This document shows, in pieces, positions 1-64,000 of a DNA stretch of 64,000 nucleotides. The notes beneath the pieces are model-generated. The model worked only from the letters and a program-made list of their open reading frames with translations, was not told the DNA's origin and made no database searches. This stretch comes from Nitrospirota bacterium. GTDB lineage: Bacteria; Nitrospirota; Nitrospiria; Nitrospirales; Nitrospiraceae. Both the position numbers and the translations under genes were made by a program. The first letter of the stretch is position 1; each line of letters opens with the position of its first letter. The stretch spans positions 248,001 through 312,000 of the forward strand of contig JACRLR010000040.1 of assembly GCA_016219645.1 (NCBI GenBank), in the 5' to 3' direction.

Positions 1-686
1 CTGTGGTGAACAACGTCGAGACTCTGGCAAACATTCCTCATATTCTCGGCCGAGGCCCCGAATGGTTTGCATCGATCGGTTCCCCGCCGAAGAGCACCGG
101 CACCAGAGTCTTCTGCGTCAGCGGTCATGTAAAGAGCCCCGGAAACTACGAGATGCCCATGGGGATCACGTTCCGTGAACTGATCTATGAGGTTGCCGGA
201 GGCATGCGGTCGGACAAACCGCTCAAGGCGTTCATTCCGGGAGGGGCGTCCGCGCCGTTCCTCACGCCGGACCACCTCGACGTCAAGCTGGATTTCGAAT
301 CAGTTGCCGCCGCCGGCTCCATGCTCGGATCCGGGGGAGTGACCGTGATGGAGGAGGGCACGCCCATGGTATGGGCCGCGCTCCGCCTGATGGAGTTTTT
401 CTATCACGAGTCTTGCGGGAAGTGCAGTCCCTGCCGTGAGGGAAGTTCGTGGCTGGTCCAGACCATGCGTCGAATCGTCGCGAAGAGGGGGCAGATGGAA
501 GACCTTGAAACATTGGTCGATCTATGCAAAAACATCGAAGGGCGAACGGTCTGCGCGTTCGGAGATGCGTCGGTTGCGCCGATTATGGGCACGCTCAAAT
601 ATTGGCGTTCTGAGTACGTCACCTTGATTCAGGAAGCAGAGGCGGCGAATCTTATTCGCCCTGAAGAGATAGCGGTGAGACATTAA
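1..686 (+). CDS. nuoF: NADH-quinone oxidoreductase subunit F, 3' part
   Basis: Last ~228 codons of the NADH/FMN-binding subunit of complex I; the 5' part lies outside the window. The visible part holds the soluble-ligand-binding beta-grasp region and the C-terminal [4Fe-4S] (N3) site: cysteines in SCGKCSPCREG plus a fourth in RTVCAFGD about 40 residues later, the CxxCxxC...C pattern of NuoF. N3 passes electrons from FMNH2 into the NuoG chain. It is first in a same-strand nuoFGHIJKLMN run. The family assignment is secure; only the start is unknown. Confidence 0.95.
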   Translation, partial: VVNNVETLANIPHILGRGPEWFASIGSPPKSTGTRVFCVSGHVKSPGNYEMPMGITFRELIYEVAGGMRSDKPLKAFIPGGASAPFLTPDHLDVKLDFESVAAAGSMLGSGGVTVMEEGTPMVWAALRLMEFFYHESCGKCSPCREGSSWLVQTMRRIVAKRGQMEDLETLVDLCKNIEGRTVCAFGDASVAPIMGTLKYWRSEYVTLIQEAEAANLIRPEEIAVRH

Positions 687-778
687 AAACGCGAAACGTA
701 AATCGTTCTTCGTTAATCGAACAGGATGGATTCTGGTCCCATCGTTTAACGGTTAACGTTTAACGAATAACGGCGAAC
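687..778. repeat. nuoF-nuoG spacer made of degenerate short repeats
   Basis: The 92-bp spacer consists largely of variants of a TTAACG/CGTTAA word, with a run of forms such as GTTTAACGGTTAACG just before nuoG. It is one member of the word-repeat spacers seen across the window. No Shine-Dalgarno sequence is obvious before the nuoG ATG. Confidence 0.5.
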
Positions 779-3445
779 ATGGCTACTACCACCACAGAGA
801 CCGTTCACTTGACGATCGACGGCATTTCCATCTCGGTGCCCAAAGGCACGCTGGTGATCGAAGCGGCTCGCCAGGCCGGCGTGATGATTCCGCATTTCTG
901 CTACCATCCGAAACTCAAGCCGGATGCGAACTGTCGCATGTGTCTTGTCGAAATCGAACGGGTGAGAAAGCTCCAGACCTCTTGCAGCACCGTGGCAACC
1001 GAAGGCATGGCGGTTCGGACGGCCACGACGGTCGTGAACGACGCCCACAAGTCAGTACTCGAATTCATTCTGGCGAATCATCCGCTGGATTGCCCGGTCT
1101 GCGACCAAGGCGGGAGATGCGACCTCCAAGACTTTTCCCATCAATACACCGCGACCAGCCGATTTACCGAGACCAAGCGTATTTTCCAGAAGGAATATTT
1201 TAGTCCTCTGATCGAAACACAGATGAACCGTTGCGTGCAATGTTTGCGTTGCGTTCGCTACTGCGACGAGGTGATGGACGTGAAGGCCCTCGCCCCGATC
1301 GGACGAGGTACGATGACCGAGATCAAGTCCTTTGGCGCCCACCCCTTGGACTGCGAATTCTGCGGCGGCTGCGTACAGATCTGTCCGGTCGGCGCCATCA
1401 CCAGCCGGCTCTCGATGTACGAATACCGTCCCTGGATGCTCAAACGCGCCGACACGATCTGCGGTTTTTGCGGCGACGGTTGCCAGATTACGGTTCAAAC
1501 CAAGGCCCAGCAGTTGATCGAGGTAAACAGCGCCCATGGCGGGGGCCGGAACAACGGCGACCTCTGCGCACGGGGCTATTTTGGATTTCATGCGACGAGC
1601 CATCCCGACCGAGTGACCCATCCGTTGATCAGAAGGAACGGTGTGCTGGTCGAAGCGACATGGGAGGAAGCGTTGGAATTTGTGGCCGGAGAGACTAACC
1701 GGCTCAAGCTGGCGCATGGCCCTCAGGCCTTCGGCGGGCTGATTTCCGGCCGCTGTACCAACGAAGAGCTCTATCTGTTCCAGAAGTTCATGCGCCTGAC
1801 GATCGGCACCAATAACCTCGACAGCAGCGCCCGGTATGGCCATGTCAACGGGATACAGGCGATGCGACGAGTGCAGGGCACGCATCGCTGGACCCTGTCG
1901 TTTGAGGACATTGTGCAAGCGGACGTATTGCTCCTGATCGGCACGAACATCACCGAAGCCAATCCGATTACGGGCCTTAAAGTAAAAGAAGCCGTCAAGA
2001 AACACGATGCGACGTTATTGACGATCGAAGCACTCCAGCCCGCAGTCGGCACGATCAGCAACATTACCAACCTGTCGCAGCAACATTTCTGCGTTGCGCC
2101 GTCCCAGTTCGGTGCGGCGGTTCTGGGATTGCTGAAGGCTGTGGTCGAGGGAGACTATGTCGATAGTTCCATCCGTCAACGGGCGTCGGCCTACGTCTCG
2201 GCCGTTGCTCACGCGGTCGGGCTGCTTTCCTGGGACGATCTGGCTCTGAGCACGGGGATCTCGCGTGAGTCGTTCTCCCAGATGGCCGTCTCTGTGGCAA
2301 GAGGACGCCGAGTCGTGGTGCTCGCCGGCCAAACTCTGTTACGCAGCCAGGGCAGTTATGGCATCTGCCTCAATCTTCTCGATCTGCTTCTCTTGTCCGG
2401 AAAATTGAGCGAACAGGGCTGCGGCTTGGCTCCCTTGGCGGAAGAAAACAACGATCAAGGAGCGGTTGAAATGGGGGCGGTTGCGGAGTTGTTGCCGGGC
2501 GCTCGAGACCTTTCTGATCAGGACTCTCGGGCTCTCATGATTCGTGCCTGGAAAGAGGAACTCCCCCCGGTACCGGGAGGGACGCTGGTCGAGATGATCG
2601 ACCGGGCAGGCGCCGGGACCATCAAGAGCCTCTTCGTCATTGGAGAGAATCCCGCCGGGAGCCTTCCGCCTCAGCTCAGAGTCAAAGAGGCGCTGGGTAA
2701 ACTCGATCTTCTTGTATGCCAGGAACTCTTTCTCACGGAAACCGCGGCACTCGCCCATGTGGTGCTTCCCGCTGCGTCCGCCATGGAAAAAGCCGGGACC
2801 TTCACCAATACCGAGGGCCATGTCCAGGCCGTTCGGCCCGCAATCGATCCGGTGGGAGACAGCCGGCCAGACTGGGAAATCCTCTCGGCGTTTTCAGTCT
2901 TTCTCGGCGCGCCGCTGGAATACGGCGAGGCCAAAGAAATCCTCAAGGAGATCCGGTCGGTGATCCCCGGCTATGGATCGCTTGGGCCAGCGCCGACTGC
3001 TCCCACCGTGGATCCTGCCGCCATCGAACGATATATCACCGAGGGATATCGCCGCGACGTGGCGGTTCGGTATACTCTGCCCGCGCGAACTCCGCGTCAG
3101 GAGGAAACGGTCCAGCTTGGACTGGTCCAAAGCCTGTTTCATTCAGGAAAACTGTCGACTCATTCGAAGGGACTGCTGCAGATCGAACCGAGCGGGTTCT
3201 TGCAGATGAATCCCCTGGATGCAGCCCGATTCTCTCTCAGCCCGGGAGACCGGGCCTGTCTCTCAAACAACCGTGGCTCATTCACAACCACGGTGAAGCT
3301 GTTCGATCGGGTGCCCGAGGGGTTGGCCTGGTTCCCCGATCATTTCGCGCAGGAGGCCCTGCAACTGTTCGACTGTGTGATCGATCCGGATACGAAAGCC
3401 CCGTCCTTTAGGACGACGGTTGTGTCCGTGAAGAAAACCACATGA
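779..3445 (+). CDS. nuoG: NADH-quinone oxidoreductase subunit G
   Basis: 888-residue electron-wire subunit of the complex I peripheral arm. Cluster ligands in order: [2Fe-2S] at C41, C52, C55, C69; N5 at H101, C105, C108, C114; a ferredoxin-like pair at C152/155/158/162 and C192/195/198/202; and a CxxCxxxC group at C228, C231, C235 with a distal Cys in GDLCARG, matching the extra N7 cluster of many bacterial NuoG. The rest is a molybdopterin-oxidoreductase-like domain, which in NuoG holds no cofactor. The extra cluster and length resemble the bacterial long form. It transfers electrons from NuoF toward NuoI. Confidence 0.96.
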   Translation: MATTTTETVHLTIDGISISVPKGTLVIEAARQAGVMIPHFCYHPKLKPDANCRMCLVEIERVRKLQTSCSTVATEGMAVRTATTVVNDAHKSVLEFILANHPLDCPVCDQGGRCDLQDFSHQYTATSRFTETKRIFQKEYFSPLIETQMNRCVQCLRCVRYCDEVMDVKALAPIGRGTMTEIKSFGAHPLDCEFCGGCVQICPVGAITSRLSMYEYRPWMLKRADTICGFCGDGCQITVQTKAQQLIEVNSAHGGGRNNGDLCARGYFGFHATSHPDRVTHPLIRRNGVLVEATWEEALEFVAGETNRLKLAHGPQAFGGLISGRCTNEELYLFQKFMRLTIGTNNLDSSARYGHVNGIQAMRRVQGTHRWTLSFEDIVQADVLLLIGTNITEANPITGLKVKEAVKKHDATLLTIEALQPAVGTISNITNLSQQHFCVAPSQFGAAVLGLLKAVVEGDYVDSSIRQRASAYVSAVAHAVGLLSWDDLALSTGISRESFSQMAVSVARGRRVVVLAGQTLLRSQGSYGICLNLLDLLLLSGKLSEQGCGLAPLAEENNDQGAVEMGAVAELLPGARDLSDQDSRALMIRAWKEELPPVPGGTLVEMIDRAGAGTIKSLFVIGENPAGSLPPQLRVKEALGKLDLLVCQELFLTETAALAHVVLPAASAMEKAGTFTNTEGHVQAVRPAIDPVGDSRPDWEILSAFSVFLGAPLEYGEAKEILKEIRSVIPGYGSLGPAPTAPTVDPAAIERYITEGYRRDVAVRYTLPARTPRQEETVQLGLVQSLFHSGKLSTHSKGLLQIEPSGFLQMNPLDAARFSLSPGDRACLSNNRGSFTTTVKLFDRVPEGLAWFPDHFAQEALQLFDCVIDPDTKAPSFRTTVVSVKKTT

Positions 3446-3494
3446 ACGGACGAGAAGCCATTGTATTTTTCACTTGTCATCCGGGAGTGCTGCA

Positions 3495-4589
3495 GTGACT
3501 GAGCTAAGTTTGCGACTTGCAGTTTCCTTCGTCCAGATACTGGCGGAGTGTAGCATCGTGATGTTGACGGTCGCGATCATGACCCTGGCCGAGCGGAAGG
3601 TGCTTGGCTGGATGCAGGATCGTATGGGCCCGATGGAGGTCGGTCCTTACGGAATCCTCCAACCGCTTGCCGATGGCGTCAAACTGTTCTTCAAGGAGGA
3701 CATTGTGCCGGCCGGTGCAAACAAGGCGATGTTCGCCCTCGCGCCGATGCTGACCATGGTTGTCTCCCTGATCGGATTCGCCGTCATCCCCTTCGGCCCG
3801 AACGTCACGCTGGATATTAATGGGCTCATGATCAAACCGTTTGTCATCGCGGACATCAACATCGGGATCTTATACATCCTGGCGATCGCCTCTATCGGCG
3901 CGTACGGCATTATCCTGGGAGGCTGGTCATCGAACAGTAAGTATTCACTGCTCGGAGGTTTGCGTTCCGCAGCCCAGGTGATCAGTTACGAGTTGAACGT
4001 CGGGCTGGCTATCGTCGGCGTCCTGCTGTTGTCCGGATCCTTGAGCCTCGTAGAGATTACGGAGGCGCAGGCAGGCGGCTTCTGGCATTGGTTCATCTGG
4101 GGAGCGCGCCCTGACGGGTTCTTCCCGATTCATACACAAGTCTTTGCCTTTGTCGTGTTCCTGATTTCCGGCGTGGCCGAAACCAATCGTATCCCCTTCG
4201 ATTTGCCGGAGGCCGAAAGTGAACTCGTGGCCGGATTCTTCACGGAATACAGCGGTATGAAGTTCGCTTTCTTCGTCAGCGCAGAATACGCGAGTATGGT
4301 TCTTGTGTCTTGCGTGGCCGCGTCGCTGTTCCTGGGTGGTTGGAATGCGCCATATCCCGGCACGATCTTCGAGTATATCGGCCTAGAAGAGCTGGCCTGG
4401 ATAGAGCACATCATGTGGTTTGCGGGGAAGGTCTATTTTTTCCTCTTCGTATTTATCTGGTTACGTGCGACGTTGCCTCGGCTGCGCTATGATCAATTGA
4501 TGCGGTTCGGCTGGAAGGTTCTCTTGCCGATCGCCTTGGCCAACATCATCATCACAGCCATCACCGTGTATTTCTTTCCGCGGGGCTGA
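3495..4589 (+). CDS. nuoH: NADH-quinone oxidoreductase subunit H
   Basis: Membrane subunit that, with the NuoB/D interface, forms the quinone-access channel of complex I. About eight hydrophobic segments; the conserved loops AERKVLGWMQDRMGP near the N-terminus and FDLPEAESELVAGFFTEYSG in the middle are family signatures carrying acidic residues of the E-channel. A TTG start at 3474 is possible. I prefer GTG at 3495, because GGGAG lies 7 nt before it and the seven extra residues are not typical of NuoH. Product 364 residues, normal length. Follows nuoG by about 50 bp. Confidence 0.93.
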   Translation: MTELSLRLAVSFVQILAECSIVMLTVAIMTLAERKVLGWMQDRMGPMEVGPYGILQPLADGVKLFFKEDIVPAGANKAMFALAPMLTMVVSLIGFAVIPFGPNVTLDINGLMIKPFVIADINIGILYILAIASIGAYGIILGGWSSNSKYSLLGGLRSAAQVISYELNVGLAIVGVLLLSGSLSLVEITEAQAGGFWHWFIWGARPDGFFPIHTQVFAFVVFLISGVAETNRIPFDLPEAESELVAGFFTEYSGMKFAFFVSAEYASMVLVSCVAASLFLGGWNAPYPGTIFEYIGLEELAWIEHIMWFAGKVYFFLFVFIWLRATLPRLRYDQLMRFGWKVLLPIALANIIITAITVYFFPRG

Positions 4590-4739
4590 GGCGGTTTATT
4601 TGGTTTGTTTGGTTTCTTTTGTTTCTTTGGTTGGCAGGATCGAGATTGATGAGGATGCGCAGATATTAACTCTATCGAGACAATGCAGAACAACTAAACA
4701 AACCAAACGAACCAAACAAACAAGACAGACTAGACAAAC
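4590..4739. repeat. Inverted word-repeat hairpin between nuoH and nuoI
   Basis: Left arm has T/G-rich words (TTTGGTTTGTTTGGTTTC), right arm their complements (AACAAACCAAACGAACCAAA), separated by about 70 bp. The transcript could fold into a long imperfect stem inside the complex I operon. The same word family recurs at 12475-12555. Confidence 0.7.
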
Positions 4740-5279
4740 ATGACTTTCAAGGCGTGGATCAAAACCGTTACGTTTTACGAGCTCATCGTCGGGATGAAAG
4801 CGACGATGTCGCATCTCCTGCATTACAAGCCGATCACCTTGCAATACCCCCATGAAAAGCGGACGCTGCCGGACAACTATCGTGGCATGCTTTCCCTGTT
4901 GCGATACGACGACGGGACGGAAAAATGTGTCGGCTGCGATCTGTGCGAAGCCGCCTGCCCATCGCGTGTCATCCGTGTGGTCAGCGCAGAAGTACCCGGC
5001 GAACCGACGAAGCGTTACTCAAAAGAATATTACATGGATATGACACGCTGCCTGTTCTGCGGCTTGTGTGTCGATGCTTGTCCGGTCGATGCCCTCGGCA
5101 TGACGCGCGAATACGAGTGGTCGGTGTACGACAAACGGCAACTGCACCTCAACAAGGAACAATTGCTCGCCATCGGCGACCGGTCGTTCCCGGTTCGCGA
5201 GAAGCAGTTGGAACTCCAGCACCCGAACGTGGCGTTTTTCAACGTCGCGTTCAAACACCTGCCGCAAAAACCTGACTGA
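4740..5279 (+). CDS. nuoI: NADH-quinone oxidoreductase subunit I
   Basis: 179-residue two-[4Fe-4S] ferredoxin subunit carrying clusters N6a and N6b between NuoG and the terminal cluster N2 in NuoB. Two canonical motifs are visible: CVGCDLCEAACP and CLFCGLCVDACP, about 45 residues apart. The N-terminal amphipathic segment (KAWIKTVTFYELIVGMKATMSHLL) is the usual membrane-surface anchor. Start is ATG at 4740; no clear ribosome site, since the preceding bases belong to the repeat arm. Confidence 0.95.
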   Translation: MTFKAWIKTVTFYELIVGMKATMSHLLHYKPITLQYPHEKRTLPDNYRGMLSLLRYDDGTEKCVGCDLCEAACPSRVIRVVSAEVPGEPTKRYSKEYYMDMTRCLFCGLCVDACPVDALGMTREYEWSVYDKRQLHLNKEQLLAIGDRSFPVREKQLELQHPNVAFFNVAFKHLPQKPD

Positions 5280-5435
5280 ACCGCCTGCGCCTGATTACTG
5301 CGCGAGACTGGCAAGACGGGTGAGAAGTACGCGACAGGCAGAACCGGGGCTTGGGCATCGGGCGTATCGATGCCTGTCTCTCTCGGCGCGCCCGTCGCGC
5401 GTGAGAGCAGCGAACGGCAAAGAAGGACATGTGTG

Positions 5436-5951
5436 ATGGAACAGGCATTCTTTTTCTATTTTGCGTTCGTCATTGCGGCCACATCGGTGCTCGTCGTCGC
5501 GTTGCGCAATCCTATTTATAGCACGCTGGCGTTGCTGATCATGTTTTTCCACGTGGCGGGGCTCTATGTCACGCTCCACGCAGAATTCCTCGCTGCCGTT
5601 CAAATCATCGTCTACGCCGGCGCCATCTTGGTCCTCTACCTCTTCGTCGTCATGTTGCTGAATCTGAAACAAGATGTCCGCTACCATCGGCAATGGCCCA
5701 TCGCCGCGGTGGTGGGCGTGAGCCTGGCCGTCGAGGCCCTCATCCTCACGGCGATGAAGGGCTGGACGACCCCTGCCGCGGCAACCGGCACAGAAACGGC
5801 GATCGCCGGAGTAGGCAATACGGAAACCATCGGAGACGTACTCTATACCACCTATTTGTTTCCCTTCGAGGTGGCGTCCGTGATCCTACTCGTGGCGATG
5901 ATCGGCGCCATCGTGCTCGCGAAAAAAGACATTGGAGAGCGTGAAGCGTGA
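5436..5951 (+). CDS. nuoJ: NADH-quinone oxidoreductase subunit J
   Basis: 171-residue membrane subunit with five hydrophobic segments, part of the proton-translocating arm next to NuoK. The segment [18 protein letters not shown] is the conserved NuoJ helix 3 (pi-bulge region). The open frame begins at 5370, but ATG 5436 is preceded by AAGAAGGA with 8-nt spacing, and the 22 extra residues are not hydrophobic or conserved. The 156-bp gap after nuoI holds no gene. Confidence 0.93.
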
Positions 5952-6045
5952 AGCGCTATTCGTTAAAGACCCCGGGTTGTCACCCTCTTTCGACGTTTCA
6001 CGTTTCACGTTTCACGTTTCACGAGGCGCGCTTCACGAGGGTTTC
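5952..6045. repeat. TTTCACG tandem words between nuoJ and nuoK
   Basis: Perfect tandem copies of the 7-mer TTTCACG around 5996-6022, complementary to GTGAAGCGTGAAGCG overlapping the end of nuoJ. Same word family as 26930-27000, 35640-35735 and 57335-57405. Confidence 0.7.
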
Positions 6046-6351
6046 ATGACGGTCCCGTTGTCCTACTATCTTGTGCTGAGCGGCATCATGTTCCTGACGG
6101 GAGTGATCGGGGTGCTCCTTCGGCGGAATATCATCATCATCTTGCTGTCGGTCGAATTGATGTTGAACGCGACAAACATTAACTTTGTCGCCTTTTCGCA
6201 ATACTTCCACAATGTGGCAGGGCAGGTCTTCGTCTTCTTTACCCTCACCGTCGCCGCGGCGGAAGTCGCAGTCGGATTGGCCATCATCATTGCCCTGTAT
6301 CGAGCCAAATCGACGATCAACATCGACGAATTTCAATTGCTGAAGTGGTAG
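6046..6351 (+). CDS. nuoK: NADH-quinone oxidoreductase subunit K
   Basis: 101-residue, three-helix membrane subunit (MrpC-like). It carries the two buried glutamates of the family, in [18 protein letters not shown] and in [19 protein letters not shown]. The frame is open from 5932, but that would translate the TTTCACG repeat; ATG 6046 gives the standard length and start ([16 protein letters not shown]). A short GAGGG lies just upstream. Confidence 0.93.
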
Positions 6352-6359
6352 AGGAGAGA

Positions 6360-6462
6360 ATGTCAACGGTCATTGGTCAACAGTCTTTGGTGAGGGAATA
6401 TGGCTCTGGCCCGCTTTTTCTCCGTGACCCAATGACCAGTGACTATTGACCGCTGACCACCT
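6360..6462. repeat. GGTCA/TGACC word hairpin between nuoK and nuoL
   Basis: Left words such as CAACGGTCATTGGTCAACAG face right words GACCAGTGACTATTGACC and GCTGACCACC. The arms are mutually complementary and leave no recognisable ribosome site before nuoL. Related to the nuoL-nuoM spacer. Confidence 0.6.
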
Positions 6463-8361
6463 ATGACGTACGCACTGATCCCACTGCTTCCCTTCGCGGC
6501 GTTCCTGATTCTCGGGATTTTCGGACATTGGATCAAGGATAAGGCCCATCTCGTCGCCGTTCCAGCCGTTGTCGTGTCGTGGCTGCTGGCGCTCATGGTC
6601 TTCTTCGATGTCGCCGGCGGGCACCAGACGAGCTTCCCGCTTTACACCTGGCTGACCTCGGGTCTGCTCGATATTCACATCGGCTTCTCCATCGACCGGC
6701 TCACAGCTGTCATGCTGCTTCTCGTCACGACCGTGAGTTCACTGGTCCATATCTATACCATCGGCTACATGCACGGAGATTCCGGGTACGCACGGTTTTT
6801 CAGCTATATCGCGCTCTTCACCTTCTCGATGCTGATGTTGGTGATGGCGGACAACCTGCTTCAACTCTTTATCTTCTGGGAAGCCGTCGGACTCTGTTCC
6901 TATTTGCTCATCGGCCACTGGTACGATCGTCCGGCTGCTTGCTCCGCTGCGACGAAGGCCTTCATTGTCAACCGTGTCGGCGACTTCGGCTTCATGCTCG
7001 GGCTGCTGCTGGTCTGGTACAGCTTTGGATCGCTCGACTATTCAGAAATCTTCGTGCGCGCGCACGAGTCGGCAGGCGAAGTCATCAACGTCCTCGGTCC
7101 GTTTGGAGGAACCTGGGATATCTCCCTGCTCACGCTCATCTGCGTCTTATTGTTTACCGGCGCAGTCGGTAAATCGGCTCAGGTGCCGCTCCACGTCTGG
7201 CTGCCGGATGCGATGGAAGGCCCCACTCCCATCTCGGCGCTCATTCATGCTGCGACAATGGTCACCGCCGGCGTGTTCATGGTCGCGCGATTGGCTCCCC
7301 TCTATAATCTGTCTTCTACCGCCATGGCGCTCGTCGCGATCACGGGCGGAGTCACCATGGTCGTTGGGGCGACCATTGCCCTGACCCAGACCGACATCAA
7401 GCGCGTGGTTGCCTATTCGACCGTCAGTCAGCTCGGCTACATGATCATGGCCTGCGGGCTCGGTGCCTATGCCGCCGGCATGTATCACCTCTTGACACAC
7501 GGTGCCTTCAAGGCCCTGCTGTTTCTCGGTTGCGGGTCCGTCATCATCGCCCTGCATCACGAACAGGATATGCGGCGTATGGGCGGGCTGAAACACAAAT
7601 TGCCGATTACCTATTGGACGTTCGTGGTGGGCTCGCTCGCCCTCGCGGGATTCCCCCTGACGTCAGGATTCTTCAGCAAGGACCATCTGCTCGTCGCGGC
7701 CTGGTCGGCTGGACCCCTCGGTCAGGTCCTGACCGTGCTCGGCCTCGTGACGGCGCTGATGACGGCGTTCTATAGTTTCCGGCTGGTCTTCGTGACATTC
7801 TGGGGTCCCTCGCATGTCGATCCTCATCATGCGGACCACGTCCACGAGCCTTCGAACACGATGACCCTGCCGCTGATCGTCTTGGCTATATTCAGCATCC
7901 TCACAGGCTATCTTGGCATTCCAGAGTTTCTTGACCCCATGTTCGAGACGGCCGCGGGCGAGGCGGCTCACGGTGGAGGAGCCTCCACCGGCATCATGGC
8001 AGTGGCCACCGGCATGGGATTGCTCGGAATCGCATGCGCCTATTATGTCTATGTGCTCAACCCGGCCCTGCCGGATCGACTTGCTCAACTGTGGCAGTCG
8101 TTGTATCGGGCTTCGCTGAACAAATGGTATGTCGACGAGGTCTACGACCGGACGATCGTTCGCCCCACCTTTGCCGGCGCAACCGGACTGTGGAAGCGCG
8201 TGGATGTCAACGTGATCGACGGTGCAGTGAACGGCGTGGCCCGCGCGATCGCTTGGGGAGGGTGGCTCTTGAGGCTCACGCAAAGCGGACAGGCGCAACA
8301 TTATGCGCTTGGGATGGCGCTCGGGGCCGTGGTCCTTTTTACGATGTTCTTCTTCTTATAA
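6463..8361 (+). CDS. nuoL: NADH-quinone oxidoreductase subunit L
   Basis: 632-residue antiporter-like subunit at the distal end of the membrane arm. About 16 hydrophobic segments. Conserved helix-5 glutamate in LLQLFIFWEAVGLCSYLLIGHW; the proton-channel loop VGKSAQVPLHVWLPDAMEGP followed by PISALIHAATMVTAGVFM; and the C-terminal lateral helix region (NKWYVDEVYDRTIVRP) that distinguishes NuoL from NuoM/N. Normal length. One of three antiporter-like subunits here (L, M, N), one copy each. Confidence 0.96.
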   Translation: MTYALIPLLPFAAFLILGIFGHWIKDKAHLVAVPAVVVSWLLALMVFFDVAGGHQTSFPLYTWLTSGLLDIHIGFSIDRLTAVMLLLVTTVSSLVHIYTIGYMHGDSGYARFFSYIALFTFSMLMLVMADNLLQLFIFWEAVGLCSYLLIGHWYDRPAACSAATKAFIVNRVGDFGFMLGLLLVWYSFGSLDYSEIFVRAHESAGEVINVLGPFGGTWDISLLTLICVLLFTGAVGKSAQVPLHVWLPDAMEGPTPISALIHAATMVTAGVFMVARLAPLYNLSSTAMALVAITGGVTMVVGATIALTQTDIKRVVAYSTVSQLGYMIMACGLGAYAAGMYHLLTHGAFKALLFLGCGSVIIALHHEQDMRRMGGLKHKLPITYWTFVVGSLALAGFPLTSGFFSKDHLLVAAWSAGPLGQVLTVLGLVTALMTAFYSFRLVFVTFWGPSHVDPHHADHVHEPSNTMTLPLIVLAIFSILTGYLGIPEFLDPMFETAAGEAAHGGGASTGIMAVATGMGLLGIACAYYVYVLNPALPDRLAQLWQSLYRASLNKWYVDEVYDRTIVRPTFAGATGLWKRVDVNVIDGAVNGVARAIAWGGWLLRLTQSGQAQHYALGMALGAVVLFTMFFFL

Positions 8362-8367
8362 GGAGCG

Positions 8368-8450
8368 TCAATGGTTACTGGTCACTGGTCACTGGGAACA
8401 TCGAAGTGTTGTTCTCTCGCCAATGCCCATGGCCAATTGACCACTGACCA
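8368..8450. repeat. GGTCACTGG / TGACCAATGACC hairpin between nuoL and nuoM
   Basis: Left arm TGGTTACTGGTCACTGGTCA pairs with right arm TTGACCACTGACCAATGACC, which runs directly into the nuoM start codon. Same word family as the nuoK-nuoL spacer. Confidence 0.65.
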
Positions 8451-10010
8451 ATGACCAGTTCCTTTCCCTGGCTTTCGCTTCTCCTCCTGCTCCCCCTTGC
8501 GGGGGCTGTCGCGATGTCGTTCGCGACAGAATCGACCGCTCGATGGATTGCGCTGGTCGCCACGCTGGCTGATCTGTGTGTCGCCCTCCCGCTCTGGTGG
8601 CTCTTCGATCCACAGGCCAGTCAGATGCAGTTCACCGAACATGTTGCCTGGATTACTGCTCCCCCCATTTACTACAGCCTGGGGCTCGATGGAATCAGCC
8701 TCCCCTTGGTGTTAATGACCGTTGGGATTATGCCTCTCTGCGTCTTGGCCTCTTGGAATGCGATCACCACCAGAGTCCCAGGCTTCATGGCCATGCTGCT
8801 CATCATGGAAACGGCTATGGTGGGAGTATTTGTCGCGCTGGACTTCGTTCTGTTCTACATCTTTTGGGAAGCCATGTTGATTCCGATGTACCTTCTCATC
8901 GGCGTCTGGGGCGGTGCCAACCGACTGTATGCAGCCATCAAGTTCTTTCTGTACACCCTCGCAGGGAGTATGCTCCTGCTCGTCGCCATCCTCGTCCTGT
9001 ACTATTACGGCGGGCACACGTTCGACATCCTCGCCTTAAGCCAAGGCACCTACCCTGCTTCACTGCAAATGTGGCTCTTTCTGGCGTTCTTCGCCGCCTT
9101 CGCGGTGAAGGTCCCCATGTTTCCATTTCACACCTGGCTTCCGGACGCCCACGTCGAGGCTCCAACAGCCGGCAGCGTCATCCTCGCCAGCATCCTCTTG
9201 AAAATGGGCACCTATGGGTTTCTGCGATTCAGTCTGCCGATGCTGCCGGATGCCAGTCGCGTCTTTACGCCCATGATGGTTGTCCTCTCCATCATCGCGA
9301 TTATCTACGGCGCATATATGGCGCTGGCGCAGGTCGATCTCAAGAAGCTGATCGCCTATTCGAGTGTGAGTCACATGGGGTTCGTGACCCTGGGGCTGTT
9401 CGTCCTGAACCAACAGGGTATCGAAGGAGCCGTTCTCCAAATGGTCAACCATGGGATTACAACAGGTGGGCTGTTCCTCTGTGTCGGCATTATCTATGAG
9501 CGCACCCACAGCCGGTTGATCGCCGACAATGTCGGATTGGCATCACCGATGCCGCAGTATGCCACTCTGTTGGTGATCTTCGCCCTGTCCTCACTCGGTC
9601 TTCCAGGCACCAATAGTTTTGTCGGAGAATTTCTCGTGCTCGTCGGCACCTTCTCCTGGAGCAAGATTGCAACAGCCGTGGCGTCGTTGGGCATTATTCT
9701 CGCCGCCACGTATCTCCTGTGGATGGTCCAACGGGTGGTTTTCGGAGTCCCGGCCGCGCACCATCTTCCGAAACTCAGGGACCTCAACCGACGGGAGTTC
9801 GCGACCCTGGTGCCGTTGGTCCTGTTGATATTTTGGATCGGGTTCTATCCGAATCCTCTCATAAGCCGGATGCATCAGAGCGTGACCAACACCATTGCCT
9901 CCATGTCCCGCGAGAAGGTGGCACCGACTGCCCACCCCTCTGCCAGAATCACAGCGCCGTTGCTGGTGGAGAGAGAAGAGCCGCTGGAGATCCAAGGCGG
10001 ATTGCGATGA
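8451..10010 (+). CDS. nuoM: NADH-quinone oxidoreductase subunit M
   Basis: 519-residue antiporter-like subunit. Signatures: the helix-5 glutamate in DFVLFYIFWEAMLIPMYLLIG, the lysine-containing channel motif FAVKVPMFPFHTWLPDAHVEAP followed by TAGSVILASILLKMGTYGF, and VDLKKLIAYSSVSHMGF. About 14 membrane segments. The stop overlaps the nuoN start (ATGA at 10007-10010), implying translational coupling. Its start lies flush against a repeat arm with no Shine-Dalgarno sequence. Confidence 0.95.
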   Translation: MTSSFPWLSLLLLLPLAGAVAMSFATESTARWIALVATLADLCVALPLWWLFDPQASQMQFTEHVAWITAPPIYYSLGLDGISLPLVLMTVGIMPLCVLASWNAITTRVPGFMAMLLIMETAMVGVFVALDFVLFYIFWEAMLIPMYLLIGVWGGANRLYAAIKFFLYTLAGSMLLLVAILVLYYYGGHTFDILALSQGTYPASLQMWLFLAFFAAFAVKVPMFPFHTWLPDAHVEAPTAGSVILASILLKMGTYGFLRFSLPMLPDASRVFTPMMVVLSIIAIIYGAYMALAQVDLKKLIAYSSVSHMGFVTLGLFVLNQQGIEGAVLQMVNHGITTGGLFLCVGIIYERTHSRLIADNVGLASPMPQYATLLVIFALSSLGLPGTNSFVGEFLVLVGTFSWSKIATAVASLGIILAATYLLWMVQRVVFGVPAAHHLPKLRDLNRREFATLVPLVLLIFWIGFYPNPLISRMHQSVTNTIASMSREKVAPTAHPSARITAPLLVEREEPLEIQGGLR

Positions 10011-11494
10011 GTCTCTACGGCGCTGATCTCTTGGCCTTGCTTCCTGAACTCATCGTCCTCGCCACGGCCTGTCTCGTCATCGTGTTGGACCCCATCACTC
10101 CTGCGTCCAGACGCGATCTTCTGGCTTGGCTGAGTGTCGGTGCCCTTGCCATCTGTCTCGGGCTTACAGGCTGGCAGATCAGCGTGGAGAATGTTCGGGT
10201 GTCCGCCTTCAGCGATCTGGTGGCGATCGATGCCTATGCCAGGTTCTGGAAAACTCTCCTCTACGGCGTGACCGGCGTGACGATCATACTGTCCTTGCCC
10301 TATCTGAAGGCCGAGCGCATCCACGTCGGCGAATACTACGGGTTCATCCTCCTCGCCCTCTCCGGCATGCTGGTCATGGTTTCCGCTGTCGACTTGCTCA
10401 CGATATACCTCGGCACCGAACTCATGTCCATCTCCCTCTATGTCATGGCCGGTCTCAACCGGTCGAAACCTCGCTCGCTGGAGGCCTCAGCCAAATATTT
10501 CGTCCTGGGGGCCTTTTCTTCGGGAATTCTGTTGTATGGCATCTCGTTGCTCTATGGCCTGGCCGGCAGCACCAAGCTGGTATCAATTGCGGGCGCCATC
10601 GGGTCTCGCGGGGCGGATGATCCTCTTGTGCTGATCGCGACGATCCTGGTTGCGGTCGGCTTCGGGTTCAAGCTCGCCGCGGTCCCGTTCCATATGTGGA
10701 CGCCCGATGTCTATCAGGGCGCCCCAACCTCTGTCACGGCGTTCATGGCGGTGGCGGCAAAGGCTGCCAGCTTTGCCGCATTTATCCGTGTGTTCGTCGA
10801 AGGGCTCGGCGGGCTCAAGGCGGATTGGTCGATCCTGTTTCTGCTTATCTCCATCGTCACCCTGCTATTGGGCAATTTCGTCGCGATCGTGCAGACCAAT
10901 ATCAAACGGATGCTGGCCTATTCCAGCATTGTGCACGCAGGCTACGCGTTGATCGGTTTTGTCGCGGCAGGCCGGGGAGACGGCCTCTCCGGGGGAACAC
11001 CGGGCCTTGCAAGCGTCATGATGTATCTCGTCATCTATTCGTTCATGACGCTCGGCGCCTTCGCCGTCATCGGCATGCTCAGGAAAGGCGGGATCGAGGG
11101 AGAGGAAATCGAGGATTTCACGGGTCTTGCAAAGCGGCAACCGCTCGCAGCTTTCTTCATGCTGGTCTTCATGGCCTCGCTTGCCGGCATTCCCCCGACC
11201 GCGGGCTTTATCGCCAAATTCTATGTGTTCATGGCGGCAGTCGATGCAGGAATGGCCTGGCTCGCCGCACTCGCCCTGATCTTCGCCGCCGTATCGGCGT
11301 ACTATTACATGCGGGTGGTGATGGTGATGTACATGCGCGATCCCAATCCTTCTTCAGTTGCGCTGCCACACCTCGCCACGTCTCCGGCCCTATCCGTTGT
11401 GTTGGCCTGCGCTGTTGTCGGCGTGATCCTGTTCGGCCTCTTTCCCAACCCTCTCGTCAGCTTCGCGCTCCAGTCCGTCCTGACTCTCAAGTGA
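10007..11494 (+). CDS. nuoN: NADH-quinone oxidoreductase subunit N
   Basis: 495-residue antiporter-like subunit completing the membrane arm. Family features: glutamate in LLTIYLGTELMSISLYVMAG, channel lysine in GFKLAAVPFHMWTPDVYQGAP, and TNIKRMLAYSSIVHAGYALIG. The frame is open from 9719 inside nuoM, but ATG 10007 overlaps the nuoM stop by 4 bp and begins with the expected hydrophobic MSLYGADLLALLPELIVL. Last nuo gene of the operon in this window. Confidence 0.95.
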   Translation: MSLYGADLLALLPELIVLATACLVIVLDPITPASRRDLLAWLSVGALAICLGLTGWQISVENVRVSAFSDLVAIDAYARFWKTLLYGVTGVTIILSLPYLKAERIHVGEYYGFILLALSGMLVMVSAVDLLTIYLGTELMSISLYVMAGLNRSKPRSLEASAKYFVLGAFSSGILLYGISLLYGLAGSTKLVSIAGAIGSRGADDPLVLIATILVAVGFGFKLAAVPFHMWTPDVYQGAPTSVTAFMAVAAKAASFAAFIRVFVEGLGGLKADWSILFLLISIVTLLLGNFVAIVQTNIKRMLAYSSIVHAGYALIGFVAAGRGDGLSGGTPGLASVMMYLVIYSFMTLGAFAVIGMLRKGGIEGEEIEDFTGLAKRQPLAAFFMLVFMASLAGIPPTAGFIAKFYVFMAAVDAGMAWLAALALIFAAVSAYYYMRVVMVMYMRDPNPSSVALPHLATSPALSVVLACAVVGVILFGLFPNPLVSFALQSVLTLK

Positions 11495-11581
11495 TCCTGT
11501 CGTCCAGGAAGACTCTGAACAGGTGCAGGAGGGGGCGACTCGTGCTACGTTGGTAACGCACCCATCACCCATCGTGCCCTA

Positions 11582-12466
11582 ATGCAGCCCTTTCGTTTTC
11601 TCAGAGACCTCGTACGATCGTTTCTGCGCCACGGATGCGCCAGTCTGGCGGCCTCTCTTGCATTTTTCTCTTTGCTCTCTCTCTTTCCTCTCGTCTTCCT
11701 CTTACTCTACGGCTTGAGTTTCGTGGTGAGTCAGGATGTGATCGGGGCACAGGTTATTCTCAATGCTCTCAAGGGTTTTCTCCCATCGATGGGAGAACAT
11801 GTCGTAACGGAACTGCAGCGGGTGAGTGCGTTGGAAACAGTCAGATGGGCCGTGTTTCTGACCTTCGTCTGGTTCGGCACGCTGGTGTTCTACGAACTCG
11901 ACTATGCGTTGAACGTCGTATTCGAGAGCACGTGGAAGCGACATCCCCTCATCTCAACCGCTATCGCAGTAGCCTCACTCGGCGTGACAGGACTCGTACT
12001 GATTCTTTCCTACGTCGCGACCCAAGCGATCAATTTCTTAACGGCCTACGCACCAAGACTTTGGGGGCTCGATCTCCTGGCCCTCGCAGCCCATGATCTG
12101 TCTCTCGCCTATACACTCCCCTTTTCGCTGGCCTTCCTCGTGGTCACGGGATTATATCGGCTCGTCCCACGGCGGCGGCCACGATGGCGTGAAGCGATGA
12201 TCGGTGCTCTGACGTTCAGTCTTCTCTGGGTCGCAGCGAAACTCTTGTTCGCGATCTATAGCACCTACGCGACCGTGTACGGCGACCTCTATGGGTCCCT
12301 GTTGGAAGTCATTCTGACGCTCTTATGGTTCTACTACTCCGCAGCCCTTTTGCTGATCGGTGCTGAGGTTGCGCACAGCCTCCAACAACAGGAACAGGTA
12401 CTGTCAGCTACGGCCACGAGAGCCCCCCTCTCGAACCCAACATCCCCGGATGGCCCATCAGTATGA
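11582..12466 (+). CDS. YihY/BrkB family inner-membrane protein
   Basis: 294 residues with six hydrophobic segments. The N-terminus (FLRDLVRSFLRHGCASLAASLAFFSLLSLFPLVF) and the C-terminal YSTYATVYGDLYGSLLEVILTLLWFYYSA block match the BrkB/YihY family, once misnamed ribonuclease BN. The family's molecular function is unsettled; proposals include transport or envelope roles. It lies 87 bp after nuoN on the same strand, so read-through is possible, but no functional tie to complex I is evident. Confidence 0.85.
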   Translation: MQPFRFLRDLVRSFLRHGCASLAASLAFFSLLSLFPLVFLLLYGLSFVVSQDVIGAQVILNALKGFLPSMGEHVVTELQRVSALETVRWAVFLTFVWFGTLVFYELDYALNVVFESTWKRHPLISTAIAVASLGVTGLVLILSYVATQAINFLTAYAPRLWGLDLLALAAHDLSLAYTLPFSLAFLVVTGLYRLVPRRRPRWREAMIGALTFSLLWVAAKLLFAIYSTYATVYGDLYGSLLEVILTLLWFYYSAALLLIGAEVAHSLQQQEQVLSATATRAPLSNPTSPDGPSV

Positions 12467-12474
12467 AAAGACCG

Positions 12475-12555
12475 ATAGTTGGTTTGTTTGGTCTGCTTTG
12501 TGCATTTGGTTGAATAAAACGAATCAGATAAACCAAATGAACCAATTTCGACTGT
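12475..12555. repeat. TTTGGTTTG-type word hairpin
   Basis: Left words TTGGTTTGTTTGGTCTGC and TTTGGTTG face right words AACCAAATGAACCAA. Same family as 4590-4739. Confidence 0.6.
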
Positions 12556-12631
12556 CAGCTTCCAGGCTTTTGCTGGCGGGGATATCCCTTCGCAGCTAGA
12601 ATATCTACCGGCGTAAGAAGGGGATTGTCTC

Positions 12632-13999
12632 ATGCTCGACTTGCTCGGGGAATTCGGCAAAGACATGTTCATGCTCGGCGGCACCGTGGTGGGCTTCCTC
12701 GCGGCGTTGTTGTCTGTCCTAGAGAAGCTGTTGGATTTCCGCAACCGGATGACATCGAAGAAGGAACGAAAGTCGCCTTCCGTTCCCGAACGTCCAGTCG
12801 CTGATTCATCTCTTTCGATCGACTTCTTCTCGTCGAAGCCCTTCCGTGGGATCTCCTATCTACTCTTGTACGAAACCAGTGTCATTATCGCAGCAGGCCT
12901 GATCCTCAACTACATCGGGCTCACATTGAGTCGCCATCTCGAGAGCATTCTGTTCCTTGATATGACAGGAACAGCGTTGGTCGCCTTCCTATTGGGTCCC
13001 TGGTGGGGAGCCATCGCCGCGCTCCTCTCGAATTCTGTCGTGAACTGGTTACTCTATCCGGAAACCGGTGCAGATGTGGTCATTTTCCCCTGGTCGGTGG
13101 TGAGTATGGTCGGCGCTTGTTATTGGGGTTGGATGGCCAGGCAAGCGGGGTTTCAAAAGTATCTCAGGACAGGACGCAGTTCCGCGCTGTCCCATGCCTG
13201 GTTCCTCTATATTTTCGGGGTCGGCAGCGCGCTTGTCATGAGTCTTCCCGGAACCTTTGTCCAATCAGCACTGCATGAACAAACAACCTTTGCCTTGAAT
13301 CCCGACGTCGCCGAATCGATGAGCCAGCGTGTGCTCCAATGGGAGCAATCCGTGCGGCTCTACCTGGAATCCCTCTTCGGAATCACCTGGGGAGAAAGTC
13401 TCAGTTGGTGGATCGTCAATTGGTTCCAGACCTGGATCCGCTACATTCCCGACAAGACCATGAGTGCCGCCATTGCCCTGGTAGTCCTCAAATACGGTTA
13501 CCCCCTATTTGAGCGTGAGCTGATCCAGGGCGGACCGGAAGGGGAACGTCCAAACGATGAACGCATCCTGCCGCTGGTATTGGGATTACTGTACGCCCTG
13601 CCGTTCGCCGCGTTGCTCAGCGGCGAAACTTATGGAGGTGCGGCCTATTGGCCTCTGTGGGCCCTGCCCTGGCTGTTGATTCTGGGTGGCTATGTCTATC
13701 TGCGGTACTGGGGGACAGGGGAAGACGCTTTGCAGACAGCCAGACTCCAACGGGCTGAACGTTACGCGCGCGCGCTGAAACAGATCGGGCGGGAAGCCTC
13801 CCATGAGTTCTGCAAACGATTGACCTTCATGACGCTGATCGTCAGCCTGCTCTTTGCCCTCTGTCTTCCCATTCTCTTAACAGACTTTTACCGCGCGACC
13901 TTCAAGTTCTTCTGTGTCGTCTACGGATTCCTGCTCGTGGTCCATCTCGTGCGTATCGCCATCGCGCAAAACATTTCCATCGCCCGCATGAATGACTAA
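12632..13999 (+). CDS. Predicted membrane protein, ECF-transporter S-component-like region
   Basis: 455 residues. One N-terminal hydrophobic helix, a charged linker (residues ~38-65), then 8-10 more hydrophobic segments. The segment ILFLDMTGTALVAFLLGPWWGAIAALLSNSVVNWLL (given here only as its character: D-M-T-G-T start, G-P-W-W-G-A turn) resembles the membrane core of ECF-type substrate-binding subunits and histidine-kinase MASE-like membrane modules. No kinase or ATPase domain follows. A cytoplasmic helical stretch (residues ~365-395) is rich in Arg/Glu. I cannot name a substrate. No neighbour gene gives a pathway. Confidence 0.55.
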   Translation: MLDLLGEFGKDMFMLGGTVVGFLAALLSVLEKLLDFRNRMTSKKERKSPSVPERPVADSSLSIDFFSSKPFRGISYLLLYETSVIIAAGLILNYIGLTLSRHLESILFLDMTGTALVAFLLGPWWGAIAALLSNSVVNWLLYPETGADVVIFPWSVVSMVGACYWGWMARQAGFQKYLRTGRSSALSHAWFLYIFGVGSALVMSLPGTFVQSALHEQTTFALNPDVAESMSQRVLQWEQSVRLYLESLFGITWGESLSWWIVNWFQTWIRYIPDKTMSAAIALVVLKYGYPLFERELIQGGPEGERPNDERILPLVLGLLYALPFAALLSGETYGGAAYWPLWALPWLLILGGYVYLRYWGTGEDALQTARLQRAERYARALKQIGREASHEFCKRLTFMTLIVSLLFALCLPILLTDFYRATFKFFCVVYGFLLVVHLVRIAIAQNISIARMND

Positions 14000-14110
14000 G
14001 CGGAGGCGCCAGTAGTAAGTTGTAAGTAGTAAGTGGCACAGAGAAAACGACCCTTTACCTCCAGTCTCACTCGCCTGACGCCTTACCCCTCACGCCTTAC
14101 GATTTACGCC
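14000..14110. repeat. GTAAGTAGTAAGT / ACGCCTTACG word repeat between convergent genes
   Basis: Left part has GTAAGTTGTAAGTAGTAAGT words. The right part has ACGCCTTACCCCTCACGCC-type words, with the pattern CGCCTTACG/CGCCTCACG repeated four or five times up to the end of the protease gene. Could act as a bidirectional transcription barrier between the two convergent genes. Confidence 0.5.
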
Positions 14111-15262
14111 TCACGCCTTGGGCAGCTGCAGAACATTCGCGATGGCTGATCGGGTGATGAGCCCTACAATCTGTTCATGCTCCATCACCACGAGGCGATC
14201 CGATCCATTTTGAACCATCCGTTCCATCGCCTGAATGACCGACCAGTCCGGAGGAATGCAGCAAGCCTGTGAGGCCGGCTGCATAATCTCTCGAATGTAT
14301 CGCCAGGGCCAGAGTGCTATGGGAAGCCCTTGCACGTCGCTCACTGTGACCACACCGAGGAATTGCCCTCCTTCGCATACAGGAAATCCGCCGAACCCAT
14401 GCGTGACAAAGAACTGATCGACCGCCTCCTGCACCGTCATATCCGGCCGCAGAGTCACGACGCGATGGGCCATGACCTGCCGTACCGTCACCGATGTCAA
14501 CGACGTCCGGCGGGCTGCCTGCCGTCTGCTTGACAGGGCTGCCGAAAAGAGGAATACGCCGATAAAGAGGAGCCAGCCTCCATTCGTCTCGATCGACTGC
14601 CCCAGGGCACCGGACCAGGTTCCCACCATCAAGGCTGCGCCGATCAACCCGAGCACCACACCGAACCCAATTCCCGCGAGGGATGCTTGACTTGTCGCTC
14701 GATGGAAGTCCTTGTTTAAGGCCCACAGCCCAGCCCGCAAAACACGTCCACCGTCTAACGGAAATCCCGGGATCAGATTGAACAGTCCCAGCTGCACATT
14801 CACCATGCCGAGCAAGCTCCCGAGGACAACGAGTCCTTGAAGTGTGGATCGCATGGGTAAAGCCTCCACTGCCATGGCCCCGCTGAGACACACAGCTCCC
14901 AAGATGAAACTCACGAGTGGTCCCGCCATGGCAATCAAAAATTCGGCCCGCGGACTGGGCGGTTCCTTTCCCATATGCGCCATCCCCCCGAATATGAACA
15001 GGGTAATCTGCTTGATAGGAATCTTGTAGCGCAGCGCCACATAGGAATGTCCCAATTCATGGAGCAAGACGGATAGGAACAGTAACAGGGCGGCTATGCC
15101 CCCCATGCCCCAATAGCGTGGAACCGAAAGGCCGGGCAACATCTCCGGCAAATACCCCGTCGCTAAAGACGACGACACCAAGAAGAACACGACAAACCAG
15201 GAGGCATGCACGTAAATCGGGATGCCGAGTGCGCGGCCGATTTTCCAATGAGGCAAAGCCAT
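14111..15262 (-). CDS. Site-2 protease family (M50) metalloprotease with CBS pair
   Basis: 383 residues. Zinc motif HELGH at H68-E69...H72 in a membrane helix, and the third-ligand motif FPLDGGRVLRAGLWAL near residue 170 define an intramembrane zinc protease. Six hydrophobic segments are followed by two CBS domains (~262-378), which in this subfamily bind adenine nucleotides and gate activity. The SREBP/SpoIVFB-like class cleaves membrane-bound regulators; the substrate here is unknown. Start ATG at 15262 gives the usual MALPHWKIGRALGIPIYVHASW opening. Confidence 0.85.
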   Translation of the reverse strand: MALPHWKIGRALGIPIYVHASWFVVFFLVSSSLATGYLPEMLPGLSVPRYWGMGGIAALLLFLSVLLHELGHSYVALRYKIPIKQITLFIFGGMAHMGKEPPSPRAEFLIAMAGPLVSFILGAVCLSGAMAVEALPMRSTLQGLVVLGSLLGMVNVQLGLFNLIPGFPLDGGRVLRAGLWALNKDFHRATSQASLAGIGFGVVLGLIGAALMVGTWSGALGQSIETNGGWLLFIGVFLFSAALSSRRQAARRTSLTSVTVRQVMAHRVVTLRPDMTVQEAVDQFFVTHGFGGFPVCEGGQFLGVVTVSDVQGLPIALWPWRYIREIMQPASQACCIPPDWSVIQAMERMVQNGSDRLVVMEHEQIVGLITRSAIANVLQLPKA

Positions 15263-15636
15263 GTGTCACCGTAACAGTGCGGGAATTGGAGCGTCAATGA
15301 CGGCTGCTGAAAAAGTCCGCCAGCGTTATTGGAAGGTTAAGGCTGAGGCTGATGTGGCTTGAGGTTGGAGGTATGAGGCTTAAAATCAAGAACCTGCCCA
15401 CGGCTTCAAACATTCAGCCTCTAACCTCGAACTTCCAACCTCCAACGCTCTTCCTTCCTTAACCTCAACCTAAGCCTTCTTCATTCATAGCGGCCTTGCC
15501 TGCGGAAAGGCGCGTCCTTGGGTGAAGAGGCTGTCTTGGCAGACTCAGGGCGGGTGGGGGTAGTAGCCGCCAGGGTTGGGTGGGTGAGAAGTCTGGCCAT
15601 TTTGAACAGCCTGCGGGATCGGATATACTAGGCACC
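15263..15636. repeat. ~325-bp intergenic repeat element, copy 1 (no gene)
   Basis: Begins near 15301 with GCTGCTGAAAAAGTCCGCC and ends near 15620 with GGCCATTTTGAACAGCCTGC, an imperfect terminal inverted repeat. Inside, GGTTAAGGCTGAGGCTGA-type words pair with TTAACCTCAACCTAAGCC-type words. A conserved block (GCGGCCTTGCCTGCGG, then GGGTTGGGTGGGTGAGAAG) recurs at 55886-56092. No coding potential is visible. Confidence 0.7.
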
Positions 15637-16350
15637 ATGCGACGACGCTATTATTCAGGGATACTATGCCTGGCCCTCACGATGCTGCTTGTTCCAGCGA
15701 TGCCTCCTTTTACGCAGGCCCAAGTGATCAAGTCAGGCCCGCCTTCATGCCCGGGAGTCGCCTTGACGTTCGATCTCTGCCCGGTGCGAAACGGAGCGGG
15801 CTACGATCAGGCACTGGTCGATTATTTGATTGACCACAAGATTCCGGCCACCTTCTTCATGTCCGGGAAATGGATGACGAAACACGATCAGCAAGTACGG
15901 GCCCTGCTCCAGATTCCATTTTTTGAAGTTGGCACCCATGGCGATGTCCATGCCCACCTGCCGCTTCATTCAGCGGACGAACAGAAACAAGAAATCCTCG
16001 GACCGGTTCGTCTGCTCAAAACACGATACGGTCATGAAGCCACATTGTTTCGTCCTCCCTATGGAGAATTCAATGATGTCACGGTCAACGTGGTCCGTGC
16101 GCTCGGTCTCCAATTCATTCTCTGGAATGTCATATCCGGCGATCCCGACCCGACGATTACGGCGCTTCAAATCGAAGACCATTTGAAGCGGTCCGTCAAG
16201 CAGGGTAGCGTGATTGTGATGCATGCCAACGGGAAGGGCAGACATACACATGAAGTCGTGCAAGACCTGCATCAGCGGCTCTTGCCCCAGCGGAACCTTA
16301 CCGCTATGACCATGAGTGATCTCCTCACATGTCGTCAGACATCCCCATGA
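15637..16350 (+). CDS. Polysaccharide deacetylase (NodB-homology) family protein, secreted
   Basis: 237 residues from ATG 15637; a signal peptide (RRRYYSGILCLALTMLLVPA, then MPPFTQAQ) precedes the NodB fold. Motif 1 is ALTFDLCP (first Asp kept, second replaced by Leu); motif 2 HGDVHAHLP supplies metal-binding histidines; motif 3 RPPYGEF; late motif VIVMHANG. These enzymes remove acetyl groups from GlcNAc polymers or peptidoglycan in the cell wall. Because the TFDD pair is TFDL, activity is likely but specificity is uncertain. The frame extends to 15580, but that would remove the signal peptide from the N-terminus. The stop overlaps the next start. Confidence 0.8.
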   Translation: MRRRYYSGILCLALTMLLVPAMPPFTQAQVIKSGPPSCPGVALTFDLCPVRNGAGYDQALVDYLIDHKIPATFFMSGKWMTKHDQQVRALLQIPFFEVGTHGDVHAHLPLHSADEQKQEILGPVRLLKTRYGHEATLFRPPYGEFNDVTVNVVRALGLQFILWNVISGDPDPTITALQIEDHLKRSVKQGSVIVMHANGKGRHTHEVVQDLHQRLLPQRNLTAMTMSDLLTCRQTSP

Positions 16351-16820
16351 CCGAGTCGATCGTCCGGCCCATGACCGCTGAGGATCGGTCTGGTGTGATA
16401 GAGTTGCTCGCCTCCTCCGATCCTTGGAAACGGCTGGGCTACCAGGCCAACGACTGGGACCAGTATTTCGCTCCTCTTCCACAAGGACGTGATAGCTACG
16501 TCGTGGATCAGAACGGCAGAGTAGCCGGCATCGTGGTCGTTCGTCGGAAATTCCTGCTTGGCGACTATGTAGAGCTGCTTGGAGTGGCGGACTGGGCCAG
16601 AGGCAAGGGGCTGGGGGGGCTGTTGCTCGCTTACGTTGAAGCGTCGGTCTTCGAGAGGGTGCAGAATCTGTTCGCCTGCGTCTCGGACTTCAACGATCAA
16701 GCCAGGCACTTTTACAAGAAACAGGGCTACGAGGAGATCGGTCCCATGCCGAATTTGTTGATCCCAGGCAGCGCGGAAATCCTGTTGCGTAAGACCAAAG
16801 GACCCGCGAGGGGTAAATGA
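16347..16820 (+). CDS. GNAT family N-acetyltransferase
   Basis: 157 residues. The acetyl-CoA pyrophosphate-binding loop is visible as ARGKGLGGLLLAYVE (R/Q-x-x-G-x-G/A type) around residue 85. The C-terminal part VSDFNDQARHFYKKQGYEEIG is the usual GNAT strand with a helix carrying Tyr. Start ATG 16347 overlaps the preceding stop (ATGA), indicating coupling with the deacetylase; ATG 16329 is an alternative adding six residues. Substrate unknown. Confidence 0.8.
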   Translation: MTESIVRPMTAEDRSGVIELLASSDPWKRLGYQANDWDQYFAPLPQGRDSYVVDQNGRVAGIVVVRRKFLLGDYVELLGVADWARGKGLGGLLLAYVEASVFERVQNLFACVSDFNDQARHFYKKQGYEEIGPMPNLLIPGSAEILLRKTKGPARGK

Positions 16821-16824
16821 GAAT

Positions 16825-16955
16825 GGTTGATGATCAATGGTCGCAGAGAAGAAATGGTTCATGGTAAATGGTCGATGGGTAATGAAGACGGAAGGATTCG
16901 TTCGGATTTTGCCTTCGTCAACCATCGACCATTTACCATGAACCATTAACCATTT
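16825..16955. repeat. TGGTAAATGG / CCATTTACCA word hairpin
   Basis: Left arm: GGTTGATGATCAATGGTCG, GGTTCATGGTAAATGGTCG. Right arm: CGACCATTTACCATGAACC, ATTAACC. About 45 bp of each arm is complementary, giving a long imperfect stem between the acetyltransferase and glyoxalase genes. Confidence 0.75.
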
Positions 16956-16964
16956 GGAGTGTCC

Positions 16965-17363
16965 ATGAAAGTCACCAAGCTCCTCCACACCCGCATGAGG
17001 GTCAGTGACATGGAACAGACGATCGCCTTCTACACCGGCGTCCTTGGGCTGGAGGTGCTGGAACGGAAGGTCTCTCCTCGCGGATCGCAGCTGGCTTTCT
17101 TGAAAGTCCCAAACAGTGACGAACTTATTGAACTCACCAGCTTTCCTCCAAGCGGACCGGTTACAGTACAGGAAGACCTCGTTCATCTTGCCTTTCAGGT
17201 GGAGAGTCTTGATGACACGATTGCGTCGCTGCATACGCAAGGCGTGAAGGTCACCGATGGCCCGACTCAAACTTCCTCCGGCAGCCGCTTCATCTTCATC
17301 GATGCGCCGGACGGTTATGAGGTCGAACTGATCGAACGCCCGCCCGGCGTTGCTTTCGTCTAA
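16965..17363 (+). CDS. Glyoxalase / VOC family protein, lactoylglutathione lyase-like
   Basis: 132 residues from ATG 16965, chosen because GGAG lies 5 nt upstream; a GTG two codons earlier is possible. Two beta-alpha-beta-beta-beta modules of the vicinal-oxygen-chelate fold. Likely metal ligands: His in LLHTRMRVSDM, Glu in SDELIELTSF, His in DLVHLAFQVESL and Glu in DGYEVELIERP, the same pattern as glyoxalase I. Probable role: methylglyoxal-thiol adduct isomerisation in the cytoplasm; another VOC reaction cannot be excluded. Confidence 0.82.
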   Translation: MKVTKLLHTRMRVSDMEQTIAFYTGVLGLEVLERKVSPRGSQLAFLKVPNSDELIELTSFPPSGPVTVQEDLVHLAFQVESLDDTIASLHTQGVKVTDGPTQTSSGSRFIFIDAPDGYEVELIERPPGVAFV

Positions 17364-17369
17364 ATACAA

Positions 17370-17467
17370 ATGGACAATGGTGAATGGTTGATGGTCAATG
17401 GTCGATGAATCGAGAGCGTCTCCATCGTCCATCTACCATTACCCATTTACCATCAACCATTGCATAG
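17370..17467. repeat. TGGTTGATGG / CCATCAACCA word hairpin
   Basis: Left arm ATGGACAATGGTGAATGGTT and following words; right arm ATTACCCATTTACCATCAAC, ending CCATTGCA. Same word family as 16825-16955, 18365-18465 and 50862-50947. Confidence 0.75.
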
Positions 17468-17491
17468 AGATCATGAACAAGGAGTGAGAAG

Positions 17492-18361
17492 ATGAGGAAC
17501 GCCTTTTTCCGCGGGCATGGATTGGGCAATGACTATCTCGTGATGGACCCCAAAAACCTGTCGTTCTCACTCACGGCATCACGGATTACCTCCATCTGCA
17601 ATCGACATTGGGGTCTAGGCAGTGACGGGATTCTTGCGCTGGTCCCGTCAAAGATCGCGGACTTCGGGCTCCGCATTTTCAACCCTGACGGCAGCGAGGC
17701 GGAAAAATCCGGCAACGGTCTGCGTATTTTTGCCCGCTATCTCCACGCCACCGGCAAGACAAAGAAACGACAGTTCACTGTCGAGACGAAAGGCGGGCTG
17801 GTCACGATTACGCTGCATCTGGACCGGTACGGCGATGCGAGTTCTGTCACGGTCGAAATGGGCCAGGCCACGTTCCATCCGGCTTCACTGCCCTGCACCC
17901 TCACGATCAACGAACTGATCAACCAGCCCATTGTCGCCGATGGCCAATCCCTCACCTTCACTGGAGTGAGTGTGGGGAACCCCCACTGTGTCGTCTTCAA
18001 GCGGGCCGGGCAATCATGGTCGCGAGAAGATCTTTTGAAACTGGGACCGATTTTAGAGAACCATGCCTACTTCCCGAATCGAACGAATGTCCAACTCGCT
18101 GTACCGACCGGTCCCAAAGAGCTCTTTATCCTGATCTGGGAACGAGGGGCCGGCGAAACTCAGGCCTCTGGCTCATCCTCCTGCGCAGCCGCAAGTGCGG
18201 CAGTCCGGCTAGGCCTGGTAAAAAGCCCTGTGAGAGTCAAGATGCCAGGGGGGCAACTCAACATCGAGGTCGCCCAAGACTTCAGTCTGACGATGAAGGG
18301 GCCGGTCGCGGAAGTGGCGCGGGGAAGGCTGAGTCCCTCCTTCGTACGATCGCTCCGATGA
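17492..18361 (+). CDS. dapF: DapF-fold protein, diaminopimelate epimerase-like, both catalytic Cys replaced
   Basis: 289 residues, the normal length, with the two-domain DapF fold and its motifs: GHGLGNDYLVMD at the start, NPDGSEAEKSGNGLRIFARYL, VSVGNPHCVVF, and ERGAGETQASGSSSCAAA. In authentic DapF the two cysteines acting as acid/base pair sit in the MCGNG and ACGTG motifs. Here they are Ser73 (codon TCC) and Ser226 (codon TCT). Cys231 is displaced from the active-site position. The rest of the pocket is kept. So this may be a non-epimerising relative, or a serine variant with different chemistry. AGGAG precedes ATG with 8-nt spacing. Confidence 0.75.
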   Translation: MRNAFFRGHGLGNDYLVMDPKNLSFSLTASRITSICNRHWGLGSDGILALVPSKIADFGLRIFNPDGSEAEKSGNGLRIFARYLHATGKTKKRQFTVETKGGLVTITLHLDRYGDASSVTVEMGQATFHPASLPCTLTINELINQPIVADGQSLTFTGVSVGNPHCVVFKRAGQSWSREDLLKLGPILENHAYFPNRTNVQLAVPTGPKELFILIWERGAGETQASGSSSCAAASAAVRLGLVKSPVRVKMPGGQLNIEVAQDFSLTMKGPVAEVARGRLSPSFVRSLR

Positions 18362-18364
18362 GGG

Positions 18365-18936
18365 AATCGATGGGTAATGGGCAATGGCAAATGGTTGATG
18401 GGTAATGGTTCATGGATGATGGTTAATGGGAAATGGCCGATGGGAGATGGTTTATAGCTCATGCTTCTCGGTAGTAGAATCTAAAAATGAAGAAACCGAA
18501 TATTGAGAATGTCGAGGACATGCCCATTTATCAATCATGTTTTCATCTCGCGACAGAAATCGAAAAGATTTCGCGTGCCTTCGATTCAGACTTCCGCTGG
18601 CTTCGGGGGCAGGTACTCCGTTCATCCGAATCCGTCTGCGCGAATATGACGGAGGGGTTCTATTCGCAGTACAGCACTGAGTACCTTCAAGCGCTCTACC
18701 GCTGTCGTCGAGAGGGACGAGAGACGAAGACCCATCTTTGTTATGCGATGAGCGTGAAGCAGCTGCCTGAAGCCGCTGGAAGGCTACTCACGACGGGATA
18801 CGATGAGGCGCTTAAGCAACTCGCGAACCTGATTGCCAGCATTGAGCGGAAAATTCGTCACCGCGGAAAGGGCAAGGCTGAGCCGGAATCACGGTCCTCT
18901 TAGTACATTCGCCATCACCCATTCACCATTAACCAT
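18365..18936. repeat. Inverted word-repeat arms flanking a small gene
   Basis: Left arm 18368-18460 is a run of GGTAATGGGCAATGGC, GGTTGATGGGTAATGG and similar words. Right arm 18907-18936 is CCATCACCCATTCACCATTA followed by ACCATG. The arms are complementary and enclose the four-helix-bundle gene at 18487-18903. Confidence 0.65.
18487..18903 (+). CDS. Four helix bundle protein (23S rRNA-intervening-sequence family)
   Basis: 138 residues, all predicted helical. The block LRSSESVCANMTEGFYSQYSTEYLQALYRCRREGRETKTHL is typical of the small S23/IVS-type four-helix-bundle proteins, found within rRNA intervening sequences and as stand-alone genes in repeats and mobile regions. Function unproven; structures of family members are pentameric helical bundles. 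It stands between dapF and uvrC inside a pair of inverted repeat arms, suggesting acquisition with the repeat. Confidence 0.8.
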   Translation: MKKPNIENVEDMPIYQSCFHLATEIEKISRAFDSDFRWLRGQVLRSSESVCANMTEGFYSQYSTEYLQALYRCRREGRETKTHLCYAMSVKQLPEAAGRLLTTGYDEALKQLANLIASIERKIRHRGKGKAEPESRSS

Positions 18937-20761
18937 GAATCTTGGTGCCACCCTCCAATCCAAACTCGACCACGTGCCGGACCAGCCGGGAGTCTATCTA
19001 TTCAGGGACGAGCGAGGTGAATTGCTCTACATCGGGAAAGCGGCGGTTTTGTCACATCGCGTGCGGTCCTACTTTCAAAAAGGGGCAGACCGCTCTCCGA
19101 AACATACAGCCCTGATCAGTTACATTGCAGATCTGGAAACGATCGTCACCCGATCAGAACTCGAAGCACTTATCCTTGAAAGTAATCTGATCAAGCAGCA
19201 CAGGCCCCGATTCAATGTGGTGTTGCGGGACGATAAACAATACCCCTACCTTCGTCTGCCGATCAAAGAAGACTTCCCGCGACTCTCCATCGTCCGCCGC
19301 GTGCAACAAGATGGCGCGCTCTATTATGGCCCCTATAGCCCAGCAGGCGCGTTGCGTGAGACGTTGAGAGTCATCAAGAAAGCCTTCCCCCTGGCCACCT
19401 GCACGATCGAGATCAACGGTAAGGCGGAGCGAGCCTGTATCGAATTCGAAATCAAACGGTGCATGGCGCCTTGCACCGGCAATCAATCGAAAGAGGGCTA
19501 TCACGGTATCGTCAAACAGGTGCGTCAGTTTCTCGAAGGACGCGACCATGAATTACTGGACGATTTGCGCATGCAGATGGAAACGGCGGCGGCACATGAA
19601 GAGTTCGAGGAAGCGGCGCGCTTGCGCGACCGGCTTTTCAACATCGAACGCACACTCGAGAAACAACGGATTACCCAGACAACGACGACCGACCAGGATG
19701 TCATTGGCCTGGCGCGGCAAGGCGCCGCGGTCGACCTCCAGATCCTCTTCGTGCGCGGCGGCCTCCTGATCGGACGCAAGGACTTCTTTTGGCCCAATTC
19801 AGCCGATGCCGGCGACGAGGAACTCGTTCGATCCGCCATTGAACAGTTCTACAACAAAGACGGTCAGCCGCCCAAAGAGTTGCTTGTCCCCTCCAACCTG
19901 GATGACGTCAGGGTCATCGAAGAGTGGTTGTCAGGCAAGCGCGGGAGCGAGGTTCGCGTCGTGGCGCCTGAGCGGGGCGTCAAACATCAATTGCTCCTCC
20001 TGGCGGAGGAAAACGCCGGCGCCGCGGTAGCCAGCCACCTGCGCGACGAAGAAATCGGGCGACAAGCAGTCGAAGAACTGAAGCGGCTCGTACGTTTGGC
20101 CATCGCACCCCGGCGCATCGAAGGGTTCGATATTTCAAACACCATGGGCAACCAATCTGTCGCGTCCATGGTCGTATGGGAAGACGGTCAGATGAAGAAA
20201 GCCGACTACCGTCGGTTCAAAATCCAAACCGTGACCGGCGCCAACGATTTCGCCAGTATGCAGGAAGTCGTCACGCGTCGCTACGGAGAGAGCGAGCATC
20301 TCGCACGTCCTGATCTCATCCTGATCGACGGAGGACTGGGCCAGCTCGCCGCAGCTATGGAAGGGCTGAAACAAGTCGGCCATCAGGACCTGGCGATTAT
20401 CGGATTGGCCAAGGCACGTGGCGAGAAGGATGAACGGATTTTCCTGCCTGGGCGAAAGAATCCCATCGTGCTTCGCGCGAACTCCCCGGCCACCCATCTT
20501 GTGCAACGCATTCGCGACGAAGCCCATCGATTTGCGATTACATTCCATCGCAAACTTCGCGGCAAAGCCCTGATGGCCTCACAACTGGATCAGGTGATCG
20601 GTATCGGCGAAATCAAGCGGGCCCGCCTGCTTAAGCGATATGGCAACCTGGCGAATATTGCTGCGGCCACGGACGATGAATTGACGGCAGCCGGTCTCGA
20701 TCCCAAGACCGTTGCGGAGCTGCGGAAAGCGTTCGCGCAATCTACTCCGTCCGGCAGTTGA
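18935..20761 (+). CDS. uvrC: Excinuclease ABC subunit C
   Basis: 608 residues, full length. N-terminal GIY-YIG nuclease (PGVYLFRDERGELLYIGKAAVLSHRVRSYF) for the 3' incision; CxxC-type region CMAPCTGNQ; UVR domain (HEEFEEAARLRDRLFNIERTLEKQ) that binds UvrB; RNase H-like domain (GFDISNTMGNQSVASMVVWEDGQ, LILIDGGLGQLAAA) for the 5' incision; and a C-terminal helix-hairpin-helix pair. The open frame begins at 18833, but ATG 18935 gives the standard MNLGATLQSKLDHVPDQPGVY start. The ATG lies in a repeat arm (AACCATG), so no ribosome site is seen. Confidence 0.95.
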   Translation: MNLGATLQSKLDHVPDQPGVYLFRDERGELLYIGKAAVLSHRVRSYFQKGADRSPKHTALISYIADLETIVTRSELEALILESNLIKQHRPRFNVVLRDDKQYPYLRLPIKEDFPRLSIVRRVQQDGALYYGPYSPAGALRETLRVIKKAFPLATCTIEINGKAERACIEFEIKRCMAPCTGNQSKEGYHGIVKQVRQFLEGRDHELLDDLRMQMETAAAHEEFEEAARLRDRLFNIERTLEKQRITQTTTTDQDVIGLARQGAAVDLQILFVRGGLLIGRKDFFWPNSADAGDEELVRSAIEQFYNKDGQPPKELLVPSNLDDVRVIEEWLSGKRGSEVRVVAPERGVKHQLLLLAEENAGAAVASHLRDEEIGRQAVEELKRLVRLAIAPRRIEGFDISNTMGNQSVASMVVWEDGQMKKADYRRFKIQTVTGANDFASMQEVVTRRYGESEHLARPDLILIDGGLGQLAAAMEGLKQVGHQDLAIIGLAKARGEKDERIFLPGRKNPIVLRANSPATHLVQRIRDEAHRFAITFHRKLRGKALMASQLDQVIGIGEIKRARLLKRYGNLANIAAATDDELTAAGLDPKTVAELRKAFAQSTPSGS

Positions 20762-20764
20762 ATG

Positions 20765-20890
20765 CGGTCATCTGCGAGGTCTGTCTGGTCTATCTGGTCT
20801 GTTCGGTCTATCTCGTCAGCTCGTTAAACGAAACCAACCAGACAGACCAGATAGACCAGATAGACTGGCGGACTTTTTCAGCATCCTGCT
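20765..20890. terminator. Inverted repeat between convergent uvrC and porin genes
   Basis: Left arm GGTCTGTCTGGTCTATCTGG, right arm CCAGACAGACCAGATAGACC, about 20 bp each with an intervening loop. It is followed by CTGGCGGACTTTTTCAGCAT, which includes TTTTT and the conserved element end GCATCCTGC. Could end transcription of uvrC, and also of the porin on the other strand. Confidence 0.6.
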
Positions 20891-20891
20891 G

Positions 20892-22244
20892 CTAAAAGAT
20901 GAAATTGATGCTCACGGTCCCCAGATGGACATAGGCATGGTATGTCCCGTCCACGGTGGGGCTGATGATGTTACCGGTAATCGTCCGTGACTCATAGAAC
21001 CACTCCTGAAACGCCATATCGAGTCCAATTGCTTTCGGCCACAGTGCGGAGGTTCCTCCGCAAGGCACCAGGCCTAGAAATTTAGCCTGGCCTTTGCATA
21101 CAAAGCCCGTCCCGATGGACAGCGTGTTGGCAGTTAAAGAAATCGTCGCCGGGTTGAACGTGGTATCGGGAACGGGATTCTCGGTCCTGGTGTACCCGGA
21201 TCGGACTGCCACATCCCAATGGGGCAACCACGAGGGGTTGAGCCATTTGTATTCGGTGCCAATCGCTACGACCGGCACTGTCTTCCATTGTTGTGGTTGC
21301 GGGATGACCTGGCCCGATGAAAGGTGGATATCGAGGTTTCGATTCGAATTCCACCCGACATATTCCACGTCGAGTTCCAGTTTCCATTCCCGTTCACTGG
21401 TACGGACCGGCCAGATGGCAACGGCTCCTGTATAAATCTGGGGAAGCACGAGGCTGGTGGACGCATCGGCCACCTTCGTCCCGTTGACCAACAGCGATCC
21501 GTCCAATGGCACCACAGCCTGGGTGCGATAAACCAGGCCGATAGAGGCGATCGGTTGGCCATCGCTGTTTCTCAGGGGCGTATAGAGCAGACTGAAGTTT
21601 GCGCCGGCTCCTGTTCCTTTGCCGTTGGCCTCAATAGAAGCTCCAGCTAAGGGCCCGGTGCCCATTTGCTTCTGCTCGGCATGTCCCTGTCCAAGAAAAC
21701 TAGCGAACGTATAGATGTCTGCACCTATCCCGATGGCCAATTGATCATTCAACTTGTAAGCCACCGTTGGCTTGATATCGATGAGCGGAAGCGCTGCAGA
21801 GGTGACGACGGTATTGAAGGGGCCACCCACGGGATAACGGATGTTCAATCCGAATGGCGAGTTGAGGCCGAGTCCGACCGTCACGTCGGACAAGCTGTTC
21901 CATCCAAGAGATCCTAGGTTCGCGCTCACATAGGAATAGCTCGGTGGGGGATTGGCGATAGTTCCTCCAAAGTCTCCCCGACTGTCTATTCCGGTCGGGC
22001 TGGTATACGTGACGGACCCCCCAACGAGGGTTGTTCCGTTGAGTACTTGGATCCCCTTCACTTGGCTCAGTCCAGCTGGGTTGTAATGGATTGCGGAAGG
22101 GTCGTCGGCCTGGGCACTAAAAGCATTCCCCTGCCCGGCCGCCGTCGCTCCCTGTGGCTGGAACCGAATCCCTTGCGCATGTCCAAGCTGCGGGCACAGG
22201 ATAAAAAACAGCACCAGAGCCAAAACGAATTGTCGGCCTCTCAT
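20892..22244 (-). CDS. FadL/OmpP1-family outer-membrane transporter
   Basis: 450 residues. Signal peptide (RQFVLALVLFFILCPQLGHA) followed by the FadL-type N-terminal hatch sequence RFQPQGATAAGQGNAFSAQ and DDPSAIHYNPAGLSQVKG, in which the NPAG motif is diagnostic. The rest is amphipathic beta strands ending in INFIF, a C-terminal Phe typical of outer-membrane barrels. FadL proteins take up long-chain fatty acids and other hydrophobic compounds; in some rhizobia they help import long-chain AHLs. It is divergent from the luxR-type gene 198 bp away, so an AHL-related role is conceivable but unproven. Confidence 0.85.
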   Translation of the reverse strand: MRGRQFVLALVLFFILCPQLGHAQGIRFQPQGATAAGQGNAFSAQADDPSAIHYNPAGLSQVKGIQVLNGTTLVGGSVTYTSPTGIDSRGDFGGTIANPPPSYSYVSANLGSLGWNSLSDVTVGLGLNSPFGLNIRYPVGGPFNTVVTSAALPLIDIKPTVAYKLNDQLAIGIGADIYTFASFLGQGHAEQKQMGTGPLAGASIEANGKGTGAGANFSLLYTPLRNSDGQPIASIGLVYRTQAVVPLDGSLLVNGTKVADASTSLVLPQIYTGAVAIWPVRTSEREWKLELDVEYVGWNSNRNLDIHLSSGQVIPQPQQWKTVPVVAIGTEYKWLNPSWLPHWDVAVRSGYTRTENPVPDTTFNPATISLTANTLSIGTGFVCKGQAKFLGLVPCGGTSALWPKAIGLDMAFQEWFYESRTITGNIISPTVDGTYHAYVHLGTVSINFIF

Positions 22245-22442
22245 GCCATCTTCCTACCCGATGTCATCTTTTATCTGACAGCGCTAATGAGTACACGTTC
22301 CTCACGGCAACGGAACTTCCCAATGTTTCTTGCGTATATAGCTGAATTGACCACGAACCCGCTAGGGCTAAAATACCTTATCGCAAACCGGCTTGTCTTA
22401 TGGTAGCCTTTCGAGACTTCAGTACTATAAGGAAGGCAATCT

Positions 22443-23243
22443 ATGGCACACCTCCAGAACAAGCGGCCCTTTCCCAAAGCGCTCTTTACCCAGCTCACCA
22501 AACCAGAGTGTGAGAATTTTATTGAAGTACTGCACTTTGCGGCGCAATCAGAAAGTGTCGAAGATGTCAAAGATGTGCTCACACGGTTCCAAACTCTGTT
22601 TCCCTTTACCCGGGTGATCGGTGGGCTCGCAAAACTCAGCCCCTCTGGCGCATTTGAGGGTTTTACCAATGTCCTCAATGTCAGCTATCCAGAAGAATGG
22701 ATTCGCCTCTACTGGCAGAGGGGGTATTTTGAGGTCGATCCGGTCCTCCAGACAGCCTTGCAGAAACCAGGGACTCAACATTGGGAATCTACCTACAAGG
22801 CGGCGAGCTCGGACAAACAGCGAGAATTCATGGAAGCGGCGAAGGAGTTCGGTTTGGGGGATGGGATCACAACCGGATCAACGGATACGGCATGTGGATA
22901 CGGAACCTTCTGCTCATTTGCTTCTGCTGAACGCGTGGATGCGAAACGGTACATGCCGCTCGTCGAGTACTTTGGATATCACGTCCATCTTGCTCTCTTG
23001 CGCACCGCCCCAAAGAGTTCGCAAGCCGTTGCGCCCTGTGTGAGAGAACTCACGCTCCGTGAAATGACGATCCTCAACTGGGTCAGGCAGGGCAAGACGA
23101 ATTGGGAGATCGCCAAAATCATGAGCGTGACTGAACGGACCATTCGGTTCCACGTGGAGAGCATCTTCTCAAAGTTGGATGTCACCTCGCGATCCCATGC
23201 GGTTGCGACCGCCATCGAACATGGTCTGCCGAACGTGGTGTAA
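22443..23243 (+). CDS. LuxR-family quorum-sensing transcription factor
   Basis: 266 residues. N-terminal autoinducer-binding domain keeps the family's six near-invariant residues: W86, Y90, D99, P100, W114 and G141 (in EEWIRLYW, EVDPVL, QHWES, GLGDGIT). C-terminal LuxR HTH at ~203-260 (ELTLREMTILNWVRQGKTNW, then EIAKIMSVTERTIRFHVESI) retains E207, L211 and G217. Start ATG with AAGGAAGG upstream. Convergent with a LuxI-type synthase 37 bp away, so very probably its cognate receptor. Likely binds the palindrome at 24071-24096. Confidence 0.93.
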   Translation: MAHLQNKRPFPKALFTQLTKPECENFIEVLHFAAQSESVEDVKDVLTRFQTLFPFTRVIGGLAKLSPSGAFEGFTNVLNVSYPEEWIRLYWQRGYFEVDPVLQTALQKPGTQHWESTYKAASSDKQREFMEAAKEFGLGDGITTGSTDTACGYGTFCSFASAERVDAKRYMPLVEYFGYHVHLALLRTAPKSSQAVAPCVRELTLREMTILNWVRQGKTNWEIAKIMSVTERTIRFHVESIFSKLDVTSRSHAVATAIEHGLPNVV

Positions 23244-23279
23244 CCACATGAGGCTTGTTTGATCTCAGCAGGGCTTCTG

Positions 23280-23993
23280 CTACGCCTCTGCTCCTACTAA
23301 CCCTAACCTCTGGCAGTTCGAGTACGTCGAATTCCGTCCCACTATCATCTCTCCCTGTAACGTCTCGATAGAGGAGATCCAGTTCAGCAACCGTGGTTTT
23401 TTGACCGCATTCTCTTCGTCAAATCGAACCATATCGTACAGCGCTGCTACGGAACTGGCTCCAGCGGGAGGCAGCACCACCGGCTCTCCTATCATTTCAC
23501 AAGGGAACCCGAGCGCCCGAAGCGTGCGAAAGAACCGGTGTTCGACCTCAAGATAGTAATACCGAATGTCGTTCGCCACCGCCCATTGATAGACGCCTTT
23601 CAACAGCACCAGCATCATCTTGGATGAGAGTCCTCTGTCGCGGATTTCAGGATCAATCGCAAGCCTGGTGATCTCGGCAGTATCTGAAGTTTTTCTGAGT
23701 TGGTAGCCGGCCGGGAGCAAGGCACCAAACTCTTTTTCGAGCATGAACTGCCCGGAAGAGGGAAGGAGTCGCGCTGCTCCAACAACCGTTCCGTCATCTC
23801 TGATCAACCCAACGGTTGTCCCCCACAAATCGTACAGATCGATTTCCTGCCGATCATCTGTTTCGGGAACCCACTTCAGTGACTCAGCAAACACTTTATG
23901 CCGGAGTCGATATGATTGAGTGAGCTGCTCCCCATGCAGGGTCTTTACAACAAAACCATTTTCACTGAATTCGACATCGTTCACTGCGTGCAT
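23280..23993 (-). CDS. LuxI-family acyl-homoserine-lactone synthase
   Basis: 237 residues from ATG 23993, chosen because AAAGGAG lies 8 nt upstream; an earlier in-frame start (24056) lacks a ribosome site. All residues normally invariant in LuxI enzymes are present in order: R31, F35, W41 (RHKVFAESLKW), D52 and D55 (EIDLYD), R75 (GAARLLPS), F89 (LEKEF), E107 and R110 (AEITRLAI). It should make N-acyl-homoserine lactone from S-adenosylmethionine and an acyl-carrier-protein thioester. Acyl chain length cannot be read. AHL production has been reported for Nitrospira moscoviensis. Convergent with luxR; a lux-box palindrome lies about 80 nt upstream. Confidence 0.92.
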   Translation of the reverse strand: MHAVNDVEFSENGFVVKTLHGEQLTQSYRLRHKVFAESLKWVPETDDRQEIDLYDLWGTTVGLIRDDGTVVGAARLLPSSGQFMLEKEFGALLPAGYQLRKTSDTAEITRLAIDPEIRDRGLSSKMMLVLLKGVYQWAVANDIRYYYLEVEHRFFRTLRALGFPCEMIGEPVVLPPAGASSVAALYDMVRFDEENAVKKPRLLNWISSIETLQGEMIVGRNSTYSNCQRLGLVGAEA

Positions 23994-24070
23994 CAGCCGT
24001 CTCCTTTCGTAAAGCCCATGAAAAGCCCTGTCACTTTCGCGGCCATTGTTTTTCATGTTCTACGTATTTC

Positions 24071-24096
24071 GTCACCTGGCGGAACCGCCAGGTGAC
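24071..24096. promoter_or_regulatory. lux-box-like palindrome upstream of the AHL synthase
   Basis: Perfect 26-bp palindrome: arms GTCACCTGGCGG and CCGCCAGGTGAC around AA. Its central 20 bp, ACCTGGCGGAACCGCCAGGT, has the ACCT-N12-AGGT layout of lux/las boxes. It lies between the divergent AHL synthase (start 23993, minus) and the histidine kinase (start 24209, plus), about 80 and 112 nt from them. A LuxR dimer bound here could activate luxI (positive feedback) and perhaps the kinase. No convincing -10 could be fixed. Confidence 0.82.
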
Positions 24097-24208
24097 CCAA
24101 TACGAGCAGGTGCGTACAAATAGGAGCCTGTCGAACCAAGGGGTCTCTACGAGGAGAGGCTCTGTTGCTATTTTCGTAGCATGAAATTTGGAGAGGGTCT
24201 TCTAACTG

Positions 24209-25027
24209 ATGAAAAACCGGCAGGGCTTTCAAATACTCGACGGATTTCGGCAATCCTCAGGAAAACCGACACAGCAACGTGCGGCTCTCACTCATGGAAT
24301 TCCCTGGGACACATCGGAGTCTCTTCCTTACCTGCTGCGGGATCAGGTCGGAGGCAGTCTCGCCTCTGCCCTCAAGGCATCCGAGCAACGTCTGACCGCG
24401 CTGTTGCACGATCGCAGCCGCATAGGAAGGGAACTGCACGACTCTGTGCTGCAAGCCCTCTATGCGATCGAGTTGAGCCTTGCACAATCCCCAGAGTTGC
24501 ACAGGGGTGTGCCGCCTGCTCTGCCACGTTCCAACGGTCAGGCGACCGATCAACTCAACAGGCTTATTCGAGATATCCGACGCATGATTCTCAGTGTGGA
24601 ATCTGACAACATCGATCCCTTCCGGCTGGTCTCCGAGTTACAAGCCCTTGCCCAGACTTGTGAGCAGGTGGGTAAATTACGGATTCGTGTGGCGGTTGCC
24701 CCTGCAGCAGCAGAAATCCTGACCGGCGAAGAAGCGCGCGAACTCGTTGCGATTGCCAGGGAGGCGTTGAGTAATTGTGTCCGCCACGCCCACGCGACAC
24801 AGATCGTGATTGCCCTTCGGCACATCGGCTCCCGAGTACGGCTGCGCATCTGCGACAACGGATCAGGCTTTGCCGTCGCTCAGGGACAGCCGAAAGGCAT
24901 CGGGATTGCCCAGATGGAAACTCGAGTTCGAAAGATCGGTGGTCGCCTGAACATCAAATCCACCCTGGGTCGAGGCACATGTATCACCGCCGATGTCTAT
25001 CTTGAGCCGGTGCTCGCGACGACATGA
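24209..25027 (+). CDS. NarL-partner-type sensor histidine kinase without evident sensor domain
   Basis: 272 residues. Dimerisation/phosphoacceptor helix RIGRELHDSVLQALYAIELSL with His77 is of the HisKA_3 type; the ATPase domain shows EALSNCVRHAHA (N box), DNGSGF (G1) and GIGIAQMETRVRKIGG (G2). There is no membrane segment, PAS or GAF in the ~60-residue N-terminus, so the input must come from a partner or that short region. GGAGAGG lies 12 nt before ATG. Its stop overlaps the next kinase (ATGA). The lux-box palindrome lies just upstream, so its transcription may be under LuxR control. Confidence 0.82.
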   Translation: MKNRQGFQILDGFRQSSGKPTQQRAALTHGIPWDTSESLPYLLRDQVGGSLASALKASEQRLTALLHDRSRIGRELHDSVLQALYAIELSLAQSPELHRGVPPALPRSNGQATDQLNRLIRDIRRMILSVESDNIDPFRLVSELQALAQTCEQVGKLRIRVAVAPAAAEILTGEEARELVAIAREALSNCVRHAHATQIVIALRHIGSRVRLRICDNGSGFAVAQGQPKGIGIAQMETRVRKIGGRLNIKSTLGRGTCITADVYLEPVLATT

Positions 25028-26253
25028 ACCGCCAACGCACTCAACGTGATACGGCATTATCTTCGAACGCTCCCAGCCGGGGGGTGCGCAGGGGCAACAA
25101 GACCGGTGCAAGCAGTTCCCTGAAGCCGGCTATCCCCCAGGGGGAGCCAATTGAGCAGTGCTATCGCACATTGCTAGGATTGTCCGGTAGTGCGATTCTG
25201 CTTCTCGCGCCTGACTCAATCATTCTAGGGTGGAACCGCTCGGCTGAAACAGTATCCGGCTGGATGGCCGATGAAGTACTGGGCCGGAACTTTGTGGAAC
25301 TCTGTCTCTCGAAGGAGGCGCGCGCCTCTTTTCGGATAAAACTCGCGCAGGTGACTCAAGGGGAGGAGATAAGGGGTCTTGAGGTCCCTCTCCGGACACG
25401 TACTGGATCACAGGCAATGCTTTCTTGGAGTCTCTCGCGGGTGCTGGGGACTCATGGAGACCTCATCGGCCTCATGGCAATTGGGACCGTCCTCCTTTCT
25501 GATACCCAGATTGAAGAAGAGCTCCTGCTGGCCCATGCTCAGATCCTGACCGAGGCTCGCAGGGCTGAGAAGGTTGCAGACGAGGAGCGGGGCAGAATTG
25601 CACGGGAGTTACACGACGAGTTTGGACAGGCCTTGACCGGTCTGAAATTCGACCTTGCCTGGTTCCGCAAACAACTGTCGCTGTTGCCTGCTCCAACCGG
25701 CAGCAGGGAGCTAGTGAGCAAAGTCCAGGCCATGTCGGGATCGATCGACGCACTGTTGGAATCTCTTCGTACGACAGTCGCAGACCTGCGCCCTGCGATG
25801 CTGAACGATCTTGGACTGGTCCCGGCATTGGAATCCCTCGCGGCGACATTCCAGCATCGCACGGGCGTGCGATGCCTGGTAGACGTGGACCCGGAAGTGT
25901 CATCCCTGGAGCTGCCCTCAGAAACGTCTGCCGCGTTGTTTCGAATCGCACAGGAATCATTGACCAATGTGATGCGTCATGCTGCCGCTTCGCTGGTACG
26001 AATACAGCTGTACCAGGGTGACGGCAGGGTGACGTTGGAAGTGGCTGACAACGGAAAGGGCGTTACCTGCGAGCGGATGAGCAAGCTCGATTCCTTCGGG
26101 CTTCGAGGGATGCAGGAACGAGTCTCCCTTCTGGGCGGCCACTTTTCTATCGGAGGTGCGCTCGGGGTCGGAACCACAGCCCGTGCCTCTGTGCCGACAC
26201 GCCGCTCAAAGGCTCTGGCCGACGGGCCGGTTGCGGAGGGCTCCATCCCATGA
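25024..26253 (+). CDS. PAS-domain sensor histidine kinase, HisKA_3 type
   Basis: 409 residues: basic N-terminal tail (1-40), PAS domain (~45-160, with LGWNRSAETVSGWMADEVLG), short coiled coil, phosphoacceptor helix RIARELHDEFGQALTGLKFDL with His197, and an ATPase domain (QESLTNVMRHAA, VADNGKGV, FGLRGMQERVSLLGG). Soluble, so it senses a cytoplasmic signal. Start overlaps the previous stop; its own stop overlaps the next regulator start (ATGA at 26250), so the three genes are one translationally coupled unit. Natural partner is the response regulator at 26250. Confidence 0.88.
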   Translation: MNRQRTQRDTALSSNAPSRGVRRGNKTGASSSLKPAIPQGEPIEQCYRTLLGLSGSAILLLAPDSIILGWNRSAETVSGWMADEVLGRNFVELCLSKEARASFRIKLAQVTQGEEIRGLEVPLRTRTGSQAMLSWSLSRVLGTHGDLIGLMAIGTVLLSDTQIEEELLLAHAQILTEARRAEKVADEERGRIARELHDEFGQALTGLKFDLAWFRKQLSLLPAPTGSRELVSKVQAMSGSIDALLESLRTTVADLRPAMLNDLGLVPALESLAATFQHRTGVRCLVDVDPEVSSLELPSETSAALFRIAQESLTNVMRHAAASLVRIQLYQGDGRVTLEVADNGKGVTCERMSKLDSFGLRGMQERVSLLGGHFSIGGALGVGTTARASVPTRRSKALADGPVAEGSIP

Positions 26254-26897
26254 TTGCGACTGACTTGGTAAAAATTCTGATCATCGACGATCACGAGGTC
26301 GTGCGCCGGGGTGTGAAACAGATCCTTGAAGAACACTTCCTGTACGTCGAGGTTGGGGAAGCCAATACCGGTGCGAAGGGGATTGCCGCAGCGCGGAAAG
26401 AGTCCTGGGATCTGATCATCGTGGACATCAGCCTTCCTGACCGGAACGGGTTAGAGCTCTTGTACGAGTTACATACGACAATGCCCCAACTCCCTCTGAT
26501 GGTCTTGAGCCTGCACTCTGAAGAGCAATATGCAACTCGTGCGCTCCAGACAGGGGCTATGGCCTATCTCACCAAAAACACCGCGCCAGAAGAGCTGGCC
26601 AGGGCGGTCAAGCAGGTGTTGAGCGGCAGGAGGTATGTCTCCGCTTCCATTGGAGAGCGCTTGGCCGGTAACCTGAGTCAGAGTCCCTCCGGTCCTGAAC
26701 ATCACACATTGTCCAAGCGAGAGCTCGAAGTTCTTGTATTGTTAGCCCAGGGCCGGTCCATTAAACACATCGCGCAGTTCCTGACTCTCAGCATCAAAAC
26801 CGTGAGCACCTATCGAGCCCGTCTCCTGGACAAGTTGCAACTCACGACCACCGCCGAATTGATCCGCTACGCCCTTGACCATCACCTGGTCGATTAG
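26250..26897 (+). CDS. NarL/FixJ-type response regulator
   Basis: 215 residues. Receiver with acidic pocket D13-D14, phosphoacceptor D59 (LIIVDISLPDRNG), and the conserved Lys in AYLTKNTAPEEL; C-terminal LuxR-type HTH (LSKRELEVLVLLAQGRSIKH, then IAQFLTLSIKTVSTYRARLL). Expected DNA-binding activator or repressor phosphorylated by the kinase upstream. The C-terminal half is closely similar to the regulators at 30272 and 31053, indicating recent paralogues. Confidence 0.9.
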   Translation: MIATDLVKILIIDDHEVVRRGVKQILEEHFLYVEVGEANTGAKGIAAARKESWDLIIVDISLPDRNGLELLYELHTTMPQLPLMVLSLHSEEQYATRALQTGAMAYLTKNTAPEELARAVKQVLSGRRYVSASIGERLAGNLSQSPSGPEHHTLSKRELEVLVLLAQGRSIKHIAQFLTLSIKTVSTYRARLLDKLQLTTTAELIRYALDHHLVD

Positions 26898-27015
26898 CAG
26901 GATGCGGGAAAGTCCGCCAGCGTCCGGTCTCGACATCCGTGAAGCGTATCTCGTGAAGCGTCGTTCGTTTCAGGATTCGGACGTTTCACGCTTCACGAAC
27001 GACAGGGTCGTTCGA
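26898..27015. repeat. Intergenic element: GCAGGATGC end plus GTGAAGCG word hairpin
   Basis: Starts AGCAGGATGCGGGAAAGTCC followed by GCCAGCG, the conserved element end seen also at 20866-20892 and 57277. The interior has CCGTGAAGCGTATCTCGTGA words and their complement TTTCACGCTTCACGAACGAC. Confidence 0.65.
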
Positions 27016-27054
27016 ATTGACAGCTCACTTCCTCGCCGACTAGGATAACGGCCT

Positions 27055-27618
27055 GTGAGTCATTCCGATCTTATAGAACCCGCCGCAGTAAAGCGTTCTC
27101 ATTCTCCCGGCAGCCGCGTTGAGCACGTATTTGAAACAATCGTGTTCGCCAGCCGGTGGATTCAGGCTCCACTCTATGGCGGCCTCATCGTGGCTGAGCT
27201 GCTCTACGCGTACAAATTTCTTGTTGAACTATGGGAGATGATCCGCCATATCGATCAGCAAAAAGAGACCGTCTTCATGCTGGGTATTCTGGGGCTGATC
27301 GACGTCACGATGGTGGCGAACTTGCTCACGATGGTGATCATCGGAGGCTACGCCACATTTGTGAGCAAATTAGATCTGGAGGATCATGCAGATCGACCAG
27401 ACTGGTTGACCCACATCGACCCCGGCACCATCAAAATCAAACTCGCAGCGTCGTTGATCGGTATCTCCAGCATTCATCTTCTTAAATCGTTCGTCGACAT
27501 CGAGAATGAAAATCTGGAGCACATCAAGTGGAAGATCTTTATCCATCTGACCTTTCTCGGCTCCGCTATCCTCCTCGCATGGACCGATAAGATTATGCAG
27601 AAAGACAAGAAGCACTGA
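27055..27618 (+). CDS. YqhA/UPF0114 family membrane protein
   Basis: 187 residues, GTG start with AGGA 9 nt upstream. Three or four hydrophobic segments with the signature blocks VFETIVFASRWIQAPLYGGL, GLIDVTMVANLLTMVIIGGY and DPGTIKIKLAASLIGISSIHLL of the UPF0114 (TIGR00645) family. No biochemical function is established for the family. It sits between a two-component operon and a lipoprotein gene on the same strand. Confidence 0.85.
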   Translation: MSHSDLIEPAAVKRSHSPGSRVEHVFETIVFASRWIQAPLYGGLIVAELLYAYKFLVELWEMIRHIDQQKETVFMLGILGLIDVTMVANLLTMVIIGGYATFVSKLDLEDHADRPDWLTHIDPGTIKIKLAASLIGISSIHLLKSFVDIENENLEHIKWKIFIHLTFLGSAILLAWTDKIMQKDKKH

Positions 27619-27645
27619 CCCAACGCGCCACCGCCCAGGTGTTCA

Positions 27646-27683
27646 GGCTGAAGGTGGTTTCTCCCCCTAACGGCCTTCAGCCT
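27646..27683. repeat. 10-bp inverted repeat upstream of lipoprotein
   Basis: Arms AGGCTGAAGG (27645-27654) and CCTTCAGCCT (27674-27683), loop of 19 nt, with no T-run after it. It lies between the YqhA-like gene and the lipoprotein start and supports placing that start downstream at 27702. Confidence 0.45.
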
Positions 27684-27701
27684 ATCTACCTGACACGAGC
27701 A

Positions 27702-28820
27702 ATGATGAAGCGATTAGAGCATTCCCTGTATGCCCTGCTAGTCATCCTGCTCGCGCAAGCAGGCTGCAGTTCTTCGGTCGTGCAGCTTCACGACCAACCG
27801 GATCTCAATCACAGAGATTTCCGTCAGAAGCTAGCCGACAATAAAGAGCTTGCGACGAGGTTCCTGGCATGTACCGGGCAAGTTCATGATGAACCATTGA
27901 GCGAGCGCCATAATGCCGGTACCTCTTCGGAGCCATTGTCCCCGCAAACCCAGAAGGGGCACGTGGTGAGCGTCCGCCCCCTGGCAGCCGTCATTGATAC
28001 GGTGCGCCGGCGGCATCCCGACAAAGGCGCCTCCCTCTCTATCCTTGCCGACGTCCTTGACGACGTGGCCAACGCCGCGACGGCGCGCATCGATCTGGAC
28101 AAGCTCAAGCAGGTCGCTGAAGCCGCCAGGCAGTGGCACGGGCATATCGGGCTGGATGAGGATCAATTTGAACGGGATTCTTCTCGCTTTGCTCGCTTGT
28201 TGCTGGCATACAACAAAGCCTATTTGGGCGATCTCAGCTACAGGGCAAGATCTGGTTCCACGGGAACAGGCCCTCGGGGGGTCGTCAAGGTTACCTCGCA
28301 AGGGTTCGTCGATCGAAGCGGCAATGCCTTTCTGTTCCCTGGTATCTCAGCTGAAATAGAAATGAGCTCTGGCAGTCCAGTTCGCGCCTCGGCTTCCATG
28401 GTCGACTCTCAACGTGTGAGCGCCGATCTCACGCGCATTTTCCTGGAGGCATTCTTCGACACGGCCTTTCGAGTACCGGCCGTACATGGCGCGACAGCAT
28501 TGCGAGTGGTATCGAACTCCCGGGAACCCTCCTATCCTGAATTCGATGCCGATCATCCCGCGATCCCCCTGGAGGCCTTGGCGAGAGTCACTCGTGATGC
28601 GATGCGCGCCGAAGCCGCAATGGTAGCACTGGTCGGCAAAGCGGTTCGTGGTGGAAGTCTATTCGGAACGAACAACGAAACCGTTGCCGCCACCCTGGAA
28701 ACCGCAGCGGGAGTGATTGCGAAAAAACTCGTCGAGCATGAAGGCTTCTGCTATTCCCAGGTCATGACAGGGCAGCCAGCCAGCAACCCACGTGATCAGA
28801 ATGAGCCACCCGTGAAGTAA
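27702..28820 (+). CDS. Putative lipoprotein of unknown function
   Basis: 372 residues from ATG 27702 (the frame opens at 27639, but that part covers a hairpin and would bury the signal). MMKRLEHSLYALLVILLAQAGC is a short positively charged start, hydrophobic core, and a cysteine in a weak lipobox (Q-A-G-C), followed by SSSVVQLHDQ. The mature part is soluble and alpha-rich with no motif I recognise; residues ~255-330 include DTAFRVPAVHGATALRVVSN. Likely periplasmic, membrane-anchored. Last plus-strand gene of the signalling block. Confidence 0.6.
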   Translation: MMKRLEHSLYALLVILLAQAGCSSSVVQLHDQPDLNHRDFRQKLADNKELATRFLACTGQVHDEPLSERHNAGTSSEPLSPQTQKGHVVSVRPLAAVIDTVRRRHPDKGASLSILADVLDDVANAATARIDLDKLKQVAEAARQWHGHIGLDEDQFERDSSRFARLLLAYNKAYLGDLSYRARSGSTGTGPRGVVKVTSQGFVDRSGNAFLFPGISAEIEMSSGSPVRASASMVDSQRVSADLTRIFLEAFFDTAFRVPAVHGATALRVVSNSREPSYPEFDADHPAIPLEALARVTRDAMRAEAAMVALVGKAVRGGSLFGTNNETVAATLETAAGVIAKKLVEHEGFCYSQVMTGQPASNPRDQNEPPVK

Positions 28821-28956
28821 CCGTCTCCTGCCTATTGCCAAGTCTGCGTGAGTATGCCTCGGCTGTCCCGCCAATTCGGTGTCCAGACAAGCCCGGAGAG
28901 CCTGTTCGACTGGGGGAGCAATCGATCGAACCAGCGTGCGAATATCCATCGAGTCT

Positions 28957-29325
28957 TCATGCAGATGCCAGGAGCTGTTCCACGTGCTCTAAGAAAACTG
29001 CGGCAGTGAACGGTTTGGCCAAGGTTTTGGCGGCGCCGAATAGCATGGCAAGGGCGTCTGTACCGTACCCTGCATTGAATTTTCCCGAGATGGCTAACAC
29101 CTTGACTGTCTGGCAGCCTTTGTGGAGCTGCAGCAATGTCTCCAATCCATCCTTGTCAGGCAGATAAATATCGAGCACGATCAGGTCGGGCTTCTCTCGG
29201 TCAATGCAGGCAAGAGCGTTGCTTCCGTTCCCTGCCTCGAAGACCAAATACCCGTTGTCCTCGAGGAGTCTTCGAAGCCAGCTACGAAGTTGCTCGTCAT
29301 CCTCAACGACGAGGATAGTCGCCAT
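28957..29325 (-). CDS. Single-domain response regulator (receiver only)
   Basis: 122 residues from ATG 29325 with AAAGGAAA upstream. CheY-like: ILVVEDDEQLRSWLRRLLED (acidic pair), phosphoacceptor in DLIVLDIYLPDKDG, Thr/Ser switch region LAISGKF, and Lys in KTLAKPF. No output domain, so it probably works as a phosphate relay or sink, or by protein contact. Start overlaps the end of the upstream regulator (29303) by 23 bp, so the two are cotranscribed. Confidence 0.88.
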   Translation of the reverse strand: MATILVVEDDEQLRSWLRRLLEDNGYLVFEAGNGSNALACIDREKPDLIVLDIYLPDKDGLETLLQLHKGCQTVKVLAISGKFNAGYGTDALAMLFGAAKTLAKPFTAAVFLEHVEQLLASA

Positions 29326-30112
29326 GGTAGCTGTTTCCTTTCGTCGAGAGGGCTGTGGTGCTTGAGTTCGATGTCCGCTTCTGATCCAGAACAAACAGAA
29401 CCGCTGCCTGTGCCCGGTTCGCAATACCGAGTTTTTTAAACATATGCGAAAGATAGTTCTTTACGGTCTTGTCGGAGAGAGAGAGCTGCGCGGAGATTTC
29501 CTTGTTGGTCATGCCTTCCGACAGAAGGGGAAGAATTCGCCGCTCCTGTGGCGACACACGCTGTAATCCTGACCGCTGATGCAATGGAGCCGCGTCTTCT
29601 TTCCCTTGGAGGGAAGCGAACAGGTGATGATTTGCCTTCATATCGATGTAGAAGGTCCCCTCGGCAACCGCGCGAATTGCCCGGAGCAACTCCTGACGGT
29701 TGACTCCCGCCAGCACATATCCATAGGCTCCGGTCTCGACGGCATCACGGATTGCCGTACCGGTATTTTCCAGGGATAGGATGATGATTCGGGCCCCGGG
29801 AATCATCGCACACAAGGTCCGACAGAGCTCGAATCCGGATCCAGACTCAAGACGATCTTGAAGGATCACGATGTCGGGTTGTACCAGCTGCGCTTCGGAT
29901 AACGTGCCGGCTTGGGTGCCGGTCTCAGCCACAATCAGCAGATCCGGTTCGTCTTCGCACATGATACGCAGGCCGACCCGGACCACCTCCTGGTCGTCGG
30001 CTATGAGCAGGCGAATCGGCCGTCGGAAGTCAGAAGCGGTTGAGCAAGTGGTAGAAGCCTTCGACGCGGGCCGGCGACGACGCTCTCCGCATAGAGCAGG
30101 TTCGTTTCCCAT
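29303..30112 (-). CDS. NarL-type regulator with degenerate receiver
   Basis: 269 residues from ATG 30112, chosen for GGAGG 4 nt upstream; ATG 30154 would add 14. The receiver keeps the first acidic pair (LLIADDQEVVRVGL) but the phosphoacceptor strand reads DIVILQDRLESGSG: the expected Asp is Gln (codon CAA), with Asp one place later. The conserved Lys is lost (YVLAGVNRQEL instead of YLxKD). The HTH is intact (VSPQERRILPLLSEGMTNKE, then ISAQLSLSDKTVKNYLSHMF). It may act without phosphorylation, or bind a ligand, as some atypical NarL regulators do. Confidence 0.83.
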   Translation of the reverse strand: MGNEPALCGERRRRPASKASTTCSTASDFRRPIRLLIADDQEVVRVGLRIMCEDEPDLLIVAETGTQAGTLSEAQLVQPDIVILQDRLESGSGFELCRTLCAMIPGARIIILSLENTGTAIRDAVETGAYGYVLAGVNRQELLRAIRAVAEGTFYIDMKANHHLFASLQGKEDAAPLHQRSGLQRVSPQERRILPLLSEGMTNKEISAQLSLSDKTVKNYLSHMFKKLGIANRAQAAVLFVLDQKRTSNSSTTALSTKGNSYHGDYPRR

Positions 30113-30271
30113 ACGACCTCCAAGAAGAACGGTGCAAGCCGGCCGTCGCACCATAACGATTCGTTCCTGAACGTCAGGCTATCCCGAAAATGGGAGGAAG
30201 ACTATCAGTCCGATCCGTATTCTGGTATCGGTTTTCGTCCTACAGGGACCGTTGTTGAAGCGACGGTCAAG

Positions 30272-30901
30272 TTAGGGGGCAAGGTGATGATCCACGGCAT
30301 AACGAATAAGCGCCGCCGTGGTTTTCAGCTGAAGTTTTTCAAGGAGACGAGCGCGGTAGGTGCTGACGGTCTTGATGCTGAGTTTCATCCGCGTGGCGGC
30401 TTGAGAGACCGTCAAGCCCTGTCCGAAGTGCGTCAGCACTTCGAGTTCGCGGGCTGACAAGAGGGAGGCTGAGGGAGCCGTGCGGCTCATGGCACCGCGG
30501 GTTTCCAGCCGGTCCGTCAAAGAGGCGGCGACATGGCGCCCTCCGGCGAGGATCGTACGCAGCGAACGGCACAGTTCGTCGCGTTCGGTGTCTTTCGTGA
30601 GATAGCCGGACGCGCCAAAATGAAAACTCAGCTCGGCATACCGCGGCTCGTTGTGCATGCTCAGCATCAGGCAGGGAAGGTTTGGTCGCAGTTGCTTAAT
30701 CCGTTTCAGCAGATCGAGACCGCTCTGATCCGGCAGCATGATATCGAGTACGGCCAAAGAAACCGGCTCCCGGCGCACGATGTCCAGCGCTTGTGCGCCG
30801 GTCGAAGCCTCCTGAGTTTTCCATAAGGGGAAGGAGTCATTAATGACCTGCATGAGAGCTTGGCGATAGAGCGGATGGTCGTCGATGAGGAGGACTAGCA
30901 T
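30272..30901 (-). CDS. NarL/FixJ-type response regulator
   Basis: 209 residues with a complete receiver: LLIDDHPLYRQAL, phosphoacceptor in LAVLDIMLPDQSG, Lys in GYLTKDTERDEL. LuxR-type HTH: LLSARELEVLTHFGQGLTVS, then LSIKTVSTYRARLLEKLQLK. Paralogue of the regulators at 26250 and 31053. Monocistronic-looking with 117 bp to the degenerate regulator and 151 bp to the upstream one. Confidence 0.9.
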   Translation of the reverse strand: MLVLLIDDHPLYRQALMQVINDSFPLWKTQEASTGAQALDIVRREPVSLAVLDIMLPDQSGLDLLKRIKQLRPNLPCLMLSMHNEPRYAELSFHFGASGYLTKDTERDELCRSLRTILAGGRHVAASLTDRLETRGAMSRTAPSASLLSARELEVLTHFGQGLTVSQAATRMKLSIKTVSTYRARLLEKLQLKTTAALIRYAVDHHLAP

Positions 30902-31052
30902 AGCGTCCCTGGTTCATGTGCATGACCCGTGTGATTTTCAGAAACAGCCTACTGGAGATCAAAGGGAAGAGGTAGCAGAGTAAGGCTGATAGGGGTATCC
31001 GCAAAGATCCTACAGCCGGACAGGTGACGAATTGGCACGTAATCTTGTCGAG

Positions 31053-31694
31053 CTAGGTTGTGAGGCGATGTTCGATGGCGTAGCGCACTAGTTGGGCCGT
31101 GGATTGTAAGCCAAGTTTCTCCAGCAGCCTGGCGCGATAGGTGCTGATCGTCTTGACGCTTAGCGCCATTTCGTCGGCAATCTGCGATGGCCGCTTGCCC
31201 TGGCCGAGGAGCCGCAAGACTTCCATTTCCCGATCGGAGAGGATGGCATGAGGTGTAGCAGGCTGTCCGCTGTCGAGAAAGTCCATAAGCTGGTCGGCCA
31301 GCGAGCCGGTGATATATCGCCGGCCGGCGACCACTTCTTTGACTGCCGACAGCAGTTCGGATGGAGGCCCGTCCTTGGTGAGGTATGCTGAAGCCCCGGC
31401 CTTGAAAGCGCGCAGCGCAAACTCCCGCTCAGGATACAAGCTGAGCATCAACACCGGCAGCTTTGGGCGCAAGAGCTTGACTTCTTTCAACACCTCTAGA
31501 CCGTGTTTATCCGGAAGTGCCACATCGAGAATGAGTAGATCCCAGGGTTCCCGTCGGATGGCAGCCAGCGCCGTGGCCGCGCAGTCCGCTTCGACGATGG
31601 CCGTGCAGGCCGCTTCTTGGCTAAGCAGGTTCCGAATTCCTTTGCGGAAAATCGGGTGATCGTCGACGATCAAACATTTACACTTGTGTCCCAT
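31053..31694 (-). CDS. NarL/FixJ-type response regulator paired with large hybrid-sensor kinase
   Basis: 213 residues. Receiver: CLIVDDHPIFRKGIRNLL, phosphoacceptor in LLILDVALPDKHG, Lys in AYLTKDGPPSEL. HTH: LSDREMEVLRLLGQGKRPSQ, then MALSVKTISTYRARLLEKLG. Start lies inside the 3' end of the upstream kinase gene (17-bp overlap), so this is the kinase's cognate regulator. The N-terminal MGHKCKC has three unusual early residues with two Cys; whether they matter is unknown. Confidence 0.9.
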   Translation of the reverse strand: MGHKCKCLIVDDHPIFRKGIRNLLSQEAACTAIVEADCAATALAAIRREPWDLLILDVALPDKHGLEVLKEVKLLRPKLPVLMLSLYPEREFALRAFKAGASAYLTKDGPPSELLSAVKEVVAGRRYITGSLADQLMDFLDSGQPATPHAILSDREMEVLRLLGQGKRPSQIADEMALSVKTISTYRARLLEKLGLQSTAQLVRYAIEHRLTT

Positions 31695-34602
31695 GTCTCA
31701 GCCGCTTCTTTCTTTCGACCGGCATAGGGAGCCGAGGGGATCGCAAGGAACCGTTTTCCTGCAAGACAGGCGCGACGGGGATACGGACGGTTACAGTGGT
31801 CCCCTGGCCCCTTTCCGATCGGATCTCAAAGGTTCCTCCAAGCAGCTCGGCCCGCTCCTGGATCCCTCGGAGCCCGAACCGGTGCTTGAGCGGCCGCGAA
31901 CCGAACTTCATGCCCTGTCCGTCGTCTTGCGCCTCCAGAGAGGCCCATCCGTCAGAACAACCGAGCGTGATCGTGGCGGTCGTCGCTTTGGCGTGGCGAA
32001 CGATGTTCGTCAACAATTCCTGTGCGATGCGATAGAGAGTGCCCTGGATTTCAGGTCCCAACGATGTCCCAAAATCCTCGGTATCAGCCACGATCCGACA
32101 CCGGAGCCCAGATCGTTCCTGCGCCTCGTTCGCGAGAGCCTGTATGGCGGTGAAGAGTCCCAACTCCTCCAGTACCGCCGGCCGCAAGGCCGCGACCATT
32201 CCCCTCAGCGATGAGAACAGGCGATCCACGGTGCTCGTGGCCGTCTGCGCTTTCTTGCGGACCCTGCTCGCCATCGGGCTGCGAATCTTCAGAAGCGAAC
32301 CGGCGATGTCGTCGAGATCGAACTTGAGTACGCTCAGCAGCTGCCCAAACTCATCGTGCAGCTCCCGTGAAAGCCGTCTGCGCTCCTGTTCCTGCGCAAT
32401 CTGTACCTCCCGGCTTAAGGCCTGAAGGCGGCGATAGGCTTCTTGTAACGCCTCGTAGGTTCGATTCCGGTCCGTAATGTCCAGAGCATAGGCCACGCGG
32501 GAGATGGGATTACCCCGCGAATCCTTGATAACTGTGACTTCCATCAGCACTGGGAAGGTCGTCCCGTCTTTCCGCCGGTGGACGGATTCGAAGACGAGAT
32601 GTCCGCAGCGGTCTATTTCCGGGAAGCGCGCCTTCATCGCATCGTGCACGTCGGGGGCATAGATGGAGAGAATAGGTTGGCCGATCAATTCGTCGACACG
32701 GTACCCCCGCTCCCGGGCGAAGGCATCATTCACAGCCAGAAACGTGCCATCTTCAATACCCCCGTAAGCCAATCCGAACTGGGCCCGTTCGAAGACCTCC
32801 TTCCAGCGAGCAGCGCCTTCTTCGGCCTGCTTGCGCTCGGTGATGTCTTCCGTGAAAATCACAATACCGCCGATGTCGCCTCGGGCTGTTCGCCAGGGGA
32901 TGATTGCCCACCGGAGCCAGTTCGTACGACCATCGTCACGGACAAAGATATCCTCCTCGCACCTCTCGGTCGCGCCAGCCAAACACCGTCGGTGAATGTC
33001 CTTCCAGCGTTGAGGGACATCCGGGAAGACCTCGTAATGGCTCCGTCCGGTGAGTGGCCCATCGCCCAGTTTATAATCGGTCATCCAGCGCCGGCTGACG
33101 GTCAGATACCGCATGTCGCGATCGAACATGGCCAACGCAACCGGGCTGTGTTCAATGAAGAGCCGCAAGTGTGTTTCTCGTTCAAGCAGCGCCTCAACCG
33201 CCTGTTCGCGTTCGATCGCGATCGCAGCGGTATGGGTGGCCATTTCAACCACTCCTAATTGGCGCGTAGCGGGCCGTCCGGGCGTACGGAAGTAGAGGGC
33301 GAAGGTGCCGAGTAAGCGCCGTTGCGTGTTGAAAATGGGTGTGGACCAGCAGGCGCGCAGGCCGTATGACAATGCAAGGTCACGGTAATTCTCCCACAGC
33401 GGATCGATGGCGATATCTTCGACAATGACCGCCTCACGCCGGAATAACGCTGTGCCACACGAGCCGGCGCATGGGCCAATGGGTTGACCGTCAATGGCCC
33501 GTGTGAAATTTTCCGGTAAGCTCGGCGCCGCGCCGCACCGCATATGGACGCCATCGGCATCGAGCAACAGGATAGAGGCGAGCATGCCGTCCGACTGTGT
33601 TTCGATGGAACGGACCAGCGTATCGAGAGTGTCGTGGAGCGGAGCGCCAACGGCTATTAATTCGAGCGTGCGGCTCTGGATTCTCAGCGACTCCTCACTT
33701 CGTTTTCGCTCGGTGATGTCGTAGCCGGTGGCTAAACGGGCCGGCTGGTCACCGTAGTCGATGGTCGTCGCGGTGAAGTCCAGCCAGCGCTCTTGGCCGT
33801 CCTTCTGGATGATTTTAAATTCATAACGGGCTGGCGTCGTTGCGCCTCCCTGTGTGGCCAGCGCACGGGCCTTCAAGAGGGGCAGAAAATCGGGGTGCAC
33901 CATCTTCCACATATCCATCGCGAGCAATTCCTCGACCGAATAGCCGGAGATGAGGGCCGCGGCTGCGTTCGCATAGAGAATCTGGTCGCTCCGGTAAATG
34001 AAAATCGCGGAAGGGGAGGACTCGCTCAACTTTCTAAACTTTTCCTCGCTTTGCCGGAGTGTCTCATGCGCGTGGCTGAGATTGCTGTGGGTGTGCGACA
34101 ATTCCTTTAGGCTCCGGTTCAGTATCAGATGCTCGATGACCTGCCGGCTGAGCACCTGCAGCGCTTCTTGTTGCTCCTTGGTCAGGGTACGCGGCACATG
34201 GTCGATGACGCTGAGCGTGCCGATCCTATATCCCTCCGAGGTGACCAGTGGGGCGCCACAGTAAAACCGGATATGAGGATCACCGGTCACCAGCGGATTG
34301 GTTGCAAACCGCTCGTCTGCCATCGCATCCGGCACGATCAGGACATCCGGGCTGAGGATCGTATGGGCGCAAAAAGCGATGTATCGGCTGGTTTCCGTCG
34401 CAGTCAGGCCGATTTTCGATTTAAACCATTGGCGATTTGAATCAACGAGGCTGATTACCGCAATCGGGGTATGACAAATGTAGGAGGCCAGCTGAACGAG
34501 GTCGTCCAGTGCCTTTTCGGGGGGAGTGTCGAGGACCTCATACTGATAGAGTGCGGAGAGTCGTTCGGCTTCACGAAGCGAAGGAGGAAGAGGAGCAGTC
34601 AT
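31678..34602 (-). CDS. Multi-sensor GAF/PAS histidine kinase, HisKA_3 type
   Basis: 974 residues from ATG 34602 (GGGGTGG 8 nt upstream; a GTG four codons earlier is possible). Order: GAF (~15-170), PAS (~195-305, KLSESSPSAIFIYRSDQILY), GAF (~315-470, containing GPCAGSCGTALFRREAVIVED), PAS (~480-600), PAS (~605-730), phosphoacceptor helix RLSRELHDEFGQLLSVLKFDL, ATPase domain (QELLTNIVRHAK, FGLRGIQERAELLGG). No membrane segments, so a cytoplasmic, possibly redox- or ligand-sensing kinase. Its catalytic part resembles the kinase at 25024. Paired with the regulator at 31053. Confidence 0.9.
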   Translation of the reverse strand: MTAPLPPSLREAERLSALYQYEVLDTPPEKALDDLVQLASYICHTPIAVISLVDSNRQWFKSKIGLTATETSRYIAFCAHTILSPDVLIVPDAMADERFATNPLVTGDPHIRFYCGAPLVTSEGYRIGTLSVIDHVPRTLTKEQQEALQVLSRQVIEHLILNRSLKELSHTHSNLSHAHETLRQSEEKFRKLSESSPSAIFIYRSDQILYANAAAALISGYSVEELLAMDMWKMVHPDFLPLLKARALATQGGATTPARYEFKIIQKDGQERWLDFTATTIDYGDQPARLATGYDITERKRSEESLRIQSRTLELIAVGAPLHDTLDTLVRSIETQSDGMLASILLLDADGVHMRCGAAPSLPENFTRAIDGQPIGPCAGSCGTALFRREAVIVEDIAIDPLWENYRDLALSYGLRACWSTPIFNTQRRLLGTFALYFRTPGRPATRQLGVVEMATHTAAIAIEREQAVEALLERETHLRLFIEHSPVALAMFDRDMRYLTVSRRWMTDYKLGDGPLTGRSHYEVFPDVPQRWKDIHRRCLAGATERCEEDIFVRDDGRTNWLRWAIIPWRTARGDIGGIVIFTEDITERKQAEEGAARWKEVFERAQFGLAYGGIEDGTFLAVNDAFARERGYRVDELIGQPILSIYAPDVHDAMKARFPEIDRCGHLVFESVHRRKDGTTFPVLMEVTVIKDSRGNPISRVAYALDITDRNRTYEALQEAYRRLQALSREVQIAQEQERRRLSRELHDEFGQLLSVLKFDLDDIAGSLLKIRSPMASRVRKKAQTATSTVDRLFSSLRGMVAALRPAVLEELGLFTAIQALANEAQERSGLRCRIVADTEDFGTSLGPEIQGTLYRIAQELLTNIVRHAKATTATITLGCSDGWASLEAQDDGQGMKFGSRPLKHRFGLRGIQERAELLGGTFEIRSERGQGTTVTVRIPVAPVLQENGSLRSPRLPMPVERKKRLRHGTQV

Positions 34603-34686
34603 TTTGGCTACCACCCCAGTAGAATGTCGGTACTATACCCGATGGAGGCTGCCTAATCTAGGAGGGATACATAGAGATCCCCCAAC

Positions 34687-37209
34687 CTATAACCAGGCAG
34701 GACTGGTCGCTCCGCTTGAATCCCGCCAGTGTGGCGTCCAGGCGAGGGCAACGAGTTTGACGGCAATGTTGGCTTTGGTCGGCTTGATGGCGATCGAGTC
34801 GAGCCGTTCGTTCAAAGGGTCGGTGGCTGCCGCCAACGCCTCGCTTTCAGATTTGAACTGGGCTTCGAGGTCCGCCAGCTGCTGCTGAAGCGCTGCGACG
34901 TTCTCTTCGGCCTGGCCGACATCCTTCGATTCCTTCATGACTCGCCCCGCGCTACGAACTGCGGTAGTAGCCCGACCGATATTGACGGCGCTGATGGTCT
35001 TCCGTCCCAGAAAGGCGCCGAGGATCGACGCGCCGACTGAAATGGCCGCCTGCACTTGGCTGGAGCGCGATTCATTCTGTTGTCTTTTCTTCATCTGCTC
35101 GGCCCGCCTGATCCTGTCTTGGAGCGTCGCAATCTTCGTCGCATACTTCTGGCGGAGCGACTCCGCTCCCTTGTCCCGCTGCTCACGGCCGGATTGTTGG
35201 AGCCTCACACGGAAGTCCCGTTCCGGTTCTCCTGGCTTGGAAACCTCTTTCGTACTCGGGCTCTTCAGTAACTCCACTTTTTGTGTGCGAAAGAGCCAGC
35301 CGCCGAACTCCTTATGCCAATCGGTATAACTCTTAGCCTTACCGGCGGCGGCGGGAAGCGGAACAAACCGGGCGCTGCTCTCAGGAGCCTGCTCGAGATC
35401 TGCCACGGCGAGATCCGAAACGATTGCGTGGTCCCAATCAACGGCCACCGCACCGTCGGTCAGGGGCGCGAGCGCCGTTACGTCCTGCATCGTATCGATG
35501 CCACTCTTCGTATCAGAGAATCGGACCTGAGCGGATCCCAACAGCAGCGGCAAATAGACCAACTCGCTGCCGTCAGCCTTGGAACTTCGAAGAGGCACAA
35601 AGTGCTGCGGGACGTCGGGGGGCAATATCGGACGTGAGGCGTGAGGCGTGAGGTGTGAGGCGGTAGGAGCCGAAGATATTACTCCTGACGCTTCACGTTT
35701 CACGCCTGACGTTTCACGTCTCACTGGATCCATGAGCATTTTGATCTGCGTTCTCGTAAGGGGTCCGCGAAGATAGGACAGGCACCAGCGGGTTTCGAAC
35801 ACGATCGGCTCGTCTTCATGCACGTTGTTCATCAAGAAAATTCTGGCGCCAAGGCCCGCCAGAGTCTGTTCCATCCGACCCCTGTCGAACCTCTTTCCGG
35901 CACTGGACGAGGCTCCTTCCAACCCTTCGAGCACCCGCGCCTTGTCGCGTTCCGTTTGCAGTCGACCGATGAACCAGGTGCCGGTATTGGAGAGCCCTTT
36001 ATAATCAAGATCGACCGGATTCTGTGTGGCCAGTACGACACCGAGTCCAAAGGCACGGGCCTGTTTGAGGAGTGTCATGAGCGGCAACTTGGACGGCGGG
36101 TTGGCGACCGGAGGGAAGTAGCCAAAAATCTCGTCCATGTAGAGGAGGGCCCGCAGGCTTGTCGTCCCTGATTGTGCCCTCATCCAGCCGACCATCTGGC
36201 TCAACAGCAATGTCACGAAGAACATACGTTCGGCATCGTTCAGATGCGCGATTGAAAAGATCGCCAGGCGAGGTTTCCCGGCTGAGGTATAGAGCAGTTG
36301 TTGGATGTCCAACGCTTCGCCTTCAAGCCAAGACTGGAATCCGGGCGCCGCAAGCAGATTGTTTAATCTCATCGCCAATGCAAACCGGTCTTTCGATGGG
36401 AAGAACGAGTCCACATCCATGACACCGATCTTGGAAACTGGCGGCGACTGGATCGCGTGAATGAGCGCCGCGAGGTCGAGATCTTGCTCTTTCATCCACG
36501 TGTGATTGAGAATCGTCGAGAGCAGGATATGCTCGCGGCTTTGAATCGGATCTGCGTCAATGCCGAGCAGGCCGAGCAGGCTGGTCACCGTGGTGCTGAT
36601 GCGCTCACGGAACAGCTCACCGTCCTCGCGAACATCGACGGCCGGCGCGGCAAACGATTTCAAGATGGAAACGGGCAAACCTGCATTGCTGCCCGGCGTA
36701 TAAATGGCGACCTCGGCTGCGTCACGCAACCGCTGAATCCGCGCGCCGTCCTGCTGCCAGCTTCCTAATCCCTTGGCCCACAGTTCAGCCTGCGACGTCG
36801 CATAATCGCTTGGCGACAATCCCTTCTTGCGAGCATCGTCCTCATTGATCCAGGGTTGAAAGTCCTCGCCCTTCAGGCTCGGAAAGGTGAGCATTAAGTT
36901 TCCGAGGTCGCCCTTGGGATCGATAATGATGGCGGGAATGTTATCGATTGCCGCCTCCTCGAGAAGTGAGAGGCATAGACCAGTCTTCCCGCTGCCGGTC
37001 ATGCCGACGCAGACCGCATGGGTGACCAAATCCTTCGAATCGTAGAGAAGCCAGCCCGGCTTGGATTGCTTGGTAGCCAGATCGTATGGGCGTCCGAGGT
37101 AGAAAACGCCGAGTTTTTCGAAATCTTCAGCCATCCCCGTGCCCGCTGACGGAGCAGCGGTTCTTGCCGACTCCTTCGATTTAGCCGGGTCTTTCATCTT
37201 CGTTGCCAT
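34687..37209 (-). CDS. HerA/FtsK-superfamily ATP-binding protein with C-terminal coiled coil
   Basis: 840 residues from ATG 37209 (AAGGA, 8-nt spacing; the frame opens at 37284). Walker A in VCVGMTGSGKTGLCLSLLEE, Walker B and IIIDPKGDLGNL near it, LLYMDEIFGYFPP and LATQNPVDLDYKGLSNTGTW mark a DUF87/HerA-type pumping ATPase. After ~600 the chain turns to Lys/Glu/Gln-rich coiled coil, then a short hydrophobic stretch (SVGASILGAFLGRKTISAVN). Residues around the RRETSGVKREASGV stretch are encoded by a genomic repeat (35632-35735). Role unknown; relatives act on DNA or proteins at membranes. No NurA or other defence partner lies next to it. Confidence 0.75.
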   Translation of the reverse strand: MATKMKDPAKSKESARTAAPSAGTGMAEDFEKLGVFYLGRPYDLATKQSKPGWLLYDSKDLVTHAVCVGMTGSGKTGLCLSLLEEAAIDNIPAIIIDPKGDLGNLMLTFPSLKGEDFQPWINEDDARKKGLSPSDYATSQAELWAKGLGSWQQDGARIQRLRDAAEVAIYTPGSNAGLPVSILKSFAAPAVDVREDGELFRERISTTVTSLLGLLGIDADPIQSREHILLSTILNHTWMKEQDLDLAALIHAIQSPPVSKIGVMDVDSFFPSKDRFALAMRLNNLLAAPGFQSWLEGEALDIQQLLYTSAGKPRLAIFSIAHLNDAERMFFVTLLLSQMVGWMRAQSGTTSLRALLYMDEIFGYFPPVANPPSKLPLMTLLKQARAFGLGVVLATQNPVDLDYKGLSNTGTWFIGRLQTERDKARVLEGLEGASSSAGKRFDRGRMEQTLAGLGARIFLMNNVHEDEPIVFETRWCLSYLRGPLTRTQIKMLMDPVRRETSGVKREASGVISSAPTASHLTPHASRPILPPDVPQHFVPLRSSKADGSELVYLPLLLGSAQVRFSDTKSGIDTMQDVTALAPLTDGAVAVDWDHAIVSDLAVADLEQAPESSARFVPLPAAAGKAKSYTDWHKEFGGWLFRTQKVELLKSPSTKEVSKPGEPERDFRVRLQQSGREQRDKGAESLRQKYATKIATLQDRIRRAEQMKKRQQNESRSSQVQAAISVGASILGAFLGRKTISAVNIGRATTAVRSAGRVMKESKDVGQAEENVAALQQQLADLEAQFKSESEALAAATDPLNERLDSIAIKPTKANIAVKLVALAWTPHWRDSSGATSPAWL
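35632..35735. repeat. GTGAGGCG / TTTCACG word hairpin inside the HerA-like gene
   Basis: Left arm CGTGAGGCGTGAGGCGTGAG, right arm TTCACGCCTGACGTTTCACG. Same word family as intergenic hairpins but read in frame, adding about 34 residues (ETSGVKREASGV...SHLTPHASR) between two conserved segments. Confidence 0.72.
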
Positions 37210-37234
37210 GCTGTGCGTCCTTTCCTTGTTCCCA

Positions 37235-37345
37235 TTCTTGCAAGGGAGCAGCCTGCCCATTCTTCTTGCTCGCAGAACGCGCACGCTCGGAAGGTGCTCG
37301 TTCGATGCGCGCAGTGAAGAACAGGCAGGCTACTCCCTCCCCATT
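37235..37345. repeat. Hairpin element with conserved GAACGCGCACG / CGTTCGATGCGCGCAG core
   Basis: Outer arms CCTGCCCATTCTTC and GAAGAACAGGCAGG; inner core GCTCGCAGAACGCGCACGCT, then GTGCTCGTTCGATGCGCGCA. The core recurs in reverse complement at 40998-41097. No gene. Confidence 0.6.
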
Positions 37346-37584
37346 CACCATTCCTTAAAGATGACAAACACGGCGCCGATCATCATGGCAAAGCCGGCGA
37401 TATAATTCCATTTCAGTTCTTCCTTCAGATAGACCACCGAAAAGACACAAAACACGACAAGGGTAATCACTTCCTGGATGGTTTTCAATTGCGCAGCGGT
37501 AAACTGGTAGTGTCCGATGCGGTTTGCCGGTACTTGGAAACAATACTCGATGAAGGCAATCCCCCTGGTCAACGAGCTTTGCAA
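37345..37584 (-). pseudogene. 5'-truncated DUF486 (DMT-like) membrane protein
   Basis: About 78 codons ending in a normal stop. The sequence IEYCFQVPANRIGHYQFTAA, then QLKTIQEVITLVVFCVFSVVYLKEELKWNY, matches the C-terminal two-thirds of DUF486/DMT small membrane proteins, usually ~110-115 residues. The first ~35 residues (first helix and loop) are missing: upstream the frame reads SSLTRG and no family sequence is found in other frames. It lies next to the repeat- and toxin-rich region, so loss by rearrangement is likely. Confidence 0.6.
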
Positions 37585-37749
37585 TCGGCATGAAGTATTG
37601 CGAACCGATAATGGAGATTATTTCCTGGTACGGTGCTGACTTCATCATGAGCTATACAAATCCCACCGGGTTGCTGGTGCGTGTAGTCTGCCCTAAACAC
37701 GGCTAAGGGCCAAGCGCCGTCAACCACTACTTCTCTCTTCCTTTTTCAC

Positions 37750-37907
37750 CGGGGGGGGATGGAGTGGGTGGCGTCGATCGATTGCTCGCCCGCAGCGGGG
37801 CCCCACACCGGGCGGGGTGCGAGGACGAGCAATGATCGACGCCAGGACCCACACCACGGTCTTGACGGGGACAGGCACCCTTCGACAGGCTCAGGGAGCC
37901 AATCCCC
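37750..37907 (+). repeat. ~155-bp direct repeat flanking a TA module, copy 1
   Basis: Contains a long imperfect hairpin (arms GTGGGTGGCGTCGATCGATT... and ...CAATGATCGACGCCAGGACCCAC, shown only in part) around a G+C-rich loop. A second small hairpin follows: GGGGACAGGCACC, GGAGCCAATCCCC. Nearly identical to 38645-38800. Confidence 0.8.
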
Positions 37908-37961
37908 CTACAGCCCCGCTTCCCTCAACACCTGCCCCGCATACGCCGTCGCCACCCGCGC
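37908..37961 (-). pseudogene. uvrA 3'-end remnant
   Basis: Reading the minus strand, codons for ARVATAYAGQVLREAGL then TAG. This matches the C-terminus of the intact UvrA in this window ([18 protein letters not shown]). Only ~17 codons remain, placed directly between the direct repeat and the antitoxin gene. Confidence 0.6.
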
Positions 37962-37966
37962 GCCGT

Positions 37967-38242
37967 CTACACCGCCTCTAATAGGGCACGAGGATTTTTA
38001 TGCGCGATGGCCAACAGCATCCGGGCAGGTCCAGATGGGACGCGTCGATCCTGCTCCCATTCCTGCAGAGTGCGAACGGACACTCCGAGTAATCTTGCAA
38101 AGTCGGCCTGGGAGAGACCCACCCGAGCCCGAGTCTCAGCCACAGGGGGGCAATTGATGATGCGACCGACCTTTCCTCGCTTGAGCTGACGGATACCTTC
38201 CAGGATCTCCGTCCCAATGTCACGGGAACGCCTGTTACTCAT
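37967..38242 (-). CDS. Xre-family antitoxin (HigA-like) of a type II TA module
   Basis: 91 residues. HTH_3 domain in the C-terminal half: ETRARVGLSQADFARLLGVS, then VRTLQEWEQDRRVPSGPARM. The N-terminal ~30 residues (basic, ILEGIRQLKRGKVGRI) would contact the toxin. Its start overlaps the toxin stop by 8 bp; the toxin-first order is typical of higBA. It probably represses the operon through the palindrome at 38559-38575. Ends close to a uvrA remnant. Confidence 0.88.
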   Translation of the reverse strand: MSNRRSRDIGTEILEGIRQLKRGKVGRIINCPPVAETRARVGLSQADFARLLGVSVRTLQEWEQDRRVPSGPARMLLAIAHKNPRALLEAV

Positions 38243-38549
38243 CTTCGATCTCCTTTCGAATCTTGCGGAGGATGTGGCTGGGAATCGTTTCAGCTACGTT
38301 CTTAGGATACAGCGTCAGCATCCAAATCAGGCCTTGCTTAAGACGCAGGTAGTAGATGACGCGAAGTCCTCCCCGCTTGCCACGACCTGACATCGCCCAC
38401 CTGAGCTTCCGGACTCCCCCTGATCCCGGAATCACATCGCCCGCCTCTGGATCATCTCGAAGAGTCGCTTGCAACTTCGCATACTCTTCGTCTGACAAGT
38501 ACTGCGTGACAAGCTTCGTGAAGAGTGGTGTCTCGACAATGGTAAGCAC
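38235..38549 (-). CDS. RelE/HigB-family toxin
   Basis: 104 residues if translation begins at GTG 38549 (MLTIVETPLFTKLVTQYLSD). The family body is clear: DPEAGDVIPGSGGVRKLRWA, GRGKRGGLRVIYYLRL, MLTLYPKN, with the Arg/Lys/Tyr residues of ribosome-dependent mRNA interferases. The open frame runs to 38774, but that part is repeat and promoter. A TATAAT box ends only 6 nt before the GTG, implying a leaderless or nearly leaderless mRNA. Cotranscribed with the Xre antitoxin. Confidence 0.85.
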   Translation of the reverse strand: MLTIVETPLFTKLVTQYLSDEEYAKLQATLRDDPEAGDVIPGSGGVRKLRWAMSGRGKRGGLRVIYYLRLKQGLIWMLTLYPKNVAETIPSHILRKIRKEIEDE

Positions 38550-38555
38550 GGCACA

Positions 38556-38584
38556 ATTATACGTCAGAGACGTATCCCTGTCTA
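38556..38584 (-). promoter_or_regulatory. TA promoter with overlapping palindromic operator
   Basis: On the minus strand TAGACA (-35), 17-bp spacer, TATAAT (-10). A 17-bp palindrome ATACGTC-TCT-GACGTAT (38559-38575) covers the -10 and spacer, the expected site for autorepression by the Xre antitoxin. Confidence 0.78.
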
Positions 38585-38644
38585 CCGCAGAGGATTGGCT
38601 AAATGAAAGGCTATCGGTCGGCTGATTGAAATGATTGTTGGGGA

Positions 38645-38802
38645 GGGACTGTGTGGGTGGCGTTGATCGATTGCTCGCCGGCAGCGGGGCCCCACAACGG
38701 GCGGGGTGCGAGGACGAGCAATGATCGACGACAGGACCCACACCACGGTCTTGATGGGGACAGGCACCCTTCAACAGGCTCAGGGAGCCAGTCCCCTACC
38801 CA
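38645..38802 (+). repeat. ~155-bp direct repeat flanking a TA module, copy 2
   Basis: Same order of parts as 37750-37907: GTGTGGGTGGCGTTGATCGA, G+C-rich loop, ACGAGCAATGATCGACGACA, then GGGGACAGGCACC with GGAGCCAGTCCCC. Differs at only a handful of positions. The two copies are in the same orientation with the TA genes between them. Confidence 0.8.
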
Positions 38803-38812
38803 GGAGGCTGGC

Positions 38813-40552
38813 TCAGTGCCCGGAGGCGGTCGAGGCGCCGATGCCGGTCTCCGAGCGTACTTGCTGGGCCAGAAAGCCGCCGCGGTCCTTTGCGGCCTGG
38901 CTGCTTCGGTCAAGGATCGAGCACAACCAGATGCCCACGACACCGATCGTCATCGAGAACAGCGCCGGCGAGGTGTAGGGGAACAACGCGCTGCCTTTTG
39001 GATAGCCCAGGGTGGCTTCCCACACCGACGGGGACAGGATCGTGAGCAGCAGCGATGAAATCAGCCCGAGAAAACCGCCGATGACAGCGCCGCGGGTCGT
39101 GCAATCTTTCCACAAGACCAACATGAATAACACCGGGAAGTTGGCCGATGCCGCGATCGCGAAGGCCAGGGACACCATGAACGCAATGTTCTGCTTCTCA
39201 AACAGGATCCCCAGGAACACCGCCAGGATTCCCAGCGCCACCGTGGTCATGCGCGACACCCGCAACTCGGACGCGCCGTCGGCCTTGCCGCCTTTGATAG
39301 CCGTCGCGTACAGGTCGTGCGACACGGCTGACGCACCGGATAGCGTGAGACCGGCAACGACCGCCAGGATGGTTGCGAATGCCACGGCCGAGATGAAGCC
39401 GAGAAACACATTACCACTCACCGCGTTGGCCAGATGCACCGCCGCCATGTTGCTGCCGCCCTTGAGCGCACCTGTGGCATCGAGGAACTCCGGGTTGGTC
39501 AGCACGAAGGTGATCGCGCCGAAACCGATGATAAAGGTCAGCAGGTAGAAATAGCCGATCCATCCGGTTGCCCACATCACCGACTTGCGCGCTTCCTTGG
39601 CGTTCGGCACCGTGAAAAAGCGCATCAGGATGTGCGGCAGGCCGGCCGTACCGAACATCAGCGCCATGCCGAAGGAGATCGCCGAGATCGGGTCCTTGAC
39701 GAAGTTGCCTGGTCCCATGATCGACTGACCAACCGCCGCCGCTTCCGCCGACGTCTGGCCCGCGGCTGTGGCCAGGCCGGCTTTGACCCCGACCGCATTG
39801 GCAAACAGCGCCTCCAGGCTGAAGCCGAAATTCAGCAGCACCATGAAGGCCATGAAAGTTGCGCCGCCCAGCAGCATGCAGGCCTTGATGATCTGCACCC
39901 AGGTGGTTGCCGTCATGCCGCCGAATAACACGTAGACCATCATCAGCCCGCCGACGATGACAACCGCCATCCAGTATTCGAGGCCGAACAGGAGCTTGAT
40001 CAACTGGCCGGCGCCGACCATTTGCGCGATCAGGTAGAAAGACACCACCACCAGCGTGCCGGAGGCCGCGAAGATGCGGATCGGCACCTGCTTGAACCGG
40101 AAGGCGGCGACATCGGCGAAGGTGAACTTGCCGAGGTTGCGCAAGCGCTCGGCCATCAGGAACGTGATCACCGGCCAGCCGACCAAAAAGCCGATCGAGT
40201 AGATCAAGCCGTCGTACCCACTGGCCATCACCGCTGCCGAAATGCCCAGGAACGATGCCGCAGACATGAAGTCACCGGCAATCGCTAGGCCGTTCTGGAA
40301 ACCCGTAATGCCCCCACCCGCTGTATAAAAAACAGCCGCCGACTTGGTCCGGGCCGCTGCCCATTTCGTGATGAACAGTGTAAGCAATACAAACACACCG
40401 AACATGCAGATTGCCGTCCAATTGATCGCCTGCTTCTGTGTCTGGCCGACATCCGAGCCGGCGGCATATGCCGACGCAGCAACAGTACACAGCGCAGCCA
40501 CGGTCAGGCCGCAACGCGCTATGTTCGGATACTTGCCAGGCCAGCCGATCAT
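38813..40552 (-). CDS. actP: Cation/acetate symporter (ActP-type)
   Basis: 579 residues with ~14 hydrophobic segments of the sodium:solute symporter family. An N-terminal signal-like helix ([20 protein letters not shown]) is followed by [20 protein letters not shown], then [21 protein letters not shown], sequences typical of ActP. Start ATG 40552 overlaps the DUF485 stop by 4 bp, the classic DUF485-actP pair. Takes up acetate or similar short monocarboxylates. Codon use is strongly GCC/GGC/CTG biased relative to neighbours, suggesting transfer from a high-G+C (perhaps beta-proteobacterial) source. Confidence 0.9.
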
Positions 40553-40857
40553 TTCCGCAACTCTTTGGCGATGGCGTCGGATAACGCATCGAACTCGCGG
40601 TTGGCCCGATTCACGTAGTAGGCGGTGATCACGATCGTGAATACAATGACGCCAAAGCCGATCGGAATGCCCACGGTCATCACGCCGTCGCCAAGTCTCT
40701 GTGACAGAAAGCTCTTGTTGAACGCCACCAGCAGAATGAAGCCGTAGTAGGCGATCATCATCACCAGGGTCAGCCACCAACCGAAGCTGGTTCGCTTGGC
40801 TTTCAGCGCCTGATAGTTCGGATTGTTCGCAATGCGCGTGATCAACTCAGAATCCAT
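40549..40857 (-). CDS. DUF485 membrane protein, ActP partner
   Basis: 102 residues from ATG 40857 (GAGGA, 7-nt spacing). Two membrane helices ([20 protein letters not shown] and [20 protein letters not shown]) and the [18 protein letters not shown] tail are typical of DUF485. The partner gene always precedes actP in such operons and probably aids the permease. A small GGGGAC-type hairpin (40872-40905) lies just before it. Confidence 0.9.
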
Positions 40858-40871
40858 GGTCTTTCCTCGAC

Positions 40872-40905
40872 GGTGCCTGTCCCGGTTCGGACGGGGACTG
40901 GCACC
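40872..40905. repeat. GGTGCCTGTCCC / GGGGACTGGCACC hairpin
   Basis: Arms of ~13 bp around GGTTCGGAC. Related to the GGGGACAGGCACC hairpins in the direct repeats at 37.9 and 38.8 kb and to the GGGGACAG hairpin inside uvrA. Confidence 0.65.
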
Positions 40906-40997
40906 ACACGCGAACGCGGGGAAGGGTGTCAGTCTCTCGGCTCCGTATGGCGCCCGCGCGATTTCGCCACGAACCGTCATGAATAATGCGGGCTAGA

Positions 40998-41091
40998 AGC
41001 TAAACGGATCAGTCCGCCTTCGACTGCGCGCGTCGAACGAGCACATTCTGATCGTGCGCGTTCCGCGAGCAAAGTAGGCAGACTGATCCGT

Positions 41092-41097
<6 letters not shown>
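40998..41097. terminator. Long hairpin at the 3' end of uvrA
   Basis: Perfect 17-bp arms AGCTAAACGGATCAGTC and GACTGATCCGTTTAGCT. The inner part carries the same GAACGAGCAC...GTGCGCGTTC core, inverted, as 37235-37345. The uvrA stop codon lies within the right arm, so a role in 3'-end formation is plausible; there is no U-run. Confidence 0.55.
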
Positions 41098-43713
<2,616 letters not shown>

Positions 43714-43746
43714 CAGTGGCGGGATTATAGCATCCAACCCCAAACC

Positions 43747-43796
43747 TTGACACTGTTGAATCGTACGTCTACTATACGTACGATTCAACAGGAGGG
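43747..43796 (+). promoter_or_regulatory. vapBC promoter with palindromic operator
   Basis: TTGACA, 17-bp spacer, TACTAT. A perfect inverted repeat TGTTGAATCGTACG ... CGTACGATTCAACA (14-bp arms, 9-nt spacer) spans the promoter, followed at once by AGGAGGG before the vapB ATG. Expected binding site for the VapBC complex. The divergent uvrA promoter shares this 87-bp gap. Confidence 0.82.
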
Positions 43797-43800
43797 CGGT

Positions 43801-44070
43801 ATGCCCAGGGCCGCATTAAAAAAAGAGAAATGGACGCTTTCGTTCGACCCGGTGCTGAAAAGCGCGGTCGTCAAGGCTGCTAAACGCAGGGGCGTCTATC
43901 CTGTGACTGTACTTGAAACTCTCGTGAGGGAAAAATTCAACCCGTATGGGCATACAGATGTGGACGATAGCGCCGACTATGTGGCAGCACTCCGGAAACA
44001 GGGCCGAAAACAGTCCGACGATGCATTCCTGGACGAGATTGAAGCATGGCAAAAGTCTCGGTCCTCATAG
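43801..44070 (+). CDS. VapB-like antitoxin
   Basis: 89 residues from ATG 43801 (AGGAGG, 5-nt spacing). The N-terminal half ([20 protein letters not shown], then [17 protein letters not shown]) looks like a ribbon-helix-helix DNA-binding fold; the acidic, flexible C-terminus ([20 protein letters not shown]) would wrap the toxin. Overlaps vapC by 25 bp. Preceded by a palindromic operator. Confidence 0.75.
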
Positions 44071-44420
44071 ATACCGACATCTTCATAGATTATTTCAACG
44101 AAAGCCGGTTTCACGCTCTGTTCGATTCCGCCCGATTCACCCTCTACTATTCCATCGTCACGAAAAAGGAACTGCTGACCAAGCCCGGGCTCCGCGATTC
44201 TGAACGGGAGTCTATTTTGGTCGAGCTGACCCGATGCCGGCTCATACCTCTGTCAGATTCCATTGCCGCTCGATACTCCGATCTTCGCCGCCGACATCCT
44301 TCACTCGACAAAGGTGACGCGCTCATCGCTGCCACCGCCCTCGTCAAGCGCCTTCCTCTGATGACGCGAAACAAACGGCACGTTCAGATGATAGCCGGCC
44401 TGACGTTATTCGGGGAGTGA
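44046..44420 (+). CDS. VapC-like PIN-domain toxin ribonuclease
   Basis: 124 residues. PIN active-site acids: D9 ([12 protein letters not shown]), E42 ([10 protein letters not shown]), D91 ([11 protein letters not shown]), with the C-terminal [12 protein letters not shown] matching the TxNxxHF motif. Family members cleave tRNA or rRNA. Pairs with the upstream antitoxin; stop at 44420 is followed by a uvrA remnant. Confidence 0.9.
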
Positions 44421-44439
44421 GCGTCTTCCCCAACTCCTC

Positions 44440-44560
44440 CAGTTAGTGGCCACGACAAGCCGGCCGCGTGGGATCATCACATCGATGTTCTTGAGGTTGT
44501 GCGCTCGCGCCCCTTTGATGACGATCGAGTTATCCAGCAGGGGCGGGATTATAGCAGGGG
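44440..44560 (-). pseudogene. uvrA 5'-end remnant with its promoter
   Basis: Minus-strand codons [20 protein letters not shown], then [12 protein letters not shown], correspond to the start of UvrA ([20 protein letters not shown], then [12 protein letters not shown]). Similarity continues upstream through the TATAAT box (GCTATAATCCCGCC). About 20% of bases differ, so this is an old copy. Reading breaks off after ~33 codons. Confidence 0.75.
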
Positions 44561-44608
44561 GACCAGGCCGCCTTGACAAACCCGGAAGCCGGGTGCTACC
44601 ACGCTCTC

Positions 44609-45391
44609 ATGGTGCATGTGGATACACCCCCTGTTCAGAAGGGGACTGACGCTCCAGCGGCTCCGCTCGCCGTTTCGACCTGGACTGGCTCGGCCCGTGA
44701 ACAAGCCGTTCAGCGGATGTTTACGTCGATCGCGAGCGTCTACGATCTGAACAACACACTCCTGAGCTTTGGGCTACATTACCGGTGGAAGAAGATTACC
44801 GCCTCCTATGTGCCTGTTACGACAGAAGGTCGGGCACTCGACGTCGGTTCCGGTACAGCCGATCTCGCGCTCTTGATCGAACCGCGCATGGGGGCTGGCG
44901 GTCGCGTGATTGCTTCCGATCTGAACCACGCGATGCTCGTCGAGGGGCTGAAGAAGATCACCGAGCGGGGTAGGGGGCAGAAGATTACCTGTCTCGAAGC
45001 GAACGCCGAGCATCTGGGATTCCCCAACAGCACTTTCCATGCCGTGACCACGGGGTTTTGCATGAGGAACGTCGGTGATCTCAGGCAAGCGCTCTCAGAT
45101 ATTCACCGTATTCTGCAACCGGAGGGACGTTTTGTGTGTCTGGAGTTTTCCCGGCCGATCTTCGGGTGGCTCCGGGCGCTGTACGACTGGTACTCCTTCA
45201 AGCTTCTTCCATGGATCGGCACGAAAGTGGCGCATGACACGACCGGCGTCTATGAATATCTTCCTGCTTCAATTCGGAACTTCCCGGACCAGGAACGATT
45301 GAAGCAGATGTTGTTGGACGCAGGCTTTCGTCAGGTTACCTATCGTAACCTGTCCGGCGGGATTGTGGCGATCCATATCGCGACGAAATGA
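44609..45391 (+). CDS. ubiE: Demethylmenaquinone / ubiquinone biosynthesis C-methyltransferase
   Basis: 260 residues from ATG 44609 (start uncertain; frame opens at 44573). SAM motif I ALDVGSGTADLALLI, and the UbiE/MenG signatures YDLNNTLLSFGLHYRWKK near the N-terminus and NFPDQERLKQMLLDAGF near the C-terminus. Catalyses the final ring C-methylation of menaquinone, the quinone expected to serve complex I here. Adjacent upstream region holds only the uvrA remnant. Confidence 0.92.
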   Translation: MVHVDTPPVQKGTDAPAAPLAVSTWTGSAREQAVQRMFTSIASVYDLNNTLLSFGLHYRWKKITASYVPVTTEGRALDVGSGTADLALLIEPRMGAGGRVIASDLNHAMLVEGLKKITERGRGQKITCLEANAEHLGFPNSTFHAVTTGFCMRNVGDLRQALSDIHRILQPEGRFVCLEFSRPIFGWLRALYDWYSFKLLPWIGTKVAHDTTGVYEYLPASIRNFPDQERLKQMLLDAGFRQVTYRNLSGGIVAIHIATK

Positions 45392-45394
45392 GGG

Positions 45395-45468
45395 ATGTGG
45401 AATGATGAATGAGAAATTATTGCCCGCCCGAGAATTCCACATTCCTAATTCCGCATTCCACATTATGT
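45395..45468. repeat. GGAATGATGAATG / CATTCCACATTCC word hairpin
   Basis: Left words ATGTGGAATGATGAATGAGA, right words ATTCCACATTCCTAATTCCG and CATTCCACATT. Same word type as 49370-49465. Confidence 0.65.
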
Positions 45469-45469
45469 T

Positions 45470-47098
45470 ATGAACTCCATCCTTTACATTTTTCTCCCTT
45501 GCAAGAAGGTCTATCCCATCGGTGTGACCTATCTCGCTGATTTTATTCATCGGCGGAAGCCGGATGTGCGGCAACGGATCCTCGATCTCTCTCTCTTTCC
45601 CGACGACCAACGGAGTAGCGCAGTCCGCGATGCGGCCACCGAGTTCAAGCCGGACCTCGTCTGTTTCTCCTGGCGCGACATTCAGATCTTTTCGCCGCAC
45701 GAGGGAGATTCCTCGCTGGAACATGCGTTTAATTTCTACTTTGCCAGCAATCCGCTCAAGCGAGTCGTGGCTTCGTTTGCGGGGCTACAACAGCTCTATC
45801 GGTACTACAGTCATATTAGGGCGGCCCTCTCCTACCCCTGGTTGATCGCCAAGGAATTCCCCAAAGCTCAGATCATGATCGGAGGGGGTGCGTTTACTGC
45901 CTTTGCCGATCAGCTGATCGAGAAACTCCCCGAAGGCACCATCGGGATTCTCGGGGAAGGCGAAGATGCCATACTCAAGGTCATTGAGGGCCAATCGCTG
46001 GAGAAGGAGCGCTACATTATCCGGGAGGGGAAGACCATTCGAAAGGGGCAGCAGGGGTCGCCGGCCCTACTCGATGCGCTCACAGTCGATTTGCCATACT
46101 TGACGTCAATCTTCCCGCAACATCGCGAATACCTTGGTGAATCCATTGGGGTTCAGTCAAAGCGAGGTTGTCCCTACGACTGTGCGTTCTGTCTCTACCC
46201 CTACATTGAAGGAAAGAGGGTCCGCTATCGACCACCTTCAATGGTCGTCAAGGATATCTCTCAGCACTACCATCAATGGGGTGCCAGGCGATTCTGGTTC
46301 ACGGATGCTCAGTTTATTACAGGGAAAGAAGCCTATCCCCAGTGTATCGAGATCCTAGAACGGATTCTGGCGGAAAAGCTTGAGATCGAGTGGTCTGGTT
46401 ATATCAGGACATCACTCATCACCCCGGAGTTGGCTAAGCTCATGGTCCGGTCCGGAGTGGGTGACCTTGAGGTCGCCATTACATCCGGCTCGCAAGTGGT
46501 GCTGAACGACCTCCACATGGGATTCAAACTGGAGCGGCTGTACGATGGCTGTCGCTATCTGGCAGAAGCGGGATTCAAAGGAAAGGTCATCCTCAATTAC
46601 TCGTTGAACAGTCCAAAAGAAACGGAGGAGTCACTGCTCCAAAGCGTGGAATCCTACAAGGTGGTCGCTTCGATCCTGGGTGAGGAGCGTGTCTTCCCAC
46701 TCATGTTCTTTTTAGGAATTCAGCCGAATACCGACTTGGAACAACGGCTGTTGGAGGAGGGGTATCTTTCGGCCGGTTATAACCCTCTCATGCTGACTCC
46801 CACGAGCATCAGAAAGCTCCTCTACAACCCGGCGCCGTTGAACTCGTTCATTGCCAAGGCCTGCCTCAGGGCCTGGGAACGGAAGGAAGGAAGCAGGGAC
46901 CCACGGAAGTGGACTGGATCCCTCTCTCAATCCTCAAGCGGGTCGGGACCCTATGCTGACAAGAGTTTGATCAAAGGGATTGAAGGGAACTCCGGACGCG
47001 ATGCCCTTCTGTCTCTCGAGGAAATCCTCCGCTCCCGACCCTCATTTCGATCCGAAAAGAATTCGGGCGAAAAGTCCGTCATAACCCCGGCATCCTAG
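45470..47098 (+). CDS. Radical SAM protein with N-terminal B12-binding-like domain
   Basis: 542 residues. N-terminal Rossmann-like domain (VYPIGVTYLADFIHRRKPDV, DLVCFSWRD, MIGGGAFTAF) resembles the cobalamin-binding domain of B12-radical SAM enzymes but lacks a DxHxxG motif. The radical SAM centre is GCPYDCAFC with C234, C238, C241 (CxxxCxxC), followed by a TIM-barrel segment (FWFTDAQFI, VAITSGSQVVLNDL). The last ~70 residues are low complexity (SQSSSGSGPYADKS). Methylation or another radical reaction on an unknown substrate. I cannot assign a named subfamily. Confidence 0.75.
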   Translation: MNSILYIFLPCKKVYPIGVTYLADFIHRRKPDVRQRILDLSLFPDDQRSSAVRDAATEFKPDLVCFSWRDIQIFSPHEGDSSLEHAFNFYFASNPLKRVVASFAGLQQLYRYYSHIRAALSYPWLIAKEFPKAQIMIGGGAFTAFADQLIEKLPEGTIGILGEGEDAILKVIEGQSLEKERYIIREGKTIRKGQQGSPALLDALTVDLPYLTSIFPQHREYLGESIGVQSKRGCPYDCAFCLYPYIEGKRVRYRPPSMVVKDISQHYHQWGARRFWFTDAQFITGKEAYPQCIEILERILAEKLEIEWSGYIRTSLITPELAKLMVRSGVGDLEVAITSGSQVVLNDLHMGFKLERLYDGCRYLAEAGFKGKVILNYSLNSPKETEESLLQSVESYKVVASILGEERVFPLMFFLGIQPNTDLEQRLLEEGYLSAGYNPLMLTPTSIRKLLYNPAPLNSFIAKACLRAWERKEGSRDPRKWTGSLSQSSSGSGPYADKSLIKGIEGNSGRDALLSLEEILRSRPSFRSEKNSGEKSVITPAS

Positions 47099-47255
47099 AT
47101 ATTGCCCCAGCGCCCTCGTTGACGCCTTGCTTTCGAATTCAGAGCGGTGCTAGCATGAGCGTTCTTTACGCTGGGGAAGTACGTCAACCGTTTGGAAATT
47201 TTGATAATTACTCTCGTTCGCCCTGGCCTGGAGGGCATCTGGAGGAGATCTTTCG

Positions 47256-49361
47256 ATGTATAAGACGATCTATGTCCCGGTCGATAATTCCGACCATTCC
47301 AATACTGCCGTCGATGTCGGAGTGCATTTCGCGAAGGCCTTCGGCTCGAAGATTGTGGGGAGCCACGTCTATGCAGCCAAAATGCATGACAAGCGCTTCA
47401 AGCAGATGGAAGCGGGCTTGCCGGAAGAATACCACGATGAAAAAGAACTCGACCGACAGCGCCAGATTCACGATTCGTTGATTACCCGAGGCCTCCAAAT
47501 CATCACTGATTCCTATCTCGACTACGTTGATAAGAAATGCGCGGAAAACAACCTGCCGATTGAGCGTCGCTCGCTCGAAGGCCGGAACTGGAAGGTGTTG
47601 GCTGAAGATATCAACACCAATGCCTACGACCTGGTCATCATGGGTGCCTTGGGTGTCGGCGCGGTGAAGGACAGCGTCATCGGCAGTAACACCGAGCGAG
47701 TGCTTCGGCGGGTGCGGAATTCTGACATGCTGATTATTAAACAAACCCAGCCCATGACCGGTGGGAAAATCGTGGTAGCGGTGGACGGCAGCCCCTATTC
47801 CTTCGGTGGACTCATGACGGGCCTGGCACTGGGAAAGGCCTTCAACATGCCGGTCGAGGCCATCTCGGCCTTCGATCCCTATTTCCACTATGCCGCCTTT
47901 CATAGTATTTCAGGTGTGCTCAACGAAGAGGCCGGTAAGGTTTTCCGCTTCAAAGAGCAGGAAAAGCTACACGAGGAAATCATCGACAGCGGCCTCGCGA
48001 AGATCTACCAATCGCACCTCGACATCTGCCGCGAGATCGCTCAGGCCGAACAAACCGACGTGAAGACCACTCTGTTGGATGGCAAGGCGTTCGAAAAGAT
48101 CATTCAATATGTTCGTAAGGATATCCCGGCGCTCCTGATCGTCGGACGGATCGGCGTACACAGCGACGAGGATATGGACATCGGCAGCAACACCGAAAAT
48201 CTGTTGCGGTCCGCGCCCTGCAATATCCTGGTGTCGAACAGGAAATATGTCCCACCGATCGATACGCTGGCGGAATACACCATCGCCTGGACGGAAGAAG
48301 CCCTCCGTCGAATGGAAAAGATCCCGATGTTTGCCAGAGGGGTGGCCAAGACAGCCATCCATCGCTATGCCATCGAGAAGGGCCACACCATCATCAGCAA
48401 CACGGTGGTGGATACGGCCATTGGACATATCCTGCCCAAGGGGGCGATGGACGCCATGCGCGCCCTTGGTGGAAACCTGGATGCCGCTGGTATCGACCGC
48501 AACAAGATGCAGGCTGACGAGTCCGTTGTGAAGGATCTTATGGGCTCCACGCTCAGCGGGATGATGACCGAGGTTGTTGAAGAAAAACCAGCGGTCAGTG
48601 CAAATACTCAAGCCTACTTGGATCGGATGACTCAGGATTATTTCATCTGCGACGGTTGCGGCTACATCGGCAAGGGCGAGACGCCCGTCAAGTGCCCCGT
48701 CTGTGCCGCCGGAGGTGATCGCTTCAAACTGGTTGATAAGTCTCTTTTCGAAGCGGCGGCGCACGTGGAAGGGGTCCTCGAAACCGATCTGGCCTACGAC
48801 GATGTCCCCATGCAATGGACAAAGGATGCCAAAGAAGGAATCCGTGCAGTTCCAGCAGGCTTCCAACGCCGGCGGGCCAAAGCCAAGATTGAGAAGACCG
48901 CCCGTAAACTCGGCATGACCACAATCACGTTGGAGTATGCGGCACCCATCATTCAGGAAGCGGCGTCAGAGGATTACACACCCATCTTTGCGAATAAGGG
49001 AACTGGGGCTTCGACCGAGGCACAGGCTTCGGTAGCTGCTGCGACGAACGGGGCCAATAGCGCAACGACTCCTCACGAGAACGGTCATGGAAACGGCCAC
49101 GCAGCAGAACCGGCTCCTGCCTCTCGCTATACTTGGACGCCGGAAGCAACAGTACGACTTGAACGGGCGCCGGAAGGGTTTATGCGCGACTGTACCCGTG
49201 CCCTCATCGAAAAACATGCCGATAAGATCGGCGTCATGGTGATTACGGCCGAAGTCGCTCACGAGGGTATCGAGCAGGCCAAGGATTATATGGCAGAAGC
49301 CATGAAAACCGGCAATCTAAAGGACATGATTGCGAACCTGACCGGCAAAGCGAAATCGTAG
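47256..49361 (+). CDS. Tandem universal-stress protein fused to PCP-reductase-like domains
   Basis: 701 residues from ATG 47256 (GGAGGAG, 8-nt spacing). Two UspA-type domains (1-155: VIMGALGVGAVKDSVIGSNT, ERVLRRV; ~166-330: LLIVGRIGVHSDEDMDIGSN, TENLLR), which usually bind ATP. Then a protochlorophyllide-reductase 57-kDa-type helical domain (W345 onward, WTEEALRRMEKIPMFARGVA), a rubredoxin-like zinc/iron knuckle (C465, C468, C480, C483), and two more such helical domains (W521 and W627). The PCP-type repeats share W-x3-A-x2-(R/G)-x3-(P) and a final T-x-E. The mix is rare in my knowledge. Electron transfer or stress sensing is possible; no function is established. Confidence 0.75.
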   Translation: MYKTIYVPVDNSDHSNTAVDVGVHFAKAFGSKIVGSHVYAAKMHDKRFKQMEAGLPEEYHDEKELDRQRQIHDSLITRGLQIITDSYLDYVDKKCAENNLPIERRSLEGRNWKVLAEDINTNAYDLVIMGALGVGAVKDSVIGSNTERVLRRVRNSDMLIIKQTQPMTGGKIVVAVDGSPYSFGGLMTGLALGKAFNMPVEAISAFDPYFHYAAFHSISGVLNEEAGKVFRFKEQEKLHEEIIDSGLAKIYQSHLDICREIAQAEQTDVKTTLLDGKAFEKIIQYVRKDIPALLIVGRIGVHSDEDMDIGSNTENLLRSAPCNILVSNRKYVPPIDTLAEYTIAWTEEALRRMEKIPMFARGVAKTAIHRYAIEKGHTIISNTVVDTAIGHILPKGAMDAMRALGGNLDAAGIDRNKMQADESVVKDLMGSTLSGMMTEVVEEKPAVSANTQAYLDRMTQDYFICDGCGYIGKGETPVKCPVCAAGGDRFKLVDKSLFEAAAHVEGVLETDLAYDDVPMQWTKDAKEGIRAVPAGFQRRRAKAKIEKTARKLGMTTITLEYAAPIIQEAASEDYTPIFANKGTGASTEAQASVAAATNGANSATTPHENGHGNGHAAEPAPASRYTWTPEATVRLERAPEGFMRDCTRALIEKHADKIGVMVITAEVAHEGIEQAKDYMAEAMKTGNLKDMIANLTGKAKS

Positions 49362-49369
49362 CTTTGCAA

Positions 49370-49465
49370 TTTTGAATGATGAATGTGGAATGTGGAATTG
49401 ACCGGACAGCGAATTCCCCCGCATCACATATTCGCCATTCCTAATTTAGAATTACACATTTTCTC
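49370..49465. repeat. GAATGTGGAATG word hairpin
   Basis: Left arm GAATGATGAATGTGGAATGT, right arm CATATTCGCCATTCCTAATT then AGAATTACACATT. Lies between the stress protein and the radical SAM gene. Confidence 0.6.
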
Positions 49466-49471
49466 TAGACT

Positions 49472-50857
49472 ATGGGTAAATCGCTTCCGATCTTCAACGG
49501 CCCCTTGCTCGGCGGAGTGATCGGGGCGTTTCAACAGCAGGTCACGCAGTTCCTCACGCCCGCCCCTCAAGGCGAAGGGCCCTCTGACGGCCGAACCGTC
49601 GATGACTTCAAGCCTTACCTCATCGCACTGAACCTCACGAAACGCTGTAATCTCAAATGTGACCATTGCTATCTGGACGCGACGACGAAGTCGGCCGGCG
49701 GAACCGATGAGCTCTCCACCGAAGAATGCTACAGACTCATCGATCAGATTGCCGAGGTCAACAGGGGCTGTCTCCTTGTGATCACAGGCGGTGAACCGCT
49801 TGTCCGTCCCGATATTCTTGATATCGCACGCCACGCTGTGAAGCTCGGCTTCATGGTGGTGTTTGGGACAAACGGGATGCTGATTAATGACCACATGGCC
49901 CGAACGCTTGTGGATATCGGCGTGATGGGCATGGGCATCAGTATCGATTCGCTCGATCCCCAGAAACACAATCGCTTCCGCGGTGTGCCTGGTGCATGGG
50001 AAGCCGCACTTGCCGGTATCGAGGCCTGTAAGCGGAACGGGTTGGCCTTTCAAGTACATTTCAGCGCGCAGCCCATGAATTATCAGGAACTACCCGCAGT
50101 GATCGATTGGGCGCACCAGCTTGGCGCCAAGGTTCTCAATGTGTTCTTTATGGTCTGCACCGGTCGCGGGGAAGAATTGACGGATATCACCCCGGCCCAG
50201 TATGAAGAGGTGCTCGGCTATCTGGTGAATTGCCAGGATAGTTACAAGGGTATGCTTATCCGGGCCCGTTGCGCGCCGCACTTCAAACGGCTCGCGTATG
50301 AGAAAGATCCAAACTCCCCTATTACCAAAGCGACTGGGTATATGGGCGGCGGCTGCCTCGCCGGCACCAACTACGCGCGTGTGACTCCCAATGGCGAGCT
50401 GACCCCTTGCCCCTATATGCCGCTGTCCGCCGGGAACATCCGTGAGCACAGCTTCGTCGATCTATGGGAAAAGTCCGACGTCTTCAATTCCTTCCGCTAC
50501 CCGCAACTAAAAGGGAAATGCGGTGATTGCGAGTATACGGACATCTGTGGAGGCTGCCGCGCACGTCCCTACGTGGATCACGGCGACTGGCTGGATGAAG
50601 ATCAATGGTGCCTCTACACCCCGAAGGGTGGCGAGAGGATCAAGATCGCTTTTAATACACCGGAAGACAGCCCTGTGGCTTGGGATGAAGACTCAGAAAC
50701 ACGACTCAACCGGATTCCCTATTTCTTGCGCGCCATGGTCAAGAAAGGGGTCGAAAAACACGCCCGCGAGAACAACATCCCCTTGATCACCATTGAGTTG
50801 ATGGAAGAGCTCCGCAAGAAACGATTCGGCAACGACGCGCCAATGTTCAGACCCTAA
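49472..50857 (+). CDS. Radical SAM/SPASM protein (NirJ/AhbC/AhbD-like) with C-terminal PCP-reductase-like domain
   Basis: 461 residues. Radical SAM site CNLKCDHC at C59, C63, C66, then LLVITGGEPLVRPDI; a SPASM-type C-terminal cluster region (GGGCLAGTNYARVTPNGELT, then CGDCEYTDICGGCRARPY). The radical part resembles the haem d1/alternative haem biosynthesis enzymes NirJ and AhbC/D. From ~408 a domain like those in the upstream gene follows: WDEDSETRLNRIPYFLRAMV, then ARENNIPLITIELMEEL. It is 110 bp after that gene, so the two may function together. Substrate unproven. Confidence 0.8.
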   Translation: MGKSLPIFNGPLLGGVIGAFQQQVTQFLTPAPQGEGPSDGRTVDDFKPYLIALNLTKRCNLKCDHCYLDATTKSAGGTDELSTEECYRLIDQIAEVNRGCLLVITGGEPLVRPDILDIARHAVKLGFMVVFGTNGMLINDHMARTLVDIGVMGMGISIDSLDPQKHNRFRGVPGAWEAALAGIEACKRNGLAFQVHFSAQPMNYQELPAVIDWAHQLGAKVLNVFFMVCTGRGEELTDITPAQYEEVLGYLVNCQDSYKGMLIRARCAPHFKRLAYEKDPNSPITKATGYMGGGCLAGTNYARVTPNGELTPCPYMPLSAGNIREHSFVDLWEKSDVFNSFRYPQLKGKCGDCEYTDICGGCRARPYVDHGDWLDEDQWCLYTPKGGERIKIAFNTPEDSPVAWDEDSETRLNRIPYFLRAMVKKGVEKHARENNIPLITIELMEELRKKRFGNDAPMFRP

Positions 50858-50861
50858 TATG

Positions 50862-50947
50862 GTTCATGGTAAATGGCTGATGGTCAATGAATTACTCGGG
50901 CATGGACCAGAGGTATTGTCACCATTAACCATCAACCATTAACCATC
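50862..50947. repeat. TGGTAAATGG / CCATTAACCA word hairpin
   Basis: Left arm GGTTCATGGTAAATGGCTGA, right arm CCATTAACCATCAACCATTA. Same family as 16825-16955. Confidence 0.7.
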
Positions 50948-50952
50948 TCTTC

Positions 50953-51465
50953 ATGGAATCCCTTCGAAGCCCCGGCACTGACTTCTATACGCTGATCCCG
51001 ATCGTCAATCATTGGCTTCACCTGGTGTCGGCGGTCATCTGGATCGGGGGAATTGCCTTCCTGGTCATGGCCGTGACCCCCGGTCTGAAGAAGGCGGTTG
51101 CGAAGGAACAGATCAAGCCGATCACCGATGCGTTCTATCAACATTACAAGAAAGTCGCGGGAATCCTGCTCGTTGTCCTGCTGTTTACCGGTGGCATCAA
51201 TCTCCACTACGTCAATCAGCTCATCACCTTGCAAACGGGGAGTGGGGTTCAGCACCATGCACAATACCTGACCGTCTTCTTTATCAAGTTGTTTCTCGTT
51301 CTCTGTCTCCTCACCCTTTTTCTCTACACTGTGGTCTTCAAGTCCGATGACGTAGAAGAAGGTGAAGAAGAATCCTACGAAGCGATCCCCTTCCAACGAG
51401 CCGCGCTCTGGATCGGGCTCCTCATCATCCTTTGTGCCTCCGCGATGAAACATCTCCATCAGTAG
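50953..51465 (+). CDS. CopD-like integral membrane protein
   Basis: 170 residues with four hydrophobic segments. First block IVNHWLHLVSAVIWIGGIAF matches the CopD/DUF2269-type helix with an HxxxxxxWxGG pattern; two further histidines sit in GINLHYVN and MKHLHQ at the end. CopD proteins are linked to copper uptake; related HemJ-type proteins act on protoporphyrinogen. The radical SAM (haem-like) neighbour makes a haem role conceivable, but this is inference. Confidence 0.65.
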   Translation: MESLRSPGTDFYTLIPIVNHWLHLVSAVIWIGGIAFLVMAVTPGLKKAVAKEQIKPITDAFYQHYKKVAGILLVVLLFTGGINLHYVNQLITLQTGSGVQHHAQYLTVFFIKLFLVLCLLTLFLYTVVFKSDDVEEGEEESYEAIPFQRAALWIGLLIILCASAMKHLHQ

Positions 51466-51710
51466 ATCGTGCCAGATTCCTGGCGTTCCCAGCGGCCACT
51501 CAACGCATTTCCCCGTCCTGTATCTCCTAGGATTAGGAGCGTACCGAATAAGATACGCTCAGTCTTACAGTTCCCTCTTTGAAGCTTGCTGGCGAAACCG
51601 CGTCCACTCAACGACTTACAGTATGGATCCGCAATGCTATTACTCAGAATATTCTGGTACGGGGGTTGCTGTACTGCCGTAGCCGGAAGATGCTTGGCGA
51701 AGCGAAACGC
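51466..51710. other. Intergenic stretch with no recognised gene
   Basis: First part of a 468-bp gap between the CopD-like and RHH genes. A minus-strand open frame covers most of the gap but has no homology I can recognise and no ribosome site. ATACGCTCAGTC and GGAGCGTACC lie here without a clear role. Confidence 0.4.
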
Positions 51711-51794
51711 CGGTGGGGCCCCATCCGACAGGTAATGGCCTGTCACGCAGATGGGACTACCTCTGGATTGTGCCCATCCGGAGCCCTCCCACCG
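51711..51794 (+). ncRNA. Candidate structured RNA (three-way junction)
   Basis: Stem 1: CGGTGGG (51711-51717) with CCCACCG (51788-51794). Inside it stem 2: GACAGG-TAATGG-CCTGTC (51727-51744), and stem 3: GATGGG (51750-51755) with CCCATC (51773-51778). All are perfect pairings and nest as a three-way junction 140 bp before the RHH gene. I do not match it to a known riboswitch consensus. A plus-strand 5' leader is the natural reading. Confidence 0.4.
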
Positions 51795-51933
51795 CCATAA
51801 GCTTCTGCCATCGGGGCCGCACCCTGTCTCTTCTACAGCGGCGCGGCCCTCCATCAGGGAGGGGGAGCTAACCATCGAGATCAACCAGAGTCCATGAGCT
51901 GGTTTCTTCCAACGCAACCAGGAGAGGTGCACA

Positions 51934-52347
51934 ATGTCACTGAGAGATCAGGCCACTCCCAGTCATTCGATTCGTAAAGAATGCCGTGATGTTGCTAGTC
52001 CGACTTCCAGGCCGAGCAAGGTAGGACGACAACAACCTCGGGTCCGGTTAACAGTGAGTCTTCCCAGTGATCTCGTCGATCGTCTGCGCGATGCAGTGTA
52101 TTGGAGTCCCAGTTTAACGCTTGCCTGGCTGATCGCTCGGTCCTTACGGATTTCTCTGACCGAGATGGAATCCTTCCGTCAGGGTCCCTTCCCAAAACGA
52201 ACGAACGCGCTTCGCGCGGGGAGGCCTCGATTGCTTGGCCAGACAATGAATCTGTCCGATCGTGCCAGATTCACCGGTAGCGGAAGTGCCTGGCCGGCCG
52301 AGGGGATCACTCGGTCCACCCTTGTCTCCCAACCACCTATTGCGTGA
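51934..52347 (+). CDS. Small ribbon-helix-helix-like protein
   Basis: 137 residues; ATG preceded by AGGAGAGG with 6-nt spacing, a strong ribosome site. Residues ~36-77 (RVRLTVSLPSDLVDRLRDAV, then YWSPSLTLAWLIARSL) fit a short beta strand plus two helices of the RHH DNA-binding fold, as in CopG/omega-type repressors. The remainder is basic and unstructured. No partner toxin gene follows on this strand. The leader may hold a structured RNA. Function unknown. Confidence 0.6.
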   Translation: MSLRDQATPSHSIRKECRDVASPTSRPSKVGRQQPRVRLTVSLPSDLVDRLRDAVYWSPSLTLAWLIARSLRISLTEMESFRQGPFPKRTNALRAGRPRLLGQTMNLSDRARFTGSGSAWPAEGITRSTLVSQPPIA

Positions 52348-52402
52348 CGGCACAGGAAAGGAACCACGTTTCAACGATGAATGGAGCTCCGAGCGAGAAA
52401 GG

Positions 52403-53305
52403 CTAGGGGGTGATAGGGGGCTTTGTCAGGGCTCTCAATGCCGTCGAGACTTCTCTGAATGAATGGGCGAGCTTGTCGAGTTGTGAACCCTTTGACATCA
52501 CTTCGCCTGCGAGAGTTTTGAGTTGACTATCGTAGTTTCCGACCTCCGAGGCAACCTCGGAAACCTTCGCGAGGGTCTCTTTGCAAGCAGTCAGTTCCCT
52601 CCGCAATTGCTGAGAGTTGGTTTGGAGGGATTTGATCTCTTCCATGGCTACTTGCGCCTGTTGTGTCAGTCGACTGACATAGGCTTCTCGGTCGCGCATG
52701 TCGGACTCCAAATTGGCCCGCTTCTCTTCGCTCTCACGTCGACGCTCCTCCAGATTACTGATGGTCTGAACCCACAGAGCGGTATCTCCGCCGAGCGTTG
52801 GCGCATCAGCCAACGGTTGCCCGCGGTCTAATGCCTTTATCGCGGGCTGGAGCCATTCAATGAAGGCCATCACCTCGCCCAGCTTGAGGTCGGTCGTTGT
52901 CGCGGGGTTTGGCGAGGGCGCGCTTTCGCGATTCGAAGAGGCCTGTGCCGGCTGCGGTCCTGAGGACGGGGTCGCCTTTTTCTGTTGGCCGTTCCTCGGC
53001 TGTGTCCACCGATGATACTCGAGCAGAGCTGCAATACAATGACGGCACATCGGCTCTTCGGGCAGCGCGCAGCTGCATTTTGACACCAGATGTCCTTCCT
53101 TGAGTCGGATCGTCTGCTCGTAGAGGCCGGAATTCCCGATGACAGCGGAGGAAATCTGGGCGTCATCAGCCTCGACGATCCGAACGCGATTTTCTGAGAG
53201 GTACTGATTGCCGATGTGAAAGGCATTACGATCAACCACCGCCTGGATCATCGGAGGATCGAGGAGGCTTAACCGCTCAGCGGAGCAGGGGATCTTATTT
53301 CTCAT
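52403..53305 (-). CDS. SWIM zinc-finger and coiled-coil protein
   Basis: 300 residues from ATG 53305 (frame opens to 53455; the ribosome site is weak either way). N-terminal ~100 residues contain VSKCSCALPEEPMCRHCIAA, a CxC...CxHC SWIM zinc-finger, typical of DNA- or protein-binding modules. After a Pro/Ser/Gln-rich linker (~110-150), residues ~175-290 form a long coiled coil with regular heptads (EERRRESEEKRANLESDMRD). Could be a structural or regulatory protein. Convergent with the RHH gene region; divergent features none. Confidence 0.65.
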   Translation of the reverse strand: MRNKIPCSAERLSLLDPPMIQAVVDRNAFHIGNQYLSENRVRIVEADDAQISSAVIGNSGLYEQTIRLKEGHLVSKCSCALPEEPMCRHCIAALLEYHRWTQPRNGQQKKATPSSGPQPAQASSNRESAPSPNPATTTDLKLGEVMAFIEWLQPAIKALDRGQPLADAPTLGGDTALWVQTISNLEERRRESEEKRANLESDMRDREAYVSRLTQQAQVAMEEIKSLQTNSQQLRRELTACKETLAKVSEVASEVGNYDSQLKTLAGEVMSKGSQLDKLAHSFREVSTALRALTKPPITP

Positions 53306-53409
53306 GCGCTGCGTTCCCAATCGCAAATGACTCCATCGAGTATTGCAGGGCAGTCTGAAACAGACCCGTGAGACTGTCAAGGATTCATAGGTTTTCAGCC
53401 GTGGTTGAT

Positions 53410-54432
53410 TCAGCATCGGCGTGGCGGTCCCTTCGCGCTGACTGGCGTCAGCCACAGATAGTCTGCAATCTTCTCTCGGGTCATATCTTTGAACTCCTCG
53501 ATGCGTCCCGCATCGAACGATGTCATGAAGATGCTGACTTGTCGGACCTGGCCACCCAGACGGCGGGCCACTCGCTTCGGAACCGGGAGGTTGTATTGAA
53601 TATGCCCGCCCCCCGTATAGCTGACCAGCGGCCCGGCCATTCTATCGCTCCCGGAGCGAATCTGGTTGAGGCGATGGACCAATGTCTTGGCCATCCCTTC
53701 ATCGCGAACCATGGATGCCTCGAACATGGTCTGATAGTGGCTGTCAGCTCCCCCACCATGACAGGCCTGTAGTTGCTCAAGAATACGTGCCCGATAGATG
53801 GGATCATCGGCGATGACTTCGTCCTTCATGCCCCATTGTTCCATCATAGGGTCAAGTCTTGCCTGAGCCAATCCGTTCTTGGCGACGATCCTCACCAACG
53901 GCTTTGGAGGATTCATGGCATCTACCGTCCAGTGGTATTCTCGTGCCAACCGGATCAGCGGTTCATAATCGTCGTATGAACCACCCCAGTTCTGGTGCCA
54001 CTTGACGGCTTGAAGGAATTCCTGGCGGGTCATCTCTGGATCGACAACATACTGATCCAATGCTGCCTGGCCGTCCCAACCGAACATTTCCATACCCAGG
54101 GCCGGCCTACGCCCTCCCTCCTTGAGCTTCTCCAGCACCGTGCTAGCCGCCTCTATATGGAACCGATTGTGATGTTCTTCGCCGAGATAAATGATGTCTT
54201 GTTGGAGCAACAACGCACTCCATTGGTCAAGAGAGACCGGCTGCCCTGTCGCGGTATCAATGATCTGCCATTCCTTGAACAGCGCATGACGCTCGTCTTG
54301 CGAGGCTCCAGAAACTTTTGCACCCTCTCCGGTCGTGCAGGCTACGGTGAACCACAACGCTGCGACGACCATCAACAGCCTATATACGACGAAGATGGCT
54401 TGTGGTGCCGGCAGCCTGGACCTGTTGATCAT
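53410..54432 (-). CDS. ChaN-like lipoprotein, haem-binding-protein family
   Basis: 340 residues. Lipoprotein signal ends at VVAALWFTVAC (Cys in T-V-A-C). The ChaN/DUF399 motifs follow: QQDIIYLGEEHHNRFHIEAA, ALGMEMFGWDGQAALDQYV, WHQNWGGSYDDYEPLIRLAR, and AGPLVSYTGGGHIQYNLPVP. In Campylobacter ChaN a pair of haems binds between two such proteins; the role in iron uptake is inferred. Ends 105 bp beyond the SWIM gene start; same strand. Confidence 0.85.
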   Translation of the reverse strand: MINRSRLPAPQAIFVVYRLLMVVAALWFTVACTTGEGAKVSGASQDERHALFKEWQIIDTATGQPVSLDQWSALLLQQDIIYLGEEHHNRFHIEAASTVLEKLKEGGRRPALGMEMFGWDGQAALDQYVVDPEMTRQEFLQAVKWHQNWGGSYDDYEPLIRLAREYHWTVDAMNPPKPLVRIVAKNGLAQARLDPMMEQWGMKDEVIADDPIYRARILEQLQACHGGGADSHYQTMFEASMVRDEGMAKTLVHRLNQIRSGSDRMAGPLVSYTGGGHIQYNLPVPKRVARRLGGQVRQVSIFMTSFDAGRIEEFKDMTREKIADYLWLTPVSAKGPPRRC

Positions 54433-54516
54433 AGCTCCTACCTAGCACAGGTTTCTGGGATTGGGCAAGACGCGATCCGAACCCTTGACCCGGATGAACC
54501 AGGCCGTTATGCTGCC

Positions 54517-55884
54517 ATGAATTCAGCGCAGATAGCGCCGGATCATCCATCGGGTCCACGCACTGATCAATTCATGAGTTCTCCCGCCCAGGTGCTTGCA
54601 GACTTTCGGTCACAGGTTACCACGCTCTTGCAGGAACGCGACAAGGAGTGGGAGGCCTCACGCAAGCTTGTTGAGGCAAAGCAACTCGCTGCGACATTGA
54701 GGCGGGTGATTACAGAGGCTCATCGCGCCGATCTTCCCGTCATCGTCCGTGATGCGGTCACCCTCGCGTTGGGAAATTCAGAAGCCGCACGAATTCAGGA
54801 CCTCCCAGGCCCACGCCTCAAAGAACTCACAGGGCTCCCTCCGACAAAAGCCGTGCGGGCACTCTGTGTATGGTTCGGCGTCGTTGAAGGCCCGATCTTG
54901 CAGTGGCCATTGACCTCCCTGCGGAGTGAAGAGATTGAAGCATTCGTCCACTCACACGCCAATCCATTTGACCTGTTGCAAGAGGCAGATGTGGCTTCTC
55001 TGCTCGATCTGGGAGCCGGCGACCTCTCCTTCGCGACAGACCTTGTGGAGCACTACGTAGCGCGCCTTCACAATCGACAGGAATTGATTCTCCATACCCT
55101 CGATCGTCTTACGCCAGGCTCAAAGCTGGGAGGTCCGCTTCATCCTGATCGGGAGCGACTCAACAGCCTCCGATCTCGCATCGGCCTTTCGTTTCAATTC
55201 TACGGAGGCCAGGATATGTTTGACTTGGACACACTCGACCAGCGAGGGAAACTTGCCCCCCGCTACACGATCGCGACCTGCTGGGCTCCGGCGACACCCA
55301 CGTTTGCCTATGAACCGACCAGATTGTCCGATCACATCATGACCCAAGAGCTCACGCGAACCAAAGGCGCGTTTCGGCAGACAAACTTTTCAGGCGAACC
55401 GGCCCTCGAAGTCCAGCATGGAGGCCGTGCACTCCTATTCCCTGTATGGAAATTTGAGATTCGAGGCCCCCTCGCCCTGCTTGATCTGCTGGCGCGTCGC
55501 GGTGTTCTCTGTGTCATCGGTGCTGTCGATACCCAGGTCTTCTGGGAGATCCTGGCACAACTCCTTGACGACGACCGCTATCGACCGAATGATCTGCCGT
55601 TCACTCCGGATAATCTCCACACGATTTTTGGCGAGGTCTTCGACAGACTCTCCGGTCTTGCCCTCGGTGAGACCCTGAGCCTGTCAGACTGCGGCTTGTT
55701 ACGTGGACGGATTCCTCGGGTTCTTCCCCTCCATTCGACGCAGGCTCCCTTCTATCGTTTCCGCTCCGTTCAGGTTCGCCGGGGAGCGATCTTCCCGGGA
55801 CTTCCCGCCAGCAGTACTGCAAGACGGTTCTCCGACATGGCCGAAGAGAGCCCTCCATGGATGCTGATCCTCGTACCGGAATAG
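54517..55884 (+). CDS. Uncharacterised protein with methyltransferase-like motif
   Basis: 455 residues if ATG 54517 is used; ATG 54574 is equally possible, and the frame opens inside the ChaN gene (53995). An N-terminal coiled-coil segment (~30-60) precedes DVASLLDLGAGDLSFATDLVEHYV, which resembles SAM-methyltransferase motif I. The C-terminal half (LALLDLLARRGVLCVIGAVD, LPLHSTQAPFYRFRSVQVRR) is unique to me. No enzyme assignment. Confidence 0.6.
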   Translation: MNSAQIAPDHPSGPRTDQFMSSPAQVLADFRSQVTTLLQERDKEWEASRKLVEAKQLAATLRRVITEAHRADLPVIVRDAVTLALGNSEAARIQDLPGPRLKELTGLPPTKAVRALCVWFGVVEGPILQWPLTSLRSEEIEAFVHSHANPFDLLQEADVASLLDLGAGDLSFATDLVEHYVARLHNRQELILHTLDRLTPGSKLGGPLHPDRERLNSLRSRIGLSFQFYGGQDMFDLDTLDQRGKLAPRYTIATCWAPATPTFAYEPTRLSDHIMTQELTRTKGAFRQTNFSGEPALEVQHGGRALLFPVWKFEIRGPLALLDLLARRGVLCVIGAVDTQVFWEILAQLLDDDRYRPNDLPFTPDNLHTIFGEVFDRLSGLALGETLSLSDCGLLRGRIPRVLPLHSTQAPFYRFRSVQVRRGAIFPGLPASSTARRFSDMAEESPPWMLILVPE

Positions 55885-55885
55885 C

Positions 55886-56092
55886 AAAAGGCTGAAACAG
55901 TTCGCCAGCTCTCCGGAAGGTTGAGGTTTAGGCTAAGGTTAAGGCGGCGATGCAAAGAGTCTGATCTTTGCTCAACCTTGACCTCAACCTCACCCTTCTT
56001 CAGACGCTGCGGCCTTGCCCGTGGAACGGCGCGTCTCGGCGCGCCGGGGTTGGGCGGGTGAGAAGCCAGCTTTTTGAGCATCCTGCGGGGGT
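55886..56092. repeat. Intergenic repeat element, copy 2 (no gene)
   Basis: Ends like copy 1: AGGCTGAAACAGTTCGCCAG on the left, AGCTTTTTGAGCATCCTGCG on the right. Interior GGTTGAGGTTTAGGCTAAGG and TTGACCTCAACCTCACCC words pair, and the conserved block GCGGCCTTGCCC...GGTTGGGCGGGTGAGAAG follows as at 15.5 kb. Confidence 0.75.
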
Positions 56093-56334
56093 ATTCTCTT
56101 CTTGTCCAAGACATGCAGGTCCTCAAGTAATTCTGTGCCGAAATGGGTTTCCCGCAGCCTGTGTATAGAGCGGAATGGAGCAACCCACCGGCAGCAAAGC
56201 CCTGCGAATCGCCATATCCAGCCAGGTTGATGCAAAAACACGCGTGAAAATTGACCGTCTCCAGACCCTTTGTTAGACTTCGAGCGTGTCAAATCACCAT
56301 GCATGCCTGAACGATCAGGACGACTAATCCCAAC
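56093..56334. other. Intergenic stretch before moxR
   Basis: About 240 bp following the repeat element. I see no gene, clear promoter or hairpin in it. Confidence 0.4.
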
Positions 56335-57276
56335 ATGAATTCATCTCACAGTATCCGGGCCATCCAGGATAATATTGCGCTGGTCATCAAGGGCAAGGCC
56401 CATGTGATCGAGATGGTAGTGGTCTGTCTTCTGGCCCGCGGGCACCTTCTACTCGAAGATGTTCCCGGCGTTGGCAAGACCACGCTGGCACACAGTTTGG
56501 CCCGATCACTGGACTGTTCATTCAAGCGCATTCAATTCACCAGCGATCTCTTGCCCTCCGACATTGTCGGCATCTCGATGTTTAACAGGCAAAAACAGGG
56601 CTTTGAATTTATCCCCGGCCCGATCTTCGCCAATGTCGTGCTGGCCGACGAGATCAATCGCACGACGCCGAAGACCCAGAGCAGTCTCTTGGAAGCGATG
56701 AGTGAAGCGCAGGTTTCTGTCGACAATCAGACGCATCCGCTTGAGCAGCCGTTTATGGTCATTGCCACGCAGAATCCGGCCGAATATCACGGAACATTCC
56801 CCCTTCCGGAATCCCAACTCGACCGGTTTCTGATGCGCCTCTGCATTGGATATCCTGCGCTCGAAGATGAACGCAAGGTGCTCGATCGCCCCCATTCGAT
56901 GCATCCTGCCGAAACGCTGGAAGCGGTATTGTCAGCCCGCGAAATATTGGCATTGCAGGCCCATGTGGATCTGGTTCACATGGAAGAGAGTTTGATGGAC
57001 TATCTGCTCGCGATCGTGCAAGCGACCCGCCAGAGCGAGCTTTTATCCCTGGGCGTCAGCACGAGAGGAGCCTTGGGGCTCAGCAAAGCGGCGAAAGCCT
57101 TGGCAGTCGTCCGGGGGCGAGATTATTGCCTTCCGGATGACATCAAAGAGCTGGCGCCGATCGTGCTGTCCCATCGTGTCATGCTGAACCGGACCCATGG
57201 TATGCGGACGCAGAGCTTCGAACAGGCGGAGCGGATGGTGCTCGACATTGTCGAGACCGTTCCCGTTCCTGTCTAG
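56335..57276 (+). CDS. MoxR-family AAA+ ATPase
   Basis: 313 residues. Walker A EDVPGVGKTTLAHSLARSLD, Walker B VVLADEINRTTPKTQSSLLE, AMSEAQVSVDN, sensor 1 MVIATQNPAEYHGTFPLPES and the C-terminal lid with HRVMLNRTHG. MoxR ATPases act as chaperones, usually beside DUF58/VWA proteins. Here it heads the order moxR - DUF58 - transglutaminase on one strand, a common gene trio of unknown exact role. Confidence 0.92.
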   Translation: MNSSHSIRAIQDNIALVIKGKAHVIEMVVVCLLARGHLLLEDVPGVGKTTLAHSLARSLDCSFKRIQFTSDLLPSDIVGISMFNRQKQGFEFIPGPIFANVVLADEINRTTPKTQSSLLEAMSEAQVSVDNQTHPLEQPFMVIATQNPAEYHGTFPLPESQLDRFLMRLCIGYPALEDERKVLDRPHSMHPAETLEAVLSAREILALQAHVDLVHMEESLMDYLLAIVQATRQSELLSLGVSTRGALGLSKAAKALAVVRGRDYCLPDDIKELAPIVLSHRVMLNRTHGMRTQSFEQAERMVLDIVETVPVPV

Positions 57277-57430
57277 CAGGATGCGGCACAACAGCAGTAC
57301 CGTTCTGCAGGATGCTCAAAAAGGCCTTCCTCGTCGTTCGTGAAACGTGAAGCGTGAAACGTCCGAATCCGGAAACGAACGACGCTTCACGAAATACGCT
57401 TCACGGGTTTTGAGCATCCTGCTGGCGGTC
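57277..57430. repeat. Nested hairpin element between moxR and DUF58
   Basis: Perfect 15-bp terminal inverted repeat GCAGGATGCTCAAAA (57307-57321) and TTTTGAGCATCCTGC (57408-57422). Inside, GTGAAACGTGAAGCGTGAAA words face CGACGCTTCACGAAATACGC. A further AGCAGGATGC lies just before. Clearest example of the bounded form. Confidence 0.8.
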
Positions 57431-57506
57431 AATTGGATGACCTACGCGCGTGAAGCAGCCATTCTTCAACCTCACAGTCTCCTCCGCTATGACCTTCGTC
57501 CGGGGC

Positions 57507-58598
57507 ATGTCACGGCGGCGGTCGATTCGTTTCACATCTGAAGGGACGAGGTTTCTTCTCTTCACTTTCGGGATCGGGCTCGCAGCCATCAATACCGGCA
57601 ACAATCTGTTTTACTTGCTCCTCGCGATGATGCTCAGCCTGATCGTCGTCTCCGGTTTGCTCTCCGAGTGCTGTCTCAGGCGATTGGAGTTCCATCGGCA
57701 TGTGCCCGATCTCATCATGGCCAATGAGCCGACCACTCTCACGATCTCTGTCACCAACCGAAACCGGCATCTGCCCAGCTTTTCTCTCCGAATGCTTGAT
57801 GTCGTCGAGGGTCAAGAGGTCGACCGGGGGCTTGCGATTCACCTCCTGCCCGCGCAAAGTTCCATGCTCCTGTCCTATCCGCTTCTTGGTACAAAGCGGG
57901 GCTGGCTCCGGCTCGATGGCATCGTGGTGCAGACACTGTTTCCTTTTGGACTGTTTCTAAAAAGAGGGCGCTATTCTACAGAAGCGCATCTGCTCGTCAG
58001 CCCCCCGATCAAACCGCTCACCCTGCGTTTCGTGGATGAACTGGTCAACGAAGGGCAAGGGGCGGCACTCACCAGACGCGGAGACGGAGCCCAACTCTAC
58101 AACCTTCGCCTGTATCAACCAGGCGATGACTCACGAGCCATCCACTGGGTCACCACGGCCCGCACGTCTCAGCTGGTCGTGCGGGAAACCGAAGCAGAAG
58201 ATCAACGACACATTACCGTTGTCTTCTCAGTCGTGGCCCCTGAAGCATGCGAAGCGCTGTTCGAACGGAGCGTGACGTTCGTGGCGTCGCTTCTCTGGCA
58301 ATTGACAGAACGGGCCCACCCTGTTCGGCTTATCGTCGGGACGGAAGACTCAGGGCTTGGGTCTGGATCCGCCCATCTCATGGCGATCCTGCGCTTGTTG
58401 GCATTGTGCAAGAGACAGCCACCTGAATCCGATCACACCAGCCAGCACGGCCTACACCCTCCGCTCAGCCACGAAAGCGAGCGAGGCTACATGCTGGCGA
58501 TTGTGCCCTGGTCGGACCAGGCAACTGTCGCAACCATGGTGCAAGCGGATCGGGTACTGTATGCCGCGCAACTTGAAGAATTAACCCATGCCTTTTAA
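57507..58598 (+). CDS. DUF58 domain-containing membrane protein
   Basis: 363 residues from ATG 57507 (MSRRRSIRFTSEGTRF); ATG 57489 or GTG 57450 are possible. Two adjacent hydrophobic segments (FLLFTFGIGLAAINTGNNLF, LLLAMMLSLIVVSGLLSEC) then a soluble DUF58 region with the motif YQPGDDSRAIHWVTTARTSQ, a VWA-like module. Part of the MoxR-DUF58-transglutaminase trio; stop overlaps the next gene by 11 bp. Confidence 0.87.
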   Translation: MSRRRSIRFTSEGTRFLLFTFGIGLAAINTGNNLFYLLLAMMLSLIVVSGLLSECCLRRLEFHRHVPDLIMANEPTTLTISVTNRNRHLPSFSLRMLDVVEGQEVDRGLAIHLLPAQSSMLLSYPLLGTKRGWLRLDGIVVQTLFPFGLFLKRGRYSTEAHLLVSPPIKPLTLRFVDELVNEGQGAALTRRGDGAQLYNLRLYQPGDDSRAIHWVTTARTSQLVVRETEAEDQRHITVVFSVVAPEACEALFERSVTFVASLLWQLTERAHPVRLIVGTEDSGLGSGSAHLMAILRLLALCKRQPPESDHTSQHGLHPPLSHESERGYMLAIVPWSDQATVATMVQADRVLYAAQLEELTHAF

Positions 58599-60783
58599 TC
58601 AGGCCTTTGCCCTCAGTTCCGTCACCCTCGCTGCCACAGCGTTTAGCGGGCTGGTGTTGGCACAGAGCGTACCCTTCTGGCTCGCCCTCCCTACCGCCAT
58701 CATCCTTGTTGTCTCGCTGTTTCACGCGGGAGGGGTGCTGTTCCTTCGACGGGCGATGGCGCAGATCACCGACTCTCCAACTCTGTGGAATGCTCTGTTG
58801 ATCGGCGCGTTCGCCATCTTGCTGATCGACCTTCTCGTGGTGTCAAGAGACCTTCTTCCGGCAGGTATCCATTTTTTGGTTGTGCTTCTGGGTATCAAGT
58901 TACTCACGCTCCAACAGCGGCGTGACTATCGGCATCTCTATGTCATTAGTCTCATGGCAATCCTGGCTTCCGCTGCGCTGACGACAGAGGCGTGGTATGT
59001 CCCCATCTTCATGCTGTATTTGCTTACGGCCGTGTGGACACTCTTGCTCTATCACTTGACCCAGGAAACGAGCGAAATCCCTGCCGCCGTCACCCCTTCA
59101 GGTATGGGTGCCTGTCGCGCGACATTTCCGAGCCGCATCACCCACAGGGTGTTTTGGTTGACGAACGGAATCGTCATCCTGACGGTTGCCCTGACGCTTG
59201 CCATTTTCTTTCTCATCCCCCGTATTGGAGTAGGCGTATTACAAAAGACGAGCGGGGAAGCAGTGCGGACGACAGGGTTTTCCGATCGGGTCGATCTGGG
59301 GACGATCGGATCAGTCAAGCAAGATCCTCAGATCGTGATGCGTGTCGAACTACCGGACCAATCAGCTGTTGAAAAGGATCGCTTCTATCTGAGAGGCCTT
59401 GCCTACGATCAGTACAATGGACAATCATGGAGCCACAGCGGAACCCGCCAGCGCTCGTTAAATCTCGCCGCTGACGGCACATTCCTCGTCCGGCCTGCTG
59501 GCAGCTACCCTCTCGATAGACCATCCCAAGCCATCCGTCAGGATATACTGCTGGAAACCCTCGACACCTCTGTGTTATTTGCAGCCCCTTTCGCTGAGGT
59601 TGTGAGCGGCGAGTTTCTCACTCTGCAGGCCGATGCCATGAGCGGGCTGCATTTACCATTTCCCCCTTCTTCCCGTATCAGGTACTCCGTCGTCTCTCAT
59701 GTTCCGCAGCTTGTCGCGAACGAACGAACCGCGGCGAGCCTGGACTACCCCGACTCAATTCGCTTCCACTACCTTCAAGTTCCCACGGGGTCTGAACAGG
59801 TCGCAGACCTGGCGCATCGCGTCACCCAACGGGACTCGACTCCCTTCGAGCAGACGCAAGCGATCCTGCAACATCTCCTGGAGAACTACCGGTACAGCCT
59901 TGAAAGCGACACGGCCCAGCTCGATCATCCGCTCGAAGAATTTCTGTTCACAAGAAAAACCGGGTACTGTGAACATTATGCGACGGCCATGGTGGTGATG
60001 CTGCGAACGGTCGGCATCCCGGCTCGACTTGTGACAGGGTTTCTGGCCACGGAATGGAACGACTACGGAGGTTACTTCACCGTGCGCCAGCGGGATGCCC
60101 ATGCCTGGGTCGAGGTCTACTTTCCTCACTCCGGCTGGATCACGATGGACCCCACTCCTGCCGTCAGCGCTGCAGTCGCTCCCTCTGGTTGGGAGCCTCT
60201 CAGCCGAGTAGCCGAATCTGTTCGGCTCCAATGGGATCGCTTGTTCGTCCATTATAGTGCGAGGGATCAACTGGCAGTCGTTCATGGAGTACGAGAGGGT
60301 AGTGACGTGGTGCGTGAAAGAATGAGCCGCTGGGCTTCGTTGCTGGCTGCTCCGATAGGCCAGGTGTTCACCCGCCTGACTCAAATGGTCCAAACGTTTC
60401 ATTCAGGCATGTTGGGACTCATCACGGGATCGATTGTCGTTGGCCTGTCCTTGGCCCTCCTCATGCTCCGCGATAGAATAGGGCTCTGGGCCGTCACGCA
60501 CTTTCTTCCTAAATCCCACCCGCAAGTCGCGATCGCCCAGCTCTATAGCCGCATGCTCCGTATCGTGGAGAGACATGGCGTGAGCAAACCTCCAGCCGCG
60601 ACAGCCAGTGAATTTGCCAGACTGGTTGAACGGGAATGGAAGGCAGCCGGTCCTATGGTGACTGATGTGACCGCCCTGTACCATCAGGGGCGATTCAGCC
60701 GTGCTCCGCTCACCCAGGACGACCTCTCTCGTGTCACTGAACAGTTGGGTCGGCTGCAATCCCTCGCACGCACAGCTCACTAA
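58588..60783 (+). CDS. Membrane-bound transglutaminase-like protein (TgpA-type)
   Basis: 731 residues. Six N-terminal membrane segments (DUF3488-type), then a periplasmic transglutaminase core. Catalytic triad: Cys in [20 protein letters not shown], His in [13 protein letters not shown], Asp in [10 protein letters not shown]-terminal membrane helix and a soluble DUF4129-like tail ([31 protein letters not shown]) follow. Cysteine hydrolase or crosslinking activity on the outer face of the inner membrane; essential in Pseudomonas (TgpA) but the substrate is unknown. Cotranscribed with moxR and DUF58. Confidence 0.9.
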
Positions 60784-60867
60784 TCGCCTACCGCTCCCCT
60801 TTCAGCGGCAGTGGCAGAGCGCACACGAAATTTGGGAAGAGGACTAAGCGGGAGAAACCTGTTTGAT

Positions 60868-60942
60868 TGGAGCGGGAAACGGGATTTGAACCCGCGACCC
60901 TCGCCTTGGCAAGGCGATGCTCTACCACTGAGCTATTCCCGC
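60868..60942 (-). tRNA. tRNA-Gly (GCC)
   Basis: 75 nt with encoded CCA. Acceptor GCGGGAA/TTCCCGC, D arm AGCTCAGTGGTAGAGC, anticodon loop CTTGCCAAG (anticodon GCC), T arm with GGTTCAAATCC. All stems pair. Located between the transglutaminase gene and the nxrA leader. Confidence 0.95.
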
Positions 60943-61185
60943 TCAATCACAGCCGGTCAGAGGGGTGGAATCTTACTGATGCGGGAACAGAGCTGTCAAG
61001 CAGCCTAGCAGGCCTCAAACAGTCTTGTGAGAAATTCACCCGTTCGTGCGAGAATATTAATTTGGATTTTCCTGAGATGAAGCAGTTTGGGACGAAGTGA
61101 CCAACTGTCAGCCGAAGAGCAAATAGAGCCTACTTGCCATCGCGAAGCCCGCCCTATTTCTTCATAGAAAATAACGCACGCTCTC
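60943..61185. other. Spacer downstream of tRNA, no gene
   Basis: 243 bp. Contains GCAGCCTAGCAGGCC next to the tRNA and an ATTAATTTGGATTTTCC stretch. I see no gene; small open frames here have no recognisable similarity. Confidence 0.4.
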
Positions 61186-61233
61186 GCTATCGTGGGCTCA
61201 CCCACGATAGCCCACGATGAATCGTGGGCTATC
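61186..61233. promoter_or_regulatory. Two overlapping, mutually exclusive hairpins
   Basis: Hairpin A: GCTATCGTGGG (61186-61196), CTCA loop, CCCACGATAGC (61201-61211). Hairpin B: GATAGCCCACGAT (61206-61218), GA, ATCGTGGGCTATC (61221-61233). They share 61206-61211, so only one can form: the layout of an attenuator or a terminator/antiterminator pair. No U-run follows. Confidence 0.5.
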
Positions 61234-61322
61234 TGACAATCGAACCAGCTATGTAGAACGTCGGTTCTGTAAATGTTCCATGTTTTTAAATAGTTGCGCA
61301 TACGAATCGGGGAACTCTGAAA

Positions 61323-61338
61323 TGGCCCGGTTTGTGCG
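61323..61338 (+). promoter_or_regulatory. Possible sigma-54 (-24/-12) promoter
   Basis: TGGCCCGGTTTGTGCG has GG and GC separated by 10 bp and matches most of the sigma-54 consensus TGGCACG-N4-TTGC. It is ~500 bp before nxrA. Single weak site; could be chance. Confidence 0.25.
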
Positions 61339-61339
61339 T

Positions 61340-61840
61340 ATACGTTTTATGCCGTAGTGGGACTGTTGTGGCTGGGTGCTGTTTCATCGTTACCGTAACT
61401 ACACGTTTTGGAAAAAAGACGTTACGAGAGTGTAACGCAAAGGAATTTATCTCAAGTTATTGATTTGCTGATGAATTTACTTAGGCCCACGAACGTACAA
61501 TCTTCATGTGATACGAAATATACTCAGCGCCCCACATCTACTTTCAATTCAGTCATTTTCTGTAAGACTTTTTTTGTCTATCTATTCAACTATTTATTGG
61601 AATTAATGGCGCACCATCGATCTATTGGGCTTGGTGTGAATGTTGCGTGGGTAGCTTCTACGCAATGTCGAAGCTCAATATAGACAGAAATCCTCATGCT
61701 GTTCCATCGTCGGTGCAAAGCTCGGCTTATTTATTTCTTGGCGGCTCTCCGGGATTATTCGGTGAAATCTTCATTTCCACTGCACATCAATGAAGGCTCG
61801 CGGGCTTGATCAAAGCCCTCAACTTGAGGAGGTGGGACCC
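61340..61840. other. AT-rich leader of nxrA, no gene
   Basis: About 500 bp, clearly more AT-rich than its neighbours (TTTTTTTGTCTATC, ATTTATTGGAATTAATGG). It contains GTTACGAGAGTGTAAC, a 5-bp inverted repeat. A 91-codon open frame (61408-61683) looks non-coding. A long leader before a highly expressed gene is the simplest reading. Confidence 0.45.
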
Positions 61841-64000
61841 ATGTTTTTGTCACGTCGGCAGTTCTTAAAAGTCACGGCAGGCACCGTGGCCGCAGTGGCG
61901 GTGGCGGACAACGTGCTGGCGCTGACCGCGCTCCAGCCGGTCATCGAAGTCGGGAACCCGTTGGGGGACTATCCGGATCGGTCCTGGGAGCGGGTCTATC
62001 ACGATCAGTATCGGTACGATTCGTCCTTTACCTGGGTCTGTTCCCCGAACGACACCCATGCCTGCCGCGTCCGGGCCTTTGTGCGGAACGGCGTGGTGAT
62101 GCGCGTCGAGCAGAACTACGACCATCAAACCTACGAAGACCTGTACGGGAATCGCGGCACCTTTGCCCATAACCCGCGGATGTGTTTGAAGGGCTTCACC
62201 TTCCACCGGCGAGTGTATGGGGCGGCTGCGGGAGCAGGGGTATGCGCCGGAGATGATTGAGATGATGAAGGGGGCCGGGACCCGGTGCTTCAAGCATCGG
62301 GCGGGGATGCCCGTCCTCGGGATCATCGGCAAGATGGGGAACACCCGGATGAACGGGGGGGTGAATGCCTTGCTGGATACCTGGATTCGGAAGGTCAGCC
62401 CGGAGCAGGCGCAGGGCGGCCGCTATTGGTCGAACTATACCTGGCATGGGGATCAGAACCCCGCTCACCCCTGGTGGAGTGGAGCCCAAGGCTCCGATAT
62501 CGACCTCTCCGACATGCGCTTCTCCAAACTGAATACCAGCTGGGGCAAGAACTTCGTCGAGAACAAAATGCCGGAAGCGCACTGGAAGCTGGAATGTATC
62601 GAACGGGGTGCCCGGGTCGTGGTGATCACGCCGGAGTATAACCCCACGGCCTATCGGGCCGACTACTGGATGCCGGTCCGGCCGGCGGCTGACGGCCCGA
62701 TTTTCTTAGGGGCCTTGAAGATCATTGTCGATGAGAACATGCACGATACGGACTTTATGAAGAGCTTTACCGATTCACCCGTGCTCGTCCGGACCGATAC
62801 CCTGCAGTTCTTGGATCCGCGCGACGTGGTGGCGGACTATCAGTTCCCGGACTTCTCGAAGAGCTACTCGGGCCGGATGCAGTCTCTCAAACCGGAGCAG
62901 GTGCAGCGGCTGGGCGGGATGATGGTCTGGGACCTGAATAAGAAGCAGGCGGTGCCGCTCCACCGGGAACAGGTCGGCTGGCACTATGAGAACAGCGGGA
63001 TCGATGCGGCCCTCACCGGGACCTATCGGGTGAAACTGCTCAATGGGCGTGAGGTCGACGCGATGCCGGTCTGGCAGATGTACCTGGTGCACTTTCAGGA
63101 TTACGATCTGGATACCTGCCATCAGATCTGCCGGACGCCGAAAGACCTCCTGGTCCGCTGGGCACGGGATTCCGGCACGATCAAGCCGGCGGCCATCCAT
63201 AACGGGGAGGGCACCTGCCACTATTTCCATCAGACGATTAACTCTCGCGGGGCGGCGATGGTGCTCATCGTCACCGGCAACGTGGGCAAGTTCGGCACCG
63301 GGCAGCATACCTGGGCCGGTAATTACAAGGCCGGCACGTGGACAGCGACGCCCTGGTCCGGCGCGGGGCTTGCGGTGCACACCGGGGAGGATCCGTTCAA
63401 CATCACGCTGGATCCGAACGCACACGGCAAGGAGATCAAGACCAAGTCCTATTACTACGGCGAAGAGGTCGGCTACTGGAACCATGGTGACACGGCGCTG
63501 ATCGTCAATACGCCGAAATACGGGCGCAAGGTGTTCACGGGCAAGACCCACATGCCGACGCCGAGTAAATTCCGTTGGGTGGTCAATGTGAATGTGCTCA
63601 ATAATGCCAAGCACCACTATGACATGGTGCGCAACGTCGATCCGAACATCGAGACCCTGATCTGTCAGGACATCGAGATGACCTCGGACGTCAACCATAA
63701 CGACATCGCGTTTGCGGCGAACTCCTGGATGGAGTTCACCTACCCGGAAATGACCGTCACGGTGTCCAATCCCTGGGTGCAGGTCTGGAAAGGCGGGATC
63801 CGCCCGCTCTACGATACGCGCAATGACCTGGATAGCTTCGCCGGGGTCGCGGCGAAGCTGTCGGAGATCACCGGTGACAAGCGGATACGCGACTACTTCA
63901 AGTTTGTCTACGAGAACCGCGTCGACGTCTATGTCCAACGGCTGCTTGATGCCTCCAGTACCTTCTACGGGTACAATGCCGATGTCATGCTGAAGTCGGA
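61841..64000 (+). CDS. nxrA: Nitrite oxidoreductase alpha subunit, frameshifted and 3'-truncated
   Basis: Catalytic molybdenum subunit that oxidises nitrite to nitrate. Start ATG 61841 follows GAGGAGGTGGG; the N-terminus MFLSRRQFLKVTAGTVAAVA is a twin-arginine signal (SRRQFLK), as expected of periplasmic Nitrospira NxrA. Frame 1 runs RMCLKGFTFHRRVYG up to ~62218, then reads GAAAGAGVCAGDD and stops at 62260. The true continuation RLREQGYAPEMIEMMKGAGT begins at 62223 in another frame and stays open to 64000 (about 590 further codons). A net shift of two bases (2- or 5-bp loss near GTATGGGGCGG) explains it. Either a real pseudogene copy or an assembly error; other nxrA copies are usual in this genus. 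Confidence 0.85.

Follow-up and report, generated by a model that had tools for sequence, protein, structure and literature searches.

A lux box between luxI and a divergent histidine kinase operon in a comammox Nitrospira

A single lux box separates the acyl-homoserine lactone (AHL) synthase gene luxI from a divergent set of genes for two histidine kinases and a response regulator in a comammox Nitrospira genome, and comparison of the locus with that of about 90 relatives points to this neighbouring kinase operon as the likely main conserved target of the box. The predicted circuit, in which AHL-bound LuxR would switch on luxI and, above all, the operon of kinases and response regulator at 24209-26897, is given a probability of about three in four. 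Gene identities, conserved residues, synteny, and the uniqueness, conservation and position of the box were computed in the present analysis, which covered a window of 64,000 nucleotides (the whole stretch of DNA analysed) and a family survey of 175 genomes. The luxI gene was found in 92 of the 175, and the luxI loci of the luxI-bearing genomes were then compared; the surveyed genomes are related to each other, hence the counts of loci given below are not independent.

The host genome (3.65 Mb, 71 contigs) carries an AmoA-family gene (PF02461, 310 bits) and is therefore assigned to comammox Nitrospira, and it contains one luxI and one AHL-type luxR. The sequence-only reading had pointed to AHL production in Nitrospira moscoviensis, which is right in that the general system is known, although that species is a relative and not the amoA-bearing host itself. 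Among titled records, the nearest LuxI is 97% identical and comes from a Nitrospirae metagenome-assembled genome.

The LuxI/LuxR pair and its lux box

The receptor shows both expected domains, with scores of 79 bits for Autoind_bind and 67 bits for GerE, and the synthase matches the Pfam Autoind_synth family at 61.4 bits against a curated cut-off of 24. The longest luxI open reading frame begins at 24056, but the extension beyond 23993 is without support; the start was set at the ATG at 23993 (MHAVND...) because it is preceded by the Shine-Dalgarno sequence AGGAGA and because the alignment of the relatives begins at the same residue.

Table 1. Features of the locus, in window coordinates
Feature	Position	Strand	Remarks
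FadL/TodX-type outer-membrane transporter	20892..22244	-	divergent from luxR
luxR-type AHL receptor/activator	22443..23243	+	266 aa; Autoind_bind and GerE HTH
luxI-type AHL synthase	23280..23993	-	237 aa; Autoind_synth; start at 23993
lux box	24071..24096	.	12-bp arms, AA spacer; central 20 bp at 24074-24093
-10-like TACAAA, predicted promoter of the kinase operon	24115..24120	+	22-27 nt past the box, at class II spacing
HK1, soluble histidine kinase (HisKA_3, HATPase_c)	24209..25027	+	272 aa; divergent partner of luxI
HK2, PAS histidine kinase	25024..26253	+	409 aa; 4-bp overlap with HK1
RR1, NarL/GacA-type response regulator	26250..26897	+	215 aa; 4-bp overlap with HK2

Residue positions were taken from alignment to LasI, the closest solved structure to LuxI by sequence, and, in the case of LuxR, from alignment to LasR. 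All nine signature residues of LuxI enzymes, which we take to be R, F, W, D, D, R, F, E and R, are present and nearly invariant across 90 LuxI relatives, and the six pocket and three HTH residues of LuxR are likewise kept and nearly invariant across 89 relatives, in agreement with what had been read from the sequence. The convergent arrangement of the two genes, also claimed earlier, recurs in 90 of 90 relatives' loci. Together, the intact genes, domains and residues, and an identical 20-bp box at which binding and activation by a Nitrospira LuxR have been demonstrated (PMC8553950), uphold the earlier description of the locus as a complete LuxI/LuxR system with its lux box. LuxI is predicted to make an AHL from SAM and an acyl donor, and LuxR is predicted to bind the box in an AHL-dependent manner. 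The FadL gene adjoins luxR in 79 of 86 loci. A rhizobial FadL imports long-chain AHLs (PMC9938287), and the transporter encoded here is possibly an entry route for such a signal.

The box is an inverted repeat of the form GTCACCTGGCGG-AA-CCGCCAGGTGAC. It had been called a perfect 26-bp palindrome, which describes the arms well, as they match at 12 of 12 positions, but does not hold in the strict sense because the central AA is not self-complementary. The repeat lies 80 bp from the luxI start, and so upstream of the synthase as stated in the sequence-only reading; it is, however, also common to the divergent kinase operon at 24209, whose start is 115 bp away and for which it is the better positioned. 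Its lux form, a 20-bp ACCT-N12-AGGT inverted repeat upstream of luxI, is conserved in 92 loci. Across 38 distinct boxes 14 of 26 columns are invariant, and the outer GTC/GAC is conserved too, so that the lux element extends over about 26 bp. Within the 64-kb window, two perfect repeats with 12-bp arms and a spacer of 0-4 were found, one being the lux box; the other (2-bp spacer) lies at 61207-61232 and reads ATAGCCCACGATGAATCGTGGGCTAT.

The box is no chance occurrence: there is a single exact match to it in the 3.65-Mb genome, and it follows luxI across the family (counts below). The search for further ACCT-N12-AGGT-type boxes, proposed earlier as a check, yielded no second box over background in the host: a tight pattern with up to 3 mismatches gave three sites, two of them extra and inside open reading frames, compared with five in the reversed control, and a scan with a profile built from the 38 distinct boxes scored the locus box at 31 bits and the next best site at 10 bits, with nothing beyond noise except the luxI locus. 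A looser pattern (ACCTG-N10-CAGGT, up to 2 mismatches) returned 1380 sites genome-wide against 1292 in the reversed control, which makes that search uninformative. Across the family, the box (up to 1 mismatch) is present in 90 of 175 genomes and luxI in 92, while the reversed pattern was met in 2 of 175. A hand count of the 175 genomes gave 87 with both, 5 with luxI only, 3 with the box only and 80 with neither, an association with a Fisher value of 1.7e-39 that rests on this hand count and ignores the kinship of the genomes.

Orientation of the box and its candidate targets

With the TACAAA hexamer as the -10 on the kinase side, the centre of the box would fall at about -43, as is typical of class II activation, and transcription of the operon is predicted to start at about 24127. 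A TA occurs 20-24 nt past the box on this side in 97% of 92 loci, in contrast to 3% at the equivalent spacing on the luxI side, and the background for such windows elsewhere in the region is 16-17%. This footprint fits published induction data from activated-sludge Nitrospira, in which NspR1 with C8-HSL activated the divergent side of the box 196-fold and the luxI side 14-fold (PMC8553950). No recognisable sigma-70 -10 was found on the luxI side. There, 47 of 92 loci have a conserved TGGAACCAT-like element at a distance of 19-27 nt, where a -10 would be; the window copy, at 24047-24055, is a divergent version. A sigma-54 reading of this TGGAACCAT element was rejected, as its spacing, judged by eye, fits some loci and not most.

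The genes HK1, HK2 and RR1 (24209-26897) look like an operon, since they overlap by 4 bp at both junctions. HK1 is divergent across the box in 85 of the 88 loci with enough sequence and is absent at this place in the other three (L118, L133 and L164). HisKA_3 together with HATPase_c was detected in 73 of 74 divergent proteins tested, the phospho-acceptor His 77 of HK1 is nearly invariant among relatives, and the ATP-binding motifs are kept. Before residue 69, HK1 contains no Pfam domain and no hydrophobic segment, and its structure model is of low confidence (mean pLDDT 56, residues 1-55 below pLDDT 50). As a typical N-terminal sensor domain was not recognised, HK1 is classed as a kinase core only. 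HK2 is found in the window's genus; outside it, the second position is mostly taken by a response regulator gene. Two copies of HK1 are present at the locus in three relatives (L208 in G139, L115 in G159 and L112 in G160). Further along the window, NarL-type response regulators and PAS histidine kinases are densely clustered (26250-34614).

These observations suggest the following circuit. In this comammox Nitrospira, LuxI would make an acyl-homoserine lactone, and AHL-bound LuxR on the single box at 24071-24096 would recruit RNA polymerase to either side. Elsewhere, on an identical 20-bp box, activation of both sides was shown to depend on AHL, and binding was demonstrated in the presence of RNA polymerase; both properties are carried over here by analogy. 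Leftward from the box, luxI expression would rise in a positive feedback, and rightward, HK1-HK2-RR1 would be switched on from a class II promoter whose predicted -10 lies at 24115-24120. Because a sensor domain was not recognised in HK1, the input of this kinase would be its own abundance, set by the quorum signal. Phosphate would next pass from HK1 and HK2 to RR1, and RR1 would in turn control downstream genes. We infer the role of the kinase operon as the main output, the activity of HK1, the phosphotransfer to RR1 and everything downstream.

In the most serious alternative, the box serves only luxI autoinduction, and the kinase operon lies beside it through synteny and is transcribed independently of LuxR from a promoter of its own. 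Conserved synteny extends far past the box to dapF, uvrC, FadL and UPF0114, so that adjacency of the box and the kinase gene alone proves little. (Between dapF and uvrC, a small open reading frame at 18487-18903 has, by eye, a four-helix-bundle resemblance of the S23 type.) However, the class II -10-like TA is fixed on the kinase side and not on the luxI side, 16 loci have two boxes within the intergenic region, the box is kept beside HK1 where luxI has been lost, and the divergent direction is the one activated 196-fold on the same box (PMC8553950); on this evidence, a purely autoinductive role is unlikely.

In another view, which goes back to a GGDEF/EAL annotation (PMC8553950), c-di-GMP signalling would be the true output and the kinase operon a minor one. 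In some relatives, extra boxes do stand before genes with a PilZ domain, a c-di-GMP receptor (G137, G138, G051 and G046; L213, L214, L168 and L219), but the host genome has no such extra box, and neither GGDEF nor EAL matched any of the 74 divergent proteins tested, which makes this output rather less probable still. Further extra boxes were seen in relatives near secreted TIG/RHS-repeat genes (G138 and G048; L215:7799 and L220:7932), and in two relatives, G008 and G085 (L170:8054 and L169:8010), mtnB is preceded at a distance of about 50-70 bp by a lux-box-like repeat, with weaker repeats at mtnB loci of other relatives, luxI-less genomes included (L224-L248). The mtnB gene belongs to methionine/MTA salvage, and MTA is a by-product of AHL synthesis. 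Upstream of the host's own mtnB, the box score is -13.6 bits, about 1 SD over shuffles, and the site was not counted; no extra box was found outside the luxI locus in the host genome. The extra boxes of the relatives are leads and no evidence for targets in the host.

Decay or silencing of the quorum-sensing system would agree with the disappearance of luxI and luxR from the corresponding place in some relatives, such as G141, yet here the catalytic, pocket and HTH residues are all intact, the box is exact and a ribosome-binding site is present, and transcripts of the AHL synthase and LuxR genes of N. moscoviensis are above the median (PMC6606698), so that a decayed or silent system is very improbable. 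Finally, the inverted repeat could be taken for a terminator or a structural repeat instead of an operator on account of its GC-rich, perfect 12-bp arms, but a T-run is absent on both sides and the sequence itself is conserved, not pairing alone (14 of 26 columns in 38 distinct boxes), which led to the rejection of a terminator, and with its position between two divergent genes and the binding of the identical 20-mer by a Nitrospira LuxR (PMC8553950), this explanation keeps hardly any weight.

Loci of relatives without luxI

In G141 (L209), luxI and luxR are gone from the locus, uvrC adjoins the box, and the perfect 26-bp box (at 9280) and HK1-HK2-RR1 are kept; the locus is a natural deletion. 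An AHL-type LuxR was not found in this genome, which is 83% complete. Five further genomes (G071, G075, G091, G103 and G120) combine a box matching at 15-16 of 18 positions and a retained HK1 with a LuxR-type protein that has no AHL-binding core. These short proteins comprise 180-184 residues in four of the five, the start being uncertain in G071, and their HTH is about 63% identical over 60 residues. HK1 is also present in G146 and G156, there without a recognisable box.

The luxI-less locus of G075 (L200:2710-8332), the one studied most closely, contains a LuxR-like gene, an unassigned gene with a product of ~440 aa, genes for a FabF-like ketosynthase and a P450, and the short LuxR. A similar gene set is seen in L199 and L201-L203, and also in L206 and L208, there without the short LuxR. 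The FabF-like/P450 set at luxI-less loci possibly serves the biosynthesis of another signal.

These loci raise the tentative idea, which we consider somewhat less probable than its opposite, that the conserved heart of the locus in Nitrospiraceae may be a LuxR-to-kinase relay acting via the single box, and not AHL autoinduction, and that this relay can outlive the signal. If true, a sensorless kinase would read its own quorum-controlled abundance, and the relay could persist after signal loss. Relatives that have the box and the kinase and no luxI are natural comparisons in this respect. More generally, the question of which functions AHLs control in Nitrospira, comammox included, is narrowed by a single box and one conserved divergent operon, and the claim to test is that the quorum state is handed to a two-component system.

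Comparison with known systems

The closest parallel is the NspI/NspR1 system described by Tan et al. 2021 in activated-sludge Nitrospira (PMC8553950), compared here by box and layout. Its box, ACCTGGCGGTTCCGCCAGGT, lies between nspI and a divergent gene, and the central 20 bp of the window's box are the exact reverse complement of ACCTGGCGGTTCCGCCAGGT; the distances to luxI and to the divergent gene are 81 and 125 bp there, and 80 and 115 bp here. NspR1 bound the box only with RNA polymerase present (PMC8553950). The two systems differ in the divergent gene, which was annotated there as GGDEF/EAL and not as a kinase, whereas it encodes a sensorless histidine kinase here. As none of the 74 divergent proteins tested matched GGDEF or EAL, either the organism of Tan et al. 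differs or its annotation does.

Similarly, NjpI/NjpR of Nitrospira japonica NJ1 is a single luxI with a luxR in a lineage II Nitrospira, for which AHLs of C10-C14 were detected, and the same source refers to Mellbye 2017 for the AHL synthase of N. moscoviensis; the available portion of that report gives no box or target for either species (PMC5767232), and the window's species is a comammox relative. Among solved structures, the window's LuxR is nearest in sequence to CviR of Chromobacterium, with 132 bits across 258 residues; CviR is distant, and its targets differ. HK1 matches the catalytic core of DesK/NarX/VraS-type HisKA_3 kinases and differs from them in that neither a sensor domain nor a membrane segment was recognised in it, and in its placement under a lux box. 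For N. japonica and N. moscoviensis, both luxI/luxR and AHLs have already been published, as has a wide occurrence in lineage II, and this lux box has been reported in Nitrospira; the locus itself is therefore a further instance of a known system. What is new here is its likely target, the divergent kinase operon.
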